Of a stretch of 64,000 nt of DNA, positions 1-64,000 are shown in pieces (positions within the stretch are counted from its first letter, which is position 1; each line of letters starts with the position of its first letter). Under the pieces are notes generated by a model. That model did no database searches, was not told the origin of the DNA, and saw only the letters and a list, made by a program, of their open reading frames with translations. The stretch covers positions 496,001-560,000 of the forward strand of contig NZ_CP082248.1 of assembly GCF_019879105.1 (NCBI RefSeq), in the 5' to 3' direction. This DNA comes from Natrinema sp. SYSU A 869. GTDB taxonomy: Archaea; Halobacteriota; Halobacteria; Halobacteriales; Natrialbaceae. The position numbers and the translations under genes are program-made.

Positions 1-136
1 GGAAGATCAGTACGTCGAGTTGTAGTGCATCCCATATTCATTTGTTCGATACCGTTGAAAATTCCGACCGTTTTGCCAACGAGAAGGCTTATACTGGCAA
101 AGTTGAGTCTACCACTGTATGCCAAGTGAGAGAACG

Positions 137-424
137 ATGACAAATATCGTTACAGTAATCGGTCGTGGAGTGCCATCCAACTACGAAATTAGCGTCGATG
201 GTGATATCGAACCAATTGAGGCTGACTCGCTTGAGAAACCCACAGTGGTCTCGGAACATGCTGTCGAGGGGACGATCGAAACCGGAGTCCAGCGGTTCCG
301 GTTTTCTGGAGAACTGGCGAACGTGCATGTTCTCGATTGGAACGGAACCGCTGCATCCGAATCACCGAGCACACCGGAAGTCCACATCGATTACAACGTC
401 TCCGGCCGGAAGAACAACAGCTAG
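137..424 (+). CDS. Small conserved haloarchaeal protein, unknown function
   Basis: A 95-residue acidic protein with no signal peptide, membrane segment or known motif. I chose the ATG beginning MTNIVTVIG rather than the upstream ATG because the sequence then starts directly with the beta-rich core. The central part (TGVQRFRFSGELANVHV) and the C-terminal PEVHIDYNV stretch recur in a broken copy on the opposite strand near 5.2-5.4 kb, which shows this is a real, duplicated protein family. It resembles small beta-sheet proteins common on haloarchaeal plasmids. Function unknown. Confidence 0.7.
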   Translation: MTNIVTVIGRGVPSNYEISVDGDIEPIEADSLEKPTVVSEHAVEGTIETGVQRFRFSGELANVHVLDWNGTAASESPSTPEVHIDYNVSGRKNNS

Positions 425-899
425 GGGAGAGCCGACGAGACGGTATTCGCACGAACATGGAGGAAGATTCGATGTTTAAATGAGTGCAATCAATGCCACT
501 TGACGAGACGTTCGAGCACTAATTCCAGGACAAAGGGAATGATTGCAGCGGCGAGGGAGGAGACTACCGACGGAACGCCGCGCGCGAACTCCATTACTGC
601 CCCCAAACGCCTTAGCTAACCGCTCGCGTATGTGATTGATCCGACACTCCCACCGTTCGCCTTCCAAGAGGTAGTTTTTCAATACGACATTTGCGTTTGA
701 ACTCCCCTGATCTTCAACGATCTCATCCAGATTCTCGAGTAACTGTGTTTGCGAGCCGAGATACGTCGTGTACCAGAACCGCCGGCCCATTTTTGAGGTC
801 GGCGTCTCGCCGCGCACCCGAACGCCCGCACGGTTGGCGATGCACTGAACGCGTGCTTGTATCGTCTCACCGACGACGTGGTCTATTCCTCGCCGACCG
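425..899. other. Interval without an intact gene
   Basis: No intact gene is recognised. The minus strand is open from 916 to 476, and the middle of that frame (about 800-640, TQLLENLDEIVEDQGSSN) has a plausible helical composition, but both ends are arginine/cysteine-rich and look like shadow sequence. It may be a remnant of an unrecognised gene. Confidence 0.3.
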
Positions 900-1095
900 A
901 CAGGCCGCCATCGCATTCGGCATGACTGTCGACTACGACTCGCTCCAGGACGAGGGTTACGGCCTCGTATAGCACCTGGTCGAGGCCGGCATCGACGTCA
1001 AGTACAGCAACTACGAGTCGATGATACACGGGTTCTTCAACGTGGAGGCCATCATCAACCGAACCTACGACGCCGTCGAAGAACTCGCCAAATAG
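900..1095 (+). pseudogene. C-terminal remnant of an alpha/beta-hydrolase (esterase/lipase family)
   Basis: The frame reads GMTVDYDSLQDEG, an in-frame TAG at 970-972, then HLVEAGIDVKYSNYESMIHGFFN and ends EELAK-TAG. This matches the end of HSL-type esterases: the Asp of the catalytic triad in the DPLRDEG-like motif and the catalytic His in the MIHGFF motif. The internal amber codon and the absence of the nucleophile half show it is dead. Only about the last 60 codons survive. Confidence 0.75.
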
Positions 1096-1182
1096 ATACG
1101 GAAGACCTGACCGGCCGAATCCCCGGCTGGGGTACCGCGACCATCCGGACACCGAACCGGTTGGGGTCTCGATACGCGGTTT

Positions 1183-3165
1183 CTACTTACTTGTCTGGTT
1201 CCCGCTCGGCGTTTCGGACGGCACCTCAGTCGATGTGCCGGTCTGCTCGCCACCGCCGTCGCCGTAGCCGTTCAACTGGAACTCCGCCTGTGCGACGTAG
1301 CCGGTGACGCCCGCAGGGTGGGGAACCTCGTCCATCGAGGCCTCCATGATGAGCCAGAAGGTGACGCGCTTGTCCTGTATCTGCTCGCCGTCGACGTACT
1401 GGGCGGGGTGGTAGAACTCGCTTTCGACCTCCCTGTCATCTGTCCGAGTCACCTGGTCCTGGGCCGGCCCGATTTCGTCGGAGTTGGGTCGGACGACGAC
1501 GACCTCGAGGCCGCGGTTCAGCGGCACGTCGATCTGCTCGCTCCCGTCGGGGTTGGAGAACCGGACCTTCTGGCCGGATTCGCCGACGAGGTAGAACTCG
1601 CTCTCGGGGGTGAGCCACTCCTCCCCGTCGAAGACTTGCGTCTGGACGCCGCCCTCGGTCGTTCCGGGCGTCGGCTCTAGGGCCGTGAAGTGGAGGTACT
1701 GCTGGACGACGGTCTCCTCGCCCTCCCAGTCCTCGGGGACGCCGTAGTTGCGAAGCGCTTCCACCACGTAGCCTGGCCCGTGCCGGCGCCAGATGGGAAC
1801 GACGCGGCCGTCCTCGAAGAACTCGTAGGAAATGTTGTAGTTGTACGGCCCGAACTGCGCGCCGGAGTGGAAGTCGACGCTCCCGCGGCCCTGTGCCCCG
1901 GTGTGGTAATGGGTCCGGAACTGGAAGCCCGAGGGATGCCCGCGGCGTGCGGGGTAGTCTATCTTCCCGAGTTGGCCGGGACCGCCGAAGGGGATGCTGT
2001 GGACGTCCCAGAAGATGTGGTGGCCATTGATGACCGGTTCGTTGTCCGGGAAGTACCACTCTCGGGTGTTGCGACCCTCGCGCGGCGGGAGGCCATACGC
2101 CGTCGGGGTCGCCATCGCGTTCATCGTGCTGAACACGGGCTTGCCATTGTACTCGCCCCAGAAGGTCACGCCCTGGGTCTCGGGCGGTTCCCACCTGATG
2201 TTCCAGTTGTCCTGCTGGAACTGCTGTTCGGGTACCGTCTCGAACCGATGGTACCCGTTGTTGGCGGTCTTCATCGGCCGTTTCTCAACGGGGACGTTCG
2301 GGGCTTGTCCGAGGACCGATTCGTCGTTCGTGGCGGTCTCCCGCGCCATCTGCTGGACCGGATACCGGATGAAGTCGTCGATGATGTACGCCTTCAGGAA
2401 CTCGGGGTTGCCCTCCTCCCGGACGTCAAGGAATCCGGAGACGACGCTGACACTGTCCTCGTCTACCACGTAGAGGACGATAGTCGACATCTCGTAGTGC
2501 GCGAGGCCGCGGCCGCTCGTGATGCTCTCGGCCACCTTGAACATCGGCCAGAACTCATTCCCCTGCACGTACTGCTGGATCTCCTCCTGCTCGAGCATGA
2601 GCCGGCCGCGCTGGACTTCCTCCTCCGTGTACTCCTCGGTCCACTGGGCGTCGGTGGGATCGCTGATCTGCAGCGCGACGATCTCGTTCCGGCGTCGGTC
2701 GATTAAGCCGTAGATCGTCTGCCGGTCGACCGCTGTGACGTTGAACGTCCCCGATTCGAGGCTGCCGTCGACGGTGTAGTCTGTCGGCCCTTGGATGCTG
2801 ACTGCGTCAAGGTGGTTCGTCAGTGCCTCATAGCTGATGAAGTGTGCGATCCAGTTGCTCGCGACGCGGTTGACCTCTGGATCGCGCAACAGCGTCTGTA
2901 TCGCCTCTTTCCGGCGGTGGACGTTGATTATCTCATAGTTCTCCTCGTGGAAGTCTCGTGGGCCGACCCGTTCGGCTGTGTCGATACGCTGCTGTGCGTC
3001 CGGTAGTTGCGGTTGCTCATCGGTGGTGATGACCTTGTCGTCGCCCTGACCGTTCTCCTGTGCCGTCACTGTCGGCAACACGCTCGCCGCGCCGGTGGCC
3101 GCCACTCCCTTGAGTACGCTTCGTCTGAACCATTCCGGCCATTGTGGATTGCTATCATCCGACAT
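1183..3165 (-). CDS. Tat-exported protein resembling copper amine oxidase
   Basis: A 660-residue protein with a twin-arginine signal (WFRRSVLKG, residues 12-20, then an alanine-rich h-region), so it is probably exported folded, as expected if it binds a cofactor. The ATG at 3165 is preferred over the one six codons upstream because it places the RR motif near the N-terminus. Residues about 90-200 look like the N-terminal domains of copper amine oxidases. Around residue 443 the segment GPYNYNISYEFFEDG resembles the N-Y-D/E site whose tyrosine becomes topaquinone. I cannot place the three copper histidines with confidence. The C-terminus ends in a Thr/Ser/Glu-rich tail. The family call is by pattern only; a non-catalytic relative is possible. 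Confidence 0.5.
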   Translation of the reverse strand: MSDDSNPQWPEWFRRSVLKGVAATGAASVLPTVTAQENGQGDDKVITTDEQPQLPDAQQRIDTAERVGPRDFHEENYEIINVHRRKEAIQTLLRDPEVNRVASNWIAHFISYEALTNHLDAVSIQGPTDYTVDGSLESGTFNVTAVDRQTIYGLIDRRRNEIVALQISDPTDAQWTEEYTEEEVQRGRLMLEQEEIQQYVQGNEFWPMFKVAESITSGRGLAHYEMSTIVLYVVDEDSVSVVSGFLDVREEGNPEFLKAYIIDDFIRYPVQQMARETATNDESVLGQAPNVPVEKRPMKTANNGYHRFETVPEQQFQQDNWNIRWEPPETQGVTFWGEYNGKPVFSTMNAMATPTAYGLPPREGRNTREWYFPDNEPVINGHHIFWDVHSIPFGGPGQLGKIDYPARRGHPSGFQFRTHYHTGAQGRGSVDFHSGAQFGPYNYNISYEFFEDGRVVPIWRRHGPGYVVEALRNYGVPEDWEGEETVVQQYLHFTALEPTPGTTEGGVQTQVFDGEEWLTPESEFYLVGESGQKVRFSNPDGSEQIDVPLNRGLEVVVVRPNSDEIGPAQDQVTRTDDREVESEFYHPAQYVDGEQIQDKRVTFWLIMEASMDEVPHPAGVTGYVAQAEFQLNGYGDGGGEQTGTSTEVPSETPSGNQTSK

Positions 3166-3515
3166 GCCCAGAAAAATACACACTAGCGTACAACAAATAG
3201 CTATCTATTGCGATGGATAATTAATAAATCATTAATTAATGGAATGGTTTTCAATCTATATGGCCGAGTAATCCAATAGATTGTTACTTCTCAAACCGAC
3301 TCAACCAGACAGTGTCCTTTTATCGAATACTGAATAGCACCTTCTGAGCGGGGATGAAGCAACGCCGATTCTGCAGTCACTCGCGTCAGCAGTTCACAGG
3401 CATCTTCAGCTGTGGCACCTCACCAAACCACTGCTATTCAACAGAGCACTTATAACTGAAACCGAATCTCCCCCTGTAGTGTGTCCGGCGGAGGATTGCT
3501 CCAGGGAGCTAAATC
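3166..3515. other. AT-rich intergenic region
   Basis: No coding signal. The stretch just upstream of the exported protein (about 3185-3265) is very AT-rich and should hold its promoter on the minus strand. No further structure seen. Confidence 0.5.
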
Positions 3516-5125
3516 CTACGTTGTTCTATGAGAAAGTATCTGCTGCTCGAGCGGTGGGCCCATCTGCACCGCCCGGTTGTTTCTGGCAGATCCTATCGCT
3601 GTGAGCGCAGCTGCTAGTCGTAGCCACGGACCAACTCGGTGGTGATCGAGTAATCCTTGGGGGTCCGGCGGCCAGAACAGCACACCACCGAGTGGATCGT
3701 CAGGATCACCGTATCGCTCTGGCGGGAGGATTGTCTCGAGAAATGCGTCGGCGGCGTCGAGGAGCGTCTGATTCTCCTCGAGGACAGTTGGAACAACGGG
3801 ATCGCGGCGTTCGGAAGTAGTCTGGAACGATAGAGCTAGGCGGTATCCAGTCTCGTCAACCCGGATGAGATCGAACGCCTCGAGCCGGTTGCGATAGTTC
3901 CGGATGGTCCGTGCTGAGACGCCCGCTCGGTCGGCGAGGTCACGCTGTGACAGGCGGTTTTCGGCTGTGAGAAGCGTCTGAACGATTCGGCCAACTGTCG
4001 GTGGCAGATCGGCGAGCAACTGCTTAGGGTCGAGCGTTCCCAACGCATAGCGGAGTTCGTCTGGCCGGAGCTCTCGGCTCTCGTCTTCGGTGGCGAGTTG
4101 GTACAGTGCTCGAGCAGCAGCGTACGGCGAGCTGACTAACGCCTGTAGTAACGAGATACTGTCTCGAGTCGGTCGGAGGTTCTTGGCCTGCAGGATCCGC
4201 GTCGCAGCCATCGCGTAACCCGTTCGATCGACCGTCGAGAGAAGAGACATGGACAGCGAATTCGGGAGCGTCATCAGCGACCGCTGCTGGCCTCTCGAGT
4301 GCTTCCTCAAGGTATGGGTGAAGACGATGGACATCCTCACCGCGAACGACGACAGAGCCAATGAGCGTCCCCAGCGGGTTATCTGCATCAACAGTCGGTG
4401 TGAGTGCGGTGCGACGCTTTTCCTCGCGAGACTCGAACAGCTGTCGGTACGCGGCAAACACACCGTATTTCCCCTGAATCGCGACCGAAATACTGATCGA
4501 GGTTGCGAGCTCGTCTAGCGCATCGGTTTCGAGTCCCGACGGGACGCAAAGCTCTCGAACGATATCGATTTCGAGGGCATCGAATAGATGGATGATCGAG
4601 CCAGCAAGCCCGTGAGCGGAGCGAATAATCTCGCTGCGGAAGCGGTTGCGATCCTCGTACTCACCGGCTGCGAGTTTTGCGGTAAGATCCTCGAGGCTGG
4701 TGCCCCACTCGATGAACGCCTCACGAAGCATCTCGGAATCCTCGAGTGCTTCATCGGAAAGTGCACCGATACAACGAGCGTCCCGCAAGATTGCCGGCGG
4801 ATCTTCTAATGACTCGAGACGGTTGTCGGTGAGCACTCGGTTGAGCAACCGCGGCGAGGCTAACGCTGTTGCGAGACTCACCACATACTGGAGGGGCCCA
4901 CTTGCCCGAACGGCAACGACGGTTTCCTTGCAATCAGCGTTGAAGCTGACGTATCGAGTATGGTCAGGACCGTCCGTACGGTCCTCGAACGGGGCCTCAA
5001 CAAGGGTGATCCCGCCGTCCTCTCCACAGCCAGCGGCGGCGGCATGCCCTGGACGGTCGAGGTAGGCTGTCCGGTAGGGGTCACTGTCCCCGCCGCCGTC
5101 ATCCCCCTCCCCTCTAACCGGTCAT
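3516..5125 (-). pseudogene. HTH transcriptional regulator, broken by two frameshifts
   Basis: Reading on the minus strand, a first frame (about 5115 to 4230) runs from GEGDDGGGDSDPYRTAYLD through KETVVAVRASGPLQYVVSL to PEFAVHVSSLDG. Coding similarity then jumps to another frame that starts MSLLSTVDRTGYAMAATRIL and continues to the stop at 3516. The second part holds a clear winged HTH (SQRDLADRAGVSARTIRNYR). The first part has no start codon in frame; ATGACCGG lies one base out of frame at its upstream end, suggesting a second indel. Intact, it would be about 530 residues. Family unrecognised, probably a haloarchaeal plasmid regulator. Confidence 0.65.
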
Positions 5126-5221
5126 CTCTCCTGGACGCTGCAAAGGCCATGTAACATGACCGGCGGACTTTCAGTGAAGGCTCTCCAAAGTTTTTAACTC
5201 TATACTATCAGAGACTGCCGG

Positions 5222-5420
5222 TTAGTTTCTGCCGCTCCGGGCGGGAACGCCGTAGTCGATGTGGACTTCGGCGTGTTCGGCGACTCCGGCGCGGCAACAC
5301 TATTCCAATCAACAACATTGACGTTCGCCATTTCGCCGGAGAACCGGAACCGCATCACGCCGGTTTCGACGGCACCTTCGGCGGAGTGATCTGTGACAAC
5401 GGTTGCTTCCTCGAGCGCGA
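5222..5420 (-). pseudogene. Broken copy of the small protein encoded at 137-424
   Basis: The minus strand reads VVTDHSAEGAVETGVMRFRF and NVNVVDWNSVAAPESPNTP, then needs a one-base shift to continue as EVHIDYGVPARSGRN and stop. This parallels the intact protein segment by segment. It lacks the N-terminal third and carries a frameshift. Confidence 0.7.
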
Positions 5421-5490
5421 CGACCTCACGCTCGAGCAGCGCCGGGAGATTGCCGAGACGCTTTCGACTCGAGCAGGGCTTTCGAAGTCA
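5398..5490 (+). pseudogene. Fragment related to the ORF at 14780-15040
   Basis: The frame reads LERDDLTLEQRREIAETLST, nearly identical to residues about 52-72 of the protein at 14780-15040. Only this C-terminal segment remains, abutting the broken gene on the other strand, so the junction at about 5.4 kb is a recombination scar. Confidence 0.7.
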
Positions 5491-5556
5491 CTACTGAGAC
5501 AGCCGTTGAGACCGACTAATAAGAGATCGAATTTTAGCTCCAGGGCTCAAAGCGGG

Positions 5557-5823
5557 TCACACTGCGGTTTTCTCAGGGTCGAGGGTTGCTACACGATTCT
5601 CGATATCCACGTCGCCTGTACTATCGACAGTCACCGTGTAGCCTTTGTAGACGAATTCTACTTTGGATGGATTCCTATCGGAGTTGCTTGCTTCATAGAG
5701 TGAGTCAAGTGCGTCCGTGTTGATCGCGTAGTGGATCGGTGGGTTGAGCTCTTCGGGTTGGACTCCTTCACGTTCGGCGACTTTGTCTACAATCTTCAGA
5801 CTGAGTGATTGATTGGGTTGCAC
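5557..5823 (-). CDS. HalOD1 output-domain protein
   Basis: An 88-residue protein that is entirely one HalOD1 domain: SLKIVDKVAEREGVQPEELN, PPIHYAINTDALDSLY, then VEFVYKGYTVTVDSTGDVDI. HalOD1 is a haloarchaeal output domain found alone or behind response-regulator receivers; its biochemical role is not established. No partner receiver gene is adjacent. A second, broken HalOD1 gene lies at 10737-10990. Confidence 0.8.
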   Translation of the reverse strand: MQPNQSLSLKIVDKVAEREGVQPEELNPPIHYAINTDALDSLYEASNSDRNPSKVEFVYKGYTVTVDSTGDVDIENRVATLDPEKTAV

Positions 5824-5962
5824 AATCTCCGATGTCAGGAACTAACACATAAAACCAGACGTTCCTCTAATGACGTGCGTCAGACATCGGCCTCTGAACA
5901 GTTTCCTGACATATTCTGAGGAGGAGAGAAATGAGTGATTAGGGTCGAAGAGAATCACTTAT

Positions 5963-6321
5963 TCAGAAGATAGTGTCAATCGAGATTTTCGCTTGCTCGG
6001 TTCCACGGCGATCACCGCTACCGTACCACCGGAGCAGTGGTAACTCGCTCGAATAGACCATTTTGTCAGGTAGGATTGTGCAGTCCGGTCGTCCATGTGA
6101 CCGGTAGACGACGAAACAGTACCAGCCGTCGTGCCGCCGGAGTTTCTCGTGGCACTCGCGGTAGACCTTCTAGTTACCGGGCTGTCGTTGGAATGCTCGT
6201 GCATTGTTGATTTGATCTCGACGGCGAATACCTCAAGCACCGCCATATCGAAAACAAGCAGGCGGTGACGGTTCGCGACAACTGGCCCGACTAACGTGCG
6301 ACCATTGTGATACAGTAGCAC
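5963..6321 (-). pseudogene. Nuclease-like plasmid protein, frameshifted
   Basis: One frame gives VVANRHRLLVFDMAVLEVFA followed by VEIKSTMHEHSNDSPVTR. The reading then continues after a one-base shift as KVYRECHEKLRRHDGWYCFV and VYRSHGRPDCTILPDKMVYS to a stop at 5963. The D...EVFAVEIKST pattern is that of PD-(D/E)XK nucleases and resolvase-like proteins (acidic residue, then E-x-K). The nuclease assignment is an inference from this motif. The frameshift near 6175 should abolish function. Confidence 0.5.
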
Positions 6322-6456
6322 TCCTTGAAGATGTATCGCTCTTAGAGAGTGGAGGACGCTCAGAATCCACAGGGTCCAGCACGGCCGGATAATTGGCTAG
6401 CCAAGCAATTGCCTCCGCCCGATATCCTTTCGAATATGGATATGATATGAATACGT

Positions 6457-6726
6457 ATGGGCGAGATAAAGAAACGACGTGTTGGCGACCGCGGGCAGAT
6501 CACTCTTCCAAAGGAACTGCGCGAAGAATTTGACATTAGCGGCGGTGGCGAGATAGAAATCCGCAAAGAGTCGGGGAAAATCGTTATCGAGAAACCGATC
6601 ACTCAAGACGATCTAGCGGCCGGGTATCGTGCGCGAGCCGATCAGCTTCGAGACCTCCATGAGGAGATGGATAGCGTTTCGCAAGAGGCCGACGAGTATC
6701 TCGGTGACGTCCCGAAGTGGGAATAG
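6457..6726 (+). CDS. AbrB/SpoVT-type antitoxin (VapB/MazE-like)
   Basis: An 89-residue protein with an N-terminal swapped-hairpin AbrB domain (KKRRVGDRGQITLPKELREE, residues 5-24) that binds DNA, and a C-terminal helical tail rich in acidic residues that would wrap the toxin. The stop codon touches the start of the next gene (TAGATG), a two-gene operon. AT-rich sequence with TATA-like stretches lies within 30 bases upstream, suggesting a near-leaderless transcript. Antitoxins of this type repress their own promoter. It is intact although its partner toxin is frameshifted. Confidence 0.85.
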   Translation: MGEIKKRRVGDRGQITLPKELREEFDISGGGEIEIRKESGKIVIEKPITQDDLAAGYRARADQLRDLHEEMDSVSQEADEYLGDVPKWE

Positions 6727-7082
6727 ATGGAGGTGCGCCGGGAAGACATTGTGATCGTTGAGCTTGACTTGACGAAAGGATCGGAGCAGCGGGGGACGCG
6801 ACCATGTCTCGTCGTCCAGAATAACGTCGGGAACGAAAACGCACCCACAACGATCATCGTCCCGTTCACGACGTCGGTTGATGACGATTTGTATCCGTTG
6901 AAGTGCTCATAACGGCCGATGAAAGCCACCTTCGCGAGGACTCCGTCGCGATGTGCAGTCAGATCCGAACTGTGTCGATCGAACACCGGATCAAAAACGT
7001 CGTCGGATCTATCCCCGATGAGCGGATGAATGAGGTTGATAGCGCACTCGAGTATAGCCTTGGGTTGCGCGGCTCGTGGTAG
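6727..7082 (+). pseudogene. MazF/PemK-type toxin, frameshifted
   Basis: Starts MEVRREDIVIVELDLTKGSE with the typical QRGTRPCLVVQNNVGN segment of MazF ribonucleases (RP..VVQN...N). After VDDDLYP the frame ends at a TAA (6910-6912). One base out, the homologous sequence continues as EVLITADESHLREDSVAMCS, QIRTVSIEHRIKNVVGSIPD and ends at TAG 7080-7082. A single missing base in TCCGTTGAAG thus kills the toxin. The intact product would be about 118 residues, normal for the family. Confidence 0.85.
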
Positions 7083-7373
7083 TTTCCCGGACAAGTAAAC
7101 TACTCCGCCCTACTCGTCGTCTTTGGCGGCTCCTGAGAGTGGGACTTCCTGACTAACGCAACCGAGCAGGCCCTTCATTCTCGTCTTTTGCGTGGGTGGC
7201 TGTTCTGGTGCGTCGTTTCCAGCCCACTCCACCGCTTCCCACCCACCTCCAGGTCCCAGGCTGCTCACTGCGCTTACCTTGCTCCCATCGGTCGCTGCGT
7301 TCGCTCGTTGTGCTGCCAGGCTTTCCTTGTTGGTTCTCGTTCACGCTTTGGACGTCCGTTCTCTGAATAGCCG
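7083..7373. other. Interval without a gene
   Basis: No convincing gene. The long open frames here are serine/arginine-rich shadows. The sequence leads into the hairpin leader at 7374. Confidence 0.5.
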
Positions 7374-7406
7374 GTGGCGTTGTTCGCTCCCCGAAAGGGG
7401 TAGAGG
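7374..7406 (+). promoter_or_regulatory. Hairpin leader element, copy 1
   Basis: GTGGCGTTGTTCGCT followed by CCCC-GAAA-GGGG (7389-7400) and TAGAGG, 11 bases before an ATG. The loop is a GNRA-type tetraloop if transcribed. It shares layout and sequence with eight other leaders in this block. Confidence 0.65.
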
Positions 7407-7417
7407 AATCAAAGACG

Positions 7418-7639
7418 ATGCAAACTGCCAGCCGGATCACGAACCCACTCGCCGTTGAGTTCACTACCGAGTCCGATTCGACCGTTGAGCATTCCCGCTT
7501 AGACGTATTCGACGCGCCTGAGCACACTAACACGAGCTGTAACTACTGCGGAAAGTTCGGGCTCGTTCCGACCCAGAGCTGTGAAACTGTCTGTGATCTT
7601 GGCGTTCAACTGATCTGCTCCGACTGCGAGAGCGCGTAA
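7418..7639 (+). CDS. Small zinc-finger protein
   Basis: A 73-residue protein whose C-terminal half holds CNYCGKFG, then two further cysteines (SCETVC) and a final CSDC, a zinc-ribbon arrangement. The N-terminal half is acidic and polar. First gene of the block of small metal-binding proteins and directly preceded by a hairpin leader. Such proteins occur widely on haloarchaeal plasmids; the role is unknown. Confidence 0.7.
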   Translation: MQTASRITNPLAVEFTTESDSTVEHSRLDVFDAPEHTNTSCNYCGKFGLVPTQSCETVCDLGVQLICSDCESA

Positions 7640-7681
7640 CTCGACACGATCGACCAGTCTAACGGTAGTTACACCTGCCCT

Positions 7682-8029
7682 ATGTCAATATCATCATCAG
7701 CACATCCGCTTGAGCGACTTGAACCGACCCAGCGGACGCTCCGACGCGCCCAGTACGAAGCCTTCGAGTTCGAACTTGTCGCGCAGGGCGTCCTTGTTCG
7801 CAACGCCAGCCATGCAAAGCCCGAGGACCACGAGTATCTGGTCACGATCAAGGACGGCTTGCCGCACAGCTGTCCGTGTCCAGCAGACGAACACTACCAA
7901 GGTGCATGCAAACATCGGGTTGCAGTCGCGATCCGAACGTCCGTTCTCGAGGCTGCACGCAACGCACAGCGGATTCGCGAACTCGAGGCCTGTGGGTTGC
8001 AGGCCACAGCGAATCCACCAGCGCCGTGA
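7682..8029 (+). CDS. SWIM zinc-finger protein
   Basis: A 115-residue protein with a SWIM motif: CPCPADEHYQGACKH gives C-x-C-x(n)-C-x-H. SWIM domains bind nucleic acid or protein; in haloarchaea they often stand alone as small plasmid-encoded proteins. The sequence before the motif (DHEYLVTIKDGLPHS) is the usual beta-strand pair. The stop codon lies on the first arm of a 13-bp inverted repeat. Confidence 0.8.
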   Translation: MSISSSAHPLERLEPTQRTLRRAQYEAFEFELVAQGVLVRNASHAKPEDHEYLVTIKDGLPHSCPCPADEHYQGACKHRVAVAIRTSVLEAARNAQRIRELEACGLQATANPPAP

Positions 8030-8072
8030 GTTACCCCACGGGCAGAGATGACTCTAAATCGTGGGGTAACTC
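8028..8072. repeat. 13-bp perfect inverted repeat with 19-base spacer
   Basis: GAGTTACCCCACG (8028-8040) and CGTGGGGTAACTC (8060-8072) are exact reverse complements. The repeat overlaps the end of the SWIM gene and precedes the next leader. It could be a transcript-end hairpin or the footprint of a hairpin-recognising element; no T-tract follows. Confidence 0.8.
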
Positions 8073-8110
8073 TGTCAGAGTCGACCAGCATCCGCACGAA
8101 CGTATCGCAC

Positions 8111-8144
8111 GTGGTGTTGTTGCACCCTCGAGAGGGATGGAGGG
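8111..8144 (+). promoter_or_regulatory. Hairpin leader element, copy 2
   Basis: GTGGTGTTGTTGCA, then CCCT-CGAG-AGGG (8125-8136) and ATGGAGGG, with an ATG exactly 8 bases later. The GGAGG-like 3' part is at Shine-Dalgarno distance. Confidence 0.7.
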
Positions 8145-8152
8145 TATCACAG

Positions 8153-8797
8153 ATGTCACGAGCAGACGAGACGGCAGCACAGCCAACGGAAACACCCGAT
8201 GAAGCGCAGTCAACCGACTGCACGACGCCGCTTCCACGACGGTTCCTCGCGACTGCCAGTGGGCCGGTCACTCGGATCACTGACCATAGTGACAAGACGA
8301 CTGAGCGTGTTCGCGCCGACATCTCAATCGAGTACTCGATCGAGACGCTCGAAGAGTTCGCCACGTTCTGGGGCTTCCGCGATTACCGCAGCTGGAAGCG
8401 AGCGGCTCTCGAGGCTCTCCTCGAGAGACAGGAACCCGACGCTGTGACGTACGCCGTCGACGAGGATGACCTCGAAGAATGGGACATCACGGTCGACGGA
8501 CGTGTCGAGGCATTTGCGGGACTCGTCGAGACGATGGCCGACTACACAGGACGAGATCCTTCTTGGCGAGATGCAATCCCTCATCAGATTGCAGCTCGGA
8601 TCAACGGTCTCACCGATGGTCGCCAGACGACTGACGACGTTCTCACGGAGTTTGCTGACGAGCTGCACCGTGCAGAGCTGTGGGGGCTTGGAGCACACCT
8701 TGCGCTCCTGAACGTCAGACACGCCCACCACGAGCCGATTGAACAGCAGGCCGCAACGCTTGCTCGCACTCTCAGTGACGACGAGGTGAGCCGATGA
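8153..8797 (+). CDS. Uncharacterised plasmid protein
   Basis: A 214-residue acidic protein; the ATG after the hairpin leader is chosen over a start 35 codons upstream because that extension crosses the leader. A polar N-terminal 45 residues lead to a helical domain with RADISIEYSIETLEEFATFW and a conserved-looking GLGAHLALLNVRHAHHEP near the C-terminus. No family recognised. First of four genes joined by ATGA overlaps, so they are cotranscribed. Confidence 0.7.
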   Translation: MSRADETAAQPTETPDEAQSTDCTTPLPRRFLATASGPVTRITDHSDKTTERVRADISIEYSIETLEEFATFWGFRDYRSWKRAALEALLERQEPDAVTYAVDEDDLEEWDITVDGRVEAFAGLVETMADYTGRDPSWRDAIPHQIAARINGLTDGRQTTDDVLTEFADELHRAELWGLGAHLALLNVRHAHHEPIEQQAATLARTLSDDEVSR

Positions 8798-9258
8798 GCG
8801 AACAGTCGATCAAACTTGGTGACGTCTGCTTGGATCTCGCACAGGGGCGGCCAGTCCACGTGGTTGCAGATACTGGCCAGACAGTCGCCGAGTGGTCTGA
8901 AGCAAACAACTACGATCTGCTCGATAATTACGGGAACTCACGATTCGACACAACCAACGACGATCGTGTGTTCGATGTCGTCTACTGTTCAAATCTGAAG
9001 TCCAGGCCCTCGAAAACCTACGCGTATCCCGAGTCACGGCTTGGTCGCATCGAAAGTGAAGCAGCTGATGCCGGTCGCCAGGTCGCCGATCGTGTGGTCG
9101 TCACTGTTCTTGAAGAGCTGTTCGAACGAGCAGCCACGGACGACGATGGAGCCGTGGCTGTCCTCGAGCGCTATGCCACCGACGTCGGATATGCGGACGA
9201 GGCTGCTGAAGCGCGCGAACTGGCTGAGATCGACCGGATCATCGGAGGTGAGGTCTGA
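8794..9258 (+). CDS. Uncharacterised plasmid protein
   Basis: A 154-residue protein that overlaps the previous gene by ATGA. The first 80 residues form an alternating strand/turn region (GRPVHVVADTGQTVAEW, RVFDVVYCSNLKSRPSKTYA) that looks like a small beta barrel; the remainder is helical and acidic. No known motif. Second gene of the four-gene operon. Confidence 0.65.
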   Translation: MSEQSIKLGDVCLDLAQGRPVHVVADTGQTVAEWSEANNYDLLDNYGNSRFDTTNDDRVFDVVYCSNLKSRPSKTYAYPESRLGRIESEAADAGRQVADRVVVTVLEELFERAATDDDGAVAVLERYATDVGYADEAAEARELAEIDRIIGGEV

Positions 9259-9602
9259 TGGTGGCCGATCTGCTGACGTACGTCGACGAGATTGACGCAC
9301 CCGAGGACACGCTCACCGACTCGCAAGTGTGGGCGCTTCGCCAGGGCGTTCAGGCAGCGATCGATCGCGGTGACGAGAGTGTCTCACTTCCATCGAGAGC
9401 ACTCTCACCAGGCCGATGGCATCATTGGGGGATTGGCGTCTCCGTCTGGCTCCACGACAGCGGTGTCGTCGTCCTCCAGAAGGACGGGAACACGATCGTG
9501 ACCGATATCTCGATGCTCGAGCACGTTTCGCTGGTACTGGCTGGCGCCCACGCCAGGATCGGTCACGTGACACGGATCGGTCCAGAGAGAGGTGACGAGT
9601 GA
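9258..9602 (+). CDS. Uncharacterised plasmid protein
   Basis: A 114-residue protein overlapping its neighbour by ATGA. It contains a helical start (DSQVWALRQGVQAAIDRG) and a beta-hairpin core (WGIGVSVWLHDSGVVVLQKD). No catalytic motif seen. Third gene of the operon. Confidence 0.65.
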   Translation: MVADLLTYVDEIDAPEDTLTDSQVWALRQGVQAAIDRGDESVSLPSRALSPGRWHHWGIGVSVWLHDSGVVVLQKDGNTIVTDISMLEHVSLVLAGAHARIGHVTRIGPERGDE

Positions 9603-9994
9603 TGGCGATCGTCGACACTGAAGAGCGGTATGCTGGTGCGTTCGACACGGTGAAGTGTCCTGTCTGTGGCTCCGACGAATGGACACACCTTGTCTATCAG
9701 GGTGTTTTTTGTGCGACCTGCAACACTCGGTGTACGCTGCGTGAACCGTCTGGCGACCAGGGCTTCATCGCCGAGTTCGACAGCCAGTACACGTGGTCCA
9801 TCGAAGAGGCTGAGCCGATTCCCGAGACTGACGAGTACGGCGCGCTCGCGTCGGGCAAGTGGCTTGGGACCGAGTCTCGTGGCTACAATCGCTACTGGTT
9901 TTCGGCGTATGCAGACCACGTTGACGGACACGAGAACGAATGGGAGCCAGCGTGGGATCGAGAGACAGTGACCGCAGAAGCTAACGAGAGTTGA
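9602..9994 (+). CDS. Zinc-ribbon protein of unknown function
   Basis: A 130-residue protein starting at the second of two adjacent start codons so that it overlaps the upstream stop (TGATG). An N-terminal zinc ribbon (CPVCGSDEW...FCATCNTRC, residues 19-44) is followed by an aromatic C-terminal part (GYNRYWFSAYADHVDG). Last gene of the operon. It may contact nucleic acid or a protein partner through the ribbon; the role is unknown. Confidence 0.7.
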   Translation: MAIVDTEERYAGAFDTVKCPVCGSDEWTHLVYQGVFCATCNTRCTLREPSGDQGFIAEFDSQYTWSIEEAEPIPETDEYGALASGKWLGTESRGYNRYWFSAYADHVDGHENEWEPAWDRETVTAEANES

Positions 9995-10045
9995 ATCAGA
10001 CACGAAGACACCCAGCGACAGCACTGGACGCCCAGCTCCCCGCTC

Positions 10046-10079
10046 GGTGGTGTTGTTCTCCCCTCGAGAGGGGTGAGGG
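10046..10079 (+). promoter_or_regulatory. Hairpin leader element, copy 3
   Basis: GTGGTGTTGTTCT, then CCCC-TCGAGA-GGGG (10060-10073) and TGAGGG, with an ATG 8 bases later. The cleanest example of the element. Confidence 0.75.
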
Positions 10080-10087
10080 TTTGACAG

Positions 10088-10225
10088 ATGAGCCGATTCA
10101 GAGAGCTGAAACAGATTGTACAGCGAGCAGAACACTACGAAACCGACACGGGCCGAAAACTGCGCCTGCGTGCGGAAGCCGAGGTAACTGCTCGTAGTGG
10201 TTGGTTTCCGACGGTGGGACCGTAG
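10088..10225 (+). CDS. Very small basic protein
   Basis: A 45-residue ORF starting MSRFRELKQIVQRAEHYETD and ending WFPTVGP. Basic and helical, with no motif. Supported by the ideal spacing to the hairpin leader and by a 25-base overlap with the next gene. Confidence 0.55.
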   Translation: MSRFRELKQIVQRAEHYETDTGRKLRLRAEAEVTARSGWFPTVGP

Positions 10226-10404
10226 CCGCTGAGGCTACTCAGAGTGAGTCTGAGAAACCGACGTACATGCGGCATGTCGAACCGCCGGAACAGGGCGGGA
10301 AGGCGTACGTCCGGTGTACATACTGCGAACGCGAGCTGCTAGTCAAACTCGGTGGACAGGACAACCTGTCGCATGCGCCTGGCTGCCCGGAGCGTGAGTC
10401 GTGA
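10201..10404 (+). CDS. Small zinc-binding protein
   Basis: Contains GKAYVRCTYCERELLVKLGG followed by a His and a Cys (LSHAPGC), a C-x2-C...H-x3-C zinc site. The only long in-frame start is a TTG; an internal ATG at 10267 would give 45 residues and keeps the whole zinc site. Its stop overlaps the next start (TGATG). Confidence 0.6.
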   Translation: MVSDGGTVAAEATQSESEKPTYMRHVEPPEQGGKAYVRCTYCERELLVKLGGQDNLSHAPGCPERES

Positions 10405-10580
10405 TGAGCGAGTCCACCGACAGCTGGTCTGACGAACGAGTGCAGGCCGAACTCGAAGCAGTGCTAGCCGATCTGCAAACGCTCGAGGATCACTTGGCCG
10501 AGCCGTTGACCCTCTCAGGTGCGATCACTGAGCTCGAGACGACGCGTGCCATGTACGAACATTCGGTTGTGGAGGTGTGA
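10404..10580 (+). CDS. Small acidic coiled protein
   Basis: A 58-residue ORF beginning MSESTDSWSDERVQAELEAV, strongly acidic and predicted helical throughout. ATGA overlap with the upstream gene and a 2-base gap to the next support translation in an operon. No family recognised. Confidence 0.55.
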   Translation: MSESTDSWSDERVQAELEAVLADLQTLEDHLAEPLTLSGAITELETTRAMYEHSVVEV

Positions 10581-10582
10581 CG

Positions 10583-10747
10583 ATGCCCAACTGTTCAAAC
10601 TGTGGCGCACACGTCACAGAACAGTACAAGCGGGTATTTTCGGATAACACCGGAACGCTCCACGCCTGTCCGAACTGCCGATCCCAGCACGAGCGATTTT
10701 CAGGAGCAGGGGCTGGGCTAGCGGAGGGGGTGAATCATGGTAACTAA
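10583..10747 (+). CDS. Small zinc-ribbon protein
   Basis: A 54-residue protein with CSNCGAHVTEQYKRVFSD and CPNC, the compact two-knuckle zinc ribbon of a very common haloarchaeal small-protein family (probably DUF7563). Fourth gene of the short operon behind leader copy 3; its end overlaps the start of the broken HalOD1 gene. Confidence 0.7.
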   Translation: MPNCSNCGAHVTEQYKRVFSDNTGTLHACPNCRSQHERFSGAGAGLAEGVNHGN

Positions 10748-10990
10748 GCAAGTCGAATACGAGTAGGCGGAAACGCCGCTGAGCACCGCAATTCTCGAAG
10801 CGATCCGAGTCTCGAAAACTGCCCATCAACCGAGCTGGGACCAACCCACGGGATCGTCTTGTCCGACACAATCGACACTGAGGCGCTTGATCGGCTCGTC
10901 ACAACCGGCGAATCGGTGTCGGTCGCGTTCTCGGTTGGTGAGTATGACGTCAAACTCACCGAGAAGATACTGCTCGTTCGTGCCACCTGA
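10737..10990 (+). pseudogene. HalOD1 output-domain protein, broken
   Basis: MVTKQVEYE is followed by an in-frame TAG, then ETPLSTAILEAIRVSKTA. A frameshift then leads to SDTIDTEALDRLVTTGESVS and VAFSVGEYDVKLTEKILLVR. The IDTEALDRL and V.F..G.YDV.L patterns are diagnostic of HalOD1. It carries at least one nonsense and one frameshift change. Confidence 0.75.
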
Positions 10991-11230
10991 ACCACGAACG
11001 CTCGATCAGCAGTGAGTCATGCGAACTGTAGACTCTGTCTTAGTCTCAATTGGCTCTGTTGAAATCCTATTCTTCAGATGTATTTTAGCGTGAAACGCAT
11101 GCTCACTACACGTGCTTATTGACCGCGACGTCCGGTTCAAAACTACCCTCAAATAAAGACAGATGGTCGATTAATAGAGTTACGTCAGGAGTCGGTGAGG
11201 TGTGTAGGGTGACTGAGCGCGAGAACGCAT

Positions 11231-11587
11231 TTAATCGATAGCGACGGGTTGCACGTATCCGTCGATACGTGCTGTGTCAGCGAGGAACTGGTCAATCCCA
11301 TCCGTATCTCTCAGTTCAACGAGTTCCCTGTCCAATCGGAAAGAAACAATGCCCATGTCGGCAAGTTTTGGGAGGTGCGTGTGACGAAGGGCGGTCTCGA
11401 CGGCTTTCCTGTCTGCGCTTCGGCCCTCCCCCATCTGATCCCCGGCCCATTCAGTAATTGCGGTCGTGAGGGTGTCAACGCTGATCTCCTCCGATTCATA
11501 TGTCAGATAATACAACATGTAGCGACGGTACGGATGAGTCAAGAGGTCAAGTGTTTCAGTAAGTCGTGACGTATCTGGTTCTCCCAT
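11231..11587 (-). CDS. Haloarchaeal HTH regulator (DUF7344-type)
   Basis: A 118-residue protein: TETLDLLTHPYRRYMLYYLT is the start of the DUF7344 winged-helix fold that is widespread in haloarchaea, followed by LRHTHLPKLADMGIVSF, the recognition-wing segment typical of the family. The second of two tandem ATGs is taken as the start. It sits inside the inverted-repeat-bounded unit together with an Lrp gene, both transcribed leftward with a 171-base gap, so they may have separate promoters. Confidence 0.75.
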   Translation of the reverse strand: MGEPDTSRLTETLDLLTHPYRRYMLYYLTYESEEISVDTLTTAITEWAGDQMGEGRSADRKAVETALRHTHLPKLADMGIVSFRLDRELVELRDTDGIDQFLADTARIDGYVQPVAID

Positions 11588-11761
11588 CATGTATCGATTG
11601 GTCGTGAGCCTCTTAACCGCTTTTTTGCGATAACTCTACGTATTTTACAATCTCATGCAGAGACGAACTGCGGGTTGACTTTTCCAAGCAAAATGTGTGT
11701 CATCCGGGCCGCTGTTGGCAAAAGTTTAATAATTCAATGTTCATAATCGTTCTGGGAGTCA

Positions 11762-12277
11762 CTATTCCTCTGAGGAACCAATTTCAGAGGGTGTTTCGGC
11801 ATCCTCGCCCGCAAACTCTTGGTGGAAGTGATTCCACGGTTGGATATGTTCCTCCGCCAGAATATTGCTACTGATGATCCGCAGGCCCAGTTCGTCTAAC
11901 TGTTCGGTACTTTCTTTAACGTCAGATGTTGCCTCGGCCACGACTTCAACATGGAGGTTCTCCTCACCGGCCAACATCTCCCGAACGTTGACAACTCCCC
12001 GTACCTCAAGTGCTTTCTCGGCCATTTCCGACCGTCGAGAGAGATTGATCGAACAGATGAACAAGACGCGCATCGGATAGCCTGCCTGCTCGTAATTGAT
12101 CTCCGGATTATATCCGATAATAACCCCTTCCTCCTCCAGTTGTTTGATTCGGTTATTGATCGTTGTCCCAGTGACATCAGTCTCATCGGCAATGGCCGTA
12201 TCGCTGGCACCACGGGCGTCTATCTGTAATAAGTGTAGGATACGGCGATCGAGATTGTTGAGCGGATCATCGACCAT
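11762..12277 (-). CDS. Lrp/AsnC-family transcriptional regulator
   Basis: A 171-residue protein with an N-terminal HTH (LDRRILHLLQIDARGASDTA to TINNRIKQLEEEGVIIGYNP) and an RAM/ligand-binding domain (YPMRVLFICSINLSRRSEMA ... EENLHVEVVAEATSDVKEST). The C-terminal tail is longer and more acidic than usual. Such regulators sense amino acids or related metabolites. Located as a passenger in the inverted-repeat unit; it could control genes outside it. Confidence 0.85.
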   Translation of the reverse strand: MVDDPLNNLDRRILHLLQIDARGASDTAIADETDVTGTTINNRIKQLEEEGVIIGYNPEINYEQAGYPMRVLFICSINLSRRSEMAEKALEVRGVVNVREMLAGEENLHVEVVAEATSDVKESTEQLDELGLRIISSNILAEEHIQPWNHFHQEFAGEDAETPSEIGSSEE

Positions 12278-12506
12278 GGCAGTAATTCACTGTCAAGCCA
12301 GTTGAATCGAGTGCCTGAACCAGAATACGGAGGGTGAGGATGAAAACTGTTGATGGCACATCCATACACGTACCGAGCGGCAACTACTTCATCTGTACTT
12401 ACCGCAGAGGGTGCCAAACCTATCATGTTCTAAGGATTTCAACAGAGCCTCTCGATTGTATCACTTGGGTTCTCTGTAGCCCTCTGTGCTTCCGACGCGA
12501 TCGACC

Positions 12507-12540
12507 GTGGTGTTGCTCACCCCCTCAGAGGGGTGAAGGG
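12507..12540 (+). promoter_or_regulatory. Hairpin leader element, copy 4
   Basis: GTGGTGTTGCTCA, then CCCCT-CAG-AGGGG and TGAAGGG. The next ATG is 40 bases downstream. It starts 50 bases outside the right target duplication of the regulator-bearing unit. Confidence 0.65.
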
Positions 12541-12580
12541 AGCGTGTACAAGCAATACGCGCTTTCCAAGACTGATCATC

Positions 12581-12724
12581 ATGCCACTCCTAGACGTATA
12601 CGAACACACGTTCGACGAAGACGTCCCCCTTTCTCGACAGCCGCCCGTCGGAGACGGGGACAGCGAGGAACAGCTACTGCCCTACGACGGACTCAGCGCA
12701 GACAGCAACACCGAGGAGGATTGA
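12581..12724 (+). CDS. Small acidic protein
   Basis: A 47-residue ORF (MPLLDVYEHTFDEDVPLSRQ ... EEQLLPYDGLSADSNTEED) with haloarchaeal acidic composition. A longer competing frame over the same DNA is arginine-rich and unlike halophile protein. Preceded by leader copy 4. Function unknown. Confidence 0.5.
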   Translation: MPLLDVYEHTFDEDVPLSRQPPVGDGDSEEQLLPYDGLSADSNTEED

Positions 12725-12732
12725 TCCTCACC

Positions 12733-12813
12733 ATGACGATCGAGATCCAGAACACGATGGCGTGGGTGGTGGCGAGCGTGGGGTCGAAGATGGTTGGGGT
12801 GCATGGCGAGTGA
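12733..12813 (+). CDS. Possible very small protein
   Basis: A 26-residue ORF (MTIEIQNTMAWVVASVGSKM...) eight bases after the previous stop. The hydrophobic stretch could be a short membrane segment. Too short to be sure it is translated. Confidence 0.3.
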   Translation: MTIEIQNTMAWVVASVGSKMVGVHGE

Positions 12814-12846
12814 CTATGACTTTGAGCGATATATTTTGTCCGGAGG

Positions 12847-12880
12847 AAGAAATATATGTGTTACTCCCGTTGGTAGGAGT
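12847..12880 (+). promoter_or_regulatory. TATA box and operator-like inverted repeat
   Basis: AGAAATATATG is centred about 28 bases before the ATG at 12881, as in leaderless haloarchaeal promoters. Between it and the start codon lies ACTCC...GGAGT (12863-12867 and 12876-12880), an inverted repeat placed to block initiation, suggesting autoregulation by the HTH protein it precedes. Confidence 0.5.
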
Positions 12881-13399
12881 ATGACAGACGATGGCCGTCA
12901 CGACGGCCCGCCCCCGTTCGATAGACCGTTCGAAGGCGAGGACACGAAGCAGCGCGTGTACGGTGCGGTGTTACACGCTCGAGAGCCGATGACGGCCGCC
13001 GAGATTGCCGAGCGGGCAGACTGCTCGGGGGAGTCGGCACGGACACACCTGTCCTTCTACGCCGACCTCGGCATCGTCATTCGGCATGAGGGCCGGCCGG
13101 TTAGGTACGAGCGCAACGACGACTATTTCGAGTGGCGGCGGGTCAACAAGCTGGCGCGGGAGAACACTGTCGACGAGTTGCAGGCCCGCGTGTCGGAGTT
13201 GACCGACCGGATCGAGGAGTACCGCGGCGAATATGGGGTCGACTCGCCCGCCGAGGTTGATGTCCTCGAGTTCGACGCGGAGCGGATTGACGACGTGTAC
13301 GTGGAACTCGGTAATTGGGCCACCCTCATTGAGGAGCGTCGCCTACACGAACGCGCCAGGAGAAAGGCCGCCGGCTCGACGGCCCCGTCGCACAGCTGA
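12881..13399 (+). CDS. HTH regulator of a putative toxin-antitoxin pair (DUF7342-type)
   Basis: A 172-residue protein. Residues about 20-80 form a winged HTH (TKQRVYGAVLHAREPMTAAE, ERADCSGESARTHLSFYADL); residues 80-130 are a coiled coil (VDELQARVSELTDRIEEYRG). The ATG adjoining the TATA/operator is chosen over an upstream start. The gene is followed one base after its stop by a TumE-like gene, a common haloarchaeal pairing in which the HTH protein is thought to act as regulator or antitoxin. Confidence 0.75.
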   Translation: MTDDGRHDGPPPFDRPFEGEDTKQRVYGAVLHAREPMTAAEIAERADCSGESARTHLSFYADLGIVIRHEGRPVRYERNDDYFEWRRVNKLARENTVDELQARVSELTDRIEEYRGEYGVDSPAEVDVLEFDAERIDDVYVELGNWATLIEERRLHERARRKAAGSTAPSHS

Positions 13400-13400
13400 G

Positions 13401-13832
13401 ATGGTGCCGACGGATGACGGTGCGAGTCCCGCACCGATAGACCGGTCAATGTTGGAGCGAATGCGTTCCCGATTCGTTGGGCGTCGCATGTTCGAATCGG
13501 CGGAGATCGTCAAGGAGGGGAAGCTGCACCTCCGCGTCGAGCTGTCAGGCAACTACTATCCGAACGAGGCGTCTGCTCGCTTTGAGATTCGCTGGTATCG
13601 CAACGACGACTTCAACTTCCACTACCAGGAGGTGCGACGGGACAGGGCGTGGAAGTGTCGGTGGGATCGGCATCCAAACGCACACAACTCACGAGATCAC
13701 TTCCATCCACCGCCGGCCGCTAGCCGCACCGACGCGGAGAACGCTCAGTGGCCGGACGACCACCGCGACGTGAGCCGCCTCGTCCTTGATCACATCGAGG
13801 AACACATCGAGATGCTGTGGGAGCAGCAGTAG
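13401..13832 (+). CDS. TumE-like protein, putative toxin
   Basis: A 143-residue protein. The segment KLHLRVELSGNYYPNEASAR, then WKCRWDRHPNAHNSRDHFHP and a C-terminal VSRLVLDHIEEHIEMLWEQQ match the layout of TumE/DUF6516 proteins (basic RWD followed by a histidine-rich HFHP motif). Translation is probably coupled to the upstream regulator since only one base separates them. Toxin activity is inferred from the family and operon; the residues are intact as far as I can see. Confidence 0.6.
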   Translation: MVPTDDGASPAPIDRSMLERMRSRFVGRRMFESAEIVKEGKLHLRVELSGNYYPNEASARFEIRWYRNDDFNFHYQEVRRDRAWKCRWDRHPNAHNSRDHFHPPPAASRTDAENAQWPDDHRDVSRLVLDHIEEHIEMLWEQQ

Positions 13833-13955
13833 GCGGAGGCATTGCCGAACGTGTTGAGGGGATCCGTTCGAGAAGTGCGACTGTTACTTCTGTCAGGAAG
13901 AGACGCTGAGATTCGACTGACTCGATTTCCGGAGTGAACAGACACTTCGAAAGAG

Positions 13956-13987
13956 CGCTGTTCGACCCTCATAGAGGGATATAGGGA
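13956..13987 (+). promoter_or_regulatory. Hairpin leader element, degenerate copy 5
   Basis: GCTGTTCGA, then CCCTC-ATA-GAGGG and ATATAGGG. It now precedes only a broken PadR-type gene, consistent with decay. Confidence 0.5.
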
Positions 13988-13990
13988 CTG

Positions 13991-14239
13991 TTGAGTTGGA
14001 GACGAGCGATCGCCGGCCAAGACGAGCCACATGGCCTTGCAATCAAGGACGAACTTGAGAAGTATTACGAGACAGAGATCCACCACGGCACTCCACCCCT
14101 CGCTGTCGTCGTAATGACAAGCTCGAAACCACAAATGCAGTCCGAGAATGCACCGGTATCACAGGCAGACCAGATAATCGAGAAGCCAACAGATGCCGAG
14201 ATGTACGTTGAACTGCTCCGACCATACCTCACCGCTTAA
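13991..14239 (+). pseudogene. PadR-family regulator fragment
   Basis: IAGQDEPHGLAIKDELEKYY followed by ETEIHHG is the hallmark of haloarchaeal PadR regulators (helix alpha1-alpha3 up to IHHGRLYPNLD). Here the sequence departs after HHG into TPPLAVVV, so the recognition wing is lost. The rest of the frame (MTSSKPQMQSENAPVSQADQ...) is unrelated. Only about 34 codons of the original gene remain. Confidence 0.75.
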
Positions 14240-14779
14240 TAAGCATAGATAGTTGCCGTTCAGTACAGGAGAAAGAATAATCGAAAGTCGGCCGGCCGGG
14301 GTAGTTATCTTCCTCTCTGGACACAATCCGGATGATATACACCAAGGCCGCTATTGCTTCCCACGCTCGCTTTGTACAGTCGTCTCCCCTCAATCTCCTG
14401 ACCACACACGTTACACATCATTAGCACTTCTACCTGATTACGCTATTAAGCGCTATTGTGACTACAGGAGTAGTTACAGCAGTGTTGTTATCCGTGGACA
14501 GCACTTCTGCTCAGTACGCACACGTAGTTATCGCGGTGTTCAGCTAACCTCCGAGTGAATAGAAGATTATGAAGCACCCTTTCAACTCAACTGCCCTGGG
14601 GTTTCCCGTCGACAAATCCCATTCCCCGAATATGCACACGAGCCGCGACTCGTCGTGTGCATATATCGAGTCGATCCGTTGTTCGAGCCGCCGTTCGTAT
14701 CTGGATAGCCGATACGTTCCGACGTTTGGACCGAAATAGGTTGTTCAGTGAGCCGAAAAGCTAGGATTTCGGGGGTCGT
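14240..14779. other. Interval without a gene
   Basis: No coding region, repeat or RNA gene recognised. Composition is AT-richer than the neighbouring genes, and short inverted repeats are not conserved elsewhere in the window. Confidence 0.5.
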
Positions 14780-15040
14780 GTGTACGAGTATGCGAATCAG
14801 GACTGGGACTACGCATATCAACGAGACGCGATCGAACGTGCAGCTGACTTCTACGACTGCAACAAGTCGAAAGCGGTGGTGAGTGCCTGCGACGACATTC
14901 CGAGGTTCGTCCAAGCGTCCCGCCAAGTCCTTGAGCGCGACGACCTCACACTCGAGCAACGCCGGGAGATCACCGAGACACTGTCAACGCGAGCGGTGAC
15001 CTTCGAGGCCAGTACCGAGATCGTCACCGAAACCGCGTGA
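14780..15040 (+). CDS. Conserved haloarchaeal protein of unknown function
   Basis: An 86-residue protein with DAIERAADFYDCNKSKAVVS and VLERDDLTLEQRREITETLS, helical and possibly a ribbon-helix-helix-like or DUF7692-type fold. It uses a GTG start. An ATG ten bases further (MRIRT...) is one base out of frame with the conserved part, hinting that the original start was lost by an indel and translation now relies on GTG. A fragment of a paralogue lies at 5398-5490. Confidence 0.6.
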   Translation: MYEYANQDWDYAYQRDAIERAADFYDCNKSKAVVSACDDIPRFVQASRQVLERDDLTLEQRREITETLSTRAVTFEASTEIVTETA

Positions 15041-15226
15041 GTGTTCCCTTCAGTACTGGTTGCTGACTGTGAGTAAGCGTACCGCTGGGGTTCGATGTCT
15101 CGAGAAACGCCGGTCAGAGACCAGTGTTAGAGCCCCCATCTCTCAAGTGGTGTGTCGATTGGGAGAAGCTACCTGAAATTTGGCACCGATACCACGGACC
15201 CTTCTACTGGACTCTGGAATCAGCTA

Positions 15227-15259
15227 GTGGTGTTTATCGCCCCAGTAGCGGTGAAGGGG
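15227..15259 (+). promoter_or_regulatory. Hairpin leader element, divergent copy 6
   Basis: GTGGTGTTTATCG, CCCC, then AGTAGCGGTGAAGGGG. The stem is imperfect but the order of sequence blocks is kept. It lies 29 bases upstream of the TFB start. Confidence 0.5.
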
Positions 15260-15288
15260 CTGATCAGTTGTCCTCTTCGGAGTTATCG

Positions 15289-16211
15289 ATGGCAACGAGA
15301 GACATCTACACGACTACGTTTGGCGAAGGCGTTCAGACGACTACAACTACCTGTCCAGACTGTGATGGCAGCGTTCGAACGACTGACCGCGAGACGATCT
15401 GTGAGGACTGTGGACTGATCCTTGAGGATACCCAACTAGACCGAGGGCCAGACTGGGGTCGACATGACGAGCAGGGATCCAAGAGACGGACCGGCGCCCC
15501 GCTGACACCGACACGCCACGACCGAGGCCTCTCCACCGAGATCGGGTACAAGCAAGACGGACATGGAACACCCTCTCGAGCACGAAACGCCGACAATTGA
15601 ATCGGTTGCGTCGCGAACAGTCCCGTGCCCAATGGCAGTCGAAAGCTGAACGGAACCTCGCCTATGGACTCGGTGAAATCCGGCGAATCGTCGCAAGTCT
15701 CGGCCTCGCACAGAGTATCCGAGATCAGGCGTGTTCGCTGTTCCGAACTGCACAGTCTGAACAGCTCTGTCGCGGACGATCGCTCGAGGCGGTGGCTGCA
15801 GCCAGCGTCTACGCAACAGCTCGGTGTAACGGACTCGGACGATCACGAGCAGAAGTCGCAGCCTGTGCGCGCTGTGATCAGCAGAGACTCACCAACGCCT
15901 ACACCGCGATGAACGTCGAACTCGAGTTACCGACACAGCCGATTGCAGCAACAGATCGGATTCCACGGCTTGCGACGGAACTCGAAGTCCCAGATCAGGT
16001 TCGTCGACAAGCACTCGAGCTCGCACAGAAGGCACGCGAACGCGGACTGACGATCGGCCGCCGGCCGAGTGGCGTCGCAGCGGGCTGTCTCTATCTCGCT
16101 GCCCAGCGAGTCGGATTCTGTCTCTCCCAACAGCGGATCGCCGATATCGCAGGAACATCACCGAACACGCTCCGCAGTCGGCGAGACGACTTACTCGAGA
16201 TCGATACCTGA
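15289..16211 (+). pseudogene. tfb: Transcription initiation factor TFB, one-base frameshift
   Basis: The N-terminal frame (to a stop at 15600) holds a zinc ribbon with Cys22, Cys25, Cys38, Cys41 (CPDCDG...CEDCG) and the B-finger region (RGLSTEIGYKQDGHG). The homologous text then resumes one base out as NTLSSTKRRQLNRLRREQSR and runs through both cyclin repeats (RSLEAVAAASVYATARCNGL; GRRPSGVAAGCLYLAAQRVG) to 16211. Joined, it would be about 307 residues, normal for archaeal TFB. Plasmid-borne TFBs are common in haloarchaea and retune promoter choice. The C-terminal ORF could in theory be made alone (ATG 15597), but without the ribbon it would not recruit polymerase. Confidence 0.85.
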
Positions 16212-16271
16212 GCCTGATCGTCGCAACCCAGATGAGACGGGTGTAGCGGAGCCGTTCGAGCGCTCCCTCGA

Positions 16272-16301
16272 GTGTGTTTTTCTCCCCAAAGGGGTGAGGG
16301 G
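16272..16301 (+). promoter_or_regulatory. Hairpin leader element, copy 7
   Basis: GTGTGTTTTTCT, CCCC-AAA-GGGG (16284-16294), TGAGGGG; the ATG of the ArdC-like gene is 33 bases downstream. Confidence 0.65.
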
Positions 16302-16334
16302 CGTTCCAGAACGGAGCGTCCGTCGTCACAAACG

Positions 16335-17099
16335 ATGACTACGAGCGACTGTTCGCAGGTGTCCTTCGATAATTCGGACACCAGACGTGACGAGATGCAC
16401 AGCACGATGGAAACCTGGGTCGAAGACCTCGTCGACAAGGTTGATGACGCAGTCTCGAGTGATCAGTTCCAGGAGTGGCTCGATGTGCAGAGTCACTTCC
16501 ATGACTACTCCTACCGAAACACGCTGCTAATCACTCGACAGTGTCCGCACGCAACTCGCGTCGCCGGCTATCGAACGTGGCAAAACGAATTCAACCGGCA
16601 TGTGAAAGAGGGCGAGAGTGCAATCTGGATCTGGGCACCGATCATCGCAAAGCAGTGCCCCGAGTGTGAGAACTCACCGTCGTACCACGATCGAAGCGAC
16701 TGTGAATACGATGAAACACTGCCCAACGAGTGGTCAAAAGGACTCGTGGGCTTCCGGCCAGCGCCCGTCTTCGATATTTCCCAAACTGAGGGAGACCCAC
16801 TCCCCGAACTCGAGACCGATGCGAGTGGAGATGCCAGCGAACTGTTCCCAGTGCTTCTCGAGGTGGCCTCATCACTCGACGTAGATGTAGAGGTCGTCTC
16901 CCCAACGGAGTGGACTCATGGCGACGCCAAAGGCATCTGTCAGTATCGCTCTCCTGCAGAACGATCACTGGTCAAGGTCCGTAATCGTGAGAACGACGCT
17001 GCTCTCGCTGTGACGCTCGTCCACGAATACGCCCACGCACGCTTACGTACTGTTCGATGTTCTCCAGTACATGACACTCAGATTACTCCGTCACCATAA
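16335..17099 (+). pseudogene. ArdC-like antirestriction / ImmA-IrrE metallopeptidase protein, C-terminally truncated
   Basis: The first 110 residues match the ArdC ssDNA-binding domain (FHDYSYRNTLLITRQCPHAT, VAGYRTWQNEFNRHVKEGES with the GE..IWI.AP strand), with an inserted cysteine cluster (CPECENSPSYHDRSDC). The second half is the ImmA/IrrE zinc-peptidase domain ending at VTLVHEYAHA, which contains the HExxH site. Directly after HEYAHA the sequence becomes unrelated (RLRTVRCSPVH) and stops, so the rest of the peptidase, including the third zinc ligand, is missing. ArdC proteins protect incoming conjugative DNA from restriction, which fits a mobilisable replicon. Confidence 0.7.
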
Positions 17100-17131
17100 C
17101 TGCTTATGGAGCGAGGAGACGTCTCTCCTGT

Positions 17132-17833
17132 ATGACCGATTCGAGTAGCGACGAGTTCGACCCAACAGCACCAGACCAACGGGAGATCGGCCGCGAAATG
17201 GTTGACGACAGTACGGGACTCGGTTCGGTGATGGCCCACGCCTATCGCGGGGAGATAGACCGAGTGGGGACGTGGCGGCAGCGCCTCGACGAGACGACGA
17301 AGTGGGCGGTGACGCTGATGGCAGCAATCTTGACGTGGGCGTTTTCGAGTACCGATCACCCACACTATATCTTGCTGATCGGGATCGTTGTCGTCACTAT
17401 CTTTGTGGGTATCGAAGCACGACGGTACCGGGACTACGATGTCTTTCGCTCTCGTACTCGAGTCATCCAAGAGAACCTGCTCGCAAACGCCCTCGATCCG
17501 TCCCAAGGCACTGAAAATCACGACTGGCGAGCGGAACTGAGCAGAGACTATCGCAGGCCGACGCTGAAAGTCTCGTTACACGAAGCACTCGCAAACCGGC
17601 TCCAGCGTGTGTACCTTGCTCTGCTCAGTGTCCTATTGGTCGCGTGGATCTTCAGGATTACAGCGTTCGCGCCGCGCCAAGACTGGCTGACAACCGCTGG
17701 AATCGACCATATCCCCGGGATTGCTGTGGTTACCGTTGTGGGTGTGTTCTACATCGTACTGCTAGGCGTCACCTTCTGGCCCCACGAGCGCCATGCCAAG
17801 GGTGAATTTCGTGAAGGGGACCCGGACGACTAG
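17132..17833 (+). CDS. DUF2270 family membrane protein
   Basis: A 233-residue protein with a polar N-terminus, a transmembrane pair around residues 58-92 (WAVTLMAAILTWAF; ILLIGIVVVTIFVGIEARRY), a cytoplasmic loop with RYRDYDVFRSRTRVIQENLL, and a second membrane pair (VYLALLSVLLVAWIF; IAVVTVVGVFYIVLLGVTF). Length and pattern match DUF2270, a conserved haloarchaeal family of unknown role. Upstream, GAGACGTCTC forms a small palindrome before the start. Confidence 0.8.
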   Translation: MTDSSSDEFDPTAPDQREIGREMVDDSTGLGSVMAHAYRGEIDRVGTWRQRLDETTKWAVTLMAAILTWAFSSTDHPHYILLIGIVVVTIFVGIEARRYRDYDVFRSRTRVIQENLLANALDPSQGTENHDWRAELSRDYRRPTLKVSLHEALANRLQRVYLALLSVLLVAWIFRITAFAPRQDWLTTAGIDHIPGIAVVTVVGVFYIVLLGVTFWPHERHAKGEFREGDPDD

Positions 17834-17941
17834 AAAGAGACAGACCGATAAATCCGTTCTCTGTACTGAACGGTAGTTCTCATCAGAATAGTATTATGTG
17901 AGCTATTCTCTGACAATTAAGATTGGTTTCTCTGATTAGTC

Positions 17942-18136
17942 TCACTCTCTACTTGGCGCTCCAATCTCGAGTTCGTCGACAGCCCTAGCGGGCCGCCTAT
18001 CGTGATCGACAAGACGGGTGGCAGCCAGTTGCCATGCATGCTCAGCAAGTTCAGGATCGGCCTGCTCGTACTGGACGCTGAACTCAGTCAGTGCGACAGC
18101 GATGAGACGGTCATCTTTGTATTCGAATTCAGACAT
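17942..18136 (-). CDS. Small conserved acidic protein
   Basis: A 64-residue protein (MSEFEYKDDRLIAVALTEFS ... HAWQLAATRLVDHDRRPARA), mainly helical and acidic. No motif recognised. Its convergent position with the DUF2270 gene leaves about 100 bases between them. Confidence 0.5.
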   Translation of the reverse strand: MSEFEYKDDRLIAVALTEFSVQYEQADPELAEHAWQLAATRLVDHDRRPARAVDELEIGAPSRE

Positions 18137-18476
18137 CGCCGGCAGTAGCTGATCGTATATAAATCAGAGCACAACGGCCAGAATACCGGCAAAGAGTCAC
18201 CGAGCAAGATGGGTACCAAACTATTTCTCTCGAGTTGTAATCCCAATGTTATAAGTGACTAGATATCATTAATCAAGATGGAAGCCGCGCTCCACCTTGT
18301 CGCGGGGGCATGCGTTGAAATGTCCCGGGTGGTGATGCACCCGAGACGTGGCTTCCAAACACGAGCGGTTTGCAAGCCATGTTTCGCTTACTTCTAACGG
18401 GATATAAACGTCCCGCACGAGAGTCGTATCGCACTCGAGTAGCCGTCGGTCGCGACAGTCGCCGCTCGAGGTGGCT
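18137..18476. other. Interval without a gene
   Basis: The AT-rich part (18160-18280) can serve as promoter region for the leftward gene. The rest has no convincing ORF; minus-strand frames here are arginine/cysteine-rich shadows. Confidence 0.45.
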
Positions 18477-18629
18477 ATGAGCGAGAAGACACAATCAGAA
18501 GAGGAGGAAGACTGGTCGCTGCCGTCGTGTCCGCATTGCGGGAAAGCGGTGATTCTGGTACACACACGCGGTCCGATGGAGCATGTCGCGGCGCCGTGTG
18601 GCTGTCGAGTCGCGTCGCCAGACCTCTGA
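18477..18629 (+). CDS. Small zinc-finger protein
   Basis: A 50-residue ORF: MSEKTQSEEEEDWSLPS, then CPHCGKAVILVHTRG and CGC, a compact zinc-binding module. The acidic N-terminus is typical of halophiles. Part of the small zinc-protein block but without the hairpin leader. Confidence 0.55.
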   Translation: MSEKTQSEEEEDWSLPSCPHCGKAVILVHTRGPMEHVAAPCGCRVASPDL

Positions 18630-18805
18630 GGAATACTCAATCATCGACGCAATTGAGACTACCGCTGCCACATATTTTGGATCGGCGTGATCAACGCGAA
18701 GACGAGCAGTTTCTATTGATCCAGCGGATATCGGTGGAGGAACGATCACGGAAACCGATACTCGGTTACACTATAAAGCCAGTATTGCGCTTCGAAAAGC
18801 GTGAG

Positions 18806-19069
18806 TTAGTCTTCTGGCGTCGTCACCCGAAGTTCGCCGTCAACCTCGTAAAAGTAGCCTCGCTCAATCAATCGGGTGAGTGCATGGGTCGCGTCCTCGG
18901 GTTCAAGGGCCAATTCATCGATATTGTAGAGAACCTCAAGCGCTTGCTCTCGAGGGATCGACTGGACGTCTTCCTTCTCAGCCGAGTTGAGACTGTGCGT
19001 ACAAAGGACATCGTACGTGTCCAATATCCACTGCGGAAGCGGTGGCCGTGGATCAGAGAGATCGTTCAT
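18806..19069 (-). CDS. Conserved haloarchaeal protein, possible winged-helix
   Basis: An 87-residue protein starting MNDLSDPRPPLPQWILDTYD; upstream in-frame starts are less likely. The C-terminal half (DATHALTRLIERGYFYEVDG ELRVT) resembles the wing of a small HTH protein. It lies antisense to a longer frame on the other strand that is compositionally a shadow. Confidence 0.6.
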   Translation of the reverse strand: MNDLSDPRPPLPQWILDTYDVLCTHSLNSAEKEDVQSIPREQALEVLYNIDELALEPEDATHALTRLIERGYFYEVDGELRVTTPED

Positions 19070-19241
19070 CTCAACTTCGTATACCACTCTTTGCTATCGA
19101 CTCGCTTAAGAATACCCCTCAGCGGGTATAGGCCAGACTCTGGGAGGTGCCAAATGGTATCGGAGTGCTCATTCGAGCAAACTAGGACTGAGATCCCTAT
19201 TCAGAATTATCTCCTCACAACCGATTCCCTGACCTGAAATC

Positions 19242-19276
19242 TGAGGTGTTTTTTCGCGCCTGACGGGTGAGGCGCG
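19242..19276 (+). promoter_or_regulatory. Hairpin leader element, copy 8, with replaced stem
   Basis: GAGGTGTTTTTT, then CGCGCCT (19255-19261) pairs with AGGCGCG (19270-19276), and the GGGTGAGG block lies across loop and 3' arm; an ATG follows 3 bases after the stem. The stem bases differ from the other copies yet pairing is kept, which argues that the RNA structure matters. Confidence 0.6.
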
Positions 19277-19279
19277 ACG

Positions 19280-19696
19280 ATGTGTGCCTCGAAAGTACCC
19301 ATGAGTAGAGATCAACCGATCCATCGCGAGCAGCAGCAGTGCCACCATGACCGCAGTAACACAAGTGACCGAGAGCAGAGATATTCCGGAGACGTTGCTC
19401 GACTAAACGGGCATGAACTTATCGCGATCGACGAGTGGCTCCCAGGAAGGGAACCGACACCATACGAGATCGATCTCACCGATGGCTACGAGTACCGCAC
19501 ACGCTACTGGCGCTGTCGGAACTGTGGCCAAGAACGCAATCGTCGCAACGAGTTCAGAGACCAGTGTGAAACACCAGCACTATCAACCCCACTCGAGGAA
19601 GGTGGCTACTCGATCGACGACCCACGAACTCGCCGTGCATTGAGTGAGACATGGACGTCCGCTTTGCCACGGCGGGCGCTCGCTACGAGGTTGTGA
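19280..19696 (+). CDS. Zinc-ribbon protein of unknown function
   Basis: A 138-residue protein; the ATG directly after leader copy 8 is used (an internal ATG lies seven codons in). A low-complexity polar N-terminus is followed by LIAIDEWLPGREPTPYEIDL and a cysteine site YWRCRNCGQERNRRNEFRDQ with a third cysteine after it. Its end overlaps the following SWIM gene by 46 bases, so the two are probably translated from one message. Confidence 0.6.
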   Translation: MCASKVPMSRDQPIHREQQQCHHDRSNTSDREQRYSGDVARLNGHELIAIDEWLPGREPTPYEIDLTDGYEYRTRYWRCRNCGQERNRRNEFRDQCETPALSTPLEEGGYSIDDPRTRRALSETWTSALPRRALATRL

Positions 19697-19860
19697 GTGA
19701 GAGTGAACATACCTACGAGGTCGACATCGAGAAAGAGACGTGTAGCTGTCCAGATTTCGAGCAACGTCAGCCAGACGACGGCTGTAAGCATCTTCGGCGT
19801 CTCGATCTCGAGATTCGTACTGGACTAGTTCCCGCCCCAGATGGGACATTCAGTCACTGA
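19651..19860 (+). CDS. SWIM zinc-finger protein
   Basis: A 69-residue protein with VDIEKETCSCPDFEQRQPDD GCKH: the C-x-C-x(n)-C-x-H SWIM signature. Shorter than the SWIM protein at 7682 and essentially just the domain. Start overlaps the upstream zinc-ribbon gene. Confidence 0.75.
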   Translation: MDVRFATAGARYEVVSESEHTYEVDIEKETCSCPDFEQRQPDDGCKHLRRLDLEIRTGLVPAPDGTFSH

Positions 19861-19890
19861 CAATGGATAACTGAGTCGTTGCTCAAGGCA

Positions 19891-19937
19891 GTTTGTCGCC
19901 CCAGAAGGGGTGCGGGGGCTCGAACAGAGCCCCCGCA
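19891..19937 (+). promoter_or_regulatory. Hairpin leader element, copy 9, followed by a strong second hairpin
   Basis: GTTTGTCG, CCCC-AGAA-GGGG (19899-19910), then TGCGGGGGCTC-GAACA-GAGCCCCCGCA (19911-19937), an 11-bp perfect stem. The two hairpins abut. The next plausible starts are at 19945 (18 codons only) and 20018. Confidence 0.65.
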
Positions 19938-20017
19938 GCAATCCATGAATATAGCTGATGGAGTACCAGCGTCGCCAGACAGTGAAACGACTCGTTTCTG
20001 AATCGAGGTATCGCCTA

Positions 20018-20173
20018 ATGACCGACCGCAACGAGTGTCGACTGCCGACCTGTACGAGACTCGCCCGCGATCAAGCAGGGTACGCCGGACGGTTCTGTTC
20101 AGACAAGTGTGAAGTCCGATACGATCACTTGCAGGCGGACGCTCGAGACGCTGCTCAAGAGGACGCATACTGA
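20018..20173 (+). CDS. Small zinc-finger protein
   Basis: A 51-residue protein: MTDRNECRLPTCTRLARDQA, then GRFCSDKCEVRYDHL, with four cysteines in a C-x4-C...C-x3-C layout. Similar tiny zinc proteins are common in haloarchaea. Stop overlaps the next start (TGATG). Confidence 0.6.
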   Translation: MTDRNECRLPTCTRLARDQAGYAGRFCSDKCEVRYDHLQADARDAAQEDAY

Positions 20174-20367
20174 TGCTCGAGCAGATCGATCACCGTGGCA
20201 AGCGCTTCACGATCGATGACGCCATCGTCGACGAAATAGGTGACGAGCACTCTCGACGAGCAAGTGCACTCGAACAGCAGGCCCAGCGAGAGGCTCGCGA
20301 ACTCGAGCGTGCGAGAGCAGTTGCTGGGCCAGCTGGTGCAACTCCTGAAGTTGAAGTACTCGAGTAA
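20173..20367 (+). CDS. Small helical protein
   Basis: A 64-residue protein (MLEQIDHRGKRFTIDDAIVD ... LEQQAQREARELERARAVAG) with a long charged helix, possibly a coiled coil. Start overlaps the previous stop, indicating coupling. Family unrecognised. Confidence 0.55.
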   Translation: MLEQIDHRGKRFTIDDAIVDEIGDEHSRRASALEQQAQREARELERARAVAGPAGATPEVEVLE

Positions 20368-20498
20368 GAATAACTCGACAAGTGCGGTGAACCCTCGAAG
20401 AGCGAGTAGTTGACCTCGAGGAGCATCTCGTCGCGACGCCGGCGGAGTAACCCAAACACTCTTTACTGTTTCGCTGTAAACTGTAATCAAGAAGCGCT

Positions 20499-21077
20499 AT
20501 GTCACGCACGTCAAACCGGGCCAACGGCGACATCGTCCGTGATTTCCTCTCAGTAGCGGATCTGCTGGAGGAGCCCCAACTGGCCCAGCTGTACGCGTAC
20601 CTCGCTCGCGAGGACGAGGCAACCGTCCAGGAACTGATAAACGAGCTTGACCTTGCCCAGGGCACGGCTTACAGCTACGTCAACCGGCTCGTCGACGCCG
20701 GCGTCGTCGAGGTCACCCACGACGAGCAGCCCCGGCGATACGCCGCCCGTGAGATCGACCTGACCGTGGCGACGGCCGGCGGCGACCGCAAGTATACAAT
20801 CACACCGGCGTTGATCGACGCGGTCGGCCGTCGTGAGACCAACGGCGACATCGACACCTACATCGACCGCCACGGCGTCGCCGGCCTCACAACGGCGCTC
20901 ATCTACGCTGTCGCCCGCGAACGAGGCGAGGTAACCCACCGGCTGATGGCCGAAGATCTCGATATCTCGCCGCTGGCAGCCGAGATCATCCTCCAGGCGC
21001 TCCGATCCGTTGTTCACGAGCACTACGAGATCAGAGAGGACGTAAGTCTCGATACCAAAGAAAGGGTCAACGAATGA
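20499..21077 (+). CDS. Winged-HTH regulator (DUF7437-type)
   Basis: A 192-residue protein with an N-terminal winged helix (LLEEPQLAQLYAYLAREDEA, ELINELDLAQGTAYSYVNRL) and a C-terminal domain (DRHGVAGLTTALIYAVARER ... LDISPLAAEIILQALRSVV). This two-domain layout is a haloarchaeal family often next to toxin-like genes. Here it is followed 69 bases later by a nucleotidyltransferase, whose expression it may govern. Confidence 0.7.
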   Translation: MSRTSNRANGDIVRDFLSVADLLEEPQLAQLYAYLAREDEATVQELINELDLAQGTAYSYVNRLVDAGVVEVTHDEQPRRYAAREIDLTVATAGGDRKYTITPALIDAVGRRETNGDIDTYIDRHGVAGLTTALIYAVARERGEVTHRLMAEDLDISPLAAEIILQALRSVVHEHYEIREDVSLDTKERVNE

Positions 21078-21146
21078 ATATTGCAACGAAAGAACGGATA
21101 CAGGTAACGCAGCGCCCAATTTATCCATGTTCCCTGGAGGAAACTG

Positions 21147-21758
21147 ATGGAACTCAGTGACGACACACTCACGGTTTCAAGAGAACTTTCAGAACTCGAT
21201 AAAGACGTACTCGCATTCACACAGACCCTCGACGCCTGTGACGTTGACTACGTCATCGTCAGTGGGTATGTCGCAATCCTCACTGGGAGATCTCGATCAA
21301 CAGAGGACATCGACGTCATTTTGGAGTCGCTGTCCGAAACGGAGACCGAGCAGTTGGTTACTGAACTCAAAAACCGAGGCTACTGGGGGATGGCGATGCC
21401 GCTTGATGAGATGTGTTCAATGTTGAGCGACGGCAGCCGAATCCGGATCGCCGAGGACGGAGAGATGTATCCGAACTTCGAGACGTGGTTCGTCTCAAAC
21501 GACGTTGAACGCGAGGCGCTCTCGAACCCCCTCACCGTCACATTCGATGAGGGACAGATCAATATCAGTCCCATCGAACTCCAAATTGCGTACAAACTCC
21601 GCCTCTCACAAGCTGCAGACAGTCTCAGCGGGAAGGATTTCGAAGATGCACTTCACCTCTATCTGACGTTCGAGGAACGATTTAAGACGGAGCAACTCGA
21701 AGGCTATGTCAAAGATCTCGGAGTTGAGGACTACTATGCTGAACTCAAAGGAGTTTGA
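21147..21758 (+). CDS. Nucleotidyltransferase-fold protein (AbiEii/DUF6036-like)
   Basis: A 203-residue protein with the polymerase-beta NTase signature: VIVSGYVAILTGRSRSTEDI followed by DV, giving the G-Y/G pair at residues 40-41 and the metal-binding D-x-D at 54-56. Such single-domain NTases act as toxins or RNA-modifying partners in AbiE-like and MNT systems. The short gene overlapping its 3' end may be its partner. Enzymatic role is inferred from the fold only. Confidence 0.75.
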   Translation: MELSDDTLTVSRELSELDKDVLAFTQTLDACDVDYVIVSGYVAILTGRSRSTEDIDVILESLSETETEQLVTELKNRGYWGMAMPLDEMCSMLSDGSRIRIAEDGEMYPNFETWFVSNDVEREALSNPLTVTFDEGQINISPIELQIAYKLRLSQAADSLSGKDFEDALHLYLTFEERFKTEQLEGYVKDLGVEDYYAELKGV

Positions 21759-21966
21759 GGACGACCAACGCCGGAACACGGAGCAACGACGTGCGATGAT
21801 CAAGCGATGGGCCGAGTACGTCCGCACGCACGACGATAGTGAGTGGTCACGCCAGCAGAATCGACTCATCGATTCCCAGCTCCAGTCCGCAAACGACGTG
21901 GCCGCTGCTGGCGACACGGATCCCGTTCAGTTTGCGGCCGCTCGAGATCGTCTGCGCGACCGGTGA
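21736..21966 (+). CDS. Small partner of the nucleotidyltransferase
   Basis: A 76-residue charged helical protein (MLNSKEFEDDQRRNTEQRRA ... IDSQLQSANDVAAAGDTDPV) overlapping the NTase gene by 23 bases. The overlap and size fit a toxin-antitoxin or two-component partner; no family recognised. Confidence 0.6.
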   Translation: MLNSKEFEDDQRRNTEQRRAMIKRWAEYVRTHDDSEWSRQQNRLIDSQLQSANDVAAAGDTDPVQFAAARDRLRDR

Positions 21967-22039
21967 CTGCCTACAGATCTGCTTTACGCTGGGGACGCTA
22001 CGACAGAGATGACGTCCAATACTACTCTTGCGAGGTCAG

Positions 22040-22153
22040 TAGACGAGAAGATCACGCAGCGCCACCGATCAGGTAGACCGTGAGCGGGTCAGACAGTCTA
22101 TCCGCGATTCGCTGGAACTCGGTCTCAATGTACTCCCGGCCGAATAGTTGTCT
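22040..22153 (-). pseudogene. DUF6036-type nucleotidyltransferase, N-terminal remnant
   Basis: The minus strand reads MRQLFGREYIETEFQRIADR LSDPLTVYLIGGA, the well-conserved start of haloarchaeal DUF6036 NTases including the GG of the active-site motif, then breaks off. It lies directly after the MarR-like remnant, the usual gene order of this module. Confidence 0.75.
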
Positions 22154-22156
22154 CAT

Positions 22157-23075
22157 TGGGGTAGGTCCACCTCATAGTCAGCCGTCAGCTCCTGAAACTC
22201 GTTCCACTCGGGAGGCGGTCATCGTCGACCTCTCCTTGCGTTTCGAGGTACCGGAGCAGGACGTCGATTTCGTCTTTGTGGCTGTATTTCGCCGCTTGCT
22301 CTCGGAGGTCGCTCTCGTCGACGTCGACATGGCTGAGCAACAGGAGACAGTACGAGCGGTGACGAGGTGTCGTCGTCCATCAACAGCGTGTGACAACAGA
22401 GTTCTGCCGGCGAGACTCCCTCCAGGTCCTCAAAGTAGAGGTAGTAGCGGTGGCGGGTCAGCAAAAACTGAAGGTCGAACGCTGCGAACCGAGCGACCGG
22501 TTTCGTGGAACTGGTCCGCCTCTATCTCCGTCTCTGTTTGGGCAAGAAATTCGTCGTGGTCCTCCAGAGAATCGTCCCGTTCGGGGCGACCGCTTTGAGG
22601 CGCTGTCGGTGGAGATGATGCGCCAGTTCGCGTGCGAACTCGTGTAGTCGGTCGAAGTCGTCGTTAAGTCGTAGCATCCGTCGTCTGTGCCAACGAGACC
22701 ACGGTCGCGGAGTTACTTGATGACTCGGTTGATAGTGTTACGGTAGTTGTCGCTCCGTTCAGCGATTTCGGAGACGGTTCGCGGTCGGTCGAGATAGTAC
22801 AACACCTCGAGGGCCTTGCCGGTCAACAGCTCAGGGAAGTCGATGTGGGAGTGCTGGCGGACGAGGTCCTAGTAGACTTCGACGGCTCGAGCATCTGAAG
22901 GGACGATCCGCTTTCGGCGGCCGTCGCGTTCCGTGTAGACGAGCCCCTTCTCGACGAGGTCCGCGACAGTACGGGAGAGGTAGCTCACGCTGTGGTCGAG
23001 CTTCATAGCGAGCGCGGAGATCGTGTCGCCGCGTTCGACAGTGGCGAGGACCTCGAGTTCGATGCGCCGGAGCAC
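22157..23075 (-). pseudogene. MarR-like HTH partner of the DUF6036 nucleotidyltransferase, degraded
   Basis: Starting with GTG, LRRIELEVLATVERGDTISA ... LDHSVSYLSRTVADLVEKGL is a good MarR-type HTH. An in-frame TAG ends it at 22869. Homologous sequence continues in other frames: RPRTVSEIAERSDNYRNTIN, LNDDFDRLHEFARELAHHLH, LTRHRYYLYFEDLEGVSPAE and EIDVLLRYLETQGEVDDDRL. At least one nonsense and several frameshift changes are needed to read it through. Intact it would be about 300 residues. Confidence 0.75.
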
Positions 23076-23212
23076 GGTGTAACATAGTAGGAAACTAGTT
23101 TATAAAGAAGTTTCGAGTAGTGTTACAGACAGCGGATATGGAACCGACGCCATCGTCTTAACCAATAAAACTACAGATTGGCGTCCCCTGTTGGTTAACA
23201 CAAGAGCAGCCG

Positions 23213-23536
23213 ATGTCCTACGAACCACCGGCCTCACCGGCGAAGCTCCCGACGGAGGTGGTCAACACGCTCAACGATTTCACACCGGAACACCTGCGGG
23301 ACGTTGCCAGCTACGCCGAGGAACTGGCCGAACACAAGGAGCGTGAGGCTCGTCTCAAGGAAGAGTTGGGAGAAGACGAGGTCGAGGAACGACCCGACAA
23401 CCTCCCGGACGACGTCCCGTCGAAGGCCTCGATCACAATCAAGGAAATTAACGACAACCGCTACTACTACTGGCAGTGGAGAGAGGGCGAAAAAATCAAG
23501 TGAAAGTACAAATGTCCAGTCGATTCGGAGAGCTAG
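23213..23536 (+). pseudogene. Small conserved haloarchaeal protein with late nonsense codon
   Basis: MSYEPPASPAKLPTEVVNTL begins a 96-residue acidic protein with ASITIKEINDNRYYYWQWRE near its end. The current stop (TGA at 23501-23503) follows KIK; in the same frame the sequence continues KYKCPVDSES to TAG 23534-23536. Family members typically end KIKSKYKGPV, so the TGA replaces a serine codon (TCA). The short protein of 96 residues may still be functional, since only about 11 residues are lost. Function unknown. Confidence 0.65.
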
Positions 23537-23940
23537 TCATCGTTTGGGTCGGAGAGACAAGGAGACGGTGCTTTACTGGAAATAGTGGGGTGTGGTCCCT
23601 CATCGAGAACCGGATTGTCAGAGACGCCTTCTTCGTGACAATTAACACGGAATTCTTCCAATAGACTGGGAACAATGGGGTCCATGAGGGGTGTTGAAAA
23701 CACCGCAAGCGGCGCGGGGAGAGAAAACGCCCGCTCGCGGTGTGCCTTTTCGGGGGTGGGATTCCGTCGCGTGTGTGGGCTCACGCGACAGTCGAAACGA
23801 GAGATGCCATGCGTATCAGAAGCAGGCTGGCAGTCGCCACGGTCGCGTGGTGTCGGACTGGCAGTAGCGAGATGGAGAGAAATACGCTTAAAGTATAAAA
23901 GTTCAGTCGATAAAGATGAGTGATCTATCTCAATGAATAG

Positions 23941-26378
23941 CACCCCGTGTACAAAGTGTATTCTCAGGTTTTGAAGAAGCAGGCCCCGTGTGCGATATGA
24001 ATTAGACCAGGAATCACCCCGTGTGCAAAGTGAAATCGGAGAGAGAACACCTCCGTCACAAACCCGTCAGAGAATAGAGCATATTTTACAGTAAATTAAA
24101 TATTGGAATATGACTAGTTAGAAGGTGGGGGTCCGTGTGAGAGATGAATATCATGTATTGGTGACATATTCCCTAGTAAAATAACCTATTGACATGTTTG
24201 GGCCATACCCCGTGTGCGATATGAAATCGGGAGAATGTCAAACTACCTGTCTGCTATTTTCCTTCGAAGAAATCCTCAATCTGAGCGTTAACAACGGACT
24301 TGACCAAGTCCTCGTCGTGTTCGACTTCCTCGAGTCGGATATCTGACTGTAGTGTTTCAGCAACTACTTCGGGATCATCAACGAACGTGTATTCCTTATG
24401 AACTCCGCTACCGTAGCCCCGTCCTCGTTTATCTGACGTGACAAAATTATAGGTCTCCGCTTCGCTCATGTATCGAAGATAGGAATCGCGCGATTTTTCG
24501 TCAGTATCCAGGATATCAGTGATATACTGATAAACTCGGTACGCAACAGTGCTCGGAACAGCATTCAGGTTCCGCTGAGAGTGGATAGGGACAACGGCAG
24601 TCGCATAGAGTGAGAGTTTCTTCTGTGTCGAAAGCCCTTGCATCTGTGTTAAGGTACGGTCGCGCTCGGCCTCTTTCTGAGCACCACGGACGTGCTCTTC
24701 GCGCACCATATCTTCTCCTTGCCGATCCGCAATCTCGCCTGCTTTCCGGAAAAGGTCAATCGCTTTCCGTGCGTCACCGTGGTCCTGCGCAGCGTACGCC
24801 GAGCTGAGAGGAATGATACCATCCTCAAGGACATCCTCCTGGTAAGCATCGCGACGACGTCCCAGAATCGACTGAAGTTGATTCGCATCGTAGTCCGGGA
24901 ATACGACATCCTGCGGATTGAATGAACTCTCTGCTCGTCCATCGAGGTTCTCCATGAACCGTGGATCATTTGTGAGAGCTGCGACTGAAACGTGTCCTTC
25001 GATTCGTCCTAGCTGAGATGCACGAGAGAGTTGATAGAGTAACTTCGAGTATGCTGGCTCATCATTTGGTTCGCGTTGCCGGCCGACAAGGAGATCAACC
25101 TCGTCAAGAATGATAATGACAGAGTCGAAATAATCGCTCAAAATTTCGTAGAACCGATTCAGTTTCTGGTCAGTTGAGACACCGCTCTCAGGAACCCCAG
25201 GATCGACGCCGACTTCGATTGCTGCACTTTCAACGAGTCGATAGACAGCACGATCGTGGGATTTGATCGTCTGACAGTTGACTCTAATTACGCCGAATCG
25301 ATCTTCTTGAGCGTTTGCTAGCTCTAGAACCTGCTGACAGACAGCATTGATGATGAGTGATTTTCCGGTCCCAGATGGGCCGTAGAGAAGCATGTTCGGA
25401 GGGCGATTACCTTGGAGGGCAGGTCGGAGGTATGTGATAATATCGTCCAGTTGCTGATCGCGACCAACGATTCTGTCTTCGTCAATGACGGCATCTGGGT
25501 CGAGGAGTCCTTTGTCTTTGAAAACAGAATTCTGGACCCCCTCTTGAAGACGGCCTTTAATGGATTGTGAGAGAGACTGTTGTTCGTCGCCGTCAGCCAT
25601 GTTATCGGGATACAGTCCATTCCATAAATAGATGTGGGTACCGTGTGCGATGTTAAATACTCCGAATTCACCAGATATAGGCGCAGTATAGGGGGAGTCA
25701 TTTCAAAGACATCTAACCGCGGGCGAAATCAAACAGAAGAGGCACCCCGTGTGCGATATGAAATAGTGCAGATCACCATTAGAAGATAGGAGTAGAGCCT
25801 CACCCCATGTGCGAAATGAAATAGCGGCCGGAAGAATGCCACCTTTCTATACCCAAAGACATAGGTTTCCCATCCAGAGTTGGCCAGCGGGTTAATCCTG
25901 AAGGGGAGAATTCAGGGCTTTTAGCAGTCATACAGGAGATCGCTAAGAGATCCGCCCCTGAAAGTCAAGTAGCATACCCAGATCAAGAAACAAGGATCGT
26001 TTGACCCCCACACCCCGTGTGCGATATGAATTTGCGAAAGGCACAGGCAACCTTCTTGAGAGGAATTGTATAGAAAACTGTTAGAGAGATGCCAGCGACG
26101 GAGTTCTGAACGTAAACAGCGATTAGATAGAGGATCTAAATGAGGCAACTCTACTAAGATCTGCTGAAATATCTATCTCATTTCAGCGGTCTCTAACTCT
26201 AGTGCGGCTTTGGTTTCCGGAGAAACAATATAAATCTTCCCATTGAAATAGACTTTCCCTTGTTCTTCCAGTACAGCACCTCTCTTTCGGAGTAATCGGC
26301 ATATAGGGTGTAAGATCCATTAAATCGATAATCAACCCTCCCACCTTTTCGTTGATTTCATATCGCACACGGGGTGTG
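23941..26378. repeat. Replication origin iterons around orc1/cdc6
   Basis: The sequence CCCCGTGTGCGATATGAAA or close variants occurs at 23941, 23983, 24014, 24127 (weak), 24205, 25638 (weak), 25742, 25800 and 26010 on the plus strand and at 26355-26378 on the minus strand. The copies flank the Orc1/Cdc6 gene on both sides. This is the expected arrangement of origin recognition boxes and an origin in haloarchaea. The interval 25.6-26.5 kb is otherwise AT-rich and gene-free, a likely unwinding region. Confidence 0.85.
24254..25600 (-). CDS. orc1: Orc1/Cdc6 replication initiator
   Basis: A 448-residue AAA+ initiator. Walker A is LLYGPSGTGKSL (residues about 71-82), Walker B IIILDEVDLL (about 162-171); sensor-type segments follow (VAALTNDPRFMENLDGRAES). 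The C-terminal winged helix spans roughly residues 320-430 (STVAYRVYQYITDILDTDEK, GRGYGSGVHKEYTFVDDPEV). Length is slightly above the 400-residue average for the family. It would bind the iterons on both sides of its own gene and load the MCM helicase. A weak iteron lies just upstream of its start, suggesting autoregulation. Confidence 0.95.
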   Translation of the reverse strand: MADGDEQQSLSQSIKGRLQEGVQNSVFKDKGLLDPDAVIDEDRIVGRDQQLDDIITYLRPALQGNRPPNMLLYGPSGTGKSLIINAVCQQVLELANAQEDRFGVIRVNCQTIKSHDRAVYRLVESAAIEVGVDPGVPESGVSTDQKLNRFYEILSDYFDSVIIILDEVDLLVGRQREPNDEPAYSKLLYQLSRASQLGRIEGHVSVAALTNDPRFMENLDGRAESSFNPQDVVFPDYDANQLQSILGRRRDAYQEDVLEDGIIPLSSAYAAQDHGDARKAIDLFRKAGEIADRQGEDMVREEHVRGAQKEAERDRTLTQMQGLSTQKKLSLYATAVVPIHSQRNLNAVPSTVAYRVYQYITDILDTDEKSRDSYLRYMSEAETYNFVTSDKRGRGYGSGVHKEYTFVDDPEVVAETLQSDIRLEEVEHDEDLVKSVVNAQIEDFFEGK

Positions 26379-26538
26379 GGGGTTCACCTTCGCGGTGCGA
26401 TCTATGCAAGAAGGAGATCTTGTAGGGTGAATCGTCTTAGGGTCAAGCCCCGAGAATTCTCCTATACTGCTTGCCAAAAGCACTCTCCACAGAGGAAGCC
26501 TTGCTCTTCAGCGTGAGGAAGAATGCGTATACTGGATT

Positions 26539-26858
26539 TCTGTAACAGATGTCTGTAATAGACCTCTATAACGGTCTTCTGGGCAGATCTGCAGAATTGA
26601 GGTTCTATGAGATAGAGATACAGTCTCTGTTACAGACATCTGTTACAGAGGTCTGTACGTATGGCTGTCTTGAATCACTGGACCAGACATACAGAATTCA
26701 TCTATTATAGTCGTTCGTTGGGATGGCTCTGGAAGAAGAAAATCGCACGACAGTGGTGGTGTAGGAATCTGTTGTAGATATCTGTTATAGAAGTCTGTAT
26801 CGGATACCTGTAACAGATCTCTGTTACAGATATATGTAATAGATACATGTCCCGATTG
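26539..26858. repeat. 13-bp iterons in three clusters, candidate centromere
   Basis: A 13-bp unit based on the palindrome TCTGTTACAGA plus two bases repeats head-to-tail: three units from 26539, three from 26626 and seven from 26768 (starts at 26768, 26781, 26794, 26807, 26820, 26833, 26846). The arrays end about 40 bases before parA. Position and periodicity fit a parS/parC-type site for the partition proteins and an operator for the parA promoter. Confidence 0.75.
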
Positions 26859-26899
26859 TCTGGAACAGATTTATGTGCTAAGTGCCTGTATGTCTCTCT

Positions 26900-27895
26900 A
26901 TGATAACTGTCGTCGTGTACTCAGAATCGGGTGGCACCTTCAAAACCACTACAACCGCAAATCTCGCTGTCAGCTTAGAACGGATGGGGCTGGACGTCTG
27001 CGTGATTGATCTCGACCCCCAGGAGGGGAACCTGACGAGCCAATTCGATGTGGGGGAACACCGAAGTGATCCAGAAGCCGACAATCTGGTCAAACATATC
27101 CTTGAAATGCCTGATGGCGAGTTCGCCGATCTCATTGAAACGTCGGATGAAGGCGTCGACGTGATCCCGAGTCACGATATGCTCGGTGATTTCACCTCGA
27201 ATCTCGAGCAAAAGATCGCCTACGAAACGGGTATGAAAAACATGAGCAAAGAGGAGTTCCCGCGGTATGAACTCCTCTACGATCTGCTGTGGAACGAACA
27301 GCAACTCAATGAAGAATACGACGCCGTCCTCATCGACCCGAACGCTCGAGCGGAAGACCTGTTGTATAACTCTATCTATGCCATGCGAACGCTGGTAGCG
27401 CCGGTGAAACCAGCCGGAAAAGGAAACCTGAGCCTCGAGGGGCTCGACGAATTGGTCGGAAATATGGAGGCTCGGTTAGATATCGAGGTCGGTCTTTCAT
27501 GTGTTGTCCCATCCGGTGTTGGCCAGACGAACGCACACCAACAGTACTCCAAACAGTTCAAGAATACTGATGAGTTCGCAACACCGGTCGCGATCCCTGA
27601 TCGGGAGAGCTTGATGGATACGATGTGGGAAGCACGGGGTTCCGCGTACAAGGTGATCGAGGAACGCTGGAAGACGTTCGAAGAAGACGGCGAAATGGTT
27701 AGCGAGCCCGGACAGCGTCGGATTCGGGACCGCGAACTCGAAACCGCATCTGATATCTATGAACTGGCCGCGTTCATAGCGACTGAGACCTTTGGTGTCG
27801 AAATCGACTCAGAACTGACACTCGATATCGCCGACTACGGTGAGCGATCCTTCGATGTTAGTGATGATACTGAAACGGAGGTGACTGCGCGATGA
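26900..27895 (+). CDS. parA: ParA/Soj partition ATPase
   Basis: A 331-residue ParA-type P-loop ATPase. The deviant Walker A is SESGGTFKTTTTANLA (from residue 8), Walker A' follows in VCVIDLDPQEGNLTSQ, and the Walker B-like strand is YDAVLIDPNAR. The start is placed at MITVVVYSES because upstream codons fall in the repeat tail. It overlaps the next gene by ATGA. With the iterons and the small acidic partner it forms a plasmid partition cassette that moves replicon copies over the nucleoid. Confidence 0.9.
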   Translation: MITVVVYSESGGTFKTTTTANLAVSLERMGLDVCVIDLDPQEGNLTSQFDVGEHRSDPEADNLVKHILEMPDGEFADLIETSDEGVDVIPSHDMLGDFTSNLEQKIAYETGMKNMSKEEFPRYELLYDLLWNEQQLNEEYDAVLIDPNARAEDLLYNSIYAMRTLVAPVKPAGKGNLSLEGLDELVGNMEARLDIEVGLSCVVPSGVGQTNAHQQYSKQFKNTDEFATPVAIPDRESLMDTMWEARGSAYKVIEERWKTFEEDGEMVSEPGQRRIRDRELETASDIYELAAFIATETFGVEIDSELTLDIADYGERSFDVSDDTETEVTAR

Positions 27896-28311
27896 AGGAC
27901 GGTGCTGGTGACCTCGATTTCGGCCAAAGTGATGATACCGAGGAAACCACTGATTCTGGATCACCAGATGACTCCTCGAGTAATGACGGTCAGCAGAATC
28001 AAGACCAGCCGCACTCGTCGGAGACTTCGGCGAACCAGACCGCTGAACAGTCTACGTCACAGTCGGTATCGACGAATGAACCGGAATCAGAGGACCACAA
28101 GTACCCGTACTTCGTTCGCCGGAGTAAAGTTCTTGACGAGCGGGACGAGCGGATTGAGGCCCATCTCCGGAAGGAAGTCACTGACCAAGAGTCGGACTTT
28201 CGGAGTGCGCTCGCTGATGAGCTGGAGACGAACAACGACATTCCGAAATCGGATGCACGGGAATTTGCACTAAAGTACGCTTCGAAAATCCAGAAGGTGT
28301 TGCTGAGTTGA
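27892..28311 (+). CDS. Small acidic partner of ParA, probable centromere-binding protein
   Basis: A 139-residue protein with a long disordered, Ser/Thr/Asp/Glu-rich N-terminus (about residues 1-68) and a folded C-terminal region (YPYFVRRSKVLDERDERIEA HLRKEV ... DAREFALKYASKIQKVL). Translationally coupled to parA through ATGA. Position corresponds to ParB or adaptor proteins in other partition systems, but no ParB motif is visible. Binding of the 13-bp iterons is inferred. Confidence 0.65.
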   Translation: MKDGAGDLDFGQSDDTEETTDSGSPDDSSSNDGQQNQDQPHSSETSANQTAEQSTSQSVSTNEPESEDHKYPYFVRRSKVLDERDERIEAHLRKEVTDQESDFRSALADELETNNDIPKSDAREFALKYASKIQKVLLS

Positions 28312-28542
28312 TGCGCGACGAAGGATTCGGCGAACTCGACTAGAGATCCGCTTGCTCCAGTAGAAGGGGAGCCAAATGTTCTGAGTGCTCCTGGGTTCTT
28401 TGAGACACTACCGTCTTCTTGCTTTGCGGCCGATACGAGAGTCACCATCTCAAAGTCCGCCTCGAAAGGTGAATCCCGTGAACATTTTCGTAGCTTTCGC
28501 ACCTAACACTCTTGACAGCGGAGGGCAGATCTTCATCCAACG

Positions 28543-28914
28543 ATGTCCATCGATCGAGAAACCTTCGAGAACACGAGCGAGGAAGAGCTCGAAGATCTTC
28601 CGGTCCCGGATCAGGTACTCAGTTTTCTCGTCACCAAAGATGATCGCGCGTTCAAGGCGTGCGAAATTGCATCCCAGATTGGCCTCGATGAGGGAGCGGT
28701 CAGTACCGGACTTTCGCGGTTGAAGAACCGTGGCCTAGTCGAACACAAGGCAACGTACTGGGCGGTAACCGACGATGTCGATCGACTTGAAGGGTACAGT
28801 GGCTACGAGCGGGCGACTGCCTTGTACAACGAGCAGTTCGGTGAGGAGGACAAGGAGGCCTGGCGCGAACACTCTCCCAGCGAGTCATATCCGAGCGTGG
28901 AGAACGAACAGTGA
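28543..28914 (+). CDS. MarR-like HTH protein, orphan antitoxin of a PemK/MazF pair
   Basis: A 123-residue protein with a winged [43 protein letters not shown], and a conserved tail [20 protein letters not shown]. This family normally sits directly before a PemK/MazF toxin gene. Here the toxin start (GTG overlapping this stop) leads only to a short remnant. The regulator itself is intact. Confidence 0.7.
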
Positions 28915-28959
28915 CCAACGAGGAGGATTCTCCGAGGCAGTGTGAACGAGAACGTTGAC
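28912..28959 (+). pseudogene. PemK/MazF toxin remnant
   Basis: GTG overlaps the stop of the upstream gene and reads [15 protein letters not shown] then stops. The acidic N-terminus is like that of the usual partner toxin, but the RGDVV core is missing. Confidence 0.4.
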
Positions 28960-29056
28960 TCTTTTCTCGGTTCAGAGTCAACCCAGATTCGACCACCGTA
29001 GCGCTCAACGATCCGTTGACAAAGCGCTAGGCCGATCCCAGTGGTCGCATGTATTC
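28955..29056 (-). pseudogene. Histidine kinase C-terminal fragment
   Basis: The minus strand reads [25 protein letters not shown], the G2 box and following helix/strand of a GHKL-ATPase histidine kinase. Only about 33 codons remain between the toxin remnant and the hydrolase remnant. Confidence 0.75.
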
Positions 29057-29103
29057 CCTGTCTCGGTCGCCGTGACTACCGCGAATCCTGTTTCCGTCTG
29101 TTA

Positions 29104-29930
29104 TCGACTCGTTGTCTCCCGAGCGAAGGTTCGGATTGCTGCAGCGACGCGGTCGGGAGCCGAATCGATGGCCACGTGCCCGACGCCGTCAAGTTCCACG
29201 AGTTGACTCTCGGGCAGGGTTTTGTCAAGGGTGAACGCGGCATCCCGCAGGTGTTCGGGACCGTGTTCGCCCGTTAGGAGAGCGTCGGAACACCGACGGT
29301 GTGGCCCTCGGCGAGTTCGTACTCCTCGACGGCGTAATTCTCCCGGATTACCGTTTCGAGAAGATCGAAGTTCACCTCGCTGGGCCAGAACGGCAGTTGC
29401 TCAGGCTCCGAGACACCGGCACCTTCCTGATAGAACAGCTTCATCGCTTCCTCCCGTCGACCGTCGTCAAGGTGGTCCTGCATTCGATCGGCCAGGTCGT
29501 CGTCACGGTGCTCGTCGACGAGTATCGCTGGTTCGTAGAGGACGAGTCGATCGACGGCAATCCGCTCGGCGGCCGCGAGCGCGACCAGACCGCCGTACGA
29601 GTGTCCAAACACCGTCATCTCGCCGTCGACGGCGTCGACGAGCGCACGGACGTCGCCGATCTCGTGCTTGAGGAGATATTCGTCGGCGTCGCCGCTCTCT
29701 CCCCGGCCCCGCCGGTCAGGAACGGTCGGCGTCGCCGCTCTCTCCCCGGCCCCGCCGGTCAGGAACGATAAGTGTGAAGTCGTCGGTGAGGTGCGGGCGG
29801 AGGGTATCCCAAGTCCGGCGGGTCCCCGATCCCCCGTGGAGGAGTATCAGCGGCGGACCCGATCCCTCTTGTTCGTAGGCAATCTCTGTTCCGTCTGTAG
29901 CGGTGACTGTTTGCGTGGGCTACGGCGCTG
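29104..29930 (-). pseudogene. Alpha/beta-hydrolase, degraded with a 43-bp tandem duplication
   Basis: The minus strand begins VTATDGTEIAYEQEGSGPPL and LILLHGGSGTRRTWDTLRPH (HGG oxyanion motif) and DRRGRGESGDAD. A 43-bp segment is duplicated in tandem (29682-29724 and 29725-29767), which shifts the frame. It resumes with MTVFGHSYGGLVALAAAERI (nucleophile elbow GHSYGG) to VPTLS, where another frame break occurs, and ends LDGVGHVAIDSAPDRVAAAI with the catalytic His. No start codon survives; the upstream end is close to the IS630 copy. Confidence 0.8.
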
Positions 29931-30011
29931 AAACGTGGTATCCACTAAATAGTTCCGAACGCCCGTTTGCTCGCAACGGCGGTGACCTCGCCAGGCACAT
30001 GGAAACTGGCA

Positions 30012-31071
30012 CTATAGTAACCGTTAGAACTTTCCGCCCAGGGAATGTTGCGTATACTAATGGACCATCTCGACGAAATCTCCGTCGAAGAACTCCAAGA
30101 TGCTCTCGACAACGTCGAGGGAAACAAGCCGACACAGCGGTTATTAGCAGCAATTGCGTACAAAAACGGTGTGACGCAGACCGAACTAGCAGAGTGGCAC
30201 GACACTGGCCGACGAACAATCTACAGTTGGCTCAAGCGACTCGACACCGACAAGTCGCTTGAGCAGGCCGTTACTGATGCTCACTGATCTGGGAGAAAAC
30301 GAAAGCTCTCGGAAAAAGAGCAACAAGAATTCGAAGAAACTATCCACGAACCACCAGAGAACATTGGAGTTGACGCGCCGGCGTGGACACCGGCGCTCGT
30401 CCAGCAGTATCTTGACGGGACCTACGATGTTGAATACTCAATCCCGAGCTGTCGGCGGTTGCTCAAAGAAGCGGGATTGAGCTACCAAAAACCACGCCGC
30501 ACAGCCGCCGAATCAGAGGCTGACGAGCAAGAAACGTTCCGCAAGGAACTCAAAAAAGCGGCGGGAGATGGACGCCACAGTAGTCTGTCTCGATCAAACC
30601 AAGAAATCCGTGCAAGTCGAGCCGCGTGCCGCGCGGAAACCACGCGGCACGCGGCCAGCAGTTGAACTCTCTGGACAACGCGATTGAACATGTTTACTCG
30701 GCGCAATCACCGAAGACGGTGATCGCTTTTTCGCTCGATTCGAAGAGTACGTGACCGCCGAACACGCGAAACATTTCATCCTCGCGTTATGCAAAGAGTT
30801 CGAAGATGATTTGATCGTTGTGTTAGATGGAGCGCCGTACTTTCAGGCGTCGGCCGTCACGGACCTAGCGGCCCGTGACGACCTCGCCTTCGTCACGTTA
30901 CCGGCGTACTCTCCTGAATTCAATCCAGTCGAAGAGTGCTGGCGACAGCTATAAACGGCTCTCAGCAATCGGTTTTTCGACTCACTTGGCGAGTTAACAA
31001 CGGCGATCGATACCGTACTTGATCAGCTCTCTGTACCAAAAGTGAGCAATTATTTCCAACTCCTACTATAG
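30012..31071 (+). mobile_element. IS630-family element, copy 1 (degenerate)
   Basis: Left end CTATAGTAACCGTTAGAAC and right end CTATAGTAGGAGTTGGAA (read inward on the minus strand) form imperfect inverted repeats; IS630 elements target TA. The element is about 1.06 kb, like copies 3 and 4. Its transposase is broken by three nonsense codons as well as the A-tract frame break shared by all copies. Confidence 0.9.
30060..31068 (+). pseudogene. IS630 transposase, copy 1
   Basis: MDHLDEISVEELQDALDNVE opens the HTH region; CGA to TGA at 30285-30287 interrupts it. The frame goes on to LKEAGLSYQKPRRTAAESEA, breaks at a run of six A (about 30552-30557), and resumes in the DDE half (MDATVVCLDQTKK ... 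VVLDGAPYFQASAVTDLAAR ... LPAYSPEFNPVEECWRQL), with two more stops (about 30686 and 30952). The palindrome at 30621-30655 has its 9-base loop inverted relative to copies 3 and 4, changing WFP to RKP. Confidence 0.85.
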
Positions 31072-31169
31072 TAACGACTTCGACGCTGGACTTTCTGTCA
31101 CGTATTGGGCACAATTTCGGAAGATGATTTTGATGCGTGCCTTTCTTCCGCGTCATATTGGATTGGCTT

Positions 31170-31835
31170 GTTGTGCGGGTCGTGTTTAGTTTGTAGCATT
31201 CTGCCAGACAGCGAAGGCTTGGAGCCACGATTCTGCGGTTGATGGTCTGACGTGACTAAAGAAGTTTCAGAACGAAGAGGTACGTCGTTTTTATCTCTCT
31301 AAAGATACGTTCGACAGTGTTTCGGTTTCCATGTTTTTCGTATCGAAACCGGAGCCCACGTCGGCGGAGTGCTGTCTGGAGATGCTGTGCTCCATCGACG
31401 AGAAACACAGCATTTTCGATGTCATGTTTTTCGGTAAGTTCTCGTAAAAAAGTTCGGTCAATGCGGTTGTAGTCGTTGTAAACAGCCGTATATGGCGAAT
31501 TCTGTTCGTTTCAGGATCGACTGCAGCGTACAGCCAATACTGGCGATTATCGATCCGAATCACAGTTTCGTCGATTGCAACGTGATTCGGATTCGTGCCA
31601 GTTGCTGGCTGTAGATCGGCTTTCTGTACCCAATCATGAACAGCCTTACGTGATCGCTCGACACCGAACTTCTCGAGTTCTCGAACGGTATTTGAAAGCG
31701 ATAATCCGACAAGGTGGAGTCGAATACCGAGCTCCATCAGCTGACGCGGTGTCCGTTCTCACTCCACAAAGCTCAAATCGATCCAGTCGCTACAACCGTT
31801 GAGGCGGTCGGTTTTTGCCATAGACCAGCACAAAA
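31170..31835 (-). mobile_element. IS6-family element relic with degraded transposase
   Basis: The minus strand starts MAKTDRLNGCSDWIDLSFVE, has an in-frame TGA, then RTPRQLMELGIRLHLVGLSL and the HTH and DDE segments (VERSRKAVHDWVQKADLQPA, HVAIDETVIRIDNRQYWLYA AVDPETN). A frameshift after TALTELF leads to a scrambled middle, and the C-terminus FFSHVRPSTAESWLQAFAVW is found in another frame up to 31186. Ends TTGTGCGGGTCGTG (31169...) and, inverted, TTGTGCTGGTCTATG (to about 31835) look like terminal repeats. Confidence 0.75.
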
Positions 31836-31922
31836 TCGTCCCGCCTCACTTTTCACGCTTAACTAAACACAGCCCCGCAGATAGTGCTGAGTTTTATGTG
31901 TTGTCCTTGCTTTGTAGACCAT

Positions 31923-32366
31923 ATGGGGACAGTACTTGTCGTCCAGACGGGTGACAAACCGGATCAGAAACTGTTGAGTGCGGCAAAGAAGCACGCTATT
32001 GGCACGGAGACAGAGATCCTGTTCTGTAGAATTATCGACGAGAAACAGTTCCAGAATAATCTCCAGCGCCGAGTGAAGTCAGACAGAGCGGTCGAAAGCG
32101 TTGACGATATGGAAGAGATTGCAACGACTGATGCAGAGGCGATCACAAAAGAGGCGTTTGGTAGCGATGTGCCATACACGGTAGTAGGAATTGTCGGAAC
32201 GATTCCAGACGATCTCATCCAACTCGCTGATGAACGTGACTGTGACCACATCTTCGTCAGCGGCAAGAGCCGGTCTCCGGCCGGAAAGGCCGTATTCGGC
32301 GATGTCGCCCAATCCATAATCCTCCACTTTGATGGCCCAGTCACCGTGACGACGATGTCATCATAA
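31923..32366 (+). CDS. Universal stress protein, UspA family
   Basis: A 147-residue protein: MGTVLVVQTGDKPDQKLLSA is the first strand and loop, and HIFVSGKSRSPAGKAVFGDV AQSIILHFDGPVTV contains the ATP-binding G-x2-G-x9-G-S/T-like segment near the C-terminus. The internal ATG at 31923 is chosen because upstream codons (CCPCF...) do not belong to the fold. UspA genes frequently sit next to TRAP and other transporters in archaea; a decayed second copy lies at about 40.8 kb, on the far side of the TRAP cluster. Confidence 0.85.
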   Translation: MGTVLVVQTGDKPDQKLLSAAKKHAIGTETEILFCRIIDEKQFQNNLQRRVKSDRAVESVDDMEEIATTDAEAITKEAFGSDVPYTVVGIVGTIPDDLIQLADERDCDHIFVSGKSRSPAGKAVFGDVAQSIILHFDGPVTVTTMSS

Positions 32367-33325
32367 TGCGTAGCTAAGCGACAATAGACGTGAGACTATC
32401 TGCTGTAGATTCCATCATATTTTATGTACAATTTTCCCATCCAGATCTACCGATAGTCACTCGGACCCGACCATCGGTGATATCGCACTTCCACTTCGTA
32501 CTTACGAGCTCACAATATTGGATCTGTCGAGAATCGGTCTACCGATATAGCGGAGAGTATCTCTTTCTCTCTCCGCTCTTGTCTCTTCTTACCTGAATCG
32601 CAGACGGAGCCACCAATTTCGTTGAGACGGGAGTGATGCTGGTAGTTCCAATGGTCTCCTCTGAGAGAGGAGAAAACACCCCAAATCCTCTTGTAGAGGA
32701 TAGAGTTACAATGTCGGACAAAATCTATTATCCGTTACTACCTTTACAAACATAGGTTTGTGCAAGTACGAGAGATCACTCGAGGCGGTGTAGACTGTCG
32801 GCATTTGATTTACTATCATACGTCTGTAAACTGATCAGATGACGACACCGAGGATGCAATATTCACTTCCTCCAGCAGAGAAGAACAAGGACGCATCCGA
32901 CTTCCGCCCCTACATATCCATATTTACATACATGATAGTAAATAAATTGGGGCGAAATCGAGAGAATTGGTATCTGGATCTCACGGACATCTTTGTCCGC
33001 TGTTGGCTGAAGGTTGAATATACCGCATTGGGAAAGAATATTTTTGGCATCACTCGATGAGCTATTTGGAGGGATCCTCTGTCAGAGAATCCCGAAACAG
33101 GATCAAGATCGGCCGTGGTGGATTGAACACTTCGTCATCAGATATCCGTTCACTACCCAGATAACGGGAGTGGTAATTCAGTATCGCTCGACCTCAACGA
33201 GATGAATTCGCCGTCCGTTCAATCAAGATAGTAGATCACACGTTGCAAATTCGCGTCTCATTTTGATCGTTCAGGATCCTCTATTGAAGGAAATGCTTAT
33301 GCAGACTGACGCAGAACCAGTGGGC
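32367..33325. other. AT-rich interval without a clear gene
   Basis: Nearly 1 kb with no convincing ORF. AT-richer than coding regions. It contains the hairpin pair listed separately and short ORFs with non-halophile composition (for example 32839-33060), which I regard as chance. Confidence 0.45.
32657..32703. repeat. Two adjacent hairpins
   Basis: CTCCTCT-GA-GAGAGGAG-like inverted repeat at about 32658-32674 and ATCCTCT-TGT-AGAGGAT at about 32687-32703. Two short perfect stems close together, followed by a 14-codon ORF (MSDKIYYPLLPLQT). They could mark a transcript end or a small RNA. Confidence 0.5.
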
Positions 33326-34053
33326 ATGGGCTATAAAGCCAAATATCCGGTCAAAGCGACCGAGACAACTCTCGACATCATCGATCTCCTCAAAGAGATG
33401 GACGAAGCGGGCGTTACGGAGATCGCTGATCGACTCGATCTCTCTACAACTGCCGTCCACAAACACCTCAGCACGCTCCAAGAGCGTCGATATGTTGTCA
33501 AATCTAACACAGGATACCGATTAGGGCTTCGCTTTCTCGAGCTGGGCGGATACACACGTCACCAGATGGAGTTGTACAGTACTGCGAAACCGGAACTCAA
33601 ATCGCTGGCAGAGGAGACTGGAGAAAAACGAACCTTTTGGTCGAAGAGCACGGACTCGGAATCTATCTCTACCGGTCGATGGGGAACAACGCAATCCAGA
33701 TTGACACACATACGGGCGAGGCAGTGTACCTCCACAATACCGCACTCGGAAAGGCGATCTTGGCCCATCTGCCGAAAGAACGGGTTGAGGAAATCATTGA
33801 CCGTCACGGTCTCCCGTCCAAGACCGATCGAACGATTACGGACAAGAAAGAACTGTTTGAGACGTTAGAAGGGGTACACGAACGGGGCATCGCGTTCGAT
33901 GACGAGGAGAGGATAAACGGACTCCGCTGTGTCGCGGTTCCGATACTGGATAACGGGAAGACCATCGGTGCGATAAGTGTTTCCGGGCCGAAAAGTAGAA
34001 TGGATAACGAACGGTTCCGAGAGGGGATTCCCAATAAACTATCTCAAAATTGA
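33326..34053 (+). pseudogene. IclR-family regulator, frameshifted
   Basis: The HTH half reads MGYKAKYPVKATETTLDIID, LDLSTTAVHKHLSTLQERRY, FLELGGYTRHQMELYSTAKP to LAEETGEK. A missing base in a run of A (about 33625) shifts the frame; the effector-binding domain resumes as TNLLVEEHGLGIYLYRSMGN and continues through YLHNTALGKAILAHLPKERV and VHERGIAFDDEERINGLRCV AVPIL to 34053. The final helices look shortened. Its position upstream of the TRAP cluster suggests it once controlled uptake and catabolism. Confidence 0.85.
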
Positions 34054-34189
34054 ACCTCATTGGACTGGGTCTGAGCTACTGAACCGCCGCTTCTTGTCTT
34101 CCAATTTCAGTGAACACAGTGAGTATCGATCGTCTCGAGTTCGACTCGCCGATTGACTGTTTCGAACCCTCTACTTTACTCACTAAAAT

Positions 34190-34375
34190 TCGAATGTTCG
34201 CCTTGTACGCCGAAACGACAGCCAAGTTGAGGGACTCGGTGATCACATTGAGTACGTCCCCACTTGAGCAACCCGAACCGGTGTCGGCGATGATAATTGG
34301 ATTGCGCGCCGCCCAGAGCGTTTCGGCAACGAAATCTTCGAACGAATGTGTTCCGTCTGGATCGTCTATATCGCG
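34190..34375 (-). pseudogene. Thiamine-pyrophosphate enzyme fragment (acetolactate-synthase-like)
   Basis: The minus strand reads EDFVAETLWAARNPIIIADT GSG and DVLNVITESLNLAVVSAYKA, the central (TPP_enzyme_M) domain motif in which A.NP.I..G.G precedes the helix. About 60 codons remain. Assignment is by motif only. Confidence 0.55.
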
Positions 34376-34407
34376 ATGAGCCGGCGTGCGACGAGCGTCT
34401 CGAAACG

Positions 34408-34488
34408 ATGACGACCCGTAACACGATTCACATACCGTTCGACGAGCTGAAGTGGAAATTGACCGAGACTGTCCGCGAAATGGGGTGA
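34408..34488 (+). pseudogene. Possible N-terminal fragment of an Ldh-type malate/lactate dehydrogenase
   Basis: MTTRNTIHIPFDELKWKLTE followed by TVREMG and a stop resembles the first helix of the malate/L-lactate dehydrogenase (YbiC/Ldh2) family. Only 26 codons, so weakly supported. Confidence 0.3.
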
Positions 34489-34952
34489 GGCAAAGCGAAA
34501 AATTGTCTTGCCCAAGAAGACGGCCGAAGTGAGCTATTAGGCCGTACAGGGACGTCTCCCCTGACAGAGCGGATCTGTTCTCTCCGAGACTAGGCTGTGT
34601 CTTTCACAGCGAATCTTCAGAACAACTGCTACTTCGTCACGAGTTGTGGGGATTCTATGCTCCAGCCGTGGAGTGTATATGAAATCTGTTAGCAGCATAG
34701 AGTGAAGGACACATTGGCACTGTCTAATTACTCGGTTCCGACGTACAGGAGCGTTTTAGAGTCTGTTACAGCGCTACTGGTGAGATATGAGATTGTCACT
34801 GGTTATGGAAAGTTTGCTGAAGCAGCCGAATTATCGCTACTCGGAGAACAGAGTCCGCCTATATCAGATCCAATATGGTAGTTTTACAGTCGATACCGTC
34901 ACTTCGTCATCACCATGTATTGCGGTTTTTCTTATCTAGACCGTGCCGACAC
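34489..34952. other. Intergenic region upstream of the TRAP operon
   Basis: No gene recognised. It separates fragments of dead genes from the transporter operon. Confidence 0.45.
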
Positions 34953-34962
34953 ATTCATATAC
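34953..34962 (+). promoter_or_regulatory. TATA-like box of the TRAP operon
   Basis: ATTCATATAC lies about 26 bases before the ATG at 34984, the spacing of leaderless haloarchaeal promoters. Confidence 0.45.
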
Positions 34963-34983
34963 TAGCCCTACAATTGTGTGGGT

Positions 34984-36015
34984 ATGTCTGGCAATCAGAC
35001 GACTGGTGGAGATAGCTGTTTGACTAATGTCACGCGCCGACAGGCTGTAAAGATGGGCGTCACCGCAGCTGGGCTGACAAGCCTCGCTGGGTGTGCTGGT
35101 GGAGATAGTGGGACCACGATCACGCTCGCAAGCGTGATGGAAGAAGGAACCTCGCTAGTACATGCGGGTAAACGATTTAAGGAACGCATGGAAGAGGAGT
35201 CGGACGGAGACATCACCGTCGACTTCTCCTACGGTGGATCCTACGGCTCGGAAGTCGAGACGTTCGACCTGATGTCCGAAGGTGCAGTCGACATGTACAC
35301 AGGCGGCTCTGACGCCTACGACGTTCACGCGCCCGAATACTACTTCTTCAACACGCCGTTCGTTCTCGAGAGCTTCGAGCATCAGCAAAAGATCATGGAA
35401 ACGGACGAGTTCAACGAAGAAGTCTACCCTGCACTCGAGGAAGCAGGGATTCGGGTCGCAGGGCCTCGCGTGTACAGGGGGATGCGACACTTTACGTCGA
35501 ACAAACCTGTCCGCGCTCCCGAAGACGTGCAGGGGATGGATCTACGGCTTCCGAGTCACGATGCATGGGTGAACGCGTGGGAATCTGTTGGTGCAAGTCC
35601 CACGCCTGTTTCGCTTGATGAGCTGTATTCGGGTCTTCAACAGGGTGTCGTCGGTGCGTCCGAAGGCCCGCCGGCTCAGATTTCGTCACTCAGTCTCTGG
35701 GAAGTTCAGGACTACTACAGTCTCACTAGCCATCTGCCCCAGAGCGGACAGATGTACGTCAGTACCAGCTTCTACGATGGACTGGACGAGTCCGATCAGG
35801 AGATGTTCGACGAAATCGTCAGTGAAGTCACGGAAGAGGCGACACAGTGGGCCCGGGACACGGAAGAGGAACTGCTCACCGAGATCGAAGAAAACGGAAT
35901 GGAAATCATCGATGATGTCAACTCGGAGGCATTCTATGAGGCAGCCGCTCCTGCTATCGAACAACTATTCGAAGAAACCTATGCGGGTACCTGGGATGAG
36001 TGGCAGAACCTCTGA
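34984..36015 (+). CDS. dctP: TRAP transporter substrate-binding lipoprotein (DctP type)
   Basis: A 343-residue solute receptor. RRQAVKMG (residues 18-25) is a Tat motif and LAGC (Cys37) a lipobox, so it is exported folded and anchored as a lipoprotein. The mature part has the DctP landmarks: GKRFKERMEEESDGDITVDF, SEGAVDMYTGGSDAY, PEDVQGMDLRLPSHDAW with the arginine that pairs with the substrate carboxylate, and SPTPVSLDELYSGLQQGVVG ASEGP. Substrate is a carboxylated compound, probably a sugar acid given the downstream enzymes. First gene of the dctPQM operon. Confidence 0.9.
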   Translation: MSGNQTTGGDSCLTNVTRRQAVKMGVTAAGLTSLAGCAGGDSGTTITLASVMEEGTSLVHAGKRFKERMEEESDGDITVDFSYGGSYGSEVETFDLMSEGAVDMYTGGSDAYDVHAPEYYFFNTPFVLESFEHQQKIMETDEFNEEVYPALEEAGIRVAGPRVYRGMRHFTSNKPVRAPEDVQGMDLRLPSHDAWVNAWESVGASPTPVSLDELYSGLQQGVVGASEGPPAQISSLSLWEVQDYYSLTSHLPQSGQMYVSTSFYDGLDESDQEMFDEIVSEVTEEATQWARDTEEELLTEIEENGMEIIDDVNSEAFYEAAAPAIEQLFEETYAGTWDEWQNL

Positions 36016-36072
36016 GATCGGCGGTCCGATGAAATCGGTGCTACTATAATACGGTGACCATTATTATTTGGC

Positions 36073-36633
36073 ATGGATATCGATCAGTCACTAGGCTTGA
36101 AAAAAGACACGTGGTACGACAAAATTGTACTAAATATAGCAACATTTTTATTTATATTAATGTTGATGTTGACGTCACTTCAGATACTTGTTCGAGTCCT
36201 CAATCTCCCAATCAGCGGCGGAGCGTGGTGGACGGAACCGATTGCACGGTATTCGCTCATGACCGGGACGTTCGTTGGTGCGGCCGTCGCCTCCAGAAAC
36301 GGTGAACATATTAAGATGAACATCGTTTCCAATCAGCTTACGAAACGATACCCATCAGTTGGAACGTTCGTCGATATCCTCGCGCAGGTATTGACAATCG
36401 CCTTCCTGATCATCTTGACGTATGCCGGATTCAGAGCGATGAGCCGGAACTGGGGGACCCCCATGATCGGTGTCAAGGCGGTTCCACAGGGCGGGATGTA
36501 CGGTATCATCTCTGCCTCCCTCGCAATGATGGTCTTCTATGAACTGATCAATCTATGGACCCTACTAGCGAAAACCGATGTCAGCCAGCAAGTCATGAAG
36601 AAGGTCAATTATGCAAACAAGGAGGGCGAGTGA
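36073..36633 (+). CDS. dctQ: TRAP transporter small permease (DctQ type)
   Basis: A 186-residue membrane protein with four predicted helices, starting near ILVRVL and with the family segment GGAWWTEPIARYSLMTGTFV GAAVASRNGEHIKMNIV. Located between the receptor and the large permease gene; its stop is one base before the DctM start. Couples receptor and large subunit in Na+-driven uptake. Confidence 0.9.
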   Translation: MDIDQSLGLKKDTWYDKIVLNIATFLFILMLMLTSLQILVRVLNLPISGGAWWTEPIARYSLMTGTFVGAAVASRNGEHIKMNIVSNQLTKRYPSVGTFVDILAQVLTIAFLIILTYAGFRAMSRNWGTPMIGVKAVPQGGMYGIISASLAMMVFYELINLWTLLAKTDVSQQVMKKVNYANKEGE

Positions 36634-36634
36634 G

Positions 36635-37930
36635 ATGGAACTACTACTGATTGCACTCATCTTCCTCGGAGGACTATTGGTCCTCTATGCGCTCGGTATG
36701 CCCGTCGCAGTCGCAATCGGGTCAGCATGCGTACTGATAATGCTCTCCCCGTTCGGTCCGTCCCTCAATTATGGACTGATGTCGAATCAGTTGATGCACG
36801 GCCTGAACTCGTTCACGTTGCTTGCAGTCCCGTTCTACCTCATGTTAGGTCGATTGATGAATCGGACGGACATGACGACGGAAGTGTTCGACTTTGCGAA
36901 CGCCGTATTCGGCCGGATCCGCGGCGGCATCGCACAGGTCAATATCGGTGCGAGTGTCATCTTCTCCGGGATGTCGGGTCTGGCCGTCGCCGACGCGGCG
37001 GGACTCGGTCGAGTCGAGTACAATGCGATGCGCGAACAGGGGTACGATAAAAAGACGGCAATCGGCGTCACCGGCGCCTCGTCTATTATCGGCCCAATCA
37101 TTCCACCGAGTGTTCCGATTATCCTGTACGGTGTTCTAGCCGAGGAGTCTATCGGTGCCCTCTTCCTCGCGGGAATCGTCCCCGGGCTGCTACTCGCCGC
37201 AGTGCTTTCCGTATTCACGTATCTCGTCGTTCGGTGGAAGGGATATGGAAAAGGTGAGGCAGTTGGTCTTCGGATGATCGGGCGTGAATTCTACAACGCC
37301 CTCCCTGCACTGTTGATCCCCATTTTCATTGTCGGTGGGATTCTCTCCGGCGTGTTCACCGCGACAGAGGCTGGCGCAGTCGCAGTCGTCTACGCGATCC
37401 TACTGGGCTTTTATCAGGGATCGCTCACGGGAGGTATCCTGCTCGAGGAGTTCCAAGAGGGAATGGTCGAGACGTTCGCTATTCTGTTCATTATCTCTCT
37501 GGCAATGTTGTACGGGCTCGTCGCGCTACAGCTTCGGATCCCGGTGATGTTAGCCGACGCTATTACGGGATTTACGACGGACCCGACGGTAGCGATTCTG
37601 ATCTTCGTTCCGATGTTCATGCTCATCGGGACGTTCATGAGCATCACCGCTACGATTATGATCATGGTCCCAATCCTGATGCCAATCATCGGGACGCTTG
37701 GGATCGATCCGATTCACTTCGGTATCGTCATGATCCTGTCCCTCATGACCGGCGTCGTAACGCCGCCGCTAGGATCTGTTCTCTTCGTCCTGGAAAAGGT
37801 GACCGACGCCTCACTCGAAACGGTCATGCGTGCGATGCTTCTGTTCTATATCCCGCTACTGGTCGTTATCCTTATCGTCGCACTCGTGCCAGAAGTATCG
37901 ACATTCCTACCGAATAACTTCTTCTTCTAA
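36635..37930 (+). CDS. dctM: TRAP transporter large permease (DctM type)
   Basis: A 431-residue membrane protein with about 12 helices. Typical DctM segments: GMPVAVAIGSACVLIMLSPF, LLAVPFYLMLGRLMNRTDMT, FSGMSGLAVADAAGLGRVEY, ASSIIGPIIPPSVPIILYGV and GVVTPPLGSVLFVLEKV. Start chosen at MELLLIAL directly after the DctQ stop. Transport channel of the TRAP system. Confidence 0.92.
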   Translation: MELLLIALIFLGGLLVLYALGMPVAVAIGSACVLIMLSPFGPSLNYGLMSNQLMHGLNSFTLLAVPFYLMLGRLMNRTDMTTEVFDFANAVFGRIRGGIAQVNIGASVIFSGMSGLAVADAAGLGRVEYNAMREQGYDKKTAIGVTGASSIIGPIIPPSVPIILYGVLAEESIGALFLAGIVPGLLLAAVLSVFTYLVVRWKGYGKGEAVGLRMIGREFYNALPALLIPIFIVGGILSGVFTATEAGAVAVVYAILLGFYQGSLTGGILLEEFQEGMVETFAILFIISLAMLYGLVALQLRIPVMLADAITGFTTDPTVAILIFVPMFMLIGTFMSITATIMIMVPILMPIIGTLGIDPIHFGIVMILSLMTGVVTPPLGSVLFVLEKVTDASLETVMRAMLLFYIPLLVVILIVALVPEVSTFLPNNFFF

Positions 37931-38039
37931 TTCCGCCTTCGTTTACACTGTCTCAGATACGACCGAACGGTTCCAGTACTGAAAGTGACTAGGCGATTAC
38001 CGACAATTCATCACGACAAAAACGGAGACAGACGCGATC

Positions 38040-38978
38040 TTACTCCATTAAACGGGCGATATCATCGTCGAGTTTGCTGTAGCGTTCTTCGGCGCGGTGC
38101 TCGAGGTCCTCGGAGAGGGGACGGATCGGGTCGCGGACTTCCCCGCCGTGTAGTCCGGCGAGTTCGAGTCCTTTTTTGACGACAGGAACGCTGACAGCGC
38201 CAGGAATTTCGTTGTTCTCACCGTACTCGTCGCGGAGATTTTGATAGGGGAGACAGATGTTCCGGAGTTCCCGCGCACGCTCCCAGTTACCGTTCGAGAG
38301 CGCATCGAACAGTTCAAGTCCGATCTCCGGACGGAAGTTGCTCACACCGGCGGAGAACCCTTCGGCGCCTTCCGCCCAGTAGGCGACTGCGAATGGTTCT
38401 GCGAGACCATTGACCCAGACGACGTCATCATCACCCGCTTCGATTCCGGCGCCCAGTTTCACGGTATCTTTCAGTGCGTACTTGATCCCGACGATGCTCT
38501 CGATTCGTGTGAGCTTTCCGAGATAGTCAACAGATGGGTCGAATCCACGGACGTAGGGAACAAGCGGCCGATCAGTGCTTGCCCCGAGTTTGCGATAATA
38601 CTCGAGAAGGCCCTCCTCGTGGAGATAGGTATGGTCCGGAGGCATGACCATCATCGCGTCGACCCCGATTCGCTCGTACTCTCGAACGAGTTCTCGGGCG
38701 TCAGCCGTACTCCCTCCGACGCCAGCGAGAATACAAGCATCCGTTGGGAGCGCCTCGACGGCCGCCTTGGCGGCTGCTATTCGTTCCTGCTGGGATAGCG
38801 AGTGATACTCGCTGATATTCGCAGTTGCGAGAAACGTTTCGACTCCCTCGTCGTAGAGGGAGATTGCGTTTTCCTTGATTTTCTTGTACTCGATTTCGCT
38901 CTCCTCGTCGAACGGAGTGAGGAGACCGACAGCGACGCCACGTAGGTGTTCCTGCACCTCATCGGCAGACAATGCCAT
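38040..38978 (-). CDS. Dihydrodipicolinate-synthase-family dehydratase/aldolase, likely sugar-acid catabolism
   Basis: A 312-residue TIM-barrel enzyme. The Schiff-base lysine is in GIKYALKD (Lys166), the catalytic tyrosine in VPYVRG (Tyr142), and the N-terminal GLLTPFDEE strand is standard. The C-terminal segment (EIPGAVSVPVVKKGLELAGL, VRDPIRPLSEDLE) is like 5-dehydro-4-deoxyglucarate dehydratase and 2-keto-3-deoxy acid dehydratases rather than lysine-pathway DapA. Together with the neighbouring aldehyde dehydrogenase it could convert a 2-keto-3-deoxy or 5-dehydro-4-deoxy acid to 2-oxoglutarate semialdehyde. Exact substrate not decidable from sequence by eye. Confidence 0.8.
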   Translation of the reverse strand: MALSADEVQEHLRGVAVGLLTPFDEESEIEYKKIKENAISLYDEGVETFLATANISEYHSLSQQERIAAAKAAVEALPTDACILAGVGGSTADARELVREYERIGVDAMMVMPPDHTYLHEEGLLEYYRKLGASTDRPLVPYVRGFDPSVDYLGKLTRIESIVGIKYALKDTVKLGAGIEAGDDDVVWVNGLAEPFAVAYWAEGAEGFSAGVSNFRPEIGLELFDALSNGNWERARELRNICLPYQNLRDEYGENNEIPGAVSVPVVKKGLELAGLHGGEVRDPIRPLSEDLEHRAEERYSKLDDDIARLME

Positions 38979-39211
38979 AGATACGTTTGTCTCTTGGGAT
39001 AGCATAAAACCATCGTCTGTGTCGATATGTCTCGCGAAAATTGCACGATGTTGTATTGGTTTTTGGTTGTTCTTCGGAGCCGATGGGCGAAATCTCTCGT
39101 GCGCTCATGAACGGGTGCTCAAGACAGCCTCGATGGCGAGCGTGGAGAAAGAAGGATGTTCGCGGTGACGGAACGTCCGACTCGTACGTGCGATATTGGC
39201 GATCGAAGCGT

Positions 39212-40663
39212 TCAGTAGTTCATATAGACGGTTTTCGTACTGGTGAAGAAGTCGAGTCCAGCGTCGCCCTGTTCGCGGTACGTGTTCGTCGAGGAATTCT
39301 TGTAGCCGCCGAACGGGACATGAAGTTCGAGCCCCGTCGTTTTCTCGTTGACCTTTGCGACACCTGCTTCAACGTCGTCGACGAATCGGTTCGCTTCGGT
39401 GAGATCCTGCGTGACGATACTTGCCGAGAGTCCGTACTCAACGTCGTTCGCTACCTCGACGGCTTTTTCGAAGTCGCTCACCTTCAAGACCGCGAGAACC
39501 GGACCAAAGACTTCCTCTTGAGCGATCCGCATCTCGCTTTCAACGTCCGCGAATACTGTCGGCTCGACGTAGTACCCCTCGTCGAACTCTTTCCCCGTGA
39601 TCTCGTTTCCGCCTGCTTGCAGCGTTGCACCGTCTTCACGAGCGACATCGACGTACTCAAGGGTGCTCTCGAGTTCCGATTCGCTTACGTGCGGACCCAT
39701 ATCGAGATCGTCCAGTCCTGGGCCGACCTTGAGCGATTCCGCGTAGTCGCTGATCGCGTCGACGAACTCGTCGTAGATATTTTCGTGAACGATCGCACGG
39801 GAACAGGCAGTACACGATTGGCCCGTCGTTCCGAATGCGCCAACGCCGACGATGTCGGTAGCGTCATCAATGTCGGCGCTAGGCATGACCACAGTGGGAT
39901 TCTTTCCGCCCATCTCACACTGGACACGCTTCAGATCATCTGCTGCAGACTGAGCGACCGCCGTTCCGACCGCCGTGCTCCCAGTGAAGGATACGCCGTC
40001 GATGGAATCGTGTGCGGCCAAGGGTGCGCCGACTTCGCTCCCCGAACCTGTAACGAAGTTCGCGACGCCATCGGGAATGCCCGCTTCATCGAGACATTCG
40101 AAAATAACCCGCGTCATATTCGGCGCCTCCGAGGCGGGCTTGATGATCAGCGTGTTTCCGGTAGCAAGTGCTGGTGCGAGCTTCCAGGCCGGAATCGCGA
40201 TGGGATAGTTCCACGGGGTGATCAGCCCAACAGTTCCGAGCGGTTCGCGTTTCGTATGGAGTTCCTTCCTGGGTGCGCTCGGTGACTTCGATATTCCACC
40301 GAGATCACGGGCCTTTTCAGCGTAGTAAGAGAAAATATCGATCGCGCGCTGTACTTCTCCAGCGGCCTCGCTCCGAGTTTTCCCCTCTTCTCGGACGAGT
40401 GTTTCCGTTACCTCATCTTTACGCGCGTTGAGAAGATTACCGGCTTCCTTGAGGACTTGACCGCGCTCTGGACCGGGAGTGGCGGCCCAGTCGTCTTGGG
40501 CAGCGACCGCTGCATTGATTGCAGCTTCGACATCGTCTCGCGTCGATGCCTGGTACGTTCCGACGACTTCGTCGGCGTTCGCCGGGTTTTGGACCTCAAA
40601 CATGCCGCCGCTTTCCGATTCGAGCCACCCTCCGTCGATATAATTCGAATACTCTGTCGACAT
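39212..40663 (-). CDS. Aldehyde dehydrogenase, possibly 2-oxoglutarate semialdehyde dehydrogenase
   Basis: A 483-residue NAD(P)+ aldehyde dehydrogenase. Asn152 in TPWNYPIAIP, Glu250 in QCEMGGKNP and nucleophile Cys284 in GQSCTACSR are all present, as is the glycine-rich FTGSTAVG cofactor loop. The start MSTEYSNYIDGGW is preferred over the codons before it. It follows the dehydratase family gene in the opposite order (both leftward), suggesting a shared pathway: oxidation of a semialdehyde to 2-oxoglutarate or another dicarboxylate. The semialdehyde assignment is inferred from context. Confidence 0.88.
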   Translation of the reverse strand: MSTEYSNYIDGGWLESESGGMFEVQNPANADEVVGTYQASTRDDVEAAINAAVAAQDDWAATPGPERGQVLKEAGNLLNARKDEVTETLVREEGKTRSEAAGEVQRAIDIFSYYAEKARDLGGISKSPSAPRKELHTKREPLGTVGLITPWNYPIAIPAWKLAPALATGNTLIIKPASEAPNMTRVIFECLDEAGIPDGVANFVTGSGSEVGAPLAAHDSIDGVSFTGSTAVGTAVAQSAADDLKRVQCEMGGKNPTVVMPSADIDDATDIVGVGAFGTTGQSCTACSRAIVHENIYDEFVDAISDYAESLKVGPGLDDLDMGPHVSESELESTLEYVDVAREDGATLQAGGNEITGKEFDEGYYVEPTVFADVESEMRIAQEEVFGPVLAVLKVSDFEKAVEVANDVEYGLSASIVTQDLTEANRFVDDVEAGVAKVNEKTTGLELHVPFGGYKNSSTNTYREQGDAGLDFFTSTKTVYMNY

Positions 40664-40794
40664 TCCATGTACCATTTTTCTCTGCTAGTATACGTTAGTT
40701 ATGGTATTGACCGACGTTCAGCGGAAATACATACCGCTACAATAAGCAAATGACACCGAACCAACTCGAACCAGCGACAATCGTATTCGGATAA

Positions 40795-41200
40795 GCTTGT
40801 CAGACGGATAACAAACCAGATCGAGACTGCTAAGCACGACAAAGAAGCGCGTTACTGATACGGAAACGGAGATCGCATTCTTTAGAATTATCGACGAGAA
40901 ACAGTTCCAGGATAACCGCCAGCGCTAAGCGAAATCGGACAGAGCGGTCGAAAGCGTTGACGATATGGAGGAGATTACAACGACTGATACAGAGGTGTTT
41001 GGTAGCACTATGCCACACACGGTAGTAGTAATAACCTTAATGATGACAGTAATATTATATAATTACCTGACGAACGTAAATGTGGCCACATCTTCGTCAG
41101 CAGGAAGAACCGCTCTCCGGCCGGAAAGGCTGTATTCAGCGATGTCGACTAAGCCATAATTCTCCAGTTTGATAGCCCGGTTACAGTGTCGTCACGGTAG
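40795..41200 (+). pseudogene. UspA-family protein, decayed second copy
   Basis: DNA closely follows the uspA gene at 31923-32366 (GTTCCAGGATAACCGCCAGC, GACAGAGCGGTCGAAAGCGT, ACGGTAGTAGTAATAA), but with frameshifts, stops and a deletion. The two copies flank the TRAP/catabolic cluster in direct orientation. Confidence 0.85.
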
Positions 41201-41614
41201 CCGCAATATGTGACTGAGTAATAGTACACGAGCGACAGGCTGCTATCAAACCATACTCGAAAACAGTGGATTCTATCAGTATATATTCATACGCCATGGA
41301 GATAGCAGAACTTATGATCCATTACGGGAATCAACAACAGGCGTAACAGATGCGGTCAGATGCCAGACCATGTGGGTCGGCTACCGCGTAGACCCTGACT
41401 AAGGATGTTGCGCCACTTGTCTTAGCTCTCGAAAGGCTAGCTCCGTACTCCTGTCCCATGGCAGACGGAGACCACTCTAGCTTTTTTCAGTTCATTGGCG
41501 AAGTCTCAACAAGCCATCTCCGAATCTCGCTGAGAACTGTTCTCCCTCCTCTCAACTCCGAATGTGTGAACGCCTCACCGTAATGATTTAGTCGGTCCAT
41601 GAGAGGGATATGGT
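41201..41614. other. Interval upstream of uxuA
   Basis: No gene recognised between the dead uspA copy and uxuA; presumably holds the uxuA promoter. A short run TAGCTTTTTTC lies at about 41477. Confidence 0.4.
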
Positions 41615-42691
41615 ATGGTCCGAAACAGCAGTGCTGCTGTCCGTGTCGGCGTTCGAACGCGATCTCTTTCGGAGTCCCGACTGCGATACATCCGCCAACT
41701 CGGTGCAACAGACATCTTCGTCGATCACGCCGATACGGAAGAAGAGCCCGACGAATTCAACGATCGCGATGGAAGCGATACGATCGCAGTCGGGCCGGAC
41801 CAGATTCCGTCCGTCTCGGAGCTCACAGCCGCTCGAGACCGTATCGAGGACGCGGAACTGTCGTTTACGGGCATTCAATCGCTTCCGTATTCGATGTATG
41901 GTGATATCATGTTCGGGCGCGACGGGGCAGACGACGCGCTCGACCAGATCACGACCCTGATTCAGAACCTCGGCGAGGCCGGCATCCCAGTGTTGGGATA
42001 TCAGTGGAACCCTCGCAGCGTCGTTCCGATGCGAACCTCGCCCGTCGAGACGCGAGGTGGTGCCGAGGCGACCGCCTTCGATTACGACGAACTCGACGAT
42101 CCAGACGAACTTGCCCCCGGTCTCGACCGCGCGTACACTGAAGAGGAATTCTGGGAAAACTACCAGTACTTCCTCGAGACCGTACTGCCGGTCGCGGAGA
42201 AGGCCGGCGTCGACCTCGCACTCCACCCGGTCGATCCGCCGAGTCTCGAGTCGCTTGGGGGCATTCCGCGTCTGTTCCGGAACGTCGAGAACTTCGAGAA
42301 AGCCATGGAGCTCGTTCCGAGCGACAATCACGGCTTGAAGCTCTGTCTCGGCTGTTTCTCACAGATGGGCGAAGACGTCACCGACGTCATCCGTCGCTTC
42401 GGCGAGCGTGACCAGATCGCCTTTATTCACTTCCGCGACGTCGTTGGAACGGTACCGAAGTTCCACGAGACGTTCGTCGATACGGGGAACTTCGACACCG
42501 CTGAGGCGGTTAGAACGCTTCACGACGTCGGGTACGAGGGGACAGTTATTCCCGACCACGTGCCGAAGATGGAGGGGGACGATGACTGGCGACACCGCGC
42601 CCGCGGGTTTACCGTCGGATACCTTCGCGGCGTTATCGATACCGTTCGAACGGAACCACAGCAGGCGACGACAGTGGCAGAGACCGAGTAG
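41615..42691 (+). CDS. uxuA: Mannonate dehydratase (UxuA family)
   Basis: A 358-residue TIM-barrel enzyme of the UxuA type. Key segments: LALHPVDPPSLESLGGIPRL (metal/His region), LKLCLGCFSQMGEDV with the Cys and His-adjacent metal ligands typical of UxuA, IAFIHFRDVVGTVPKFHETF VDTGNFD with the metal-binding His, and IPDHVPKMEGDD. The family dehydrates D-mannonate to 2-keto-3-deoxygluconate in hexuronate breakdown. Stands alone on the plus strand beside the TRAP/dehydratase/ALDH cluster, supporting a sugar-acid role for the island. Confidence 0.85.
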   Translation: MVRNSSAAVRVGVRTRSLSESRLRYIRQLGATDIFVDHADTEEEPDEFNDRDGSDTIAVGPDQIPSVSELTAARDRIEDAELSFTGIQSLPYSMYGDIMFGRDGADDALDQITTLIQNLGEAGIPVLGYQWNPRSVVPMRTSPVETRGGAEATAFDYDELDDPDELAPGLDRAYTEEEFWENYQYFLETVLPVAEKAGVDLALHPVDPPSLESLGGIPRLFRNVENFEKAMELVPSDNHGLKLCLGCFSQMGEDVTDVIRRFGERDQIAFIHFRDVVGTVPKFHETFVDTGNFDTAEAVRTLHDVGYEGTVIPDHVPKMEGDDDWRHRARGFTVGYLRGVIDTVRTEPQQATTVAETE

Positions 42692-42754
42692 ACTGCTTTC
42701 CTTCGGTCGGTTCGAATGTCCGTTTGTTTTCGACCGGTATGATCAGTGATGGAG

Positions 42755-43125
42755 TCTCACCCGCTCGATGTCCGTGCGATGAAACACAGCATCACGCCTG
42801 CGGCAATGGCGAGTCCGAAGAACGCCTCGTCGAAGTATCCTCAATCGGTGACCGCACCGAACAGAACCGAACTCGTCGCACCGGTCATGAGATAGACCGT
42901 TCGTAGCGATCCAAGACCGGTTACACGCATATCGTCCGGAAGTTTGTCAGTTAAATTCGAAATAATCGAATCTTCGTACCTAAGGAGACGATATATGGAG
43001 ATTTTTACAGCTTGAGGAGCCAAAATTCGGTCACGAATGGGAGTGCCGCGACTGCAACGCTGGCAGCTCCCATCCCTCTGAACATGGAATTTCTGAGGCC
43101 GATGCCGGTCGTACGCATTTCAGGA
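42755..43125 (-). pseudogene. MFS transporter remnants
   Basis: Two minus-strand pieces: TPEMRTTGIGLRNSMFRGMG AASVAVAALPFVTEF (about 43125-43010) and RTVYLMTGATSSVLFGAVTD, stop, GYFDEAFFGLAIAAGVMLCF (about 42910-42760). The first has the R-x-T-G-x-G pattern of MFS helix 11 loops. Frame breaks and a nonsense codon separate them. Confidence 0.55.
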
Positions 43126-44164
43126 GTGAAACGTATCGCATGGTCACCTTCGCTTTTTATTCCCCTATTTATAAGCATATTCAGTTAGCAGATTATTCTT
43201 CTCTGAATCGACGCTACCTCCGAGAGGGAACAGCATCCCAGAGCTAACAGCATATTCTCGGAGATGCGGATCAATTCGATTCTTTCGAGCGGTTCGTTTC
43301 GCCTATCTTCGTCATTCGTCAGATGGATCTTTATTAGATGTCGTGCTAATAGTGCCGAACGATGCGTTGTAACAGCTGTAACCGTCCACTGGCCGCGCCG
43401 TACGAATATCCCCAGTTCAGGTGTACTCGGTGTGGACACATCCCACCGCAGGGAGCCGACTGACGGCCAGTTGACAGTGTTTCGTATCGTTTCCGACACC
43501 GTTTGTGTCGCCACGATAGTCGCTATTTTGTAGAATCCGGACTATTGATTGAATAGTGAAGATGGCTCTGTGTCAGGCTGGTACGTAGGGGTACCGTTTC
43601 GCACCGGGTTCCGTAGAGTACTGCGAGTAGCCGGCAATAGTCCACCTACGCGCCCACCAGATCTTGTTGGAATGTGCGATCGGGTTGTGATGTTTGACGG
43701 GTTCACTGGCCTCCGGATCGGACACTGTCCGGTCCCACGGTCGCCCGTTGTCGTGAACATGCCACTCAAGGTAATGCTGTCGCTCAACCCGACTCGCTCG
43801 CCGGAGGGGCGATTATCGGTTTCAGGACCGAAGTTGGACTCGTGTTACGCCCTGAAACGGTGTACCCGCCGATCGGGAGCTGTCGAGCGCGATCATGATA
43901 CTTCGTTACCATCGCGCCTGTGCCCTCAAGCCCGACGCCGAACAGGTCTCTGTCACCGATGGTATCATACGTCCGAAAGCCTGCGTACGGGTAGTTCATT
44001 CTGCCCCGCATCGTGTCGTCGATCTCCGACTCGGTTCGCATGTTTTTATATGGTTTCGAGCGGCCGTTTCGAATCGTTCGCGTTGACAGGAATGTCAGTA
44101 TGGGCTGCTAACCAGAGTAATCTAATCCAGTTACTGCATACCAGTTCCTGTCGGTCGTGGTCTC
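43126..44164. other. Decayed region without an intact gene
   Basis: Frames are short or of shadow composition. A minus-strand piece at about 44041-43850 (MNYPYAGFRTYDTIGDRDLF GVGLEGTGAMVTKYHDRARQ) has protein-like composition but I cannot assign it. Probably the remains of further catabolic genes. Confidence 0.4.
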
Positions 44165-44455
44165 TCACTCGCCGATTTCCCGATCGGCGACGAGTGGGAA
44201 TTCGTCACCCGGCTGGTAGAGCGTCGCGTCAACGCGGTCAACCATCGCGTCCAGTGCAGTTGCAAGGTTGATCTCGTCCAGATTTACTGACCGTTCACCA
44301 GTCTCGGTCATCATCAATATCAGGCTTTCGTTGCGTATTTGTGGGCAGATTATTGTTGGATCCCCGGAAGACGTGCTATTGATCGTCTTTGGCTGAATTA
44401 TTAGTTCCCTTGACTCCGGTGACACCTCCATACGTCTCGTTTGTGGTCGGCTCAC
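44165..44455 (-). CDS. Unrecognised ORF, doubtful
   Basis: A 96-codon ORF ending INLATALDAMVDRVDATLYQ PGDEFPLVADREIGE. The C-terminal half has halophile-like acidic composition; the N-terminal half does not. It may be the tail of a dead gene fused to noncoding sequence. Confidence 0.25.
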   Translation of the reverse strand: MSRPQTRRMEVSPESRELIIQPKTINSTSSGDPTIICPQIRNESLILMMTETGERSVNLDEINLATALDAMVDRVDATLYQPGDEFPLVADREIGE

Positions 44456-45424
44456 ACCGTTGCCGATGTATCGATGAATCAGGAGTAACAGACTGAAACG
44501 CTATTGCATTTCTCTGTTAGAGGACGAGGTCTCACAGTGGAAACAGGTCTAATTAGTCGAACCAGACGACTCCCTGTCGACATCTCTCGAGAAATAACTG
44601 TTAACGGTTGCACGACCCGCCAAACTATTTTCTCGCTTTGGTTCCTATCCCGCCTGACTTTCTCTTATAGAGAATGGGCGGATAACTGTCGTAGCGAGCG
44701 AATTTATCACAAAGGAAATTACAAACATATAGCTGTAAGCCAGTCTATTACTGTTCCCGATTCTGCTAGTAGTCTGCAATCGATTACGGCCACAATACTG
44801 TAAATATAGTATGAAATCGGCCGGTTTCGCTAAATCAGAGTCTCTCAGAGAGAATCCGAGCGAAAGGCGCTTGCTGCGTTTGATTGAGCCTATTTACGGT
44901 TATATAATTATCGCATTTTTACATGTATGGAGAGATTATACGGCTGGTCGCAAATCTGTTCCGCTCGGTCTCCCGATAGAGCGGCGATTTTACGATAGTG
45001 TTATCGTAAAGATGCGGAGAACGTTCTCAAATTTCGCTCTGTACTTCAATTCTCCAATAGATACATTAGGCAGAAATTGATATCAAGGTTAGCGAACTAT
45101 AGTAGAATCTGGGAGTCTTTGTAGTGGCACCCGCCGAAGATTGGCGTGTCTCGTTGTCTCTCGAAGATTTGGGGAGAGGTGTGAGTAGACACTTCTGGAA
45201 ATTACTATAAGTGTCTCTAGACTGATCATCTTGTTGTTGCTTGAATTAGTGGTAGAGACGGACGAGCAGTCGCGTTTTCTATCGCCTTTCCTCGAGCAGC
45301 GAAACGGACAGTGTCACTACTTGCTTCCTCCGAAAAGCAGTATTCGAGGTATACCGAATGCGATGTGATTATACTTCGGTTCCTCTCGGTCGGATTCTCT
45401 ATTGAAGAAAACGCTCGTTCGCCC
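44456..45424. other. AT-rich interval without a gene
   Basis: No recognisable gene. ORFs such as 44811-45080 have basic, non-halophile composition. The last 60 bases lead into the second IclR remnant. Confidence 0.45.
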
Positions 45425-45797
45425 GACCAAACTATTAAAAGTCATAGGAGATGAAGCAAAACACCCGATCAAAGCGACCGAGACGACCCTCAAATAATTG
45501 ATCTCCTTAAAGAGCTAGACGGCGCCAGCGTCATAGAAATCGCCGATCGTCTCAATCTCGCTCCGAGTGACGTCCACAAACATCTCAGTACGCTTCAGGA
45601 GCACCGATACATCGTCAACAAGAAGTCCGAATATCGGCTCAGGCTTCGATTCCTCGAGTTAGGCGGATTCACGCGCTATCAGATGAAACTCTATGGCACT
45701 GCGAAACCGGAACTCGAATCAGTAGCCGAAGAGATGGGAGGGAAAACGAATAACCTCGTCGAAGAGCATGGGAACGGGATCTCTCTCGATCGATGAT
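45425..45797 (+). pseudogene. IclR-family regulator, decayed second copy
   Basis: Reads AKHPIKATETTL, a frame break, then LISLKELDGASVIEIADRLN, DVHKHLSTLQEHRYIVNKKS, FLELGGFTRYQMKLYGTAKP and TNNLVEEHGNGISLDR before ending. It parallels the IclR gene at 33326-34053 closely. Only the HTH and the beginning of the effector domain remain. Confidence 0.8.
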
Positions 45798-45950
45798 CAG
45801 TCGAATCTGTCGATTTCGGTTCGCAAGTGTTCGTCGACGACCTCGTCGTCCAGTTAATTCCAAGGCCAGGTTCGGTCGGCACGTCGATGTAGCCATCTTC
45901 AATGAGCGGGTCATCGCGGTCGAGTAGCTCGTCCCACCAGTCGACCTCGA
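45795..45950 (-). pseudogene. Enolase-superfamily (mandelate racemase-like) C-terminal fragment
   Basis: The minus strand reads DPLIEDGYIDVPTEPGLGI, then after a one-base shift ELDDEVVDEHLRTEIDRFD and stop. The GYI.VP..PGLGIE.D pattern is the characteristic end of sugar-acid dehydratases of the enolase superfamily. It abuts the dead IclR copy tail-to-tail. Confidence 0.7.
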
Positions 45951-46131
45951 GGGCGGACACGAGGGTTAGACCGATGAGTGGCAGCGCGACCACGGCCGCT
46001 ATGGAAAGCCATCGGAGCCGGCCCCGTCGAAGCCCGACATCTGACAGTTGGATATTCTGTGAGAGGCAGACTGCAAGGCCAGCAATCATCCACGAGAACA
46101 TGTAGACCAGCGCGATTGTAATCGGGCTCAC
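45951..46131 (-). pseudogene. Membrane-protein fragment fused to the enolase remnant
   Basis: MSPITIALVYMFSWMIAGLA and RLRWLSIAAVVALPLIGLTL form two hydrophobic helices in frame with the enolase-superfamily tail. The fusion has no functional sense and marks a deletion junction. Confidence 0.45.
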
Positions 46132-46230
46132 GTTTGCACTGTCTGCAATGGCGCTGTTCAGATATAGTCTGAAAAGCGAGGTGATCAGAATTCTAGGTGT
46201 CTATGCCAGAATTCAGCCGCCTCAACGGCG

Positions 46231-46443
46231 CTATAGTAACCGTTAGAACTTTTCACTCAGAGATTGTTGCTAAACGTAGTGGATCATCTCGACAAAATCT
46301 CTGTCGAGGAATTGCAAGATTACCTCGACAACGTGGAGGGAAAGAAGCCGATGCAACGACTCTTAGCGGCAATAGCGTACAAAAACGGCGTCACGTAGAC
46401 TGAGTTATCTGAGTGGTACGACGTTCAGCGACGAACGATTGAT
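46231..46443 (+). mobile_element. IS630-family element, left-end remnant (copy 2)
   Basis: Begins with CTATAGTAACCGTTAGAAC and follows the other copies through the HTH start (DHLDKISVEELQDYLDNVEG; stop codons inside) up to about 46443, where similarity ends. Right half missing. Confidence 0.9.
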
Positions 46444-46904
46444 TATTGTTTTTCGTATAGGTGATAATACGGGATAGGGACTCTATTTTATGTATTATCG
46501 TCCTTGTAGTGACAGAGAATCCCACGGAGAAGAAAAACGCAGATATGCTTCCTGAGAATGTGCTGACTTGTAGAAGCAGAAGGGACCGCCTTCATTACTC
46601 GTTCTATGTTAATAATAGAAATTAATTTTGGTGGTTATATGACCTAATAGGGCATATGATTTCGTATATTCGGAAACGAAGAGGAGAGTGGACATTTACC
46701 CCACATCTTTATATCCACCTTCCACTCCTAGTGAATATACATAGTATCTTGCAGATGTACCGACCATATGTGGATTTTCCCATAAGCAAGTGTAATTTAC
46801 ATACCATGATGGTTTCGATGATCGATATTTTATTACAGTCCTATGCCTGTAATCCTGTGTAGGTTCGAACCTTGCTACGATCCCGAATATCGGGATGGGA
46901 ACGA
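46444..46904. other. AT-rich interval without a gene
   Basis: No recognisable gene or repeat. The plus-strand ORF at 46656-46862 has non-halophile composition. Confidence 0.4.
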
Positions 46905-47123
46905 GACAGTACGAAAAAGATAGTGCTGGAGCACAAGGGCGACCTGTGCGACACCCACGTCGTTCAAGTCAACCCGCGTGACACGACCAAAGAGTGTGCA
47001 AAGTGTGGTGGGAGACAGACAAACCGTTATGGGTACGGGAACACAGTTGCCCGTCGTGTGGGTTTGAGGCGGGCAGGGATGCGAATGCATCGTACAATGT
47101 TCTTTCTCACGGTCTTCAACAGC
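46905..47123 (+). pseudogene. TnpB (IS200/IS605-type) C-terminal fragment interrupted by IS630
   Basis: Reads KIVLEHKGDLCDTHVVQVNP RDTTKECAKCG, then one base out ETDKPLWVREHSCPSCGFEA GRDANASYNVLSHGLQQ. This is the zinc-finger and final RuvC-like segment of TnpB (CxxC...CxxC, then RD.NA). The sequence stops exactly at the IS630 end (47124). Confidence 0.8.
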
Positions 47124-47170
47124 TATAGTAACCGTTAGAATTTTTCGCCCGTAGATTGTTACTGTAGACA

Positions 47171-47695
47171 ATGGACAATCTCGACGAGATTTCCGTTGAA
47201 GAACTCCAAGACGCCCTTGACAAGGTTGAGGGAAACAAGCCGACACAACGGTTGTTAGCGGCGATTGAGTACAAGAACGGCGTGACACAGACCGAACTTG
47301 CAGAGTGGCACGACACTGGTCGAAGGACGATCTACAGTTGGCTCATGCGACTCGATACGGACGAACCGCTTGAGCAAGCCGTCTCTGATGCTCACCGATC
47401 CGGGAGAAAACGAAAGCTCTCAGAAACACAGCAAGAAGAGTTTGAACAAACCGTTCACGAACCTCCCGAGGAAGTCGGGATCGACGCGCCGGCATGGACG
47501 CCGGCGCTCGTCCAGGAGTTTCTTGAAGAAACCTACGGCGTCGAGTACTCCTATCCGAGTTGCCGGCGGTTGCTCAAAGAAGCTGGATTGAGTTACCAAA
47601 AACCGCGCCGCACAGCCGCCGAAGCCGAGGAATCCGACACAGAAGAGTTCCGTGACGAACTCAAAAAAAGCGAGCGGAGATGGACGCCACAGTAG
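47171..47695 (+). CDS. IS630 transposase, HTH half (ORF A)
   Basis: A 174-residue ORF: HTH region (GVTQTELAEWHDTGRRTIYS), linker (SGRKRKLSETQQEEFEQTVH) and DNA-binding helix bundle (LKEAGLSYQKPRRTAAEAEE). It ends shortly after a run of seven A (47663-47669). A -1 slip there would fuse it to ORF B (KKKRAEMDATV). Confidence 0.85.
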   Translation: MDNLDEISVEELQDALDKVEGNKPTQRLLAAIEYKNGVTQTELAEWHDTGRRTIYSWLMRLDTDEPLEQAVSDAHRSGRKRKLSETQQEEFEQTVHEPPEEVGIDAPAWTPALVQEFLEETYGVEYSYPSCRRLLKEAGLSYQKPRRTAAEAEESDTEEFRDELKKSERRWTPQ

Positions 47696-48171
47696 TCTGC
47701 ATCGATCAGACCAAGAAATCCGTCCAGGTTGAGCCGCGTGCCGCGTGGTTTCCGCGCGGCACGCGGCCGAGCGTCGAACTTTCTGGCCAACACGACTGGA
47801 CGTGTCTGCTCGGCGCGATCACCGAAGACGGCGAGTGCTTCTTCTCACGATTCACCGAGTACGTCACTGCCGATCACGCGAAACATTTCATTCTCGCGTT
47901 ATGCAAAGAATTCGAAGAAGATCTAATCATCGTGCTCGATGGAGCGCCGTATTTCCAGGCATCGGCCGTCACGGACCTGGCGGCCCGTGACGACCTCGCC
48001 TTCGTCACGTTACCGGCGTACTCTCCTGAACTCAACCCGGTCGAAGAGTGCTGGCGACAGCTCCAAACGGCTCTCAGCAATCGGTTTTTTGACTCACTTG
48101 GCGAGTTAACAACGGCGATCGATACCGCACTTAATCAGCTCTCTGTACCAAAGATGAGCAGTTATTTCTAA
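47680..48171 (+). CDS. IS630 transposase, DDE catalytic half (ORF B)
   Basis: A 163-residue ORF: the first catalytic Asp is in VVCIDQTKK, the second in VVLDGAPYFQASAV-like IIVLDGAPYFQ, and the Glu in YSPELNPVEECWRQL (D-D-E triad of IS630/Tc1). Overlaps ORF A by 16 bases. Contains the 13-bp-arm palindrome at 47733-47767. Confidence 0.88.
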   Translation: MDATVVCIDQTKKSVQVEPRAAWFPRGTRPSVELSGQHDWTCLLGAITEDGECFFSRFTEYVTADHAKHFILALCKEFEEDLIIVLDGAPYFQASAVTDLAARDDLAFVTLPAYSPELNPVEECWRQLQTALSNRFFDSLGELTTAIDTALNQLSVPKMSSYF

Positions 48172-48182
48172 CTCCTACTATA

Positions 48183-48815
48183 GGTGAACCCCACTACAGC
48201 CGAGAGTTCCAGCATCACCTCGCAATCCTCAAGCGGGACGGCTACCTAGAGGAGGACGACGGGACGCTCCACATCGCGATCGACATCGACGGCGGCGACG
48301 AGGAGTTTCTAGCCGGCGACGTCACGGCCACGATCCGATCGGCCCGCCAAGCGGACCTCTCGGGGATCATCGGTGCGATCCGCCAGGTTGTCGAAGAGAT
48401 GACGTACATCGTCGCAGAGGGCGTCGCGGACGAACTCGATCACGAGAACGTGCTGTTCCGGCACAACGAGATGGAGTCGCGGATGTTCTTCGTCGCGACC
48501 GTCGACGACGAGGTCGTCGGCTGGGCGCACCTCCGGGTCCCAAACCTCGAGAAGCTGAACCACACCGCAGAACTGACGATCGGCGTCCTCGAGGAGTACC
48601 GCGGGAACGGAATCGGCAGCCAGTTACTCGAACTCTCCCTCGAGTGGGCCCGCGCGAACGAGCGCGAGAAGGTGTATCAAAGCGTCCCCTCGACCAACGA
48701 GGCGGCGATCGAGTTCTTCGAATCGCGCGGGTGGGCGGTCGAAGCGATCAGGGAGAACCACTACCGGCTCGACGATGAGTATATCGATGAAGTGATGATG
48801 GCAATACGGCTGTAG
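48183..48815 (+). pseudogene. GNAT acetyltransferase, 5' end removed by IS630
   Basis: The frame is open from the IS630 end: HYSREFQHHLAILKRDGYLE, then ATIRSARQADLSGIIGAIRQ and the GNAT core HTAELTIGVLEEYRGNGIGS QLLELSLEWAR with the R/Q-x-x-G-x-G/A acetyl-CoA loop (YRGNGIG). The C-terminus (IEFFESRGWAVEAIRENHYR) is complete. The original start is missing; an internal ATG at 48399 would remove the first strands of the domain. It may still make a partial product. Confidence 0.8.
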
Positions 48816-49032
48816 CTTCCGGCAGTCCTCGCAGCCATCCCGCGTCGGATCTGGCTGGTCGGCGGTTTCTGCTATTGCCCCCTTCGAGGCGTTCTAGTCG
48901 CCGGTCGCTGGTTTGTGTCGACACTGTCAGGTCTCGTCGTGGTGTGTGACTCTCTACCCTAACATCATTATACAATATAATTATTCGCTCATCCCGACCA
49001 GTCGTAACTTCCAGTAGCGAGGAGTTCGTTAG

Positions 49033-49926
49033 TTGCTGTTGATAGACAGGGACTCGGTAGAAGTGTTCCTTCCTGATCCGGACGACTGCTACGAGCGACT
49101 CCGTCGCGCCCGCTTCGGCGCGACGGTGTCGTGCGTCTATTGCGGGGAGAGCGATCCAGTCATCAAGAAGGGAACGACGGGAAAAGACGCTCAACAGTAC
49201 CGGTGCAAGGAGTGTGAGACGTATTTCAACGATTTCGCGGACTCATTTTTCGAGCATCGCAAGTTCCCCATCGAGGAGATGTTCTACATGATCAAGGAGA
49301 TGTGATCTGTGCCGACCGCACAGATCGCGTCGGAACTGCAGCGAGACTACGAAGCGGTGTTGAACTTCCGTCACGATCTGCAGGAGTTGTGCGGTGAGTT
49401 GGACGATCTGACGCTTTCGGACGTGTGTGAAGCCGACGAAATCTACGTGACAGCGGGTGAGAAGGGGATCGAGAAGGAAGATGAGAGTCCGCGCTCGCGC
49501 GGACTCAAAAAGGGACGAGGAAGCTTCGAATCGGACAAACCGCCAGTCGTGACACTCGTCCGTCGCTCCGACGGACGAGTTGAGTTTCTGGTTCAAGAAA
49601 CTCTCCAGGACGTGAACGAAGAGATTGCCGACCGGGGTGATGAGACGGTGATTCTGTGTACCGACGACTATACGATCTACGATGACATCGACGAATACGA
49701 CGGAATTGACGCTCATCTAGCGATCACGCACGATGACACGTATGTGATCGGTAACGCCCACGTAAACAGCTGTGAGAACCGCCACAGCTTCCTTCGCCAG
49801 TGGCTGGCGAAGTTCAGAGGCGTCTCGAATCATCATCTTCAGGGCTCCCTCAACTTTCTCGCTCTCTTGCTGAATGATGACGTCAACTGGTTCAGCAAAA
49901 TCCTGAGTTACGAGTCATCGAGATGA
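49033..49926 (+). pseudogene. IS1595-family transposase with in-frame stop
   Basis: First part: zinc ribbon CVYCGESDP...YRCKECETYFNDF, then FPIEEMFYMIKEM and TGA at 49303-49305. The same frame continues PTAQIASELQRDYEAVLNFR, the DDE domain (SDVCEADEIYVTAGEKGIEK, TDDYTIYDDIDEYDGIDAHL) and the C-terminal ENRHSFLRQWLAKFRGVSNH. One nonsense change divides an otherwise complete 297-codon gene. No clear terminal repeats found around it. Confidence 0.85.
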
Positions 49927-49935
49927 GCGTCGACC

Positions 49936-50229
49936 GATAAGCCGCTGTGGGTCCGCGAATACTCCTGTCCCTCGTGCGAGTTCACCGCCGATAGGGACTG
50001 GAACGCGGCTTGGAACATTCTTTCTCGCGGCATCAAGCAGTTAGGAGCGGGACGCTCCGAATCAACGTCCTCAGAACCGTCCGGCTCTGATGGGCTGCAA
50101 AAATTACATAGTGATTTTCGCACGCCTGTGGAGACTGCGCTCCCTACGGGAACCACTTCGGTTCCTGCAAAGCGCGTCTTGGAAGCAGGAAATCCCTCCC
50201 TCAAGGAGCGAGCGAGTAAGGTGGGGTAG
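49936..50229 (+). pseudogene. TnpB C-terminal fragment
   Basis: Frame reads DKPLWVREYSCPSCEFTADR DWNAAWNILSRGIKQLGAGR and ends LKERASKVG-TAG. This is the last part of a TnpB/IS1341-type protein (CxxC, RD.NAA.NIL). The 5' portion, with the guide-endonuclease core, is absent. Confidence 0.8.
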
Positions 50230-50247
50230 TTCACCGCCTGCTCCGAT

Positions 50248-52995
50248 TCATCCCACGGTAGCCTGTCTCGTCTCGTGCACGTTCGTCGCTTCTCGGTGGT
50301 TTTTTGCCACGAGGACGACGAACAGTACGAATCCGATGCCACGAAGCGTGAGATCGATCAGGAGCGCGTCGACCGAGACGGTCACGCCGGCGAATCCGAG
50401 GAGATCGAACACTGATGCTGAAAGCAGCTGCGGTGCCATAAGCAGCAGCGAACTGAGCGCGAAGCCGGTCCGCTCGGCGCGATTGACGCTTGTATACAGC
50501 GTCCCGATAACGGTCGCACCTAGGGCGATCACCCCGAGGAAGACGCCAATTACGGGAACCACGATCTCCGGAACAGAGTACGACAACTCTGCGAGGTCGC
50601 TGAAGCCGACGACACGATACTGCTCGCGGATCGGCAACTCGTCGGCGTTGGCCTTCTCACGAAGCAGCACGATGCCGGGCGCAAGGACGAACGCGAAGGG
50701 GACGATCGCCTTGTTCAGCGACAGCGAGAACGCTTTTACGCCCGTCTCGAACGGATCCGACTTGGCCACTCCACTCGCGGCATAGGCGGCGACAGCAACC
50801 GGGGGCGTGATGTCAGCGATAACGCCGAAGTAGAGGATAAACAGGTGCGCGGCGAGAAGCGGGATACCGAACTCGACGAGCGGCGTAGCGAGCATCGAGA
50901 TGAGGATGATGTAGGTGACCGTCGTCGGCATCCCCATTCCGAGGATGATGCTGGCTACGGCCGTCACGAGCAACATAATCACGATCGACCCACCCGACAG
51001 TGCGAGCAGCAGCGATGTGAGGTTCGGGCCAAGCCCAGAGACGCTGATGACTCCCGGAATGATACCAGCAGCTGCGACGGCAATCACGACTGGAACGGCC
51101 GTCCGCGCACCTTCGTCCATCGACTTGACGACGAACGTACCGAGGCGGAACAGTTGGCAATCACCGAGATTACGGCTGGTTCGATCGCCGATCGAGTCGG
51201 CGGCCGTCTGGACCGTCAGGTTGAGGTCGAGAAGTGGCGCATCGATGTCCGGACGAGACACCAACGTCAGCACACCGGCCAGCATCGCGTACCAGCCGAT
51301 CCGGGAGATGACACGGTCAATCGCCTCCCCGATGGGTACTCCAGCCCCACCGGCTCCAGTGACGAGTGCGGTAACCGGGATACCAGCGAAGACGTAGCTT
51401 GCCAGTTCAACGCCAACGATGGCCACGAAAATCCCGAGGAGCCGCCCGCGCGTTTCCTCACTGTATGCCGAGACGAGCGAGATCAGCGCGACGAGCGCAA
51501 CGAGAGTGAACCATGCTGACCGCGAGACGGACAGCCGCTCGATGATAAGGTAGTACAATAGTAATCCGATCGGGACGAGGTAGAACCACCCGTGTTTGAA
51601 GTGTGTCCCGAGCGAAACAGTGTCGATGTCCGCGACGCCGCCGATCCCCTCTTCGACCGCCTTGAGATGGACCATTACCCAGACGCCAAAGAAGAAGACG
51701 ATCGCCGGAATCGTCGCAAGGATAATGATATCCGCGAACGGCGTCGCCGTGTACTGGACCATAAGGAACGCGGCGGCACCCATCACTGGCGGAAGAATCT
51801 GTCCGCCAGAGGATGCCGAGGACTCGACCGCGCCAGAGAACTCCGGTGAGTACCCCGAACGCTTCATCAGTGGGATCGTAAACGCGCCGGTGGTGACCGT
51901 GTTGGCAATCGATGATCCTGAGATCGTCCCCATGAAGCCGCTTGCGAGGATGCTCGCCTTCGCTGGGCCGCCCTTGCGATCTCCAGTGGCCGCATACGCA
52001 AGGTCGATGAACCACTGGCCAGCGCCACTCATCTCCAAGAAGGCACCGAAGAGGATGAAGATGTAAATAAAGCTTACCGACACCGTCACCGGAATGCCGA
52101 AGACCCCATTTTCGGTGTTGTACCAGAGGTTCTGAACGATGCTCGGCCAGGTCAACTCGTTGACCGCGAGCAGGCCGATGAAGGGCGTCTCGCCGCTGAT
52201 GAGGTAGCCCCAGCGCGCATAGACGATGAACGTTGCGACGATGATCATGAGCGGGAGGCCGAGCGTCCGGCGGGTGGCCTCGAGCACCAAAAGGACGCCG
52301 ATCCCGCCAAGTGCCATCGCGTAAGAGTACTCGCTAACGAATGGAACGCCACCAAGGACGGGTTGGAGGAACGGGTACACCTCGGTGACCGGCCGCCCAA
52401 ACGTGAGCCCGAATACCCGCATGTTCTGAATTTCGGAGAACTCTGTCAGGAAGTAGATCGCCGATAGTATCGAGGCGACCATACACAGGAGGTCGAATGG
52501 TGTTACCCGCTCCCGGTTGGGGTCAAGGAACGCCCACCGAAACGTGGCTCGAGCGCGCGCAAGCAGGCGCGTGACGAGGTTTTGATCACCGAGTCTGCGG
52601 GACGCGGCGGGGACGATCCGGCCTAGGTTTCGCGTGACGATCCCATCACCCATACTCGCCGGGAACAGCAGGAACGTGAGTACGAGCGCAAACGAGACGT
52701 GTACCGCGTTCGCCTGCAGGAGCTGTAGCGAGACCCCCCAGTTGTCGACGATCGGCAACCAAATCGTGAACGAGAAGCCGCGTGCGGCCAAGAACAGTTG
52801 AAAAACTGAAAATAGGATACCGATTGCCGCGACGGCCACCGCGGCAACCCCCTGCAGCGACCGCCGGCGTTCGATTTCATCGATCAACTCCTCGGCCTCT
52901 TCGTGGGAGACCTCCTCAGTCAGTTCGTCGGTCGTTCTATCCTGATCGTCGTTGGGCCCGTCAGAACCACTGTCCGATGGATCGTTCGTGTTCAT
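50248..52995 (-). CDS. TRAP transporter fused permease (DctQM fusion, TAXI type)
   Basis: A 915-residue membrane protein. A charged N-terminus of about 45 residues is followed by the small-permease part (to about residue 230) and the large-permease part with GTISGSSIANTVTTGAFTIP, LPPVMGAAAFLMVQYTATPF, GMGMPTTVTYIILISMLATP and DITPPVAVAAYAASGVAKSD, all hallmarks of the fused TAXI-TRAP permeases. The C-terminal 150 residues add further helices. Its start overlaps the DUF1850 gene by ATGA. Na+-coupled uptake, likely of dicarboxylates or glutamate-like compounds. Confidence 0.92.
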   Translation of the reverse strand: MNTNDPSDSGSDGPNDDQDRTTDELTEEVSHEEAEELIDEIERRRSLQGVAAVAVAAIGILFSVFQLFLAARGFSFTIWLPIVDNWGVSLQLLQANAVHVSFALVLTFLLFPASMGDGIVTRNLGRIVPAASRRLGDQNLVTRLLARARATFRWAFLDPNRERVTPFDLLCMVASILSAIYFLTEFSEIQNMRVFGLTFGRPVTEVYPFLQPVLGGVPFVSEYSYAMALGGIGVLLVLEATRRTLGLPLMIIVATFIVYARWGYLISGETPFIGLLAVNELTWPSIVQNLWYNTENGVFGIPVTVSVSFIYIFILFGAFLEMSGAGQWFIDLAYAATGDRKGGPAKASILASGFMGTISGSSIANTVTTGAFTIPLMKRSGYSPEFSGAVESSASSGGQILPPVMGAAAFLMVQYTATPFADIIILATIPAIVFFFGVWVMVHLKAVEEGIGGVADIDTVSLGTHFKHGWFYLVPIGLLLYYLIIERLSVSRSAWFTLVALVALISLVSAYSEETRGRLLGIFVAIVGVELASYVFAGIPVTALVTGAGGAGVPIGEAIDRVISRIGWYAMLAGVLTLVSRPDIDAPLLDLNLTVQTAADSIGDRTSRNLGDCQLFRLGTFVVKSMDEGARTAVPVVIAVAAAGIIPGVISVSGLGPNLTSLLLALSGGSIVIMLLVTAVASIILGMGMPTTVTYIILISMLATPLVEFGIPLLAAHLFILYFGVIADITPPVAVAAYAASGVAKSDPFETGVKAFSLSLNKAIVPFAFVLAPGIVLLREKANADELPIREQYRVVGFSDLAELSYSVPEIVVPVIGVFLGVIALGATVIGTLYTSVNRAERTGFALSSLLLMAPQLLSASVFDLLGFAGVTVSVDALLIDLTLRGIGFVLFVVLVAKNHREATNVHETRQATVG

Positions 52996-53489
52996 AGGAT
53001 TTTTTCGACTAGCGATCGTTGTTCGACGTGAATGCGAACGTCGCTGGCGTTCGTTGCAGCGACCAGGTCGTACCGTTGATCGTCGACGATCAGCGTATGA
53101 CCGGCGGTCCGTCCGGGTGAGACCGAAAGACTTTGCAGTTCCGCGATCGGCTCGGATGGCTCGTACACGAACATCCCATCGACGGTCGTGACGTCTACCC
53201 GGGCGGGCAGCCCCCAGCCGTAGGAATTGAACTCCATCCGGGTGTTCACCAGCGTTTGATCATCCACATGGTACTCATCATATATCCGAGATTTCTCGAC
53301 GCTATGCGTGTACTCAAGGCTCACAGTACTCTCGTCGGAAACTGGCTCGGTAAGGTACCATTCGCCGGTCTCGACGTCCTCGACGACGAGCACTGTTTCA
53401 ATCGGAACCGTTGCGGCAACAGCGATAAGGACCAGTACTGCTGCTACCAGGAGCGCGGCGAAGACGTTCGGACGGAAGACGCGACTCAT
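52992..53489 (-). CDS. DUF1850 protein of the TAXI-TRAP operon
   Basis: A 165-residue protein with an N-terminal signal anchor (FAALLVAAVLVLIAVAATVP) and an extracellular domain carrying VSLEYTHSVEKSRIYDEYHV, the conserved Y-x-H-S-V core of DUF1850. The family is almost always encoded between TAXI receptor and fused permease, as here, and is presumed to be an accessory subunit. The second of two close starts (MSRVF) is used. Confidence 0.85.
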   Translation of the reverse strand: MSRVFRPNVFAALLVAAVLVLIAVAATVPIETVLVVEDVETGEWYLTEPVSDESTVSLEYTHSVEKSRIYDEYHVDDQTLVNTRMEFNSYGWGLPARVDVTTVDGMFVYEPSEPIAELQSLSVSPGRTAGHTLIVDDQRYDLVAATNASDVRIHVEQRSLVEKIL

Positions 53490-53663
53490 TCTCACAGGAG
53501 GTTCAGTGGCATACCCTGGTATTTGAAACGCTGATAGAGACGACCACGATCCCGCAGGAGACCGATGTCATTCGTGTTCTTGAATCGATTCGGTGGACCG
53601 ACGTATGGGCGACCGACCACGAGTCAACGTACACCGCACCGGTTCCAACGATACGGCACCGGA

Positions 53664-54614
53664 TCAAGCGTCGAAGTACGTTGCCGCACCCTCATGGAGT
53701 TCGATGGACATCCCGTTCTGTGCGCTGTCAACTGAAATGAAGTCGGTCTTGATCGAGATGTCACCGAGGTTGTCGAAGATAGCTGCGGTAACCATCTCGA
53801 CGGTATTGGCCGACACATCGGCGTGTGTGGCGATCATCGCCTGGACTGCAACGGTCTCGATATCCTCGTCGACGCCACTATAGGTGCCACCTGGGATGGT
53901 GTCATCAGAGAACCAGGAAGCATCCTCTTTCACCGTCTCGCGGTTCTCGCCCTCGATCGGAACGATCACGATGTCGTTCGTGTTCGCGAGGTCCTCGATC
54001 GCGCCGACCGGCCAGCCGCCGACGACGAACGCCGCATCGATATCACCGTTAGCGAGCTGTTCGGACGCCTGCGAGAAGCTGGCGTTTTGCTCCTCGAAGT
54101 CCGAGATTCCGACTGACTCGAGGATCTGGAGAGCATTGACCTGCGTGCCCGATCCAAGATCCCCCGTGTTGATCGTCACACCGCTGAGATCCTCAAGCGA
54201 CGAGATATCGTTCCCGGCAAGCGTAACGAGCGTGATCGTCTCCGGATATAGCGTCGCAACGCCTTGCAGGGTGTCGATCGGGTTGTCTTGGAAGGCGTCG
54301 ATTCCGGTTCCGTTCTTCGCAAAGGACGCGATATCGTTCTGGATAAGCGCGAAATCGGCCGAGCCGTCCGCGAGACTGCCGACGTTCTCGACGCTTGCGC
54401 CCGTCGACTGGACGTTCAGCGAGAAGTCGGTGTTGTCCTCAACAATTGTTTTGAACTCGTTCGAGAGCGGATAGTATGTCCCGCCGGTGCCACCGGCATG
54501 CCAGCTGAGACGATCCCCACCGTCGCCATTACCGCCAATACAGCCGGCGATCGCGGCCACACTGGCGGCACCAGTCACTTCGAGAAATCGTCGTCGACTT
54601 CCGTGGTGTGACAT
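53664..54614 (-). CDS. TAXI-family TRAP substrate-binding lipoprotein
   Basis: A 316-residue receptor. RRRFLEVTG (residues 7-15) is a Tat motif and AIAGC (Cys25) a lipobox; GGTGGTYYPLSNEFKTIVED is the TAXI signature in which GTYYP contacts ligand. Later blocks VTLAGNDISSLEDLSGVTIN, GSGTQVNALQILESVGI and GGWPVGAIEDL are typical. The start MSHHGS is chosen since upstream codons would place a hydrophobic run before the Tat motif. First gene of the leftward three-gene operon; an AATATAACC TATA-like sequence lies upstream. Confidence 0.9.
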   Translation of the reverse strand: MSHHGSRRRFLEVTGAASVAAIAGCIGGNGDGGDRLSWHAGGTGGTYYPLSNEFKTIVEDNTDFSLNVQSTGASVENVGSLADGSADFALIQNDIASFAKNGTGIDAFQDNPIDTLQGVATLYPETITLVTLAGNDISSLEDLSGVTINTGDLGSGTQVNALQILESVGISDFEEQNASFSQASEQLANGDIDAAFVVGGWPVGAIEDLANTNDIVIVPIEGENRETVKEDASWFSDDTIPGGTYSGVDEDIETVAVQAMIATHADVSANTVEMVTAAIFDNLGDISIKTDFISVDSAQNGMSIELHEGAATYFDA

Positions 54615-54670
54615 CCCAATCCATACTAGGTCATGCAGGGTTATATTTCCGACTATTAATAGAATCACTA

Positions 54671-55260
54671 TTATAAGGAACAGAACATAAATTCTCCTTC
54701 CTCGAGGAGCCAGACAAGAAGCATATCGAAGTAGGGAGTGCTGGCAATCTCGATACTCTTAGGTGTTGTCGAGCAAGCCGCGTCGTCGGCGCTGGCACAC
54801 ATCAGAACGATTTCACGGAACTCTCGGTACCAGCTTCGCGCACGCACGGCGTCGCCGAGCGTGCGCTTGATCACCGAGAAGACGGTCTCAAACAGTGCTC
54901 TCTGGCCGTAGAGAGTCCCATCGATCACGCGCATAACGCGCGGATCGATGGGACAGAATTCACGATGCTTGATTAGCGGTCTTACACCTTCTTCTCGCAG
55001 TTTCTCACGTAATTGCTGCCAGCCGAGCTGGGTGTCGTGACGTTTCTCGGTCGTACAGTGAACGTTGAGAACAGCTTGTGACTCTGTATCGACGAGAGCG
55101 GTTGTTTTGAGTGTCTGAACGCGGTAATTCTCCGGCGACAGTAGTGTTTGCTCGCGTTTTCGCGGTCGAAAAACGTCGAATCTATTGCTGCGTGACCAGA
55201 CGGCTCGTGCACCTATGGAAACGCTGCTACCCGAACAAACCACCGTTGTCAATAAAATAG
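54671..55260 (-). pseudogene. IS5-family transposase, degraded
   Basis: Segments in different minus-strand frames: VHEPSGHAAIDSTFFDRENA SKHYCRR (DDE start with Asp), then NYRVQTLKTTALVDTESQAV, LREKLREEGVRPLIKHREFC and ETVFSVIKRTLGDAVRARSW YREFREIVLMC (Y..ET.FS.IKR contains the catalytic Glu). The C-terminus runs into unrelated sequence to the stop at 54671. Confidence 0.8.
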
Positions 55261-55371
55261 TTGTGCCGTCCCGGTGTCTGCTGCTTCCACAGCCGGAAGT
55301 CGGTCGGTATCTTGTAGCTGTGCGGTGGCTGTTTGACAGAGCTGTCGCTCTTGGAGGGTCTCGGCCGACCA

Positions 55372-55400
55372 CTGAGGGCCGCCCGCTCGGCGGCCCTCAG
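55372..55400. repeat. 12-bp perfect hairpin
   Basis: CTGAGGGCCGCC (55372-55383) and GGCGGCCCTCAG (55389-55400) around a CGCTC loop. It lies between the IS5 remnant and the IS110 fragment. Confidence 0.8.
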
Positions 55401-55409
55401 ATCTCTCGA

Positions 55410-55590
55410 CTACGCACTCACACCAGGTGGATCATATACTTCTCCTCGGTCAAGCATATGGTAAATCAACACCAACATCTTCCGAGCTGTTGCCACGATC
55501 GCTTTCTGTGAGTTCTTTCGGTTTGCTAGCCGCTCGTAGAAGCGCGTCAGATACTCGTCGTTAGCAACTGGAGAAGTACTGCGAAAAGCG
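55410..55590 (-). pseudogene. IS110-family transposase C-terminal fragment
   Basis: The minus strand reads TRFYERLANRKNSQKAIVAT ARKMLVLIYHMLDRGEVYDP PGVSA and stops. The A..A.ARK.L...Y.ML..GE.Y.P motif is the C-terminal transposase_20 domain end of IS110. The 5' part is absent. Confidence 0.75.
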
Positions 55591-55723
55591 TCGGGAACTG
55601 GTCTGTTTGCTAGCATGCTAGGAAATATCACGCCAGTATCTATCGTGGCACCTTTAAACATATTTATATAATAATATTATTTTAGCATAGACCTTTTACC
55701 GCTGTATAGACTGCCTATCACAA

Positions 55724-55888
55724 ATGACTGAGAATACACTTATCAAGCGGATCGAGACCCTCGATCCGGATCACATCAATATCGAACAAGTTACATCTTA
55801 TGAGGACGGCGATAGGACGGTGATCTGCGACCGGAAGAACACGCAGGCATGGATCAGATCTGATTCCACAGTCGCTATCAACGTCTGA
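55724..55888 (+). CDS. Small haloarchaeal protein (DUF7331-like)
   Basis: A 54-residue protein starting MTENTLIKRIETLDPDHINI and ending DRKNTQAWIRSDSTVAINV. The DR-N-x-x-AW-x-x-SD motif is that of a widespread tiny haloarchaeal family, tentatively DUF7331; a longer relative is encoded at 61530-61790. Function unknown. It lies about 130 bases past the convergent end of the RnfC-like gene and may be transcribed independently. Confidence 0.6.
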   Translation: MTENTLIKRIETLDPDHINIEQVTSYEDGDRTVICDRKNTQAWIRSDSTVAINV

Positions 55889-56015
55889 CACTGAACCGTC
55901 GGCTGTAGTCGGTTACCGACCGTCGCTACCCAGCGTAACAAGCGGTATACGCTTTCAGAAACGGTTGATCACCCGGATGAAAAATCGCCGCGAAGCCCGA
56001 CAGCTCGCGACGCAG

Positions 56016-57257
56016 TCAGCGGCAGTCGGAACAGACGTACTCAGTTCCCTCAACGTGTTCGGGTTCGGGCATGGTTCTGTAGCTTCCACACTCGATACAC
56101 CACGTCCAGTAGATCCCGCGCTCTTCGCCCTCAGCTGACGACTTGGCCGCCACTCCGATCGACTCGTTCAGAATTTCGATATGCGTTTCGCCTACCTCAA
56201 TCACTTCGCCGTCAATCGAGGCGTGATGGGTATTGCTAATGCCGTTGGGAGCTGGCGTGGCAATCATCTCCCCTTCCTCTACGTAGTCGCCGGGACCAAC
56301 GATCGGCTGACTTCGCTCGACCACGCCCTCGAACAATGGATTGGTGATCATCGAAATCCGGACGAAGTCGGGATCAACGCGCGTCGGCTCCGTCTCGTGA
56401 TTGCCCTCCCAATCGTAGGAGTTGATTACGTTGACGCGACCGTCACCTAGTGTATTCTTTGTGACGGCATCTGCGTCCAGAACCGTGAGGCAGTTCGTGC
56501 GCTTGGTGACACCAAAGTCAGCGGGCGGCGCTTCAATCGGAAAACACCAGCCCGGTCCACCATCCAAGAGCATCTCATCCTTAGAGAGGTCGTCGACAGA
56601 GGCGCCCGCCGCCTCGAGGAGGCGCGAGGCAGGCGTTCCGATTGGGACCTCGAGGAACCGATGCTCTGGAACATTTCCGTCAACGTGAATGTACTTCCGG
56701 GTCACCGGTTCTCCATCGACGAACGTCCGGTAAATATCCCATAACGTCTCAGTGTTCTGTACGATCCACCCGTAGTCCATCGGCAGCTCGTCCCCGCCCA
56801 TGGTAACGCTAGCGACTATACGCAACACAACGCTCTCCATCCCGTACTCGTACCGATCCTCGGTATACGCGAACACGACACCTGACTCCTCGTCTGCATC
56901 GATCGGCAGGTCTTCGGGCATGTAGACCGTGGCGTCGGTGGCCGTCTCAAGTTCCCGGTTCCACACCCGGTCCTTGTGTTTGGGTGTCACGACAACTGTC
57001 TCGAACGCAGAGTCGAGCAATGCATCAAAGAGTTCGGCGAACCGGTCCGCACGTTCTTGGCCCAACCACTTGTCGATGTAGTAGTTGGGTTCGCTTTCCT
57101 GATGATTGACGAGCAGGTGATCCACCTCGTCGAGCCGCTCCCACTTAGCGTACGTCGGGAATCCTGCCCCGCCCGCTCCTGATACTCCGGCATTACGAAT
57201 CGTCGTCGCGATCTCCGGCACCTCAACCTGATCGAGCTGCGAGAGGCTGATGCTCAT
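56016..57257 (-). CDS. RnfC/PduS-like flavoprotein with C-terminal zinc ribbon
   Basis: A 413-residue protein. Residues 22-36 carry NAGVSGAGGAGFPTYAKW, the GxGGAGFP FMN/NADH-binding motif shared by NuoF, RnfC, PrdC and the cobalamin reductase PduS. Next comes a Rossmann-type region (VDHLLVNHQESEPNYYIDKW), then the SLBB-like domain (YIHVDGNVPEHRFLEVPIGT PASRLLEAAG) and a barrel-sandwich lipoyl-like segment (PIVGPGDYVEEGEMIATPAP). The end has two CxxC pairs (CIECG...CSDC) in place of the usual 4Fe-4S ferredoxin domain. It is monocistronic, with no rnf or nuo genes in the window. An electron-transfer role, perhaps in a reductase, is inferred. Confidence 0.75.
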   Translation of the reverse strand: MSISLSQLDQVEVPEIATTIRNAGVSGAGGAGFPTYAKWERLDEVDHLLVNHQESEPNYYIDKWLGQERADRFAELFDALLDSAFETVVVTPKHKDRVWNRELETATDATVYMPEDLPIDADEESGVVFAYTEDRYEYGMESVVLRIVASVTMGGDELPMDYGWIVQNTETLWDIYRTFVDGEPVTRKYIHVDGNVPEHRFLEVPIGTPASRLLEAAGASVDDLSKDEMLLDGGPGWCFPIEAPPADFGVTKRTNCLTVLDADAVTKNTLGDGRVNVINSYDWEGNHETEPTRVDPDFVRISMITNPLFEGVVERSQPIVGPGDYVEEGEMIATPAPNGISNTHHASIDGEVIEVGETHIEILNESIGVAAKSSAEGEERGIYWTWCIECGSYRTMPEPEHVEGTEYVCSDCR

Positions 57258-57514
57258 CGCATCATGTGTATTGTTAACGAATAACTATAACATTTGCGGT
57301 GTGCATAACAATTCTGGAATAGATTCAAAGGTAGACAGGGGGTTCGCGTCGCCCGCCAGCACGTGCCGAAGCATCCACTCAGAACCAGCCGCTACTATGC
57401 GACTGAATGCACTACTACTCACGGTCCCTTCCACTACACTGGATAAGAGCAATAACAGTTGTTACGATATGAAATTATTATTCAAAACAAGAGAATGGAT
57501 CTATCCGAGTGGGC

Positions 57515-57859
57515 TCATATGTAGAAGTCAGTTCCTATGATCTGCTCAAACCAGCCATCGGTGTTGAGGATGAGACTGAGGAAGTTGAGATAGCCTTGGA
57601 GATGATGTTTAGAGACGCCTCGAAACCGTCGCAACCAGTTGCGGAGGAAGCTGTGTCTGTTTTCACAGCTATTGATATGAGCATCACCGACAGCGTAATG
57701 CTCGGAGTGAGTGATGGCTAAGTAGCTATCAATCGCGTTATACCCCTCGATTTCATTGTACATGTCGTACTGATCTGTACACAAGACCACACTTTGTTCT
57801 GTTGAACGGGCTTTCCCTCTGCGGATTTTATCGTTGATTTCAGGGGATTTGGATGCCAT
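57515..57859 (-). pseudogene. IS1595-family transposase C-terminal fragment
   Basis: Reads STEQSVVLCTDQYDMYNEIE, YNAIDSYLAITHSEHYAVGD AHINSCENRHSFLRNWLRRF RGVSKHHLQGYLNFL, matching the last 110 residues of the transposase at 49033-49926. The N-terminal two-thirds is missing. Confidence 0.85.
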
Positions 57860-57869
57860 CTGGCGATAT

Positions 57870-58115
57870 AGGCCGTCTCAGGAACCTCGCACAGACGTTT
57901 CGAGAGTTCGCCACCACATAGAGGAGCCAGACGTACCCGCCGTCGCCAACGGCGACGACGGGTACAATACGTCCACGAAGATCGCACTCCTGCTGCTCAA
58001 AGAGGAGATCGACAAACCGCTCCGGAAGCTCGAAGACTACCTTAATGAGATGCCTGGGATCCTCGGTGTATTTGGAATCGAGAAATCACCAGATTACACG
58101 TCGTTCAGCAAGCGG
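57870..58115 (+). pseudogene. IS5-family transposase N-terminal fragment
   Basis: The plus strand reads VRHHIEEPDVPAVANGDDGY, STKIALLLLKEEIDKPLRKL EDYLNEMPGILGVFGIEKSP DYTSFSKRD, the typical N-terminal domain of haloarchaeal IS5-type transposases (DYTSFSKW). It is cut at about 58115 where an IS6-derived sequence begins. Confidence 0.75.
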
Positions 58116-58119
58116 GACG

Positions 58120-58215
58120 TTGAATTTTTCATGTTTTCGTATCGAAATCGGAGCCTGAGATGATAGAGTGCAGCTTTGAGCCACGGAGCTGAATCGACGA
58201 GAAACACGACGAAGA
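58120..58215 (-). mobile_element. IS6-type transposase fragment
   Basis: TTTCATGTTTTCGTATCGAA and CGACGAGAAACACG correspond base by base to the middle of the IS6 relic at 31328-31410. Short fragment only. Confidence 0.65.
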
Positions 58216-58459
58216 TGCCGTGTTTCTCTATACGCTCTTGTGTAGCACATTGTTGATGTAGAGCTATCTTGCGATTCTGTGGTGAACTGAGCGAGACTAG
58301 AATTCGGTCGTTGGGCGATCAGACGATCAGTTTCTGTTACAACTCCTCTACGGAGAGGGTGTCATAGAAGGATTAGCACACTATAGTCAGGATAGGTATT
58401 GTTATAACAGATTATTTGCTTAGATATGCGTACACCAAGTGCACGAATCTTAGAGCTAG

Positions 58460-58660
58460 TCAGAGAGTACCCTTTCGTTTCCGAATAATGATCTCTCATA
58501 CCCTTTCAGCGTGGTTCGTCTCAGATTGAACGAATGCTGTGAGGATGGCTTCGACGATCTCGGAGCCAGCCGCTCCGAAATCGTCACACTCAGCGACCAG
58601 TTCATCCACTTTTTCCACGGTCTCTTCGTCAACAGCAACGCCGAATTTCATCTTTGTCAT
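58460..58660 (-). pseudogene. Ribbon-helix-helix (CopG-like) regulator with nonsense codon
   Basis: MTKMKFGVAVDEETVEKVDE LVAECDDFGAAGSEIVEAIL is a standard haloarchaeal RHH protein: beta-strand, helix, G/S-S-E turn, helix. A TGA (58496-58498) replaces an arginine codon after HAERV; the frame then reads EIIIRKRKGTL to the natural stop at 58460. The truncated 54-residue product keeps the whole RHH fold and may still bind DNA. Confidence 0.75.
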
Positions 58661-58683
58661 ATCTAAAACGTGCTAAGAACAGC

Positions 58684-58698
58684 GTGCACTAAGTGCAC
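58684..58698. promoter_or_regulatory. Palindromic operator candidate upstream of the RHH gene
   Basis: GTGCACTAAGTGCAC, 7-bp arms around one base, about 24 bases before the RHH start codon. A half site AAGTGCAC lies past the gene at 58437-58444. RHH proteins usually bind such palindromes at their own promoter. Confidence 0.5.
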
Positions 58699-58804
58699 GG
58701 CGATTTCAATCCGTTAAAATAGATTCCACAGACCATGTGAACTCTTCTATGACACGCTCTTAGCCAGCTGAAGTAGATGGAGTTCCTCCGCACATGATAG
58801 GGAC

Positions 58805-59488
58805 ATGATAGAGGAACTCCGGTTGGCTGATGCGGACGCCAGTATTGTACCGTTTTTGGATGGGGAGCGCACGCCAGCCGACCTGATCCAGCTGGCGTGC
58901 GCGTTGCATGCCTCAGACGCCTCATTCGCCGAAATTCGCGATGTGATCAGCTGGTTTGGTGTCGACCGCAGCCGCCCCGCGATCCGCAACTGGTGGCAAT
59001 CGTTCGCTGACTCTCACGAGCAAACGTTCACCGCCGAACCTGACCGCGTTGCGGTCGACGAAAAGCAGGTTCAGCTGGCCGAAGAGCGCGACGTCTGGCT
59101 GTATGCGGCGATCGTTATCGATTCGAAAGTCGTGCTGCACGCACGACTTTCTGAAACCCGTGGAACCGACCCAGCGACGTCGTTTCTCCACGAATTACAA
59201 GAGAAACACCGCGTCGAAGAGGCGGAGTTTCTCGTCGACGGCATGGGCTATCTCACCGCTCTTGCAAAGACCGATCTCAGTGGACACCTCGACTACACCG
59301 ACCGCAATATCGTCGAAAAGCTGTTTCAGACGTTCACGATGCGGATCGGACGATTTTACGAAAATTGGAACGGCAGTCAGCCAAGCGCCGAGCGCTGGCT
59401 GACTGCCTACGTCTATTACTACAATCATCTCCGGAGTCACCAAGCGCTTGACAACCAACCGCCGGTCGAAGCTGCCGGCCTAAGTTAA
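58805..59488 (+). CDS. IS6-family transposase, intact
   Basis: A 227-residue transposase: HTH-like LACALHASDASFAEIRDVIS, then DDE residues in VAVDEKQVQLAEERDVWLYA AIVIDSK, FLVDGMGYLTALAKTDLSGH and the Glu region NIVEKLFQTFTMRIGRFYEN with the C-terminal YYYNHLRSHQALDNQPPVEA. Length normal for IS6. An inverted repeat GGAGTTCCTC...GAGGAACTCC spans its start (58779-58821). The right end probably lies at AGTTAACAGTGCC (about 59483-59495); the left end was not found. Confidence 0.85.
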   Translation: MIEELRLADADASIVPFLDGERTPADLIQLACALHASDASFAEIRDVISWFGVDRSRPAIRNWWQSFADSHEQTFTAEPDRVAVDEKQVQLAEERDVWLYAAIVIDSKVVLHARLSETRGTDPATSFLHELQEKHRVEEAEFLVDGMGYLTALAKTDLSGHLDYTDRNIVEKLFQTFTMRIGRFYENWNGSQPSAERWLTAYVYYYNHLRSHQALDNQPPVEAAGLS

Positions 59489-60844
59489 CAGTGCCTGACA
59501 TCGGCAACCGTAGAAGTACAGACAAGAGCCATGATCTTTATCCTGTGGATAAGGACGACAGCTCTGTCCTCGTCAAGCGAGAGGTGTAGGGCGGGAGACG
59601 GTGACGAACTGAAGCGATTATGGGACATCAGAGACCGTGTCACGGACCTGCGTCAAGTGCTCGTAGAGTTCAACAAGAAAACACGGCGGGCTGACAGACA
59701 CTCACAGTCGCAGGAATTTTGCCGCTACTGACAACAGTATGGCCGTAATTCTTCTGTTCCGGATTCCATCTGCTCGCCCGTATCAAAATCACTTGATCCG
59801 TGGAGAATGTTCAGTGGCACGGGTTCTCCCAGTATCCTGGTGTAACCGAGTCAGAACATCTAATCTCGCAAAAGAAGCCGTCGCACTCCTCGATCAACTG
59901 TACAAGGACTTCCCTGCTCACTTCAGCCGCTGTCCTCGGGCTGCCGGCAGGCATTGCATGAAGCCATGTCCGATGAATCTGCGGCTCTGCCGATGCAGAG
60001 GAAGGGTTCTCATCCCTGAAATAGCCGGTTTTCGTCTCAAACCACGCCCCGTCCCAGTGTGGTAATCTTCCGAAAAAAGATCATGCGGCGGGATTTCATT
60101 GATGGATTGAACCCACCGAAGACGGAATATCTCTGTACGGAGTGCTGGCAAGCGTAGACCAACGAATTCCTTCAACACAACCTAACGATTGCTCCATGCT
60201 AACCTGTGGACTGCACCCAGCCTGGTAGCAAATACGGTCGTTTTCCTCATTCTACACCGTGTCCCACTCGTAGAAGAACAGGTGAATGCGCATGGGCAGC
60301 GTGACCAGTGATTCCTGGGTGTCGTAACGCAAGCAAAATATCGGCCAGAACCAGCACAGCAGGGAATCCGCAGTAGACTGGCCCATAGACAGACACTAAC
60401 TGGGCACACACCCGCAGAAATCAAGACGGAAACCTGGCACCCTCTTGTACCGTCTCGCGGTTCACGGCTGAGATTCTGGTTCAGGGGTCATCAGCAAGAT
60501 AACGCTACTTATTGACCGGGGATGGATAGAATACGTTACAAGACCTCATTCCCTGGAATTAGAGATGGTCTGAGAATGGGGATCTCCGTTGAATCGATCC
60601 GACCATGTTCTCGTTTGGTGGCGAGAAGCCGGGATGAGAACGAATGTATCCGTCCCCACCGACTGATAATTCCGTAGCGGTCTACCATCACCCGTAATTC
60701 GGCGAAACCCCATCAGTATTTTCACGACTATCCAACTCTCAGTTTACCCAGGGTCTCACGCGAATCCTCTGAGCTCTGACTGCTCCGTATTAACCGGTTC
60801 AATGACATACGCGTCCTCGTTTGATGGATTGTTGATAGCTGCTG
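59489..60844. other. Gene-poor decayed region
   Basis: No intact gene in 1.35 kb. Some protein-like scraps occur, for example DELKRLWDIRDRVTDLRQVL (plus, near 59610), LAKEAVALLDQLYKDFPAHF (plus, near 59870) and a minus-strand TLPMRIHLFFYEWDTV (near 60280), but none can be assigned. Probably the remains of host-type genes. Confidence 0.45.
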
Positions 60845-61404
60845 AGATTAGGTAGGCCACAAGAACACCGCTTGGATACGGGTGGCACAGTTCCCGGCGT
60901 TCGTCCCGTCGGCTGCGAGCCACGTGATTTCGTCTTTCTGGGGGAGGACGACCGGATCCGGTTGTGGATTCGGTCCACGACGCCGTTCGGGTCGGTGGTG
61001 AGCACGGTCACGGTTCGCAGGCGTTTGCCGTTGCCGCCGTGCTACTCTTCCCAGAGATCGGGCATAGAAAATGGGTGACAGCTTCCCGGTAGATGCGGTA
61101 TGGATGCTTTGGGCCGCCGTTCTGTCGCTGCCACTTGTAGAAGCCGGAAGACACGGGCGCTTCATCCACGCATCCCGAAACGATGGCTTCTCGTGGGCGG
61201 GTTCGGACCAGGCGTTGATGAAACCCTCGCCGGGACCAGTCCCACGTGTACCGGTCGATCTCGTCGGGAGCTTCGTTCGTGATGACCTCCAGCGGGTCTC
61301 CGGGTGCAATATTGAAGCTGGCATCCGCTGTCCGCTACGATTCGGGCATCAAACTGGTCTTCGAGATCTTTTTGGATAATGAACAGCGGGGTACGACCAC
61401 ATAT
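60845..61404 (-). pseudogene. SRAP/HMCES-family protein (YedK-like), degraded
   Basis: The minus strand begins CGRTPLFIIQKDLEDQFDAR, where the Cys-Gly-Arg start is the signature of SRAP proteins whose Cys2 crosslinks abasic sites. The codon before Cys is ATA instead of ATG. Later pieces in shifted frames: NIAPGDPLEVITNEAPDEID, INAWSEPAHEKPSFRDAWMK, GFYKWQRQNGGPKHPYRIYR and TVLTTDPNGVVDRIHNRI. At least three frameshifts. SRAP proteins shield abasic sites in single-stranded DNA. Confidence 0.8.
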
Positions 61405-61529
61405 ACCAGGTTCTACGGCTGCAGACGCGAAAAGGATCGCGGCGCTCTCTATTTCCAGTCCACGACGAGGACTCTAGGACATTACAATCTCACCGCCCGA
61501 ATAGGCCCTATAGTGTGGCGTAGTCTCGC

Positions 61530-61790
61530 TTATGCTGTCTGCTCAAGCGATTGTGTCGTGTCTGATTGAATCCATGCATCTGGGTCTCTTTGGTCGTAGA
61601 TGAACGTCTGGTCCTGCGCGAGATTGAGTGCAGCATAGCGGTCAGGAATCGCAGGCAGTTTTGCGCGCTGCGACACATCTCCTTGCTGCTGGACCGCGGA
61701 TTGCTCGTAAGTAGACTGTTCCGTGTGCTTCCTCCTCGAAGACGTATCGTCAGATTCCATCTGTTTCTGCGGTGATTGCCACCGTTGCAT
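61530..61790 (-). CDS. Small haloarchaeal protein (DUF7331-like)
   Basis: An 86-residue protein with a polar glutamine/serine-rich N-terminus and a C-terminal core DRYAALNLAQDQTFIYDQRD PDAWIQSDTTQSLEQ, matching the YDR-N-x-x-AW-x-x-SD pattern of the protein at 55724-55888. It appears intact. Function unknown. Confidence 0.6.
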   Translation of the reverse strand: MQRWQSPQKQMESDDTSSRRKHTEQSTYEQSAVQQQGDVSQRAKLPAIPDRYAALNLAQDQTFIYDQRDPDAWIQSDTTQSLEQTA

Positions 61791-62342
61791 GTGAATGACT
61801 ACCGATTGTGTTTAACTCTTCCTATTACCTGGATATAGGTATATTAGGCAATCCTAACACGGCCTAGTCTGTAGGAAAAATAGTGCTCTAACGTCTTGTA
61901 CGAATACGACGCTCCAGAGGAAATCCATTGACCACCGCAGCGTCGATCTGCCATGGTACTTGCTGGTCTGTATCACCCATCAGCATGGTGTAATACTGGT
62001 GGACGTAGACGGCGAGGAAACACACGGGCGAAGGCCACAATTTGGATCCGAACGGGAGCACATTTCTACAGCCCTTCGGCCCTGGATATCTGCAGTTCAC
62101 GAACCTCACTTACGCGAGATCCGTTACTGAGCCTTCTCATTCATCCACCATGGTGGATGAGTTATGGGCCGCGTTGGTCTCCTTGGAGGCGTTCACCTTG
62201 TTCCCCTGTTACGGGGTCTTTGGTTGTACCTCTAACTCGATTCTTCCTGCCCCGTACGGACATTCGAATCGAATCGTCCGGTGAGTCCTCGTGACTTCGC
62301 CCGCTATTGTGCTGTATGCTACCGTAGAACATAAAACTTTGC
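61791..62342. other. Interval without a recognised gene
   Basis: The minus-strand frame at about 62109-61888 (CRYPGPKGCRNVLPFGSKLW) is not assignable. No repeat or RNA gene seen. Confidence 0.4.
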
Positions 62343-62576
62343 TCACCGAAGTGGTGTGACACATTCCCGGCAGTAGGTGTAAAACGGATCGTTGCTGGTT
62401 CCACAGGCAGGACACTCTCCGGGATCAGGCGATAGTACCGGCTCACTTGTCTTCCCCTGCTCAAACGTTCCCTGCATGAACGGTGGTGCCCCATTATTGG
62501 GACTAGCCGGCTCCTGATCGGACACATTACGGTCGTCCTCCTCATTGGGCGCTCGCCAAGATGCGAGCCAGATCAC
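62343..62576 (-). pseudogene. Zinc-ribbon protein lacking its N-terminal membrane helix
   Basis: Reads VIWLASWRAPNEEDDRNVSD and ends CPACGTSNDPFYTYCRECVT PLR, a C-terminal zinc ribbon (CxxC...CxxC) seen in haloarchaeal membrane-anchored proteins (DUF7577-like). The remaining IWLASWR is the end of the expected transmembrane helix; the IS630 copy begins 9 bases upstream and has removed the real start. A GTG could still start a 77-residue product. Confidence 0.65.
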
Positions 62577-62596
62577 GAAGAGTACTATAGTAGGAG

Positions 62597-63088
62597 TTAG
62601 AAATAACTGCTCATTTTAGGAATAGAGAGTTGATCAAGAGCGGTATCGATCGCTGTTGTTAGCTCAGAAAGTGAGTCGAAGAATCGGTTGCTAAGAGCTG
62701 ATTGCAGCTGTCTCCAGCACTCTTCGACTGGATTAAGTTCCGGTGAATACGCTGGTAACGTGACGAAGGCGAGGTCGTCACGGGCCGCCAGGTCCGTGAC
62801 GGCCGACGCCTGGAAATACGGCGCTCCATCCAACACGACGATCAAGTTATCTTCGAACTCTTTGCATAATGCGAGAATGAAATGTTTCGCATGTTCGGCG
62901 GTCACGTACTCTTCGAACCGAGAGAAAAAACGATCACCGTCCTCGGTGATCGCGCCCAAGAGACATGTCCAGTCGCGTTGCCCGGACAATTCGACGGCCG
63001 GCCGCGTGCCGCGCGGAAACCACGCGGCACGCGGCTCAACTTGCACGGATTTCTTGGTTTGATCGATACAGACTACTGTGGCGTCCAT
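62597..63088 (-). CDS. IS630 transposase, DDE catalytic half (ORF B)
   Basis: A 163-residue ORF with the triad in VVCIDQTKK, VVLDGAPYFQASAV and YSPELNPVEECWRQL, and SKAI-like palindromic coding region (EPRAAWFPRGTRPAV). Intact internally; overlaps ORF A by 53 bases. Confidence 0.86.
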   Translation of the reverse strand: MDATVVCIDQTKKSVQVEPRAAWFPRGTRPAVELSGQRDWTCLLGAITEDGDRFFSRFEEYVTAEHAKHFILALCKEFEDNLIVVLDGAPYFQASAVTDLAARDDLAFVTLPAYSPELNPVEECWRQLQSALSNRFFDSLSELTTAIDTALDQLSIPKMSSYF

Positions 63089-63593
63089 CTCCCGCCGCTT
63101 TTTTGAGTTCTTCGTGGAACGTCTCTTGTTCGTCAGCCTCAGCTTCAGCGGCTGTACGGCGTGGTTTTTGATAGCTCAATCTCGCTTCTTTGAGCAACCG
63201 CCGGCAACTCGGGATTGAGTAATCAACATCGTAGGTCTCGTCGAGATACTGCTGGACGAGCGCCGGCGTCCACGCCGGCGCGTTAACCCCAACTTCTTCG
63301 GGTGAGTCGTGGACAGCTTCTTCGAATTCTTGTTGCTCTTTTTCTGAGAGCTTTCGCTTTCTCCCAGATCGATGATCGTCAGTTACAGCCTGCTCAAGCG
63401 ACTCGTCGGTGTCGAGTCGCTTGAGCCAGCTATAGATCGTGCGTCGCTGAACGTCGTACCACTCGGCTAGTTCAGTCTGTGTAACGCTGTTTTTGTACGC
63501 TATTGCCGCTAAGAGCCGTTGTGTCGGCTTCTTTCCCTCCACGTTGAGAGCATCTTGCAATTCCTCGACAGAGATTTCGTCGAGATGATCCAC
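63036..63593 (-). CDS. IS630 transposase, HTH half (ORF A)
   Basis: A 185-residue ORF starting MDHLDEISVEELQDALNVEG with the HTH (SVTQTELAEWYDVQRRTIYS) and linker intact. It crosses the A-tract (63099-63104 on the plus strand) in frame zero and ends 20 codons later in nonhomologous reading of ORF B DNA (GDGRHSSLYRSNQEIRAS). Reaching the ORF B frame needs a +1 or -2 shift. Confidence 0.82.
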   Translation of the reverse strand: MDHLDEISVEELQDALNVEGKKPTQRLLAAIAYKNSVTQTELAEWYDVQRRTIYSWLKRLDTDESLEQAVTDDHRSGRKRKLSEKEQQEFEEAVHDSPEEVGVNAPAWTPALVQQYLDETYDVDYSIPSCRRLLKEARLSYQKPRRTAAEAEADEQETFHEELKKAAGDGRHSSLYRSNQEIRAS

Positions 63594-63641
63594 TACCTTC
63601 AGAAATCATCTCTGAGTAGAAAGTTTTAACGGTTACTATAG

Positions 63642-64000
63642 TGGACTGTCCAGTAAGTTCCTACCCGGTTACGTAGCGAGTTTCACAGCAGATACAAGGG
63701 GAGTACTCCACTGACAAGAATCGCCCTCAGTCTATCAGTTCCCTAACTGGGTACGGATTTACTGGATCGTACACTAGTATCGGCATACGATAAGAGAAAG
63801 TAGACGTTCACGATCGTAATGGATGCCATTATAACACTACTTCTAGGGTTTAATCGGAGATCAGCCCGATGCTGATAAAGTTACGGTAAAGCGTCGCCTT
63901 CGGAGGGTTATACCGCCAGATGGCTACACGACTGTCACGATCAGCGATGAAACTGCAGCCAGGCTGTCCCGAGTCATGGTGCACCACGACTTGGAATCGA
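63642..64000. other. Window end with a possible partial ORF
   Basis: No intact gene. From about 63849 the plus strand is open to the window end: QPDADKVTVKRRLRRVIPPD GYTTVTISDETAARLSRVM. This resembles the start of a ribbon-helix-helix type protein (TVTISDETAARL), but no ATG or GTG is seen upstream in frame. It may be a real gene continuing outside the window or a remnant. Confidence 0.35.

Follow-up and report, generated by a model that had tools for sequence, protein, structure and literature searches.

A MIC-like, transposase-less IS5 derivative with two regulator genes in a Natrinema plasmid module, and probable replacement of cargo between its fixed ends

Introduction

Mobile insertion cassettes (MICs; defined in PMC3129680), of which MIC231 of Bacillus cereus is an example (cited in PMC6542083), carry passenger genes between IS ends without a transposase, and an intact related IS is expected to activate them in trans. 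Transporter ISs combine an IS with passenger genes (PMC3129680). Haloarchaeal MITEs are transposase-free, with transposon-related ends and target duplications, and in Haloquadratum an ISH2-type MITE is the sole one reported with an open reading frame (PMC3119063). In Haloquadratum walsbyi, unrelated DNA is also found at identical positions in deletion-coupled insertions, whose mechanism is not known and for which the 2011 paper reports no conserved targeting sequence (PMC3119063). In Pseudomonas, TIMEs and mosaic non-autonomous transposons move other genomic DNA and rearrange genes (PMC4133298).

Here, we describe a unit of 1,398 bp from Natrinema sp. SYSU A 869, lying in a stretch of 64,000 nucleotides that was analysed as a whole (the window). 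Like MICs, it has IS ends around passenger genes and no transposase, with activation in trans to be expected; unlike them, its family has IS5-type ends, an archaeal host, many unrelated cargoes and what appears to be in-place replacement at fixed sites. Transporter ISs resemble its transposase-bearing relatives (L084, L094, L096, L160, and others), which are ISs with additional genes of no role in transposition, and differ from the unit itself, which has no transposase. The relatives share with IS5-family ISs a match to NF033579 well over cut-off, terminal inverted repeats and, in this group, 8-bp duplications, a placement made at the family level; the unit is a derivative and not an IS5 element, because no IS5-type DDE transposase lies between its ends. 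The unit is transposase-free, with transposon-related ends and a target duplication, as MITEs are, but it is longer and has two protein-coding genes. As in deletion-coupled insertions, unrelated DNA stands at an identical position in related replicons (sites 1 and 2, below), but transposon end modules enclose the exchanged DNA in the present case, and the borders fall at the inner edges of those modules. TIMEs are likewise non-autonomous but have Tn3-family ends and are bacterial, and they are not reported to replace cargo at fixed sites (PMC4133298). A search mostly outside subscription journals found no papers on archaeal IS5 elements with passenger genes.

Results

Sequence reading and profile matches confirmed the perfect inverted pair and octamers that the first-pass annotation had placed around two genes, of the DUF7344 and Lrp/AsnC types, without a transposase (Table 1). 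The 1,366 bp between the 16-bp repeats contain the two protein-coding genes, each on the minus strand, and no recognisable transposase was found among the ORFs listed there. The Lrp/AsnC-type protein scored under all NCBIfam equivalog cut-offs. The flanking octamers, TCTCAATT and TCTCGATT, match at 7 of 8 positions, so the target duplication is imperfect by one base. The 16-mer GGCTCTGTTGAAATCC occurs at only two places in the window with up to 3 mismatches allowed (shuffles average 0.47), and Markov simulations gave a mean of 0.075 perfect 16-bp inverted pairs 0.3 to 3 kb apart per window. Other such pairs in the window are confined to a repeat cluster at 23.9 to 26.4 kb and one pair at 45.8/48.5 kb. 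The A and B' modules are asymmetric, although both begin with the same 16-bp repeat, and beyond the 16-mer the B' end differs from the B end that adjoins transposase genes in relatives.

Table 1. Features of the element and its flanks in the window, and coordinates of related MITEs (locus numbering)
Feature	Coordinates	Strand	Basis
Left flank, plasmid module common to other replicons	9300..11043	.	88-95% identical stretches, several G028 replicons
Left target-site octamer TCTCAATT	11044..11051	.	Direct sequence reading
Left terminal inverted repeat GGCTCTGTTGAAATCC, 16 bp	11052..11067	+	Read in sequence; mismatch-tolerant search
A-end module, 64 bp	11052..11115	+	Conservation among elements to base 64, chance level past base 64
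Cargo segment, putatively exchangeable	11116..12393	.	No blastn match to L183/L184 cargo at the same site
DUF7344 gene, 119 aa, predicted winged helix	11231..11590	-	PF24035, E 5.7e-20
Lrp/AsnC-type regulator gene, 171 aa	11762..12277	-	HTH_24, E 2.7e-10; HTH_AsnC-type, E 8.7e-9
B'-end module, 56 bp	12394..12449	-	Conservation among elements to base 56
Right terminal inverted repeat, exact reverse complement of GGCTCTGTTGAAATCC	12434..12449	-	Read in sequence
Right target-site octamer TCTCGATT	12450..12457	.	Direct sequence reading
Right flank of same plasmid module	12458..13834	.	~90-96% identical stretches, G028 and G023 replicons
DUF7342 winged-helix gene in right flank	12794-13399	+	Pfam
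MITE with perfect 8-bp duplication	L093 5747-5871		
MITE with perfect 8-bp duplication	L107 3951-4075		
MITE with perfect 8-bp duplication	L247 7780-7904		
MITE with perfect 8-bp duplication	L186 2207-2330		

The flanks are shared with several replicons of two relatives, G028 and G023, which correspond to plasmid records from Natrinema zhouii and Natrinema sp. DC36. Around the element, ~10738-10990 is a probable HalOD1 pseudogene (the frame from 10738 meets TAG after nine codons), at the place of which relatives such as L328 and L324 have an annotated HalOD1 gene, and 13991-14246 is a response-regulator gene remnant, of which 14089-14246 (158 bp) is 95% identical to a response-regulator gene adjoining an A end in G028 C5 (L185). 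Farther along, 23941-26383 holds dispersed direct and inverted CACCCCGTGTGCGATATGAAAT copies, perfect up to 27 bp; at a guess, these resemble a plasmid replication origin.

The exact 16-mer was present in 25 of 29 same-genus genomes, with zero matches for a reversed control, and the loci examined contained 19 further inverted pairs with perfect 8-bp duplications (417 to 3,695 bp). MITEs of 124-125 bp with near-identical ends occur in Natrinema and Haloferax, some with perfect 8-bp duplications (Table 1). On the same replicon as the window, L040 4400-4679 has a window-type A end beside a 71-aa HalOD1 gene; a second end was looked for there and none was found.

Complete relatives that share these 16-bp ends and have 8-bp duplications encode a transposase of the IS5 family, a basic protein recognised by reading all frames. 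Its 273-aa gene usually starts 52 bp inside the B end, and the product matches DDE_Tnp_1 and scores 215-220 bits against NF033579 (IS5 equivalog; cut-off, 140). A genome contig scan placed close relatives in many genera. Both ends and an octamer pair (≤2 mismatches) were recovered in 34 of 80 loci (length, 1,071-5,124 bp), and at least one additional candidate ORF was present in 45 of 48 examined elements (mechanical calls, some possibly spurious). The transposase-bearing relatives are IS5 elements with passenger genes, among them HTH_10/BAT regulators, HalOD1, DUF7344, AsnC, a PAS histidine kinase, IlvD, MATE, methyltransferase, thioredoxin, and others. Across the family, cargo includes cupin, acetyltransferase, SCO1-like, hydrolase, thioredoxin, MATE, lipoprotein, and small membrane proteins. 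The description of the cargo as regulators alone thus fits the window copy and fails for the family, in which cargo scans turned up many other proteins. As a family rule it was rejected, since BAT/HTH_10, HalOD1, DUF7344, and AsnC recur and metabolic and membrane genes do likewise.

In the genome of the window, no intact close transposase was found, only decayed close copies, which makes present mobility of the element doubtful. IS6-type transposase copies number more than 20 in that genome and near-full-length IS5-type ones ~15, many of them on the two smaller contigs. The IS5-type copies are 44-47% identical to the query and have ends of another type (GGCTGTGTTGAATC/GGCTCTGTTGAATC), so they are not obvious helpers. 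The 16-mer resembles IS6 ends; the IS6 family was considered and set aside, as the majority of IS6 transposases here are flanked by ends of another kind (GGCACTGTCTAGTT). PF12762 matched once in the window (49414-49845) and once elsewhere on the contig, and neither a GGCTCTGTTGAAATCC-type end nor long inverted repeats were found near the match in the window.

Halophilic archaeon DL31 has a transposase-bearing sibling on its plasmid phalar01. Between its B end and its A end, which are flanked by mutually non-matching octamers, this sibling carries transposase Halar_0346, a second AsnC gene, and Lrp Halar_0343, with a DUF7344 gene adjoining the A end. The order Lrp-DUF7344-A end is common to this element and the window element; Halar_0343 is 85% and the DL31 DUF7344 protein 43% identical to the window proteins. 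Lrp-DUF7344 pairs also occur on chromosomes of the genus, near which no GGCTCTGTTGAAATCC-type ends were found, and the simplest reading is that a host regulator pair was captured by the element family.

The position of the window element (site 1) is occupied by other cargo in related replicons. In G028 C3 (L183), the same end modules and octamer class enclose a lone response regulator (688-bp element), and in G028 C4 (L184), the same ends enclose a lone 1,053-aa PAS histidine kinase (3,501 bp; octamers, 8/8). No similarity among the three interiors was detected by blastn. In relatives, the octamer at this site reads TCTCGATT; the remaining copies of site 1 are rearranged. Ends of the site-1 type are present elsewhere too (e.g., L089 and L040). 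An empty site with a single octamer-like copy, of the kind that the first-pass annotation suggested looking for, was found in relatives, for example, in Natronococcus sp. AD-5, where uninterrupted site 1 reads ...GTCGATTGTACC...

At site 2 (octamer GAATACGT), six elements in four genomes have homologous flanks (83-99%) and end modules in common, with no blastn similarity among their six interiors; a seventh copy, in N. thermotolerans, has cargo 98% identical to that of L314. The first base of the site-2 A end is A, not G, in all copies. The inner sequence of this end had 14 matches in 125 genomes of the family, 13 of them in the genus and all in one and the same left flank, and the remaining one diverged and in another genus. 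In several of the 13, the right side is absent or rearranged. The site-2 left flank and A end are fused to a different right side in L344, L345, L346, and L348, where a winged-helix gene pair is like (by eye) the DUF7342-type pair to the right of the window element. Site 2 is uninterrupted in Natronorubrum aibiense, Natrinema sp. DC36, and Natribaculum breve.

High pairwise identity extends at both sites across the flanks and through the end modules. It is ~1.0 over most of the final bases ending at A +64 and B +56, and past these points it drops to the level expected by chance. Ends within a site are more alike than those of random element groups (1 to 19 of 5,000 permutations reach the observed likeness, a figure that is not a strict probability because the sequences are related). 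The sharp borders and the empty sites in relatives argue that each site was probably filled once and its contents were replaced afterwards.

Discussion

We hold with high confidence that the window unit is a MIC-like IS5 derivative. It shares its 16-bp repeat with IS5 transposase-bearing elements, carries passengers without a transposase, and has a target duplication (7/8, and 8/8 in L184). The alternative in which there is no element and the repeats are just a motif due to chance or to coding sequence could appeal to octamers one base apart, but it is scarcely credible in view of inverted pairs with perfect duplications throughout the genus, a reversed control without hits, uninterrupted sites, and transposase-bearing relatives. 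The first-pass annotation was right to see a non-autonomous, transposon-like unit that probably depends, or once depended, on a transposase in trans; the IS5 enzyme of relatives with the same 16-bp repeat is a candidate for that role. Its count of two IS1595-type copies in the window was not confirmed, PF12762 having matched once there, and IS1595-type enzymes as the probable mobilising ones found no support. Duplications of 8 bp are compatible with the IS1595 family, and one match to it lies inside the window; even so, membership in that family is most improbable, as no same-ended element was found with an IS1595-type transposase, complete relatives have that of IS5, and the window match stands apart from GGCTCTGTTGAAATCC-type ends and long inverted repeats.

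As an account of the whole locus, a transposase-less, MIC-like IS5 derivative with cargo replaced in place seems likely from the sequences compared; replacement within a fixed frame is well supported at site 2 and reasonably supported at site 1. The window element could instead be an internal deletion of a DL31-like, transposase-bearing element after a single insertion, with the cargo of relatives a separate matter. The shared order of A end, DUF7344, and Lrp and the 85% identical Lrp speak for such an origin, but the DUF7344 proteins are just 43% identical, the B' end has its closer match in transposase-less cassettes that carry other cargo, not in the B end of DL31, and the same frame contains other cargo in relatives, so we think it rather unlikely. 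Slightly less probable still are independent insertions of different cassettes, each with its own cargo, into one preferred target. Octamer identity would follow from homologous flanks, and separate insertions are conceivable at site 1 taken alone because ends of its type occur elsewhere, which points to mobile donors. Against this stand the unusual first base and the site-specific end variant in all site-2 copies, together with the near confinement of that variant to one left flank; it is unlikely that cassettes inserted again and again at one base and each time brought that variant. Differential loss from a large, multi-gene ancestral element, each lineage retaining a different piece, is quite improbable: some transposase-bearing relatives are multi-gene, and the DL31 element has Lrp, DUF7344, and others, but no single element holds two of the swapped cargoes, and random deletions would hardly end at the same base at both ends of two sites.

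Under the preferred reading of in-place replacement, a cargo-bearing derivative of a haloarchaeal IS5-family element would have been mobilised in trans by a related IS5 transposase and inserted into the plasmid module, creating the 8-bp target duplication. The frame (octamers and end modules) would have stayed while separate plasmid lineages received new DNA between the modules, resulting in the Lrp-DUF7344 pair in the window and a lone response regulator or lone PAS histidine kinase elsewhere. Replacement may have proceeded by recombination at short stretches conserved on the inner side of the end modules (CACTACAxGTGC and CTCTGCGGTAAGTACA), a route preferred because these innermost blocks are the longest common to both sites. 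Recombination in the flanks can spread an allele but cannot deliver new cargo at the same border, and if different elements recombined inside the end modules, the inner ends would be expected to contain donor sequence. The site-2 specific end variant extends to the cargo border, which is why the exchange is placed at the inner motifs. Action of a border-specific enzyme is a less favoured possibility. The products of exchange are seen in the sequences; the route between elements is one that we infer from them.

More tentatively, immobilised IS5 frames in haloarchaeal plasmids might act as docking sites, whose cargo, often sensors or regulators, is swapped exactly at the inner borders through a previously undescribed, border-specific recombination process; such sites might account for some of the unexplained deletion-coupled insertions. 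The origin of those insertions, open since 2011 (PMC3119063), becomes testable at defined borders. Each of the two sites offers a natural series of unrelated genes set into one transposon frame at an unchanged base position, and the locus places haloarchaeal small regulator genes within a widespread IS5-type cargo element family. The Lrp/AsnC and DUF7344 genes of the window may have a regulatory effect, and in-place replacement would offer sensing and regulatory genes on plasmids a way to be exchanged with their neighbours undisturbed.

Follow-up and report, generated by a model that had tools for sequence, protein, structure and literature searches.

Small inversions at chloroplast hairpins were reportedly described by Kelchner and Wendel in 1996 and by Kim and Lee in 2005. 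According to the available part of one account of chloroplast genomes (PMC6824564), the orientation of hairpin loops flips repeatedly on the tree while the stem remains constant. In yeast coding genes the spacers of perfect inverted repeats undergo recurrent, reversible inversion that leaves the arms unchanged, and the part of that report at hand explains the change by intermolecular template switching (PMC8604942). Quasipalindrome template-switch mutations, like template switching that creates or repairs hairpins, involve a strand switch between the arms (PMC8794818, in its available part). We report here that in a haloarchaeal insertion sequence the spacers of inverted repeats very probably undergo recurrent inversion by replication template switching, with the inversions lost from live elements by selection and retained in dead ones.

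The locus lies in a stretch of 64,000 nucleotides (called the window below; contig NZ_CP082248.1, positions 496,001 to 560,000) of Natrinema sp. SYSU A 869, whose genome assembly comprises 5.67 Mb in 3 contigs. The window contains three near-full copies of an IS630 element and one fragment. Copy A (30012-31071, + strand) has in-frame stops in both ORFs and is a decayed pseudogene, copy B (about 47123-48184, + strand) is intact, and copy C (62585-63611, - strand) is the third; sequence identity to copy B is 85% for copy A and 82% for copy C. Copies A and B start with CTATAGTA and end with TACTATAG (ends read by eye), candidates for the short terminal inverted repeats at a TA target that mark the IS630 family. 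In copy B, ORF A (47171-47695, + strand, 174 aa) is the helix-turn-helix part of the transposase (HTH_33; IS630 profile), and ORF B (47680-48171, + strand, 163 aa), which lies in the -1 frame relative to ORF A and overlaps it, is the DDE catalytic part (DDE_3; IS630 profile). Both ORFs score above the NCBIfam NF033545 cut-off and ORF B matches Pfam DDE_3 with E=9e-38; by these profiles the element is assigned to the IS630 family, with a transposase predicted to carry a DDE domain. An A-run beside the overlap of the two ORFs (window 47650-47700) looks like a candidate frameshift site, and one-base indels at reference position 513, near this overlap, recur among the copies; IS630 is named among the families that use frameshifting in the available part of PMC5009743. 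Two other features were seen close to the copies. A truncated 5' IS630 fragment at 46227-46439, evidently the "copy 2" of an earlier note on this DNA, shares the orientation of copy B, lies 892 bp ahead of it and is without the hairpin. At window positions 29682-29767, some hundreds of bases ahead of copy A, a 43-bp unit (GTCGGCGTCGCC...CAGGAACG) is perfectly duplicated in tandem.

The palindrome considered here, HP1, is a 35-mer of the form GCCGCGTGCCGCG-N9-CGCGGCACGCGGC that has three exact occurrences in the window, with no chance match expected (100 shuffles). In copy B (47733-47767, + strand) it carries the normal loop TGGTTTCCG, which codes for WFP, and in copy C (63001-63035, - strand) the sense-strand loop is likewise TGGTTTCCG, the normal orientation. 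In copy A (30621-30655, + strand) the 13-bp arms enclose the inverted loop CGGAAACCA, and RKP replaces WFP. All three copies have identical arms, and the copy A loop is the exact reverse complement of the normal one, so that the earlier note's claim of a loop inverted in copy A relative to B and C between unchanged arms is borne out by the exact positions. The other hairpins of copy A, all on the + strand, are in the normal orientation: HP2 (30230-30264) has 14-bp arms with one mismatch and the 7-nt loop ACACCGA, HP4 (30703-30726) has 10-bp arms with one mismatch and the loop AAGA, and HP3 (30855-30880) has 8-bp arms and the loop ACCTAGCGGC. Genome-wide there are 19 near-full copies, 17 of them normal and two inverted at HP1; both inverted copies are broken, the second one being L013 at C2:384472-385497.

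Further copies were collected in three samples as follows: For sample 1, 391 genomes of the class were scanned with a sense-strand pattern that allows the loop in both orientations; 64 of them matched, with at least eight inverted places among the matches listed. Sample 2 came from 125 genomes of the family, searched with a tolerance of up to 3 mismatches, and contributed more inverted copies. Sample 3 relied on DNA similarity alone: 125 genomes were searched with a 301-base stretch that surrounds the hairpin, and 80 new places were read among the matches listed, four of which are inverted at HP1; eight partial matches, seven of them short of HP1, were omitted. Three of the 141 extracted pieces were dropped (a second copy in one locus, a contig-end fragment and the second piece of one element), and five of the 80 later copies were too damaged for HP1 scoring and were left out. 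An exact scan of viral contigs gave no matches, and an exact scan of genome contigs gave two, both already in the sample, and nothing further. This survey of both loop orientations in other copies of the IS, which had been suggested in the earlier note, found HP1 inverted in 17 of 218 haloarchaeal copies among the matches listed, the 17 coming from 13 genomes. The flip is therefore not a single occurrence, as the earlier note had allowed that it might be, and three other palindromes of the gene are inverted as well (below). On a tree of 213 copies for which every hairpin was masked, the most parsimonious history requires 14 changes at HP1, 6 at HP2, 4 at HP3 and 6 at HP4; by this reconstruction the inversions are recurrent, with at least 14 separate events at HP1, and the HP1 flip rate is about 0.8 per substitution per site.

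The inverted HP1 loops are CGGAAACCA, AGGAAACCA, TGGAAACCA, GGGAAACCA, CGGGAACCA, CGAAAACCA and CGGAAATCA. Each of the first five is exactly the reverse complement of a normal loop found in another copy (TGGTTTCCG, -T, -A, -C and TGGTTCCCG), and TGGAAACCA can alternatively be read as a flip plus correction of the T-G mismatch at the base of the loop. If each copy had simply flipped its own loop, the variable third base of the loop should match near relatives; it agrees with the nearest relative in only 10 of the 17 inverted copies (p=0.05), a result of little weight that, as far as it goes, counts against such an own-loop flip.

Is the change peculiar to HP1? A blind scan paired each of the 218 copies with the nearest relative whose HP1 is not inverted and recorded ungapped segments of 7-35 nt whose reverse complement fits better by at least 5 bases (a threshold gain of 6 is too strict, as the HP1 inversion gains 5). 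It gave 15 hits, nine of them at HP1, two at HP2 (reference 191-225) and three at HP3 (reference 817-842); the remaining hit is a seven-base segment near the element end of copy L216, at no hairpin. Control scans of the same 218 copies, reverse-only and complement-only, gave no hits. Targeted counts of inversions were 17 at HP1, 6 at HP2, 5 at HP3 and 6 clear cases at HP4 (six of seven calls kept; L231, with ACCT, was excluded as ambiguous), and the targeted count at HP5, which has 8-bp arms, was zero. The commonest long perfect inverted repeats of the intact copies are the HP1-HP3 sites, together with HP4 (10-bp arms and a 4-nt loop) and HP5. All five hairpin sequences, tested as single-stranded DNA, fold better than shuffles (z -3.0 to -7.4), and the arm sequences of the four flipping palindromes are unrelated to one another. 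A general process thus acts on perfect inverted repeats, and no special property of the HP1 sequence is needed.

A decayed copy of another, putatively IS6-like IS occupies window positions 31130-31830; of 29 genomes of the genus, 27 have matches to it. Among 48 copies of this IS there is one flip, in L280, with a 13-nt spacer and 11-bp arms, and control scans of the 48 copies gave no hits; L280 is decayed, its longest open frame being 122 aa versus 216 in its relatives.

What the earlier note lacks is the main biological point, namely that the flips sit solely in broken copies. A copy was scored as broken if it had an in-frame stop, an uncompensated frameshift or at least 60 missing bases outside the ORF junction; junction indels at reference 485-531 were ignored in this scoring because ORF A and ORF B overlap there. 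The flips themselves preserve length and create no stop (read in frame by hand), so the call "broken" is not caused by the flip. Some hairpin is inverted in 31 of 119 broken copies versus none of 94 intact copies (p=2e-9); flipped copies total 32, the other one, L251, being inverted at HP3 and unscorable at HP1, and it falls outside this table. After clustering at 92% identity the figures are 30/108 broken versus 0/41 intact (p=1.7e-5). For HP1 alone they are 17/119 versus 0/94 (p=3e-5), and in the orientation-blind samples, a table that omits 10 copies from the inverted-pattern or plasmid search (3 of these inverted), 14/111 versus 0/92 (p=1.4e-4).

Part of this contrast is age, since the broken copies are older than the intact ones. 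Age by itself is not a full explanation: the branches leading to intact copies sum to 4.8 substitutions per site, those of broken copies to 16.9, and about 8.5 flips at the four hairpins are expected on the live branches under neutrality and none is observed, an expectation that is rough in that hairpins are not perfect in every copy and live branches are shortened by selection. With HP1 alone 4.0 flips are expected on the live branches, and the age-corrected probability of seeing none is 0.019. We infer that loss of transposase function is the reason why intact copies lack flips.

The mechanism that we propose would work as follows: The nine-nucleotide segment separates the arms of a perfect inverted repeat, as its spacer, within the transposase gene of the haloarchaeal IS630 element. 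A growing strand, while within one arm, would jump to the arm of identical sequence on the opposite strand, copy the spacer in reverse and switch back within the second arm, which would leave an inverted spacer between arms that seem unaltered. Such a process would recur at all four strong coding hairpins, HP1-HP4. In a working element the flip would swap conserved residues (Trp-Phe to Arg-Lys in the DDE domain in the case of HP1) and selection would remove it, whereas in an already dead copy, such as copy A, it would be neutral and persist. The recurrence of the flips and their confinement to perfect inverted repeats and to broken copies can be read directly from the aligned sequences.

Template switching between arms should invert the spacer of any perfect inverted repeat and at times also copy past the arm or make the arms equal. 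One copy, L185, bears on the manner of the switch. Its loop is inverted and, in addition, AGGTCGAGC on the left is replaced by CGCTCGGT. The left flank of L185, CGCTCGG, is over seven bases the reverse complement of the right flank of its closest relative, L070, to which it is nearly identical around the altered segment; against the present right flank of L185 itself six bases match, and there is one further change there. A second copy of the flank is expected from template switching and could not come from a conservative flip; in principle L185 could alternatively represent three substitutions and a deletion. In broken copies there are 31 cells in which both bases of an arm pair were replaced and again form a Watson-Crick pair (a raw count that includes kinship and transition bias), in line with arm equalisation. 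Other rearrangements were seen at these hairpins: L204 (1-1651) has a 17-bp tandem duplication of the HP1 left arm, and L215 and L251 have deletions within the hairpin. From this duplication and these deletions, the HP1 site is generally unstable.

The earlier note had attributed the flip to cruciform extrusion or template switching in vivo, and this is supported, with template switching favoured over a simple cruciform flip because unrelated palindromes flip, their loops are only 4-10 nt long and L185 has a non-conservative copy that reaches beyond the arm. A conservative flip, in which the palindrome extrudes as a cruciform, or a resolvase or recombinase acts, and the segment is rejoined reversed, would likewise leave the arms unchanged, as they are in most cases, and the hairpins are stable as single strands. 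We nevertheless consider it unlikely, as the four flipping palindromes share no sequence and so offer no common recognition site, loops of 4-10 nt leave the arms no room for double-stranded synapsis, and L185 acquired a copy of its flank. A programmed DNA inversion switch is disfavoured as well, since the arms of the four flipping palindromes are unrelated in sequence and so offer no shared recombination sites, and none of the 94 intact copies is flipped. Ectopic gene conversion, with two element copies aligned in reverse register via the palindrome, might be suspected, given that many host genomes hold several copies and that the third base of the loop fits the nearest relative in just 10 of 17 cases, but the reverse-register homology is confined to arms of 8-14 bp and the same flips are found at four palindromes of unrelated sequence, which makes it extremely improbable. 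Hairpins are hard for polymerases and can yield artefacts, so an assembly or consensus error, which the earlier note had kept in view, is a natural suspicion; it is rejected here and is almost certainly wrong, since the 17 HP1 inversions come from 13 separately assembled genomes and every flipped copy sits in its own decayed context, never in an intact copy. We infer from these sequence comparisons that replication template switching, rather than another process, probably makes the flip.

Synonymous sites in the arms of HP1 and HP3 vary little in the intact copies, where third-position divergence from the consensus is 0.034 in the HP1 arms, 0.020 in the HP3 arms and 0.255 elsewhere, and where 8-codon windows at HP1 and HP3 rank with the least variable in codon usage along the gene; in the broken copies of sample 3 the divergence is 0.088 in the HP1 arms and 0.113 in the HP3 arms. 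A block of ORF A at about reference 327-363 (window about 47477-47513), which contains none of the four hairpins, likewise has very low codon variation in intact copies. The hairpins may have a function, but the lack of compensatory arm changes at HP1 and HP3 in intact copies gives a selected pairing no support. We regard as improbable the proposal that the palindromes of live copies are selected as DNA or RNA structures (for example, structures limiting transposase expression) and that flipping doubles as reversible self-inactivation; if true, flipping would be a built-in self-inactivation route that limits the activity of the element. Less probable still is a heritable on/off switch, in which perfect palindromes would be kept so that loop inversion can reversibly inactivate the transposase. 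The strong conservation of synonymous sites in the HP1 and HP3 arms of intact copies speaks for such a switch, but none of the 94 intact copies is inverted, compensatory arm changes were absent at HP1 and HP3 in the intact copies, and a low-variation window (reference 327-357) lies outside the four hairpins.

If the flips are made by replication template switching, dead transposon copies would be a natural, nearly selection-free archive of archaeal template-switch mutations, with live copies as the selected control, and this archive offers the same hairpins over many copies and many species. At the HP1 rate given above, a simultaneous change of five bases occurs about as often as a given site undergoes a point mutation. 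Clusters of differences made by flips may be mistaken for several substitutions or for adaptive change, and they would reveal which strand-switching errors haloarchaea make.

The annotated relative of the element is ISNpe3 (IS630-like, plasmid pNATPE01 of Natrinema pellirubrum), which has the same palindrome with the normal loop and, unlike copy A, is intact and not inverted. Among the papers listed from the open-licence literature, we found no title or abstract opening that describes such flips for archaea or insertion sequences. The yeast case, in the part of PMC8604942 at hand, is alike in that a perfect inverted repeat in a coding gene has its spacer inverted between unchanged arms; it differs in that the change there is 2-5 bp in live genes, whereas the IS630 loops are 4-10 nt long, archaeal and flipped in broken copies only. 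The chloroplast flips, as far as the available part of PMC6824564 describes them, are mostly in non-coding plastid DNA, and the IS630 flips affect hairpins within the coding sequence of a mobile element. The usual outcome of quasipalindrome mutations, to judge from the part of PMC8794818 at hand, is that the arms become equal, whereas the main product in IS630 is an inverted spacer; L185, which lengthens an arm by copying the other flank, resembles them. The class of mutation is already known, and what appears to be new is its setting in an archaeal IS, the presence of four such hairpins in one mobile gene and the contrast between live and dead copies.
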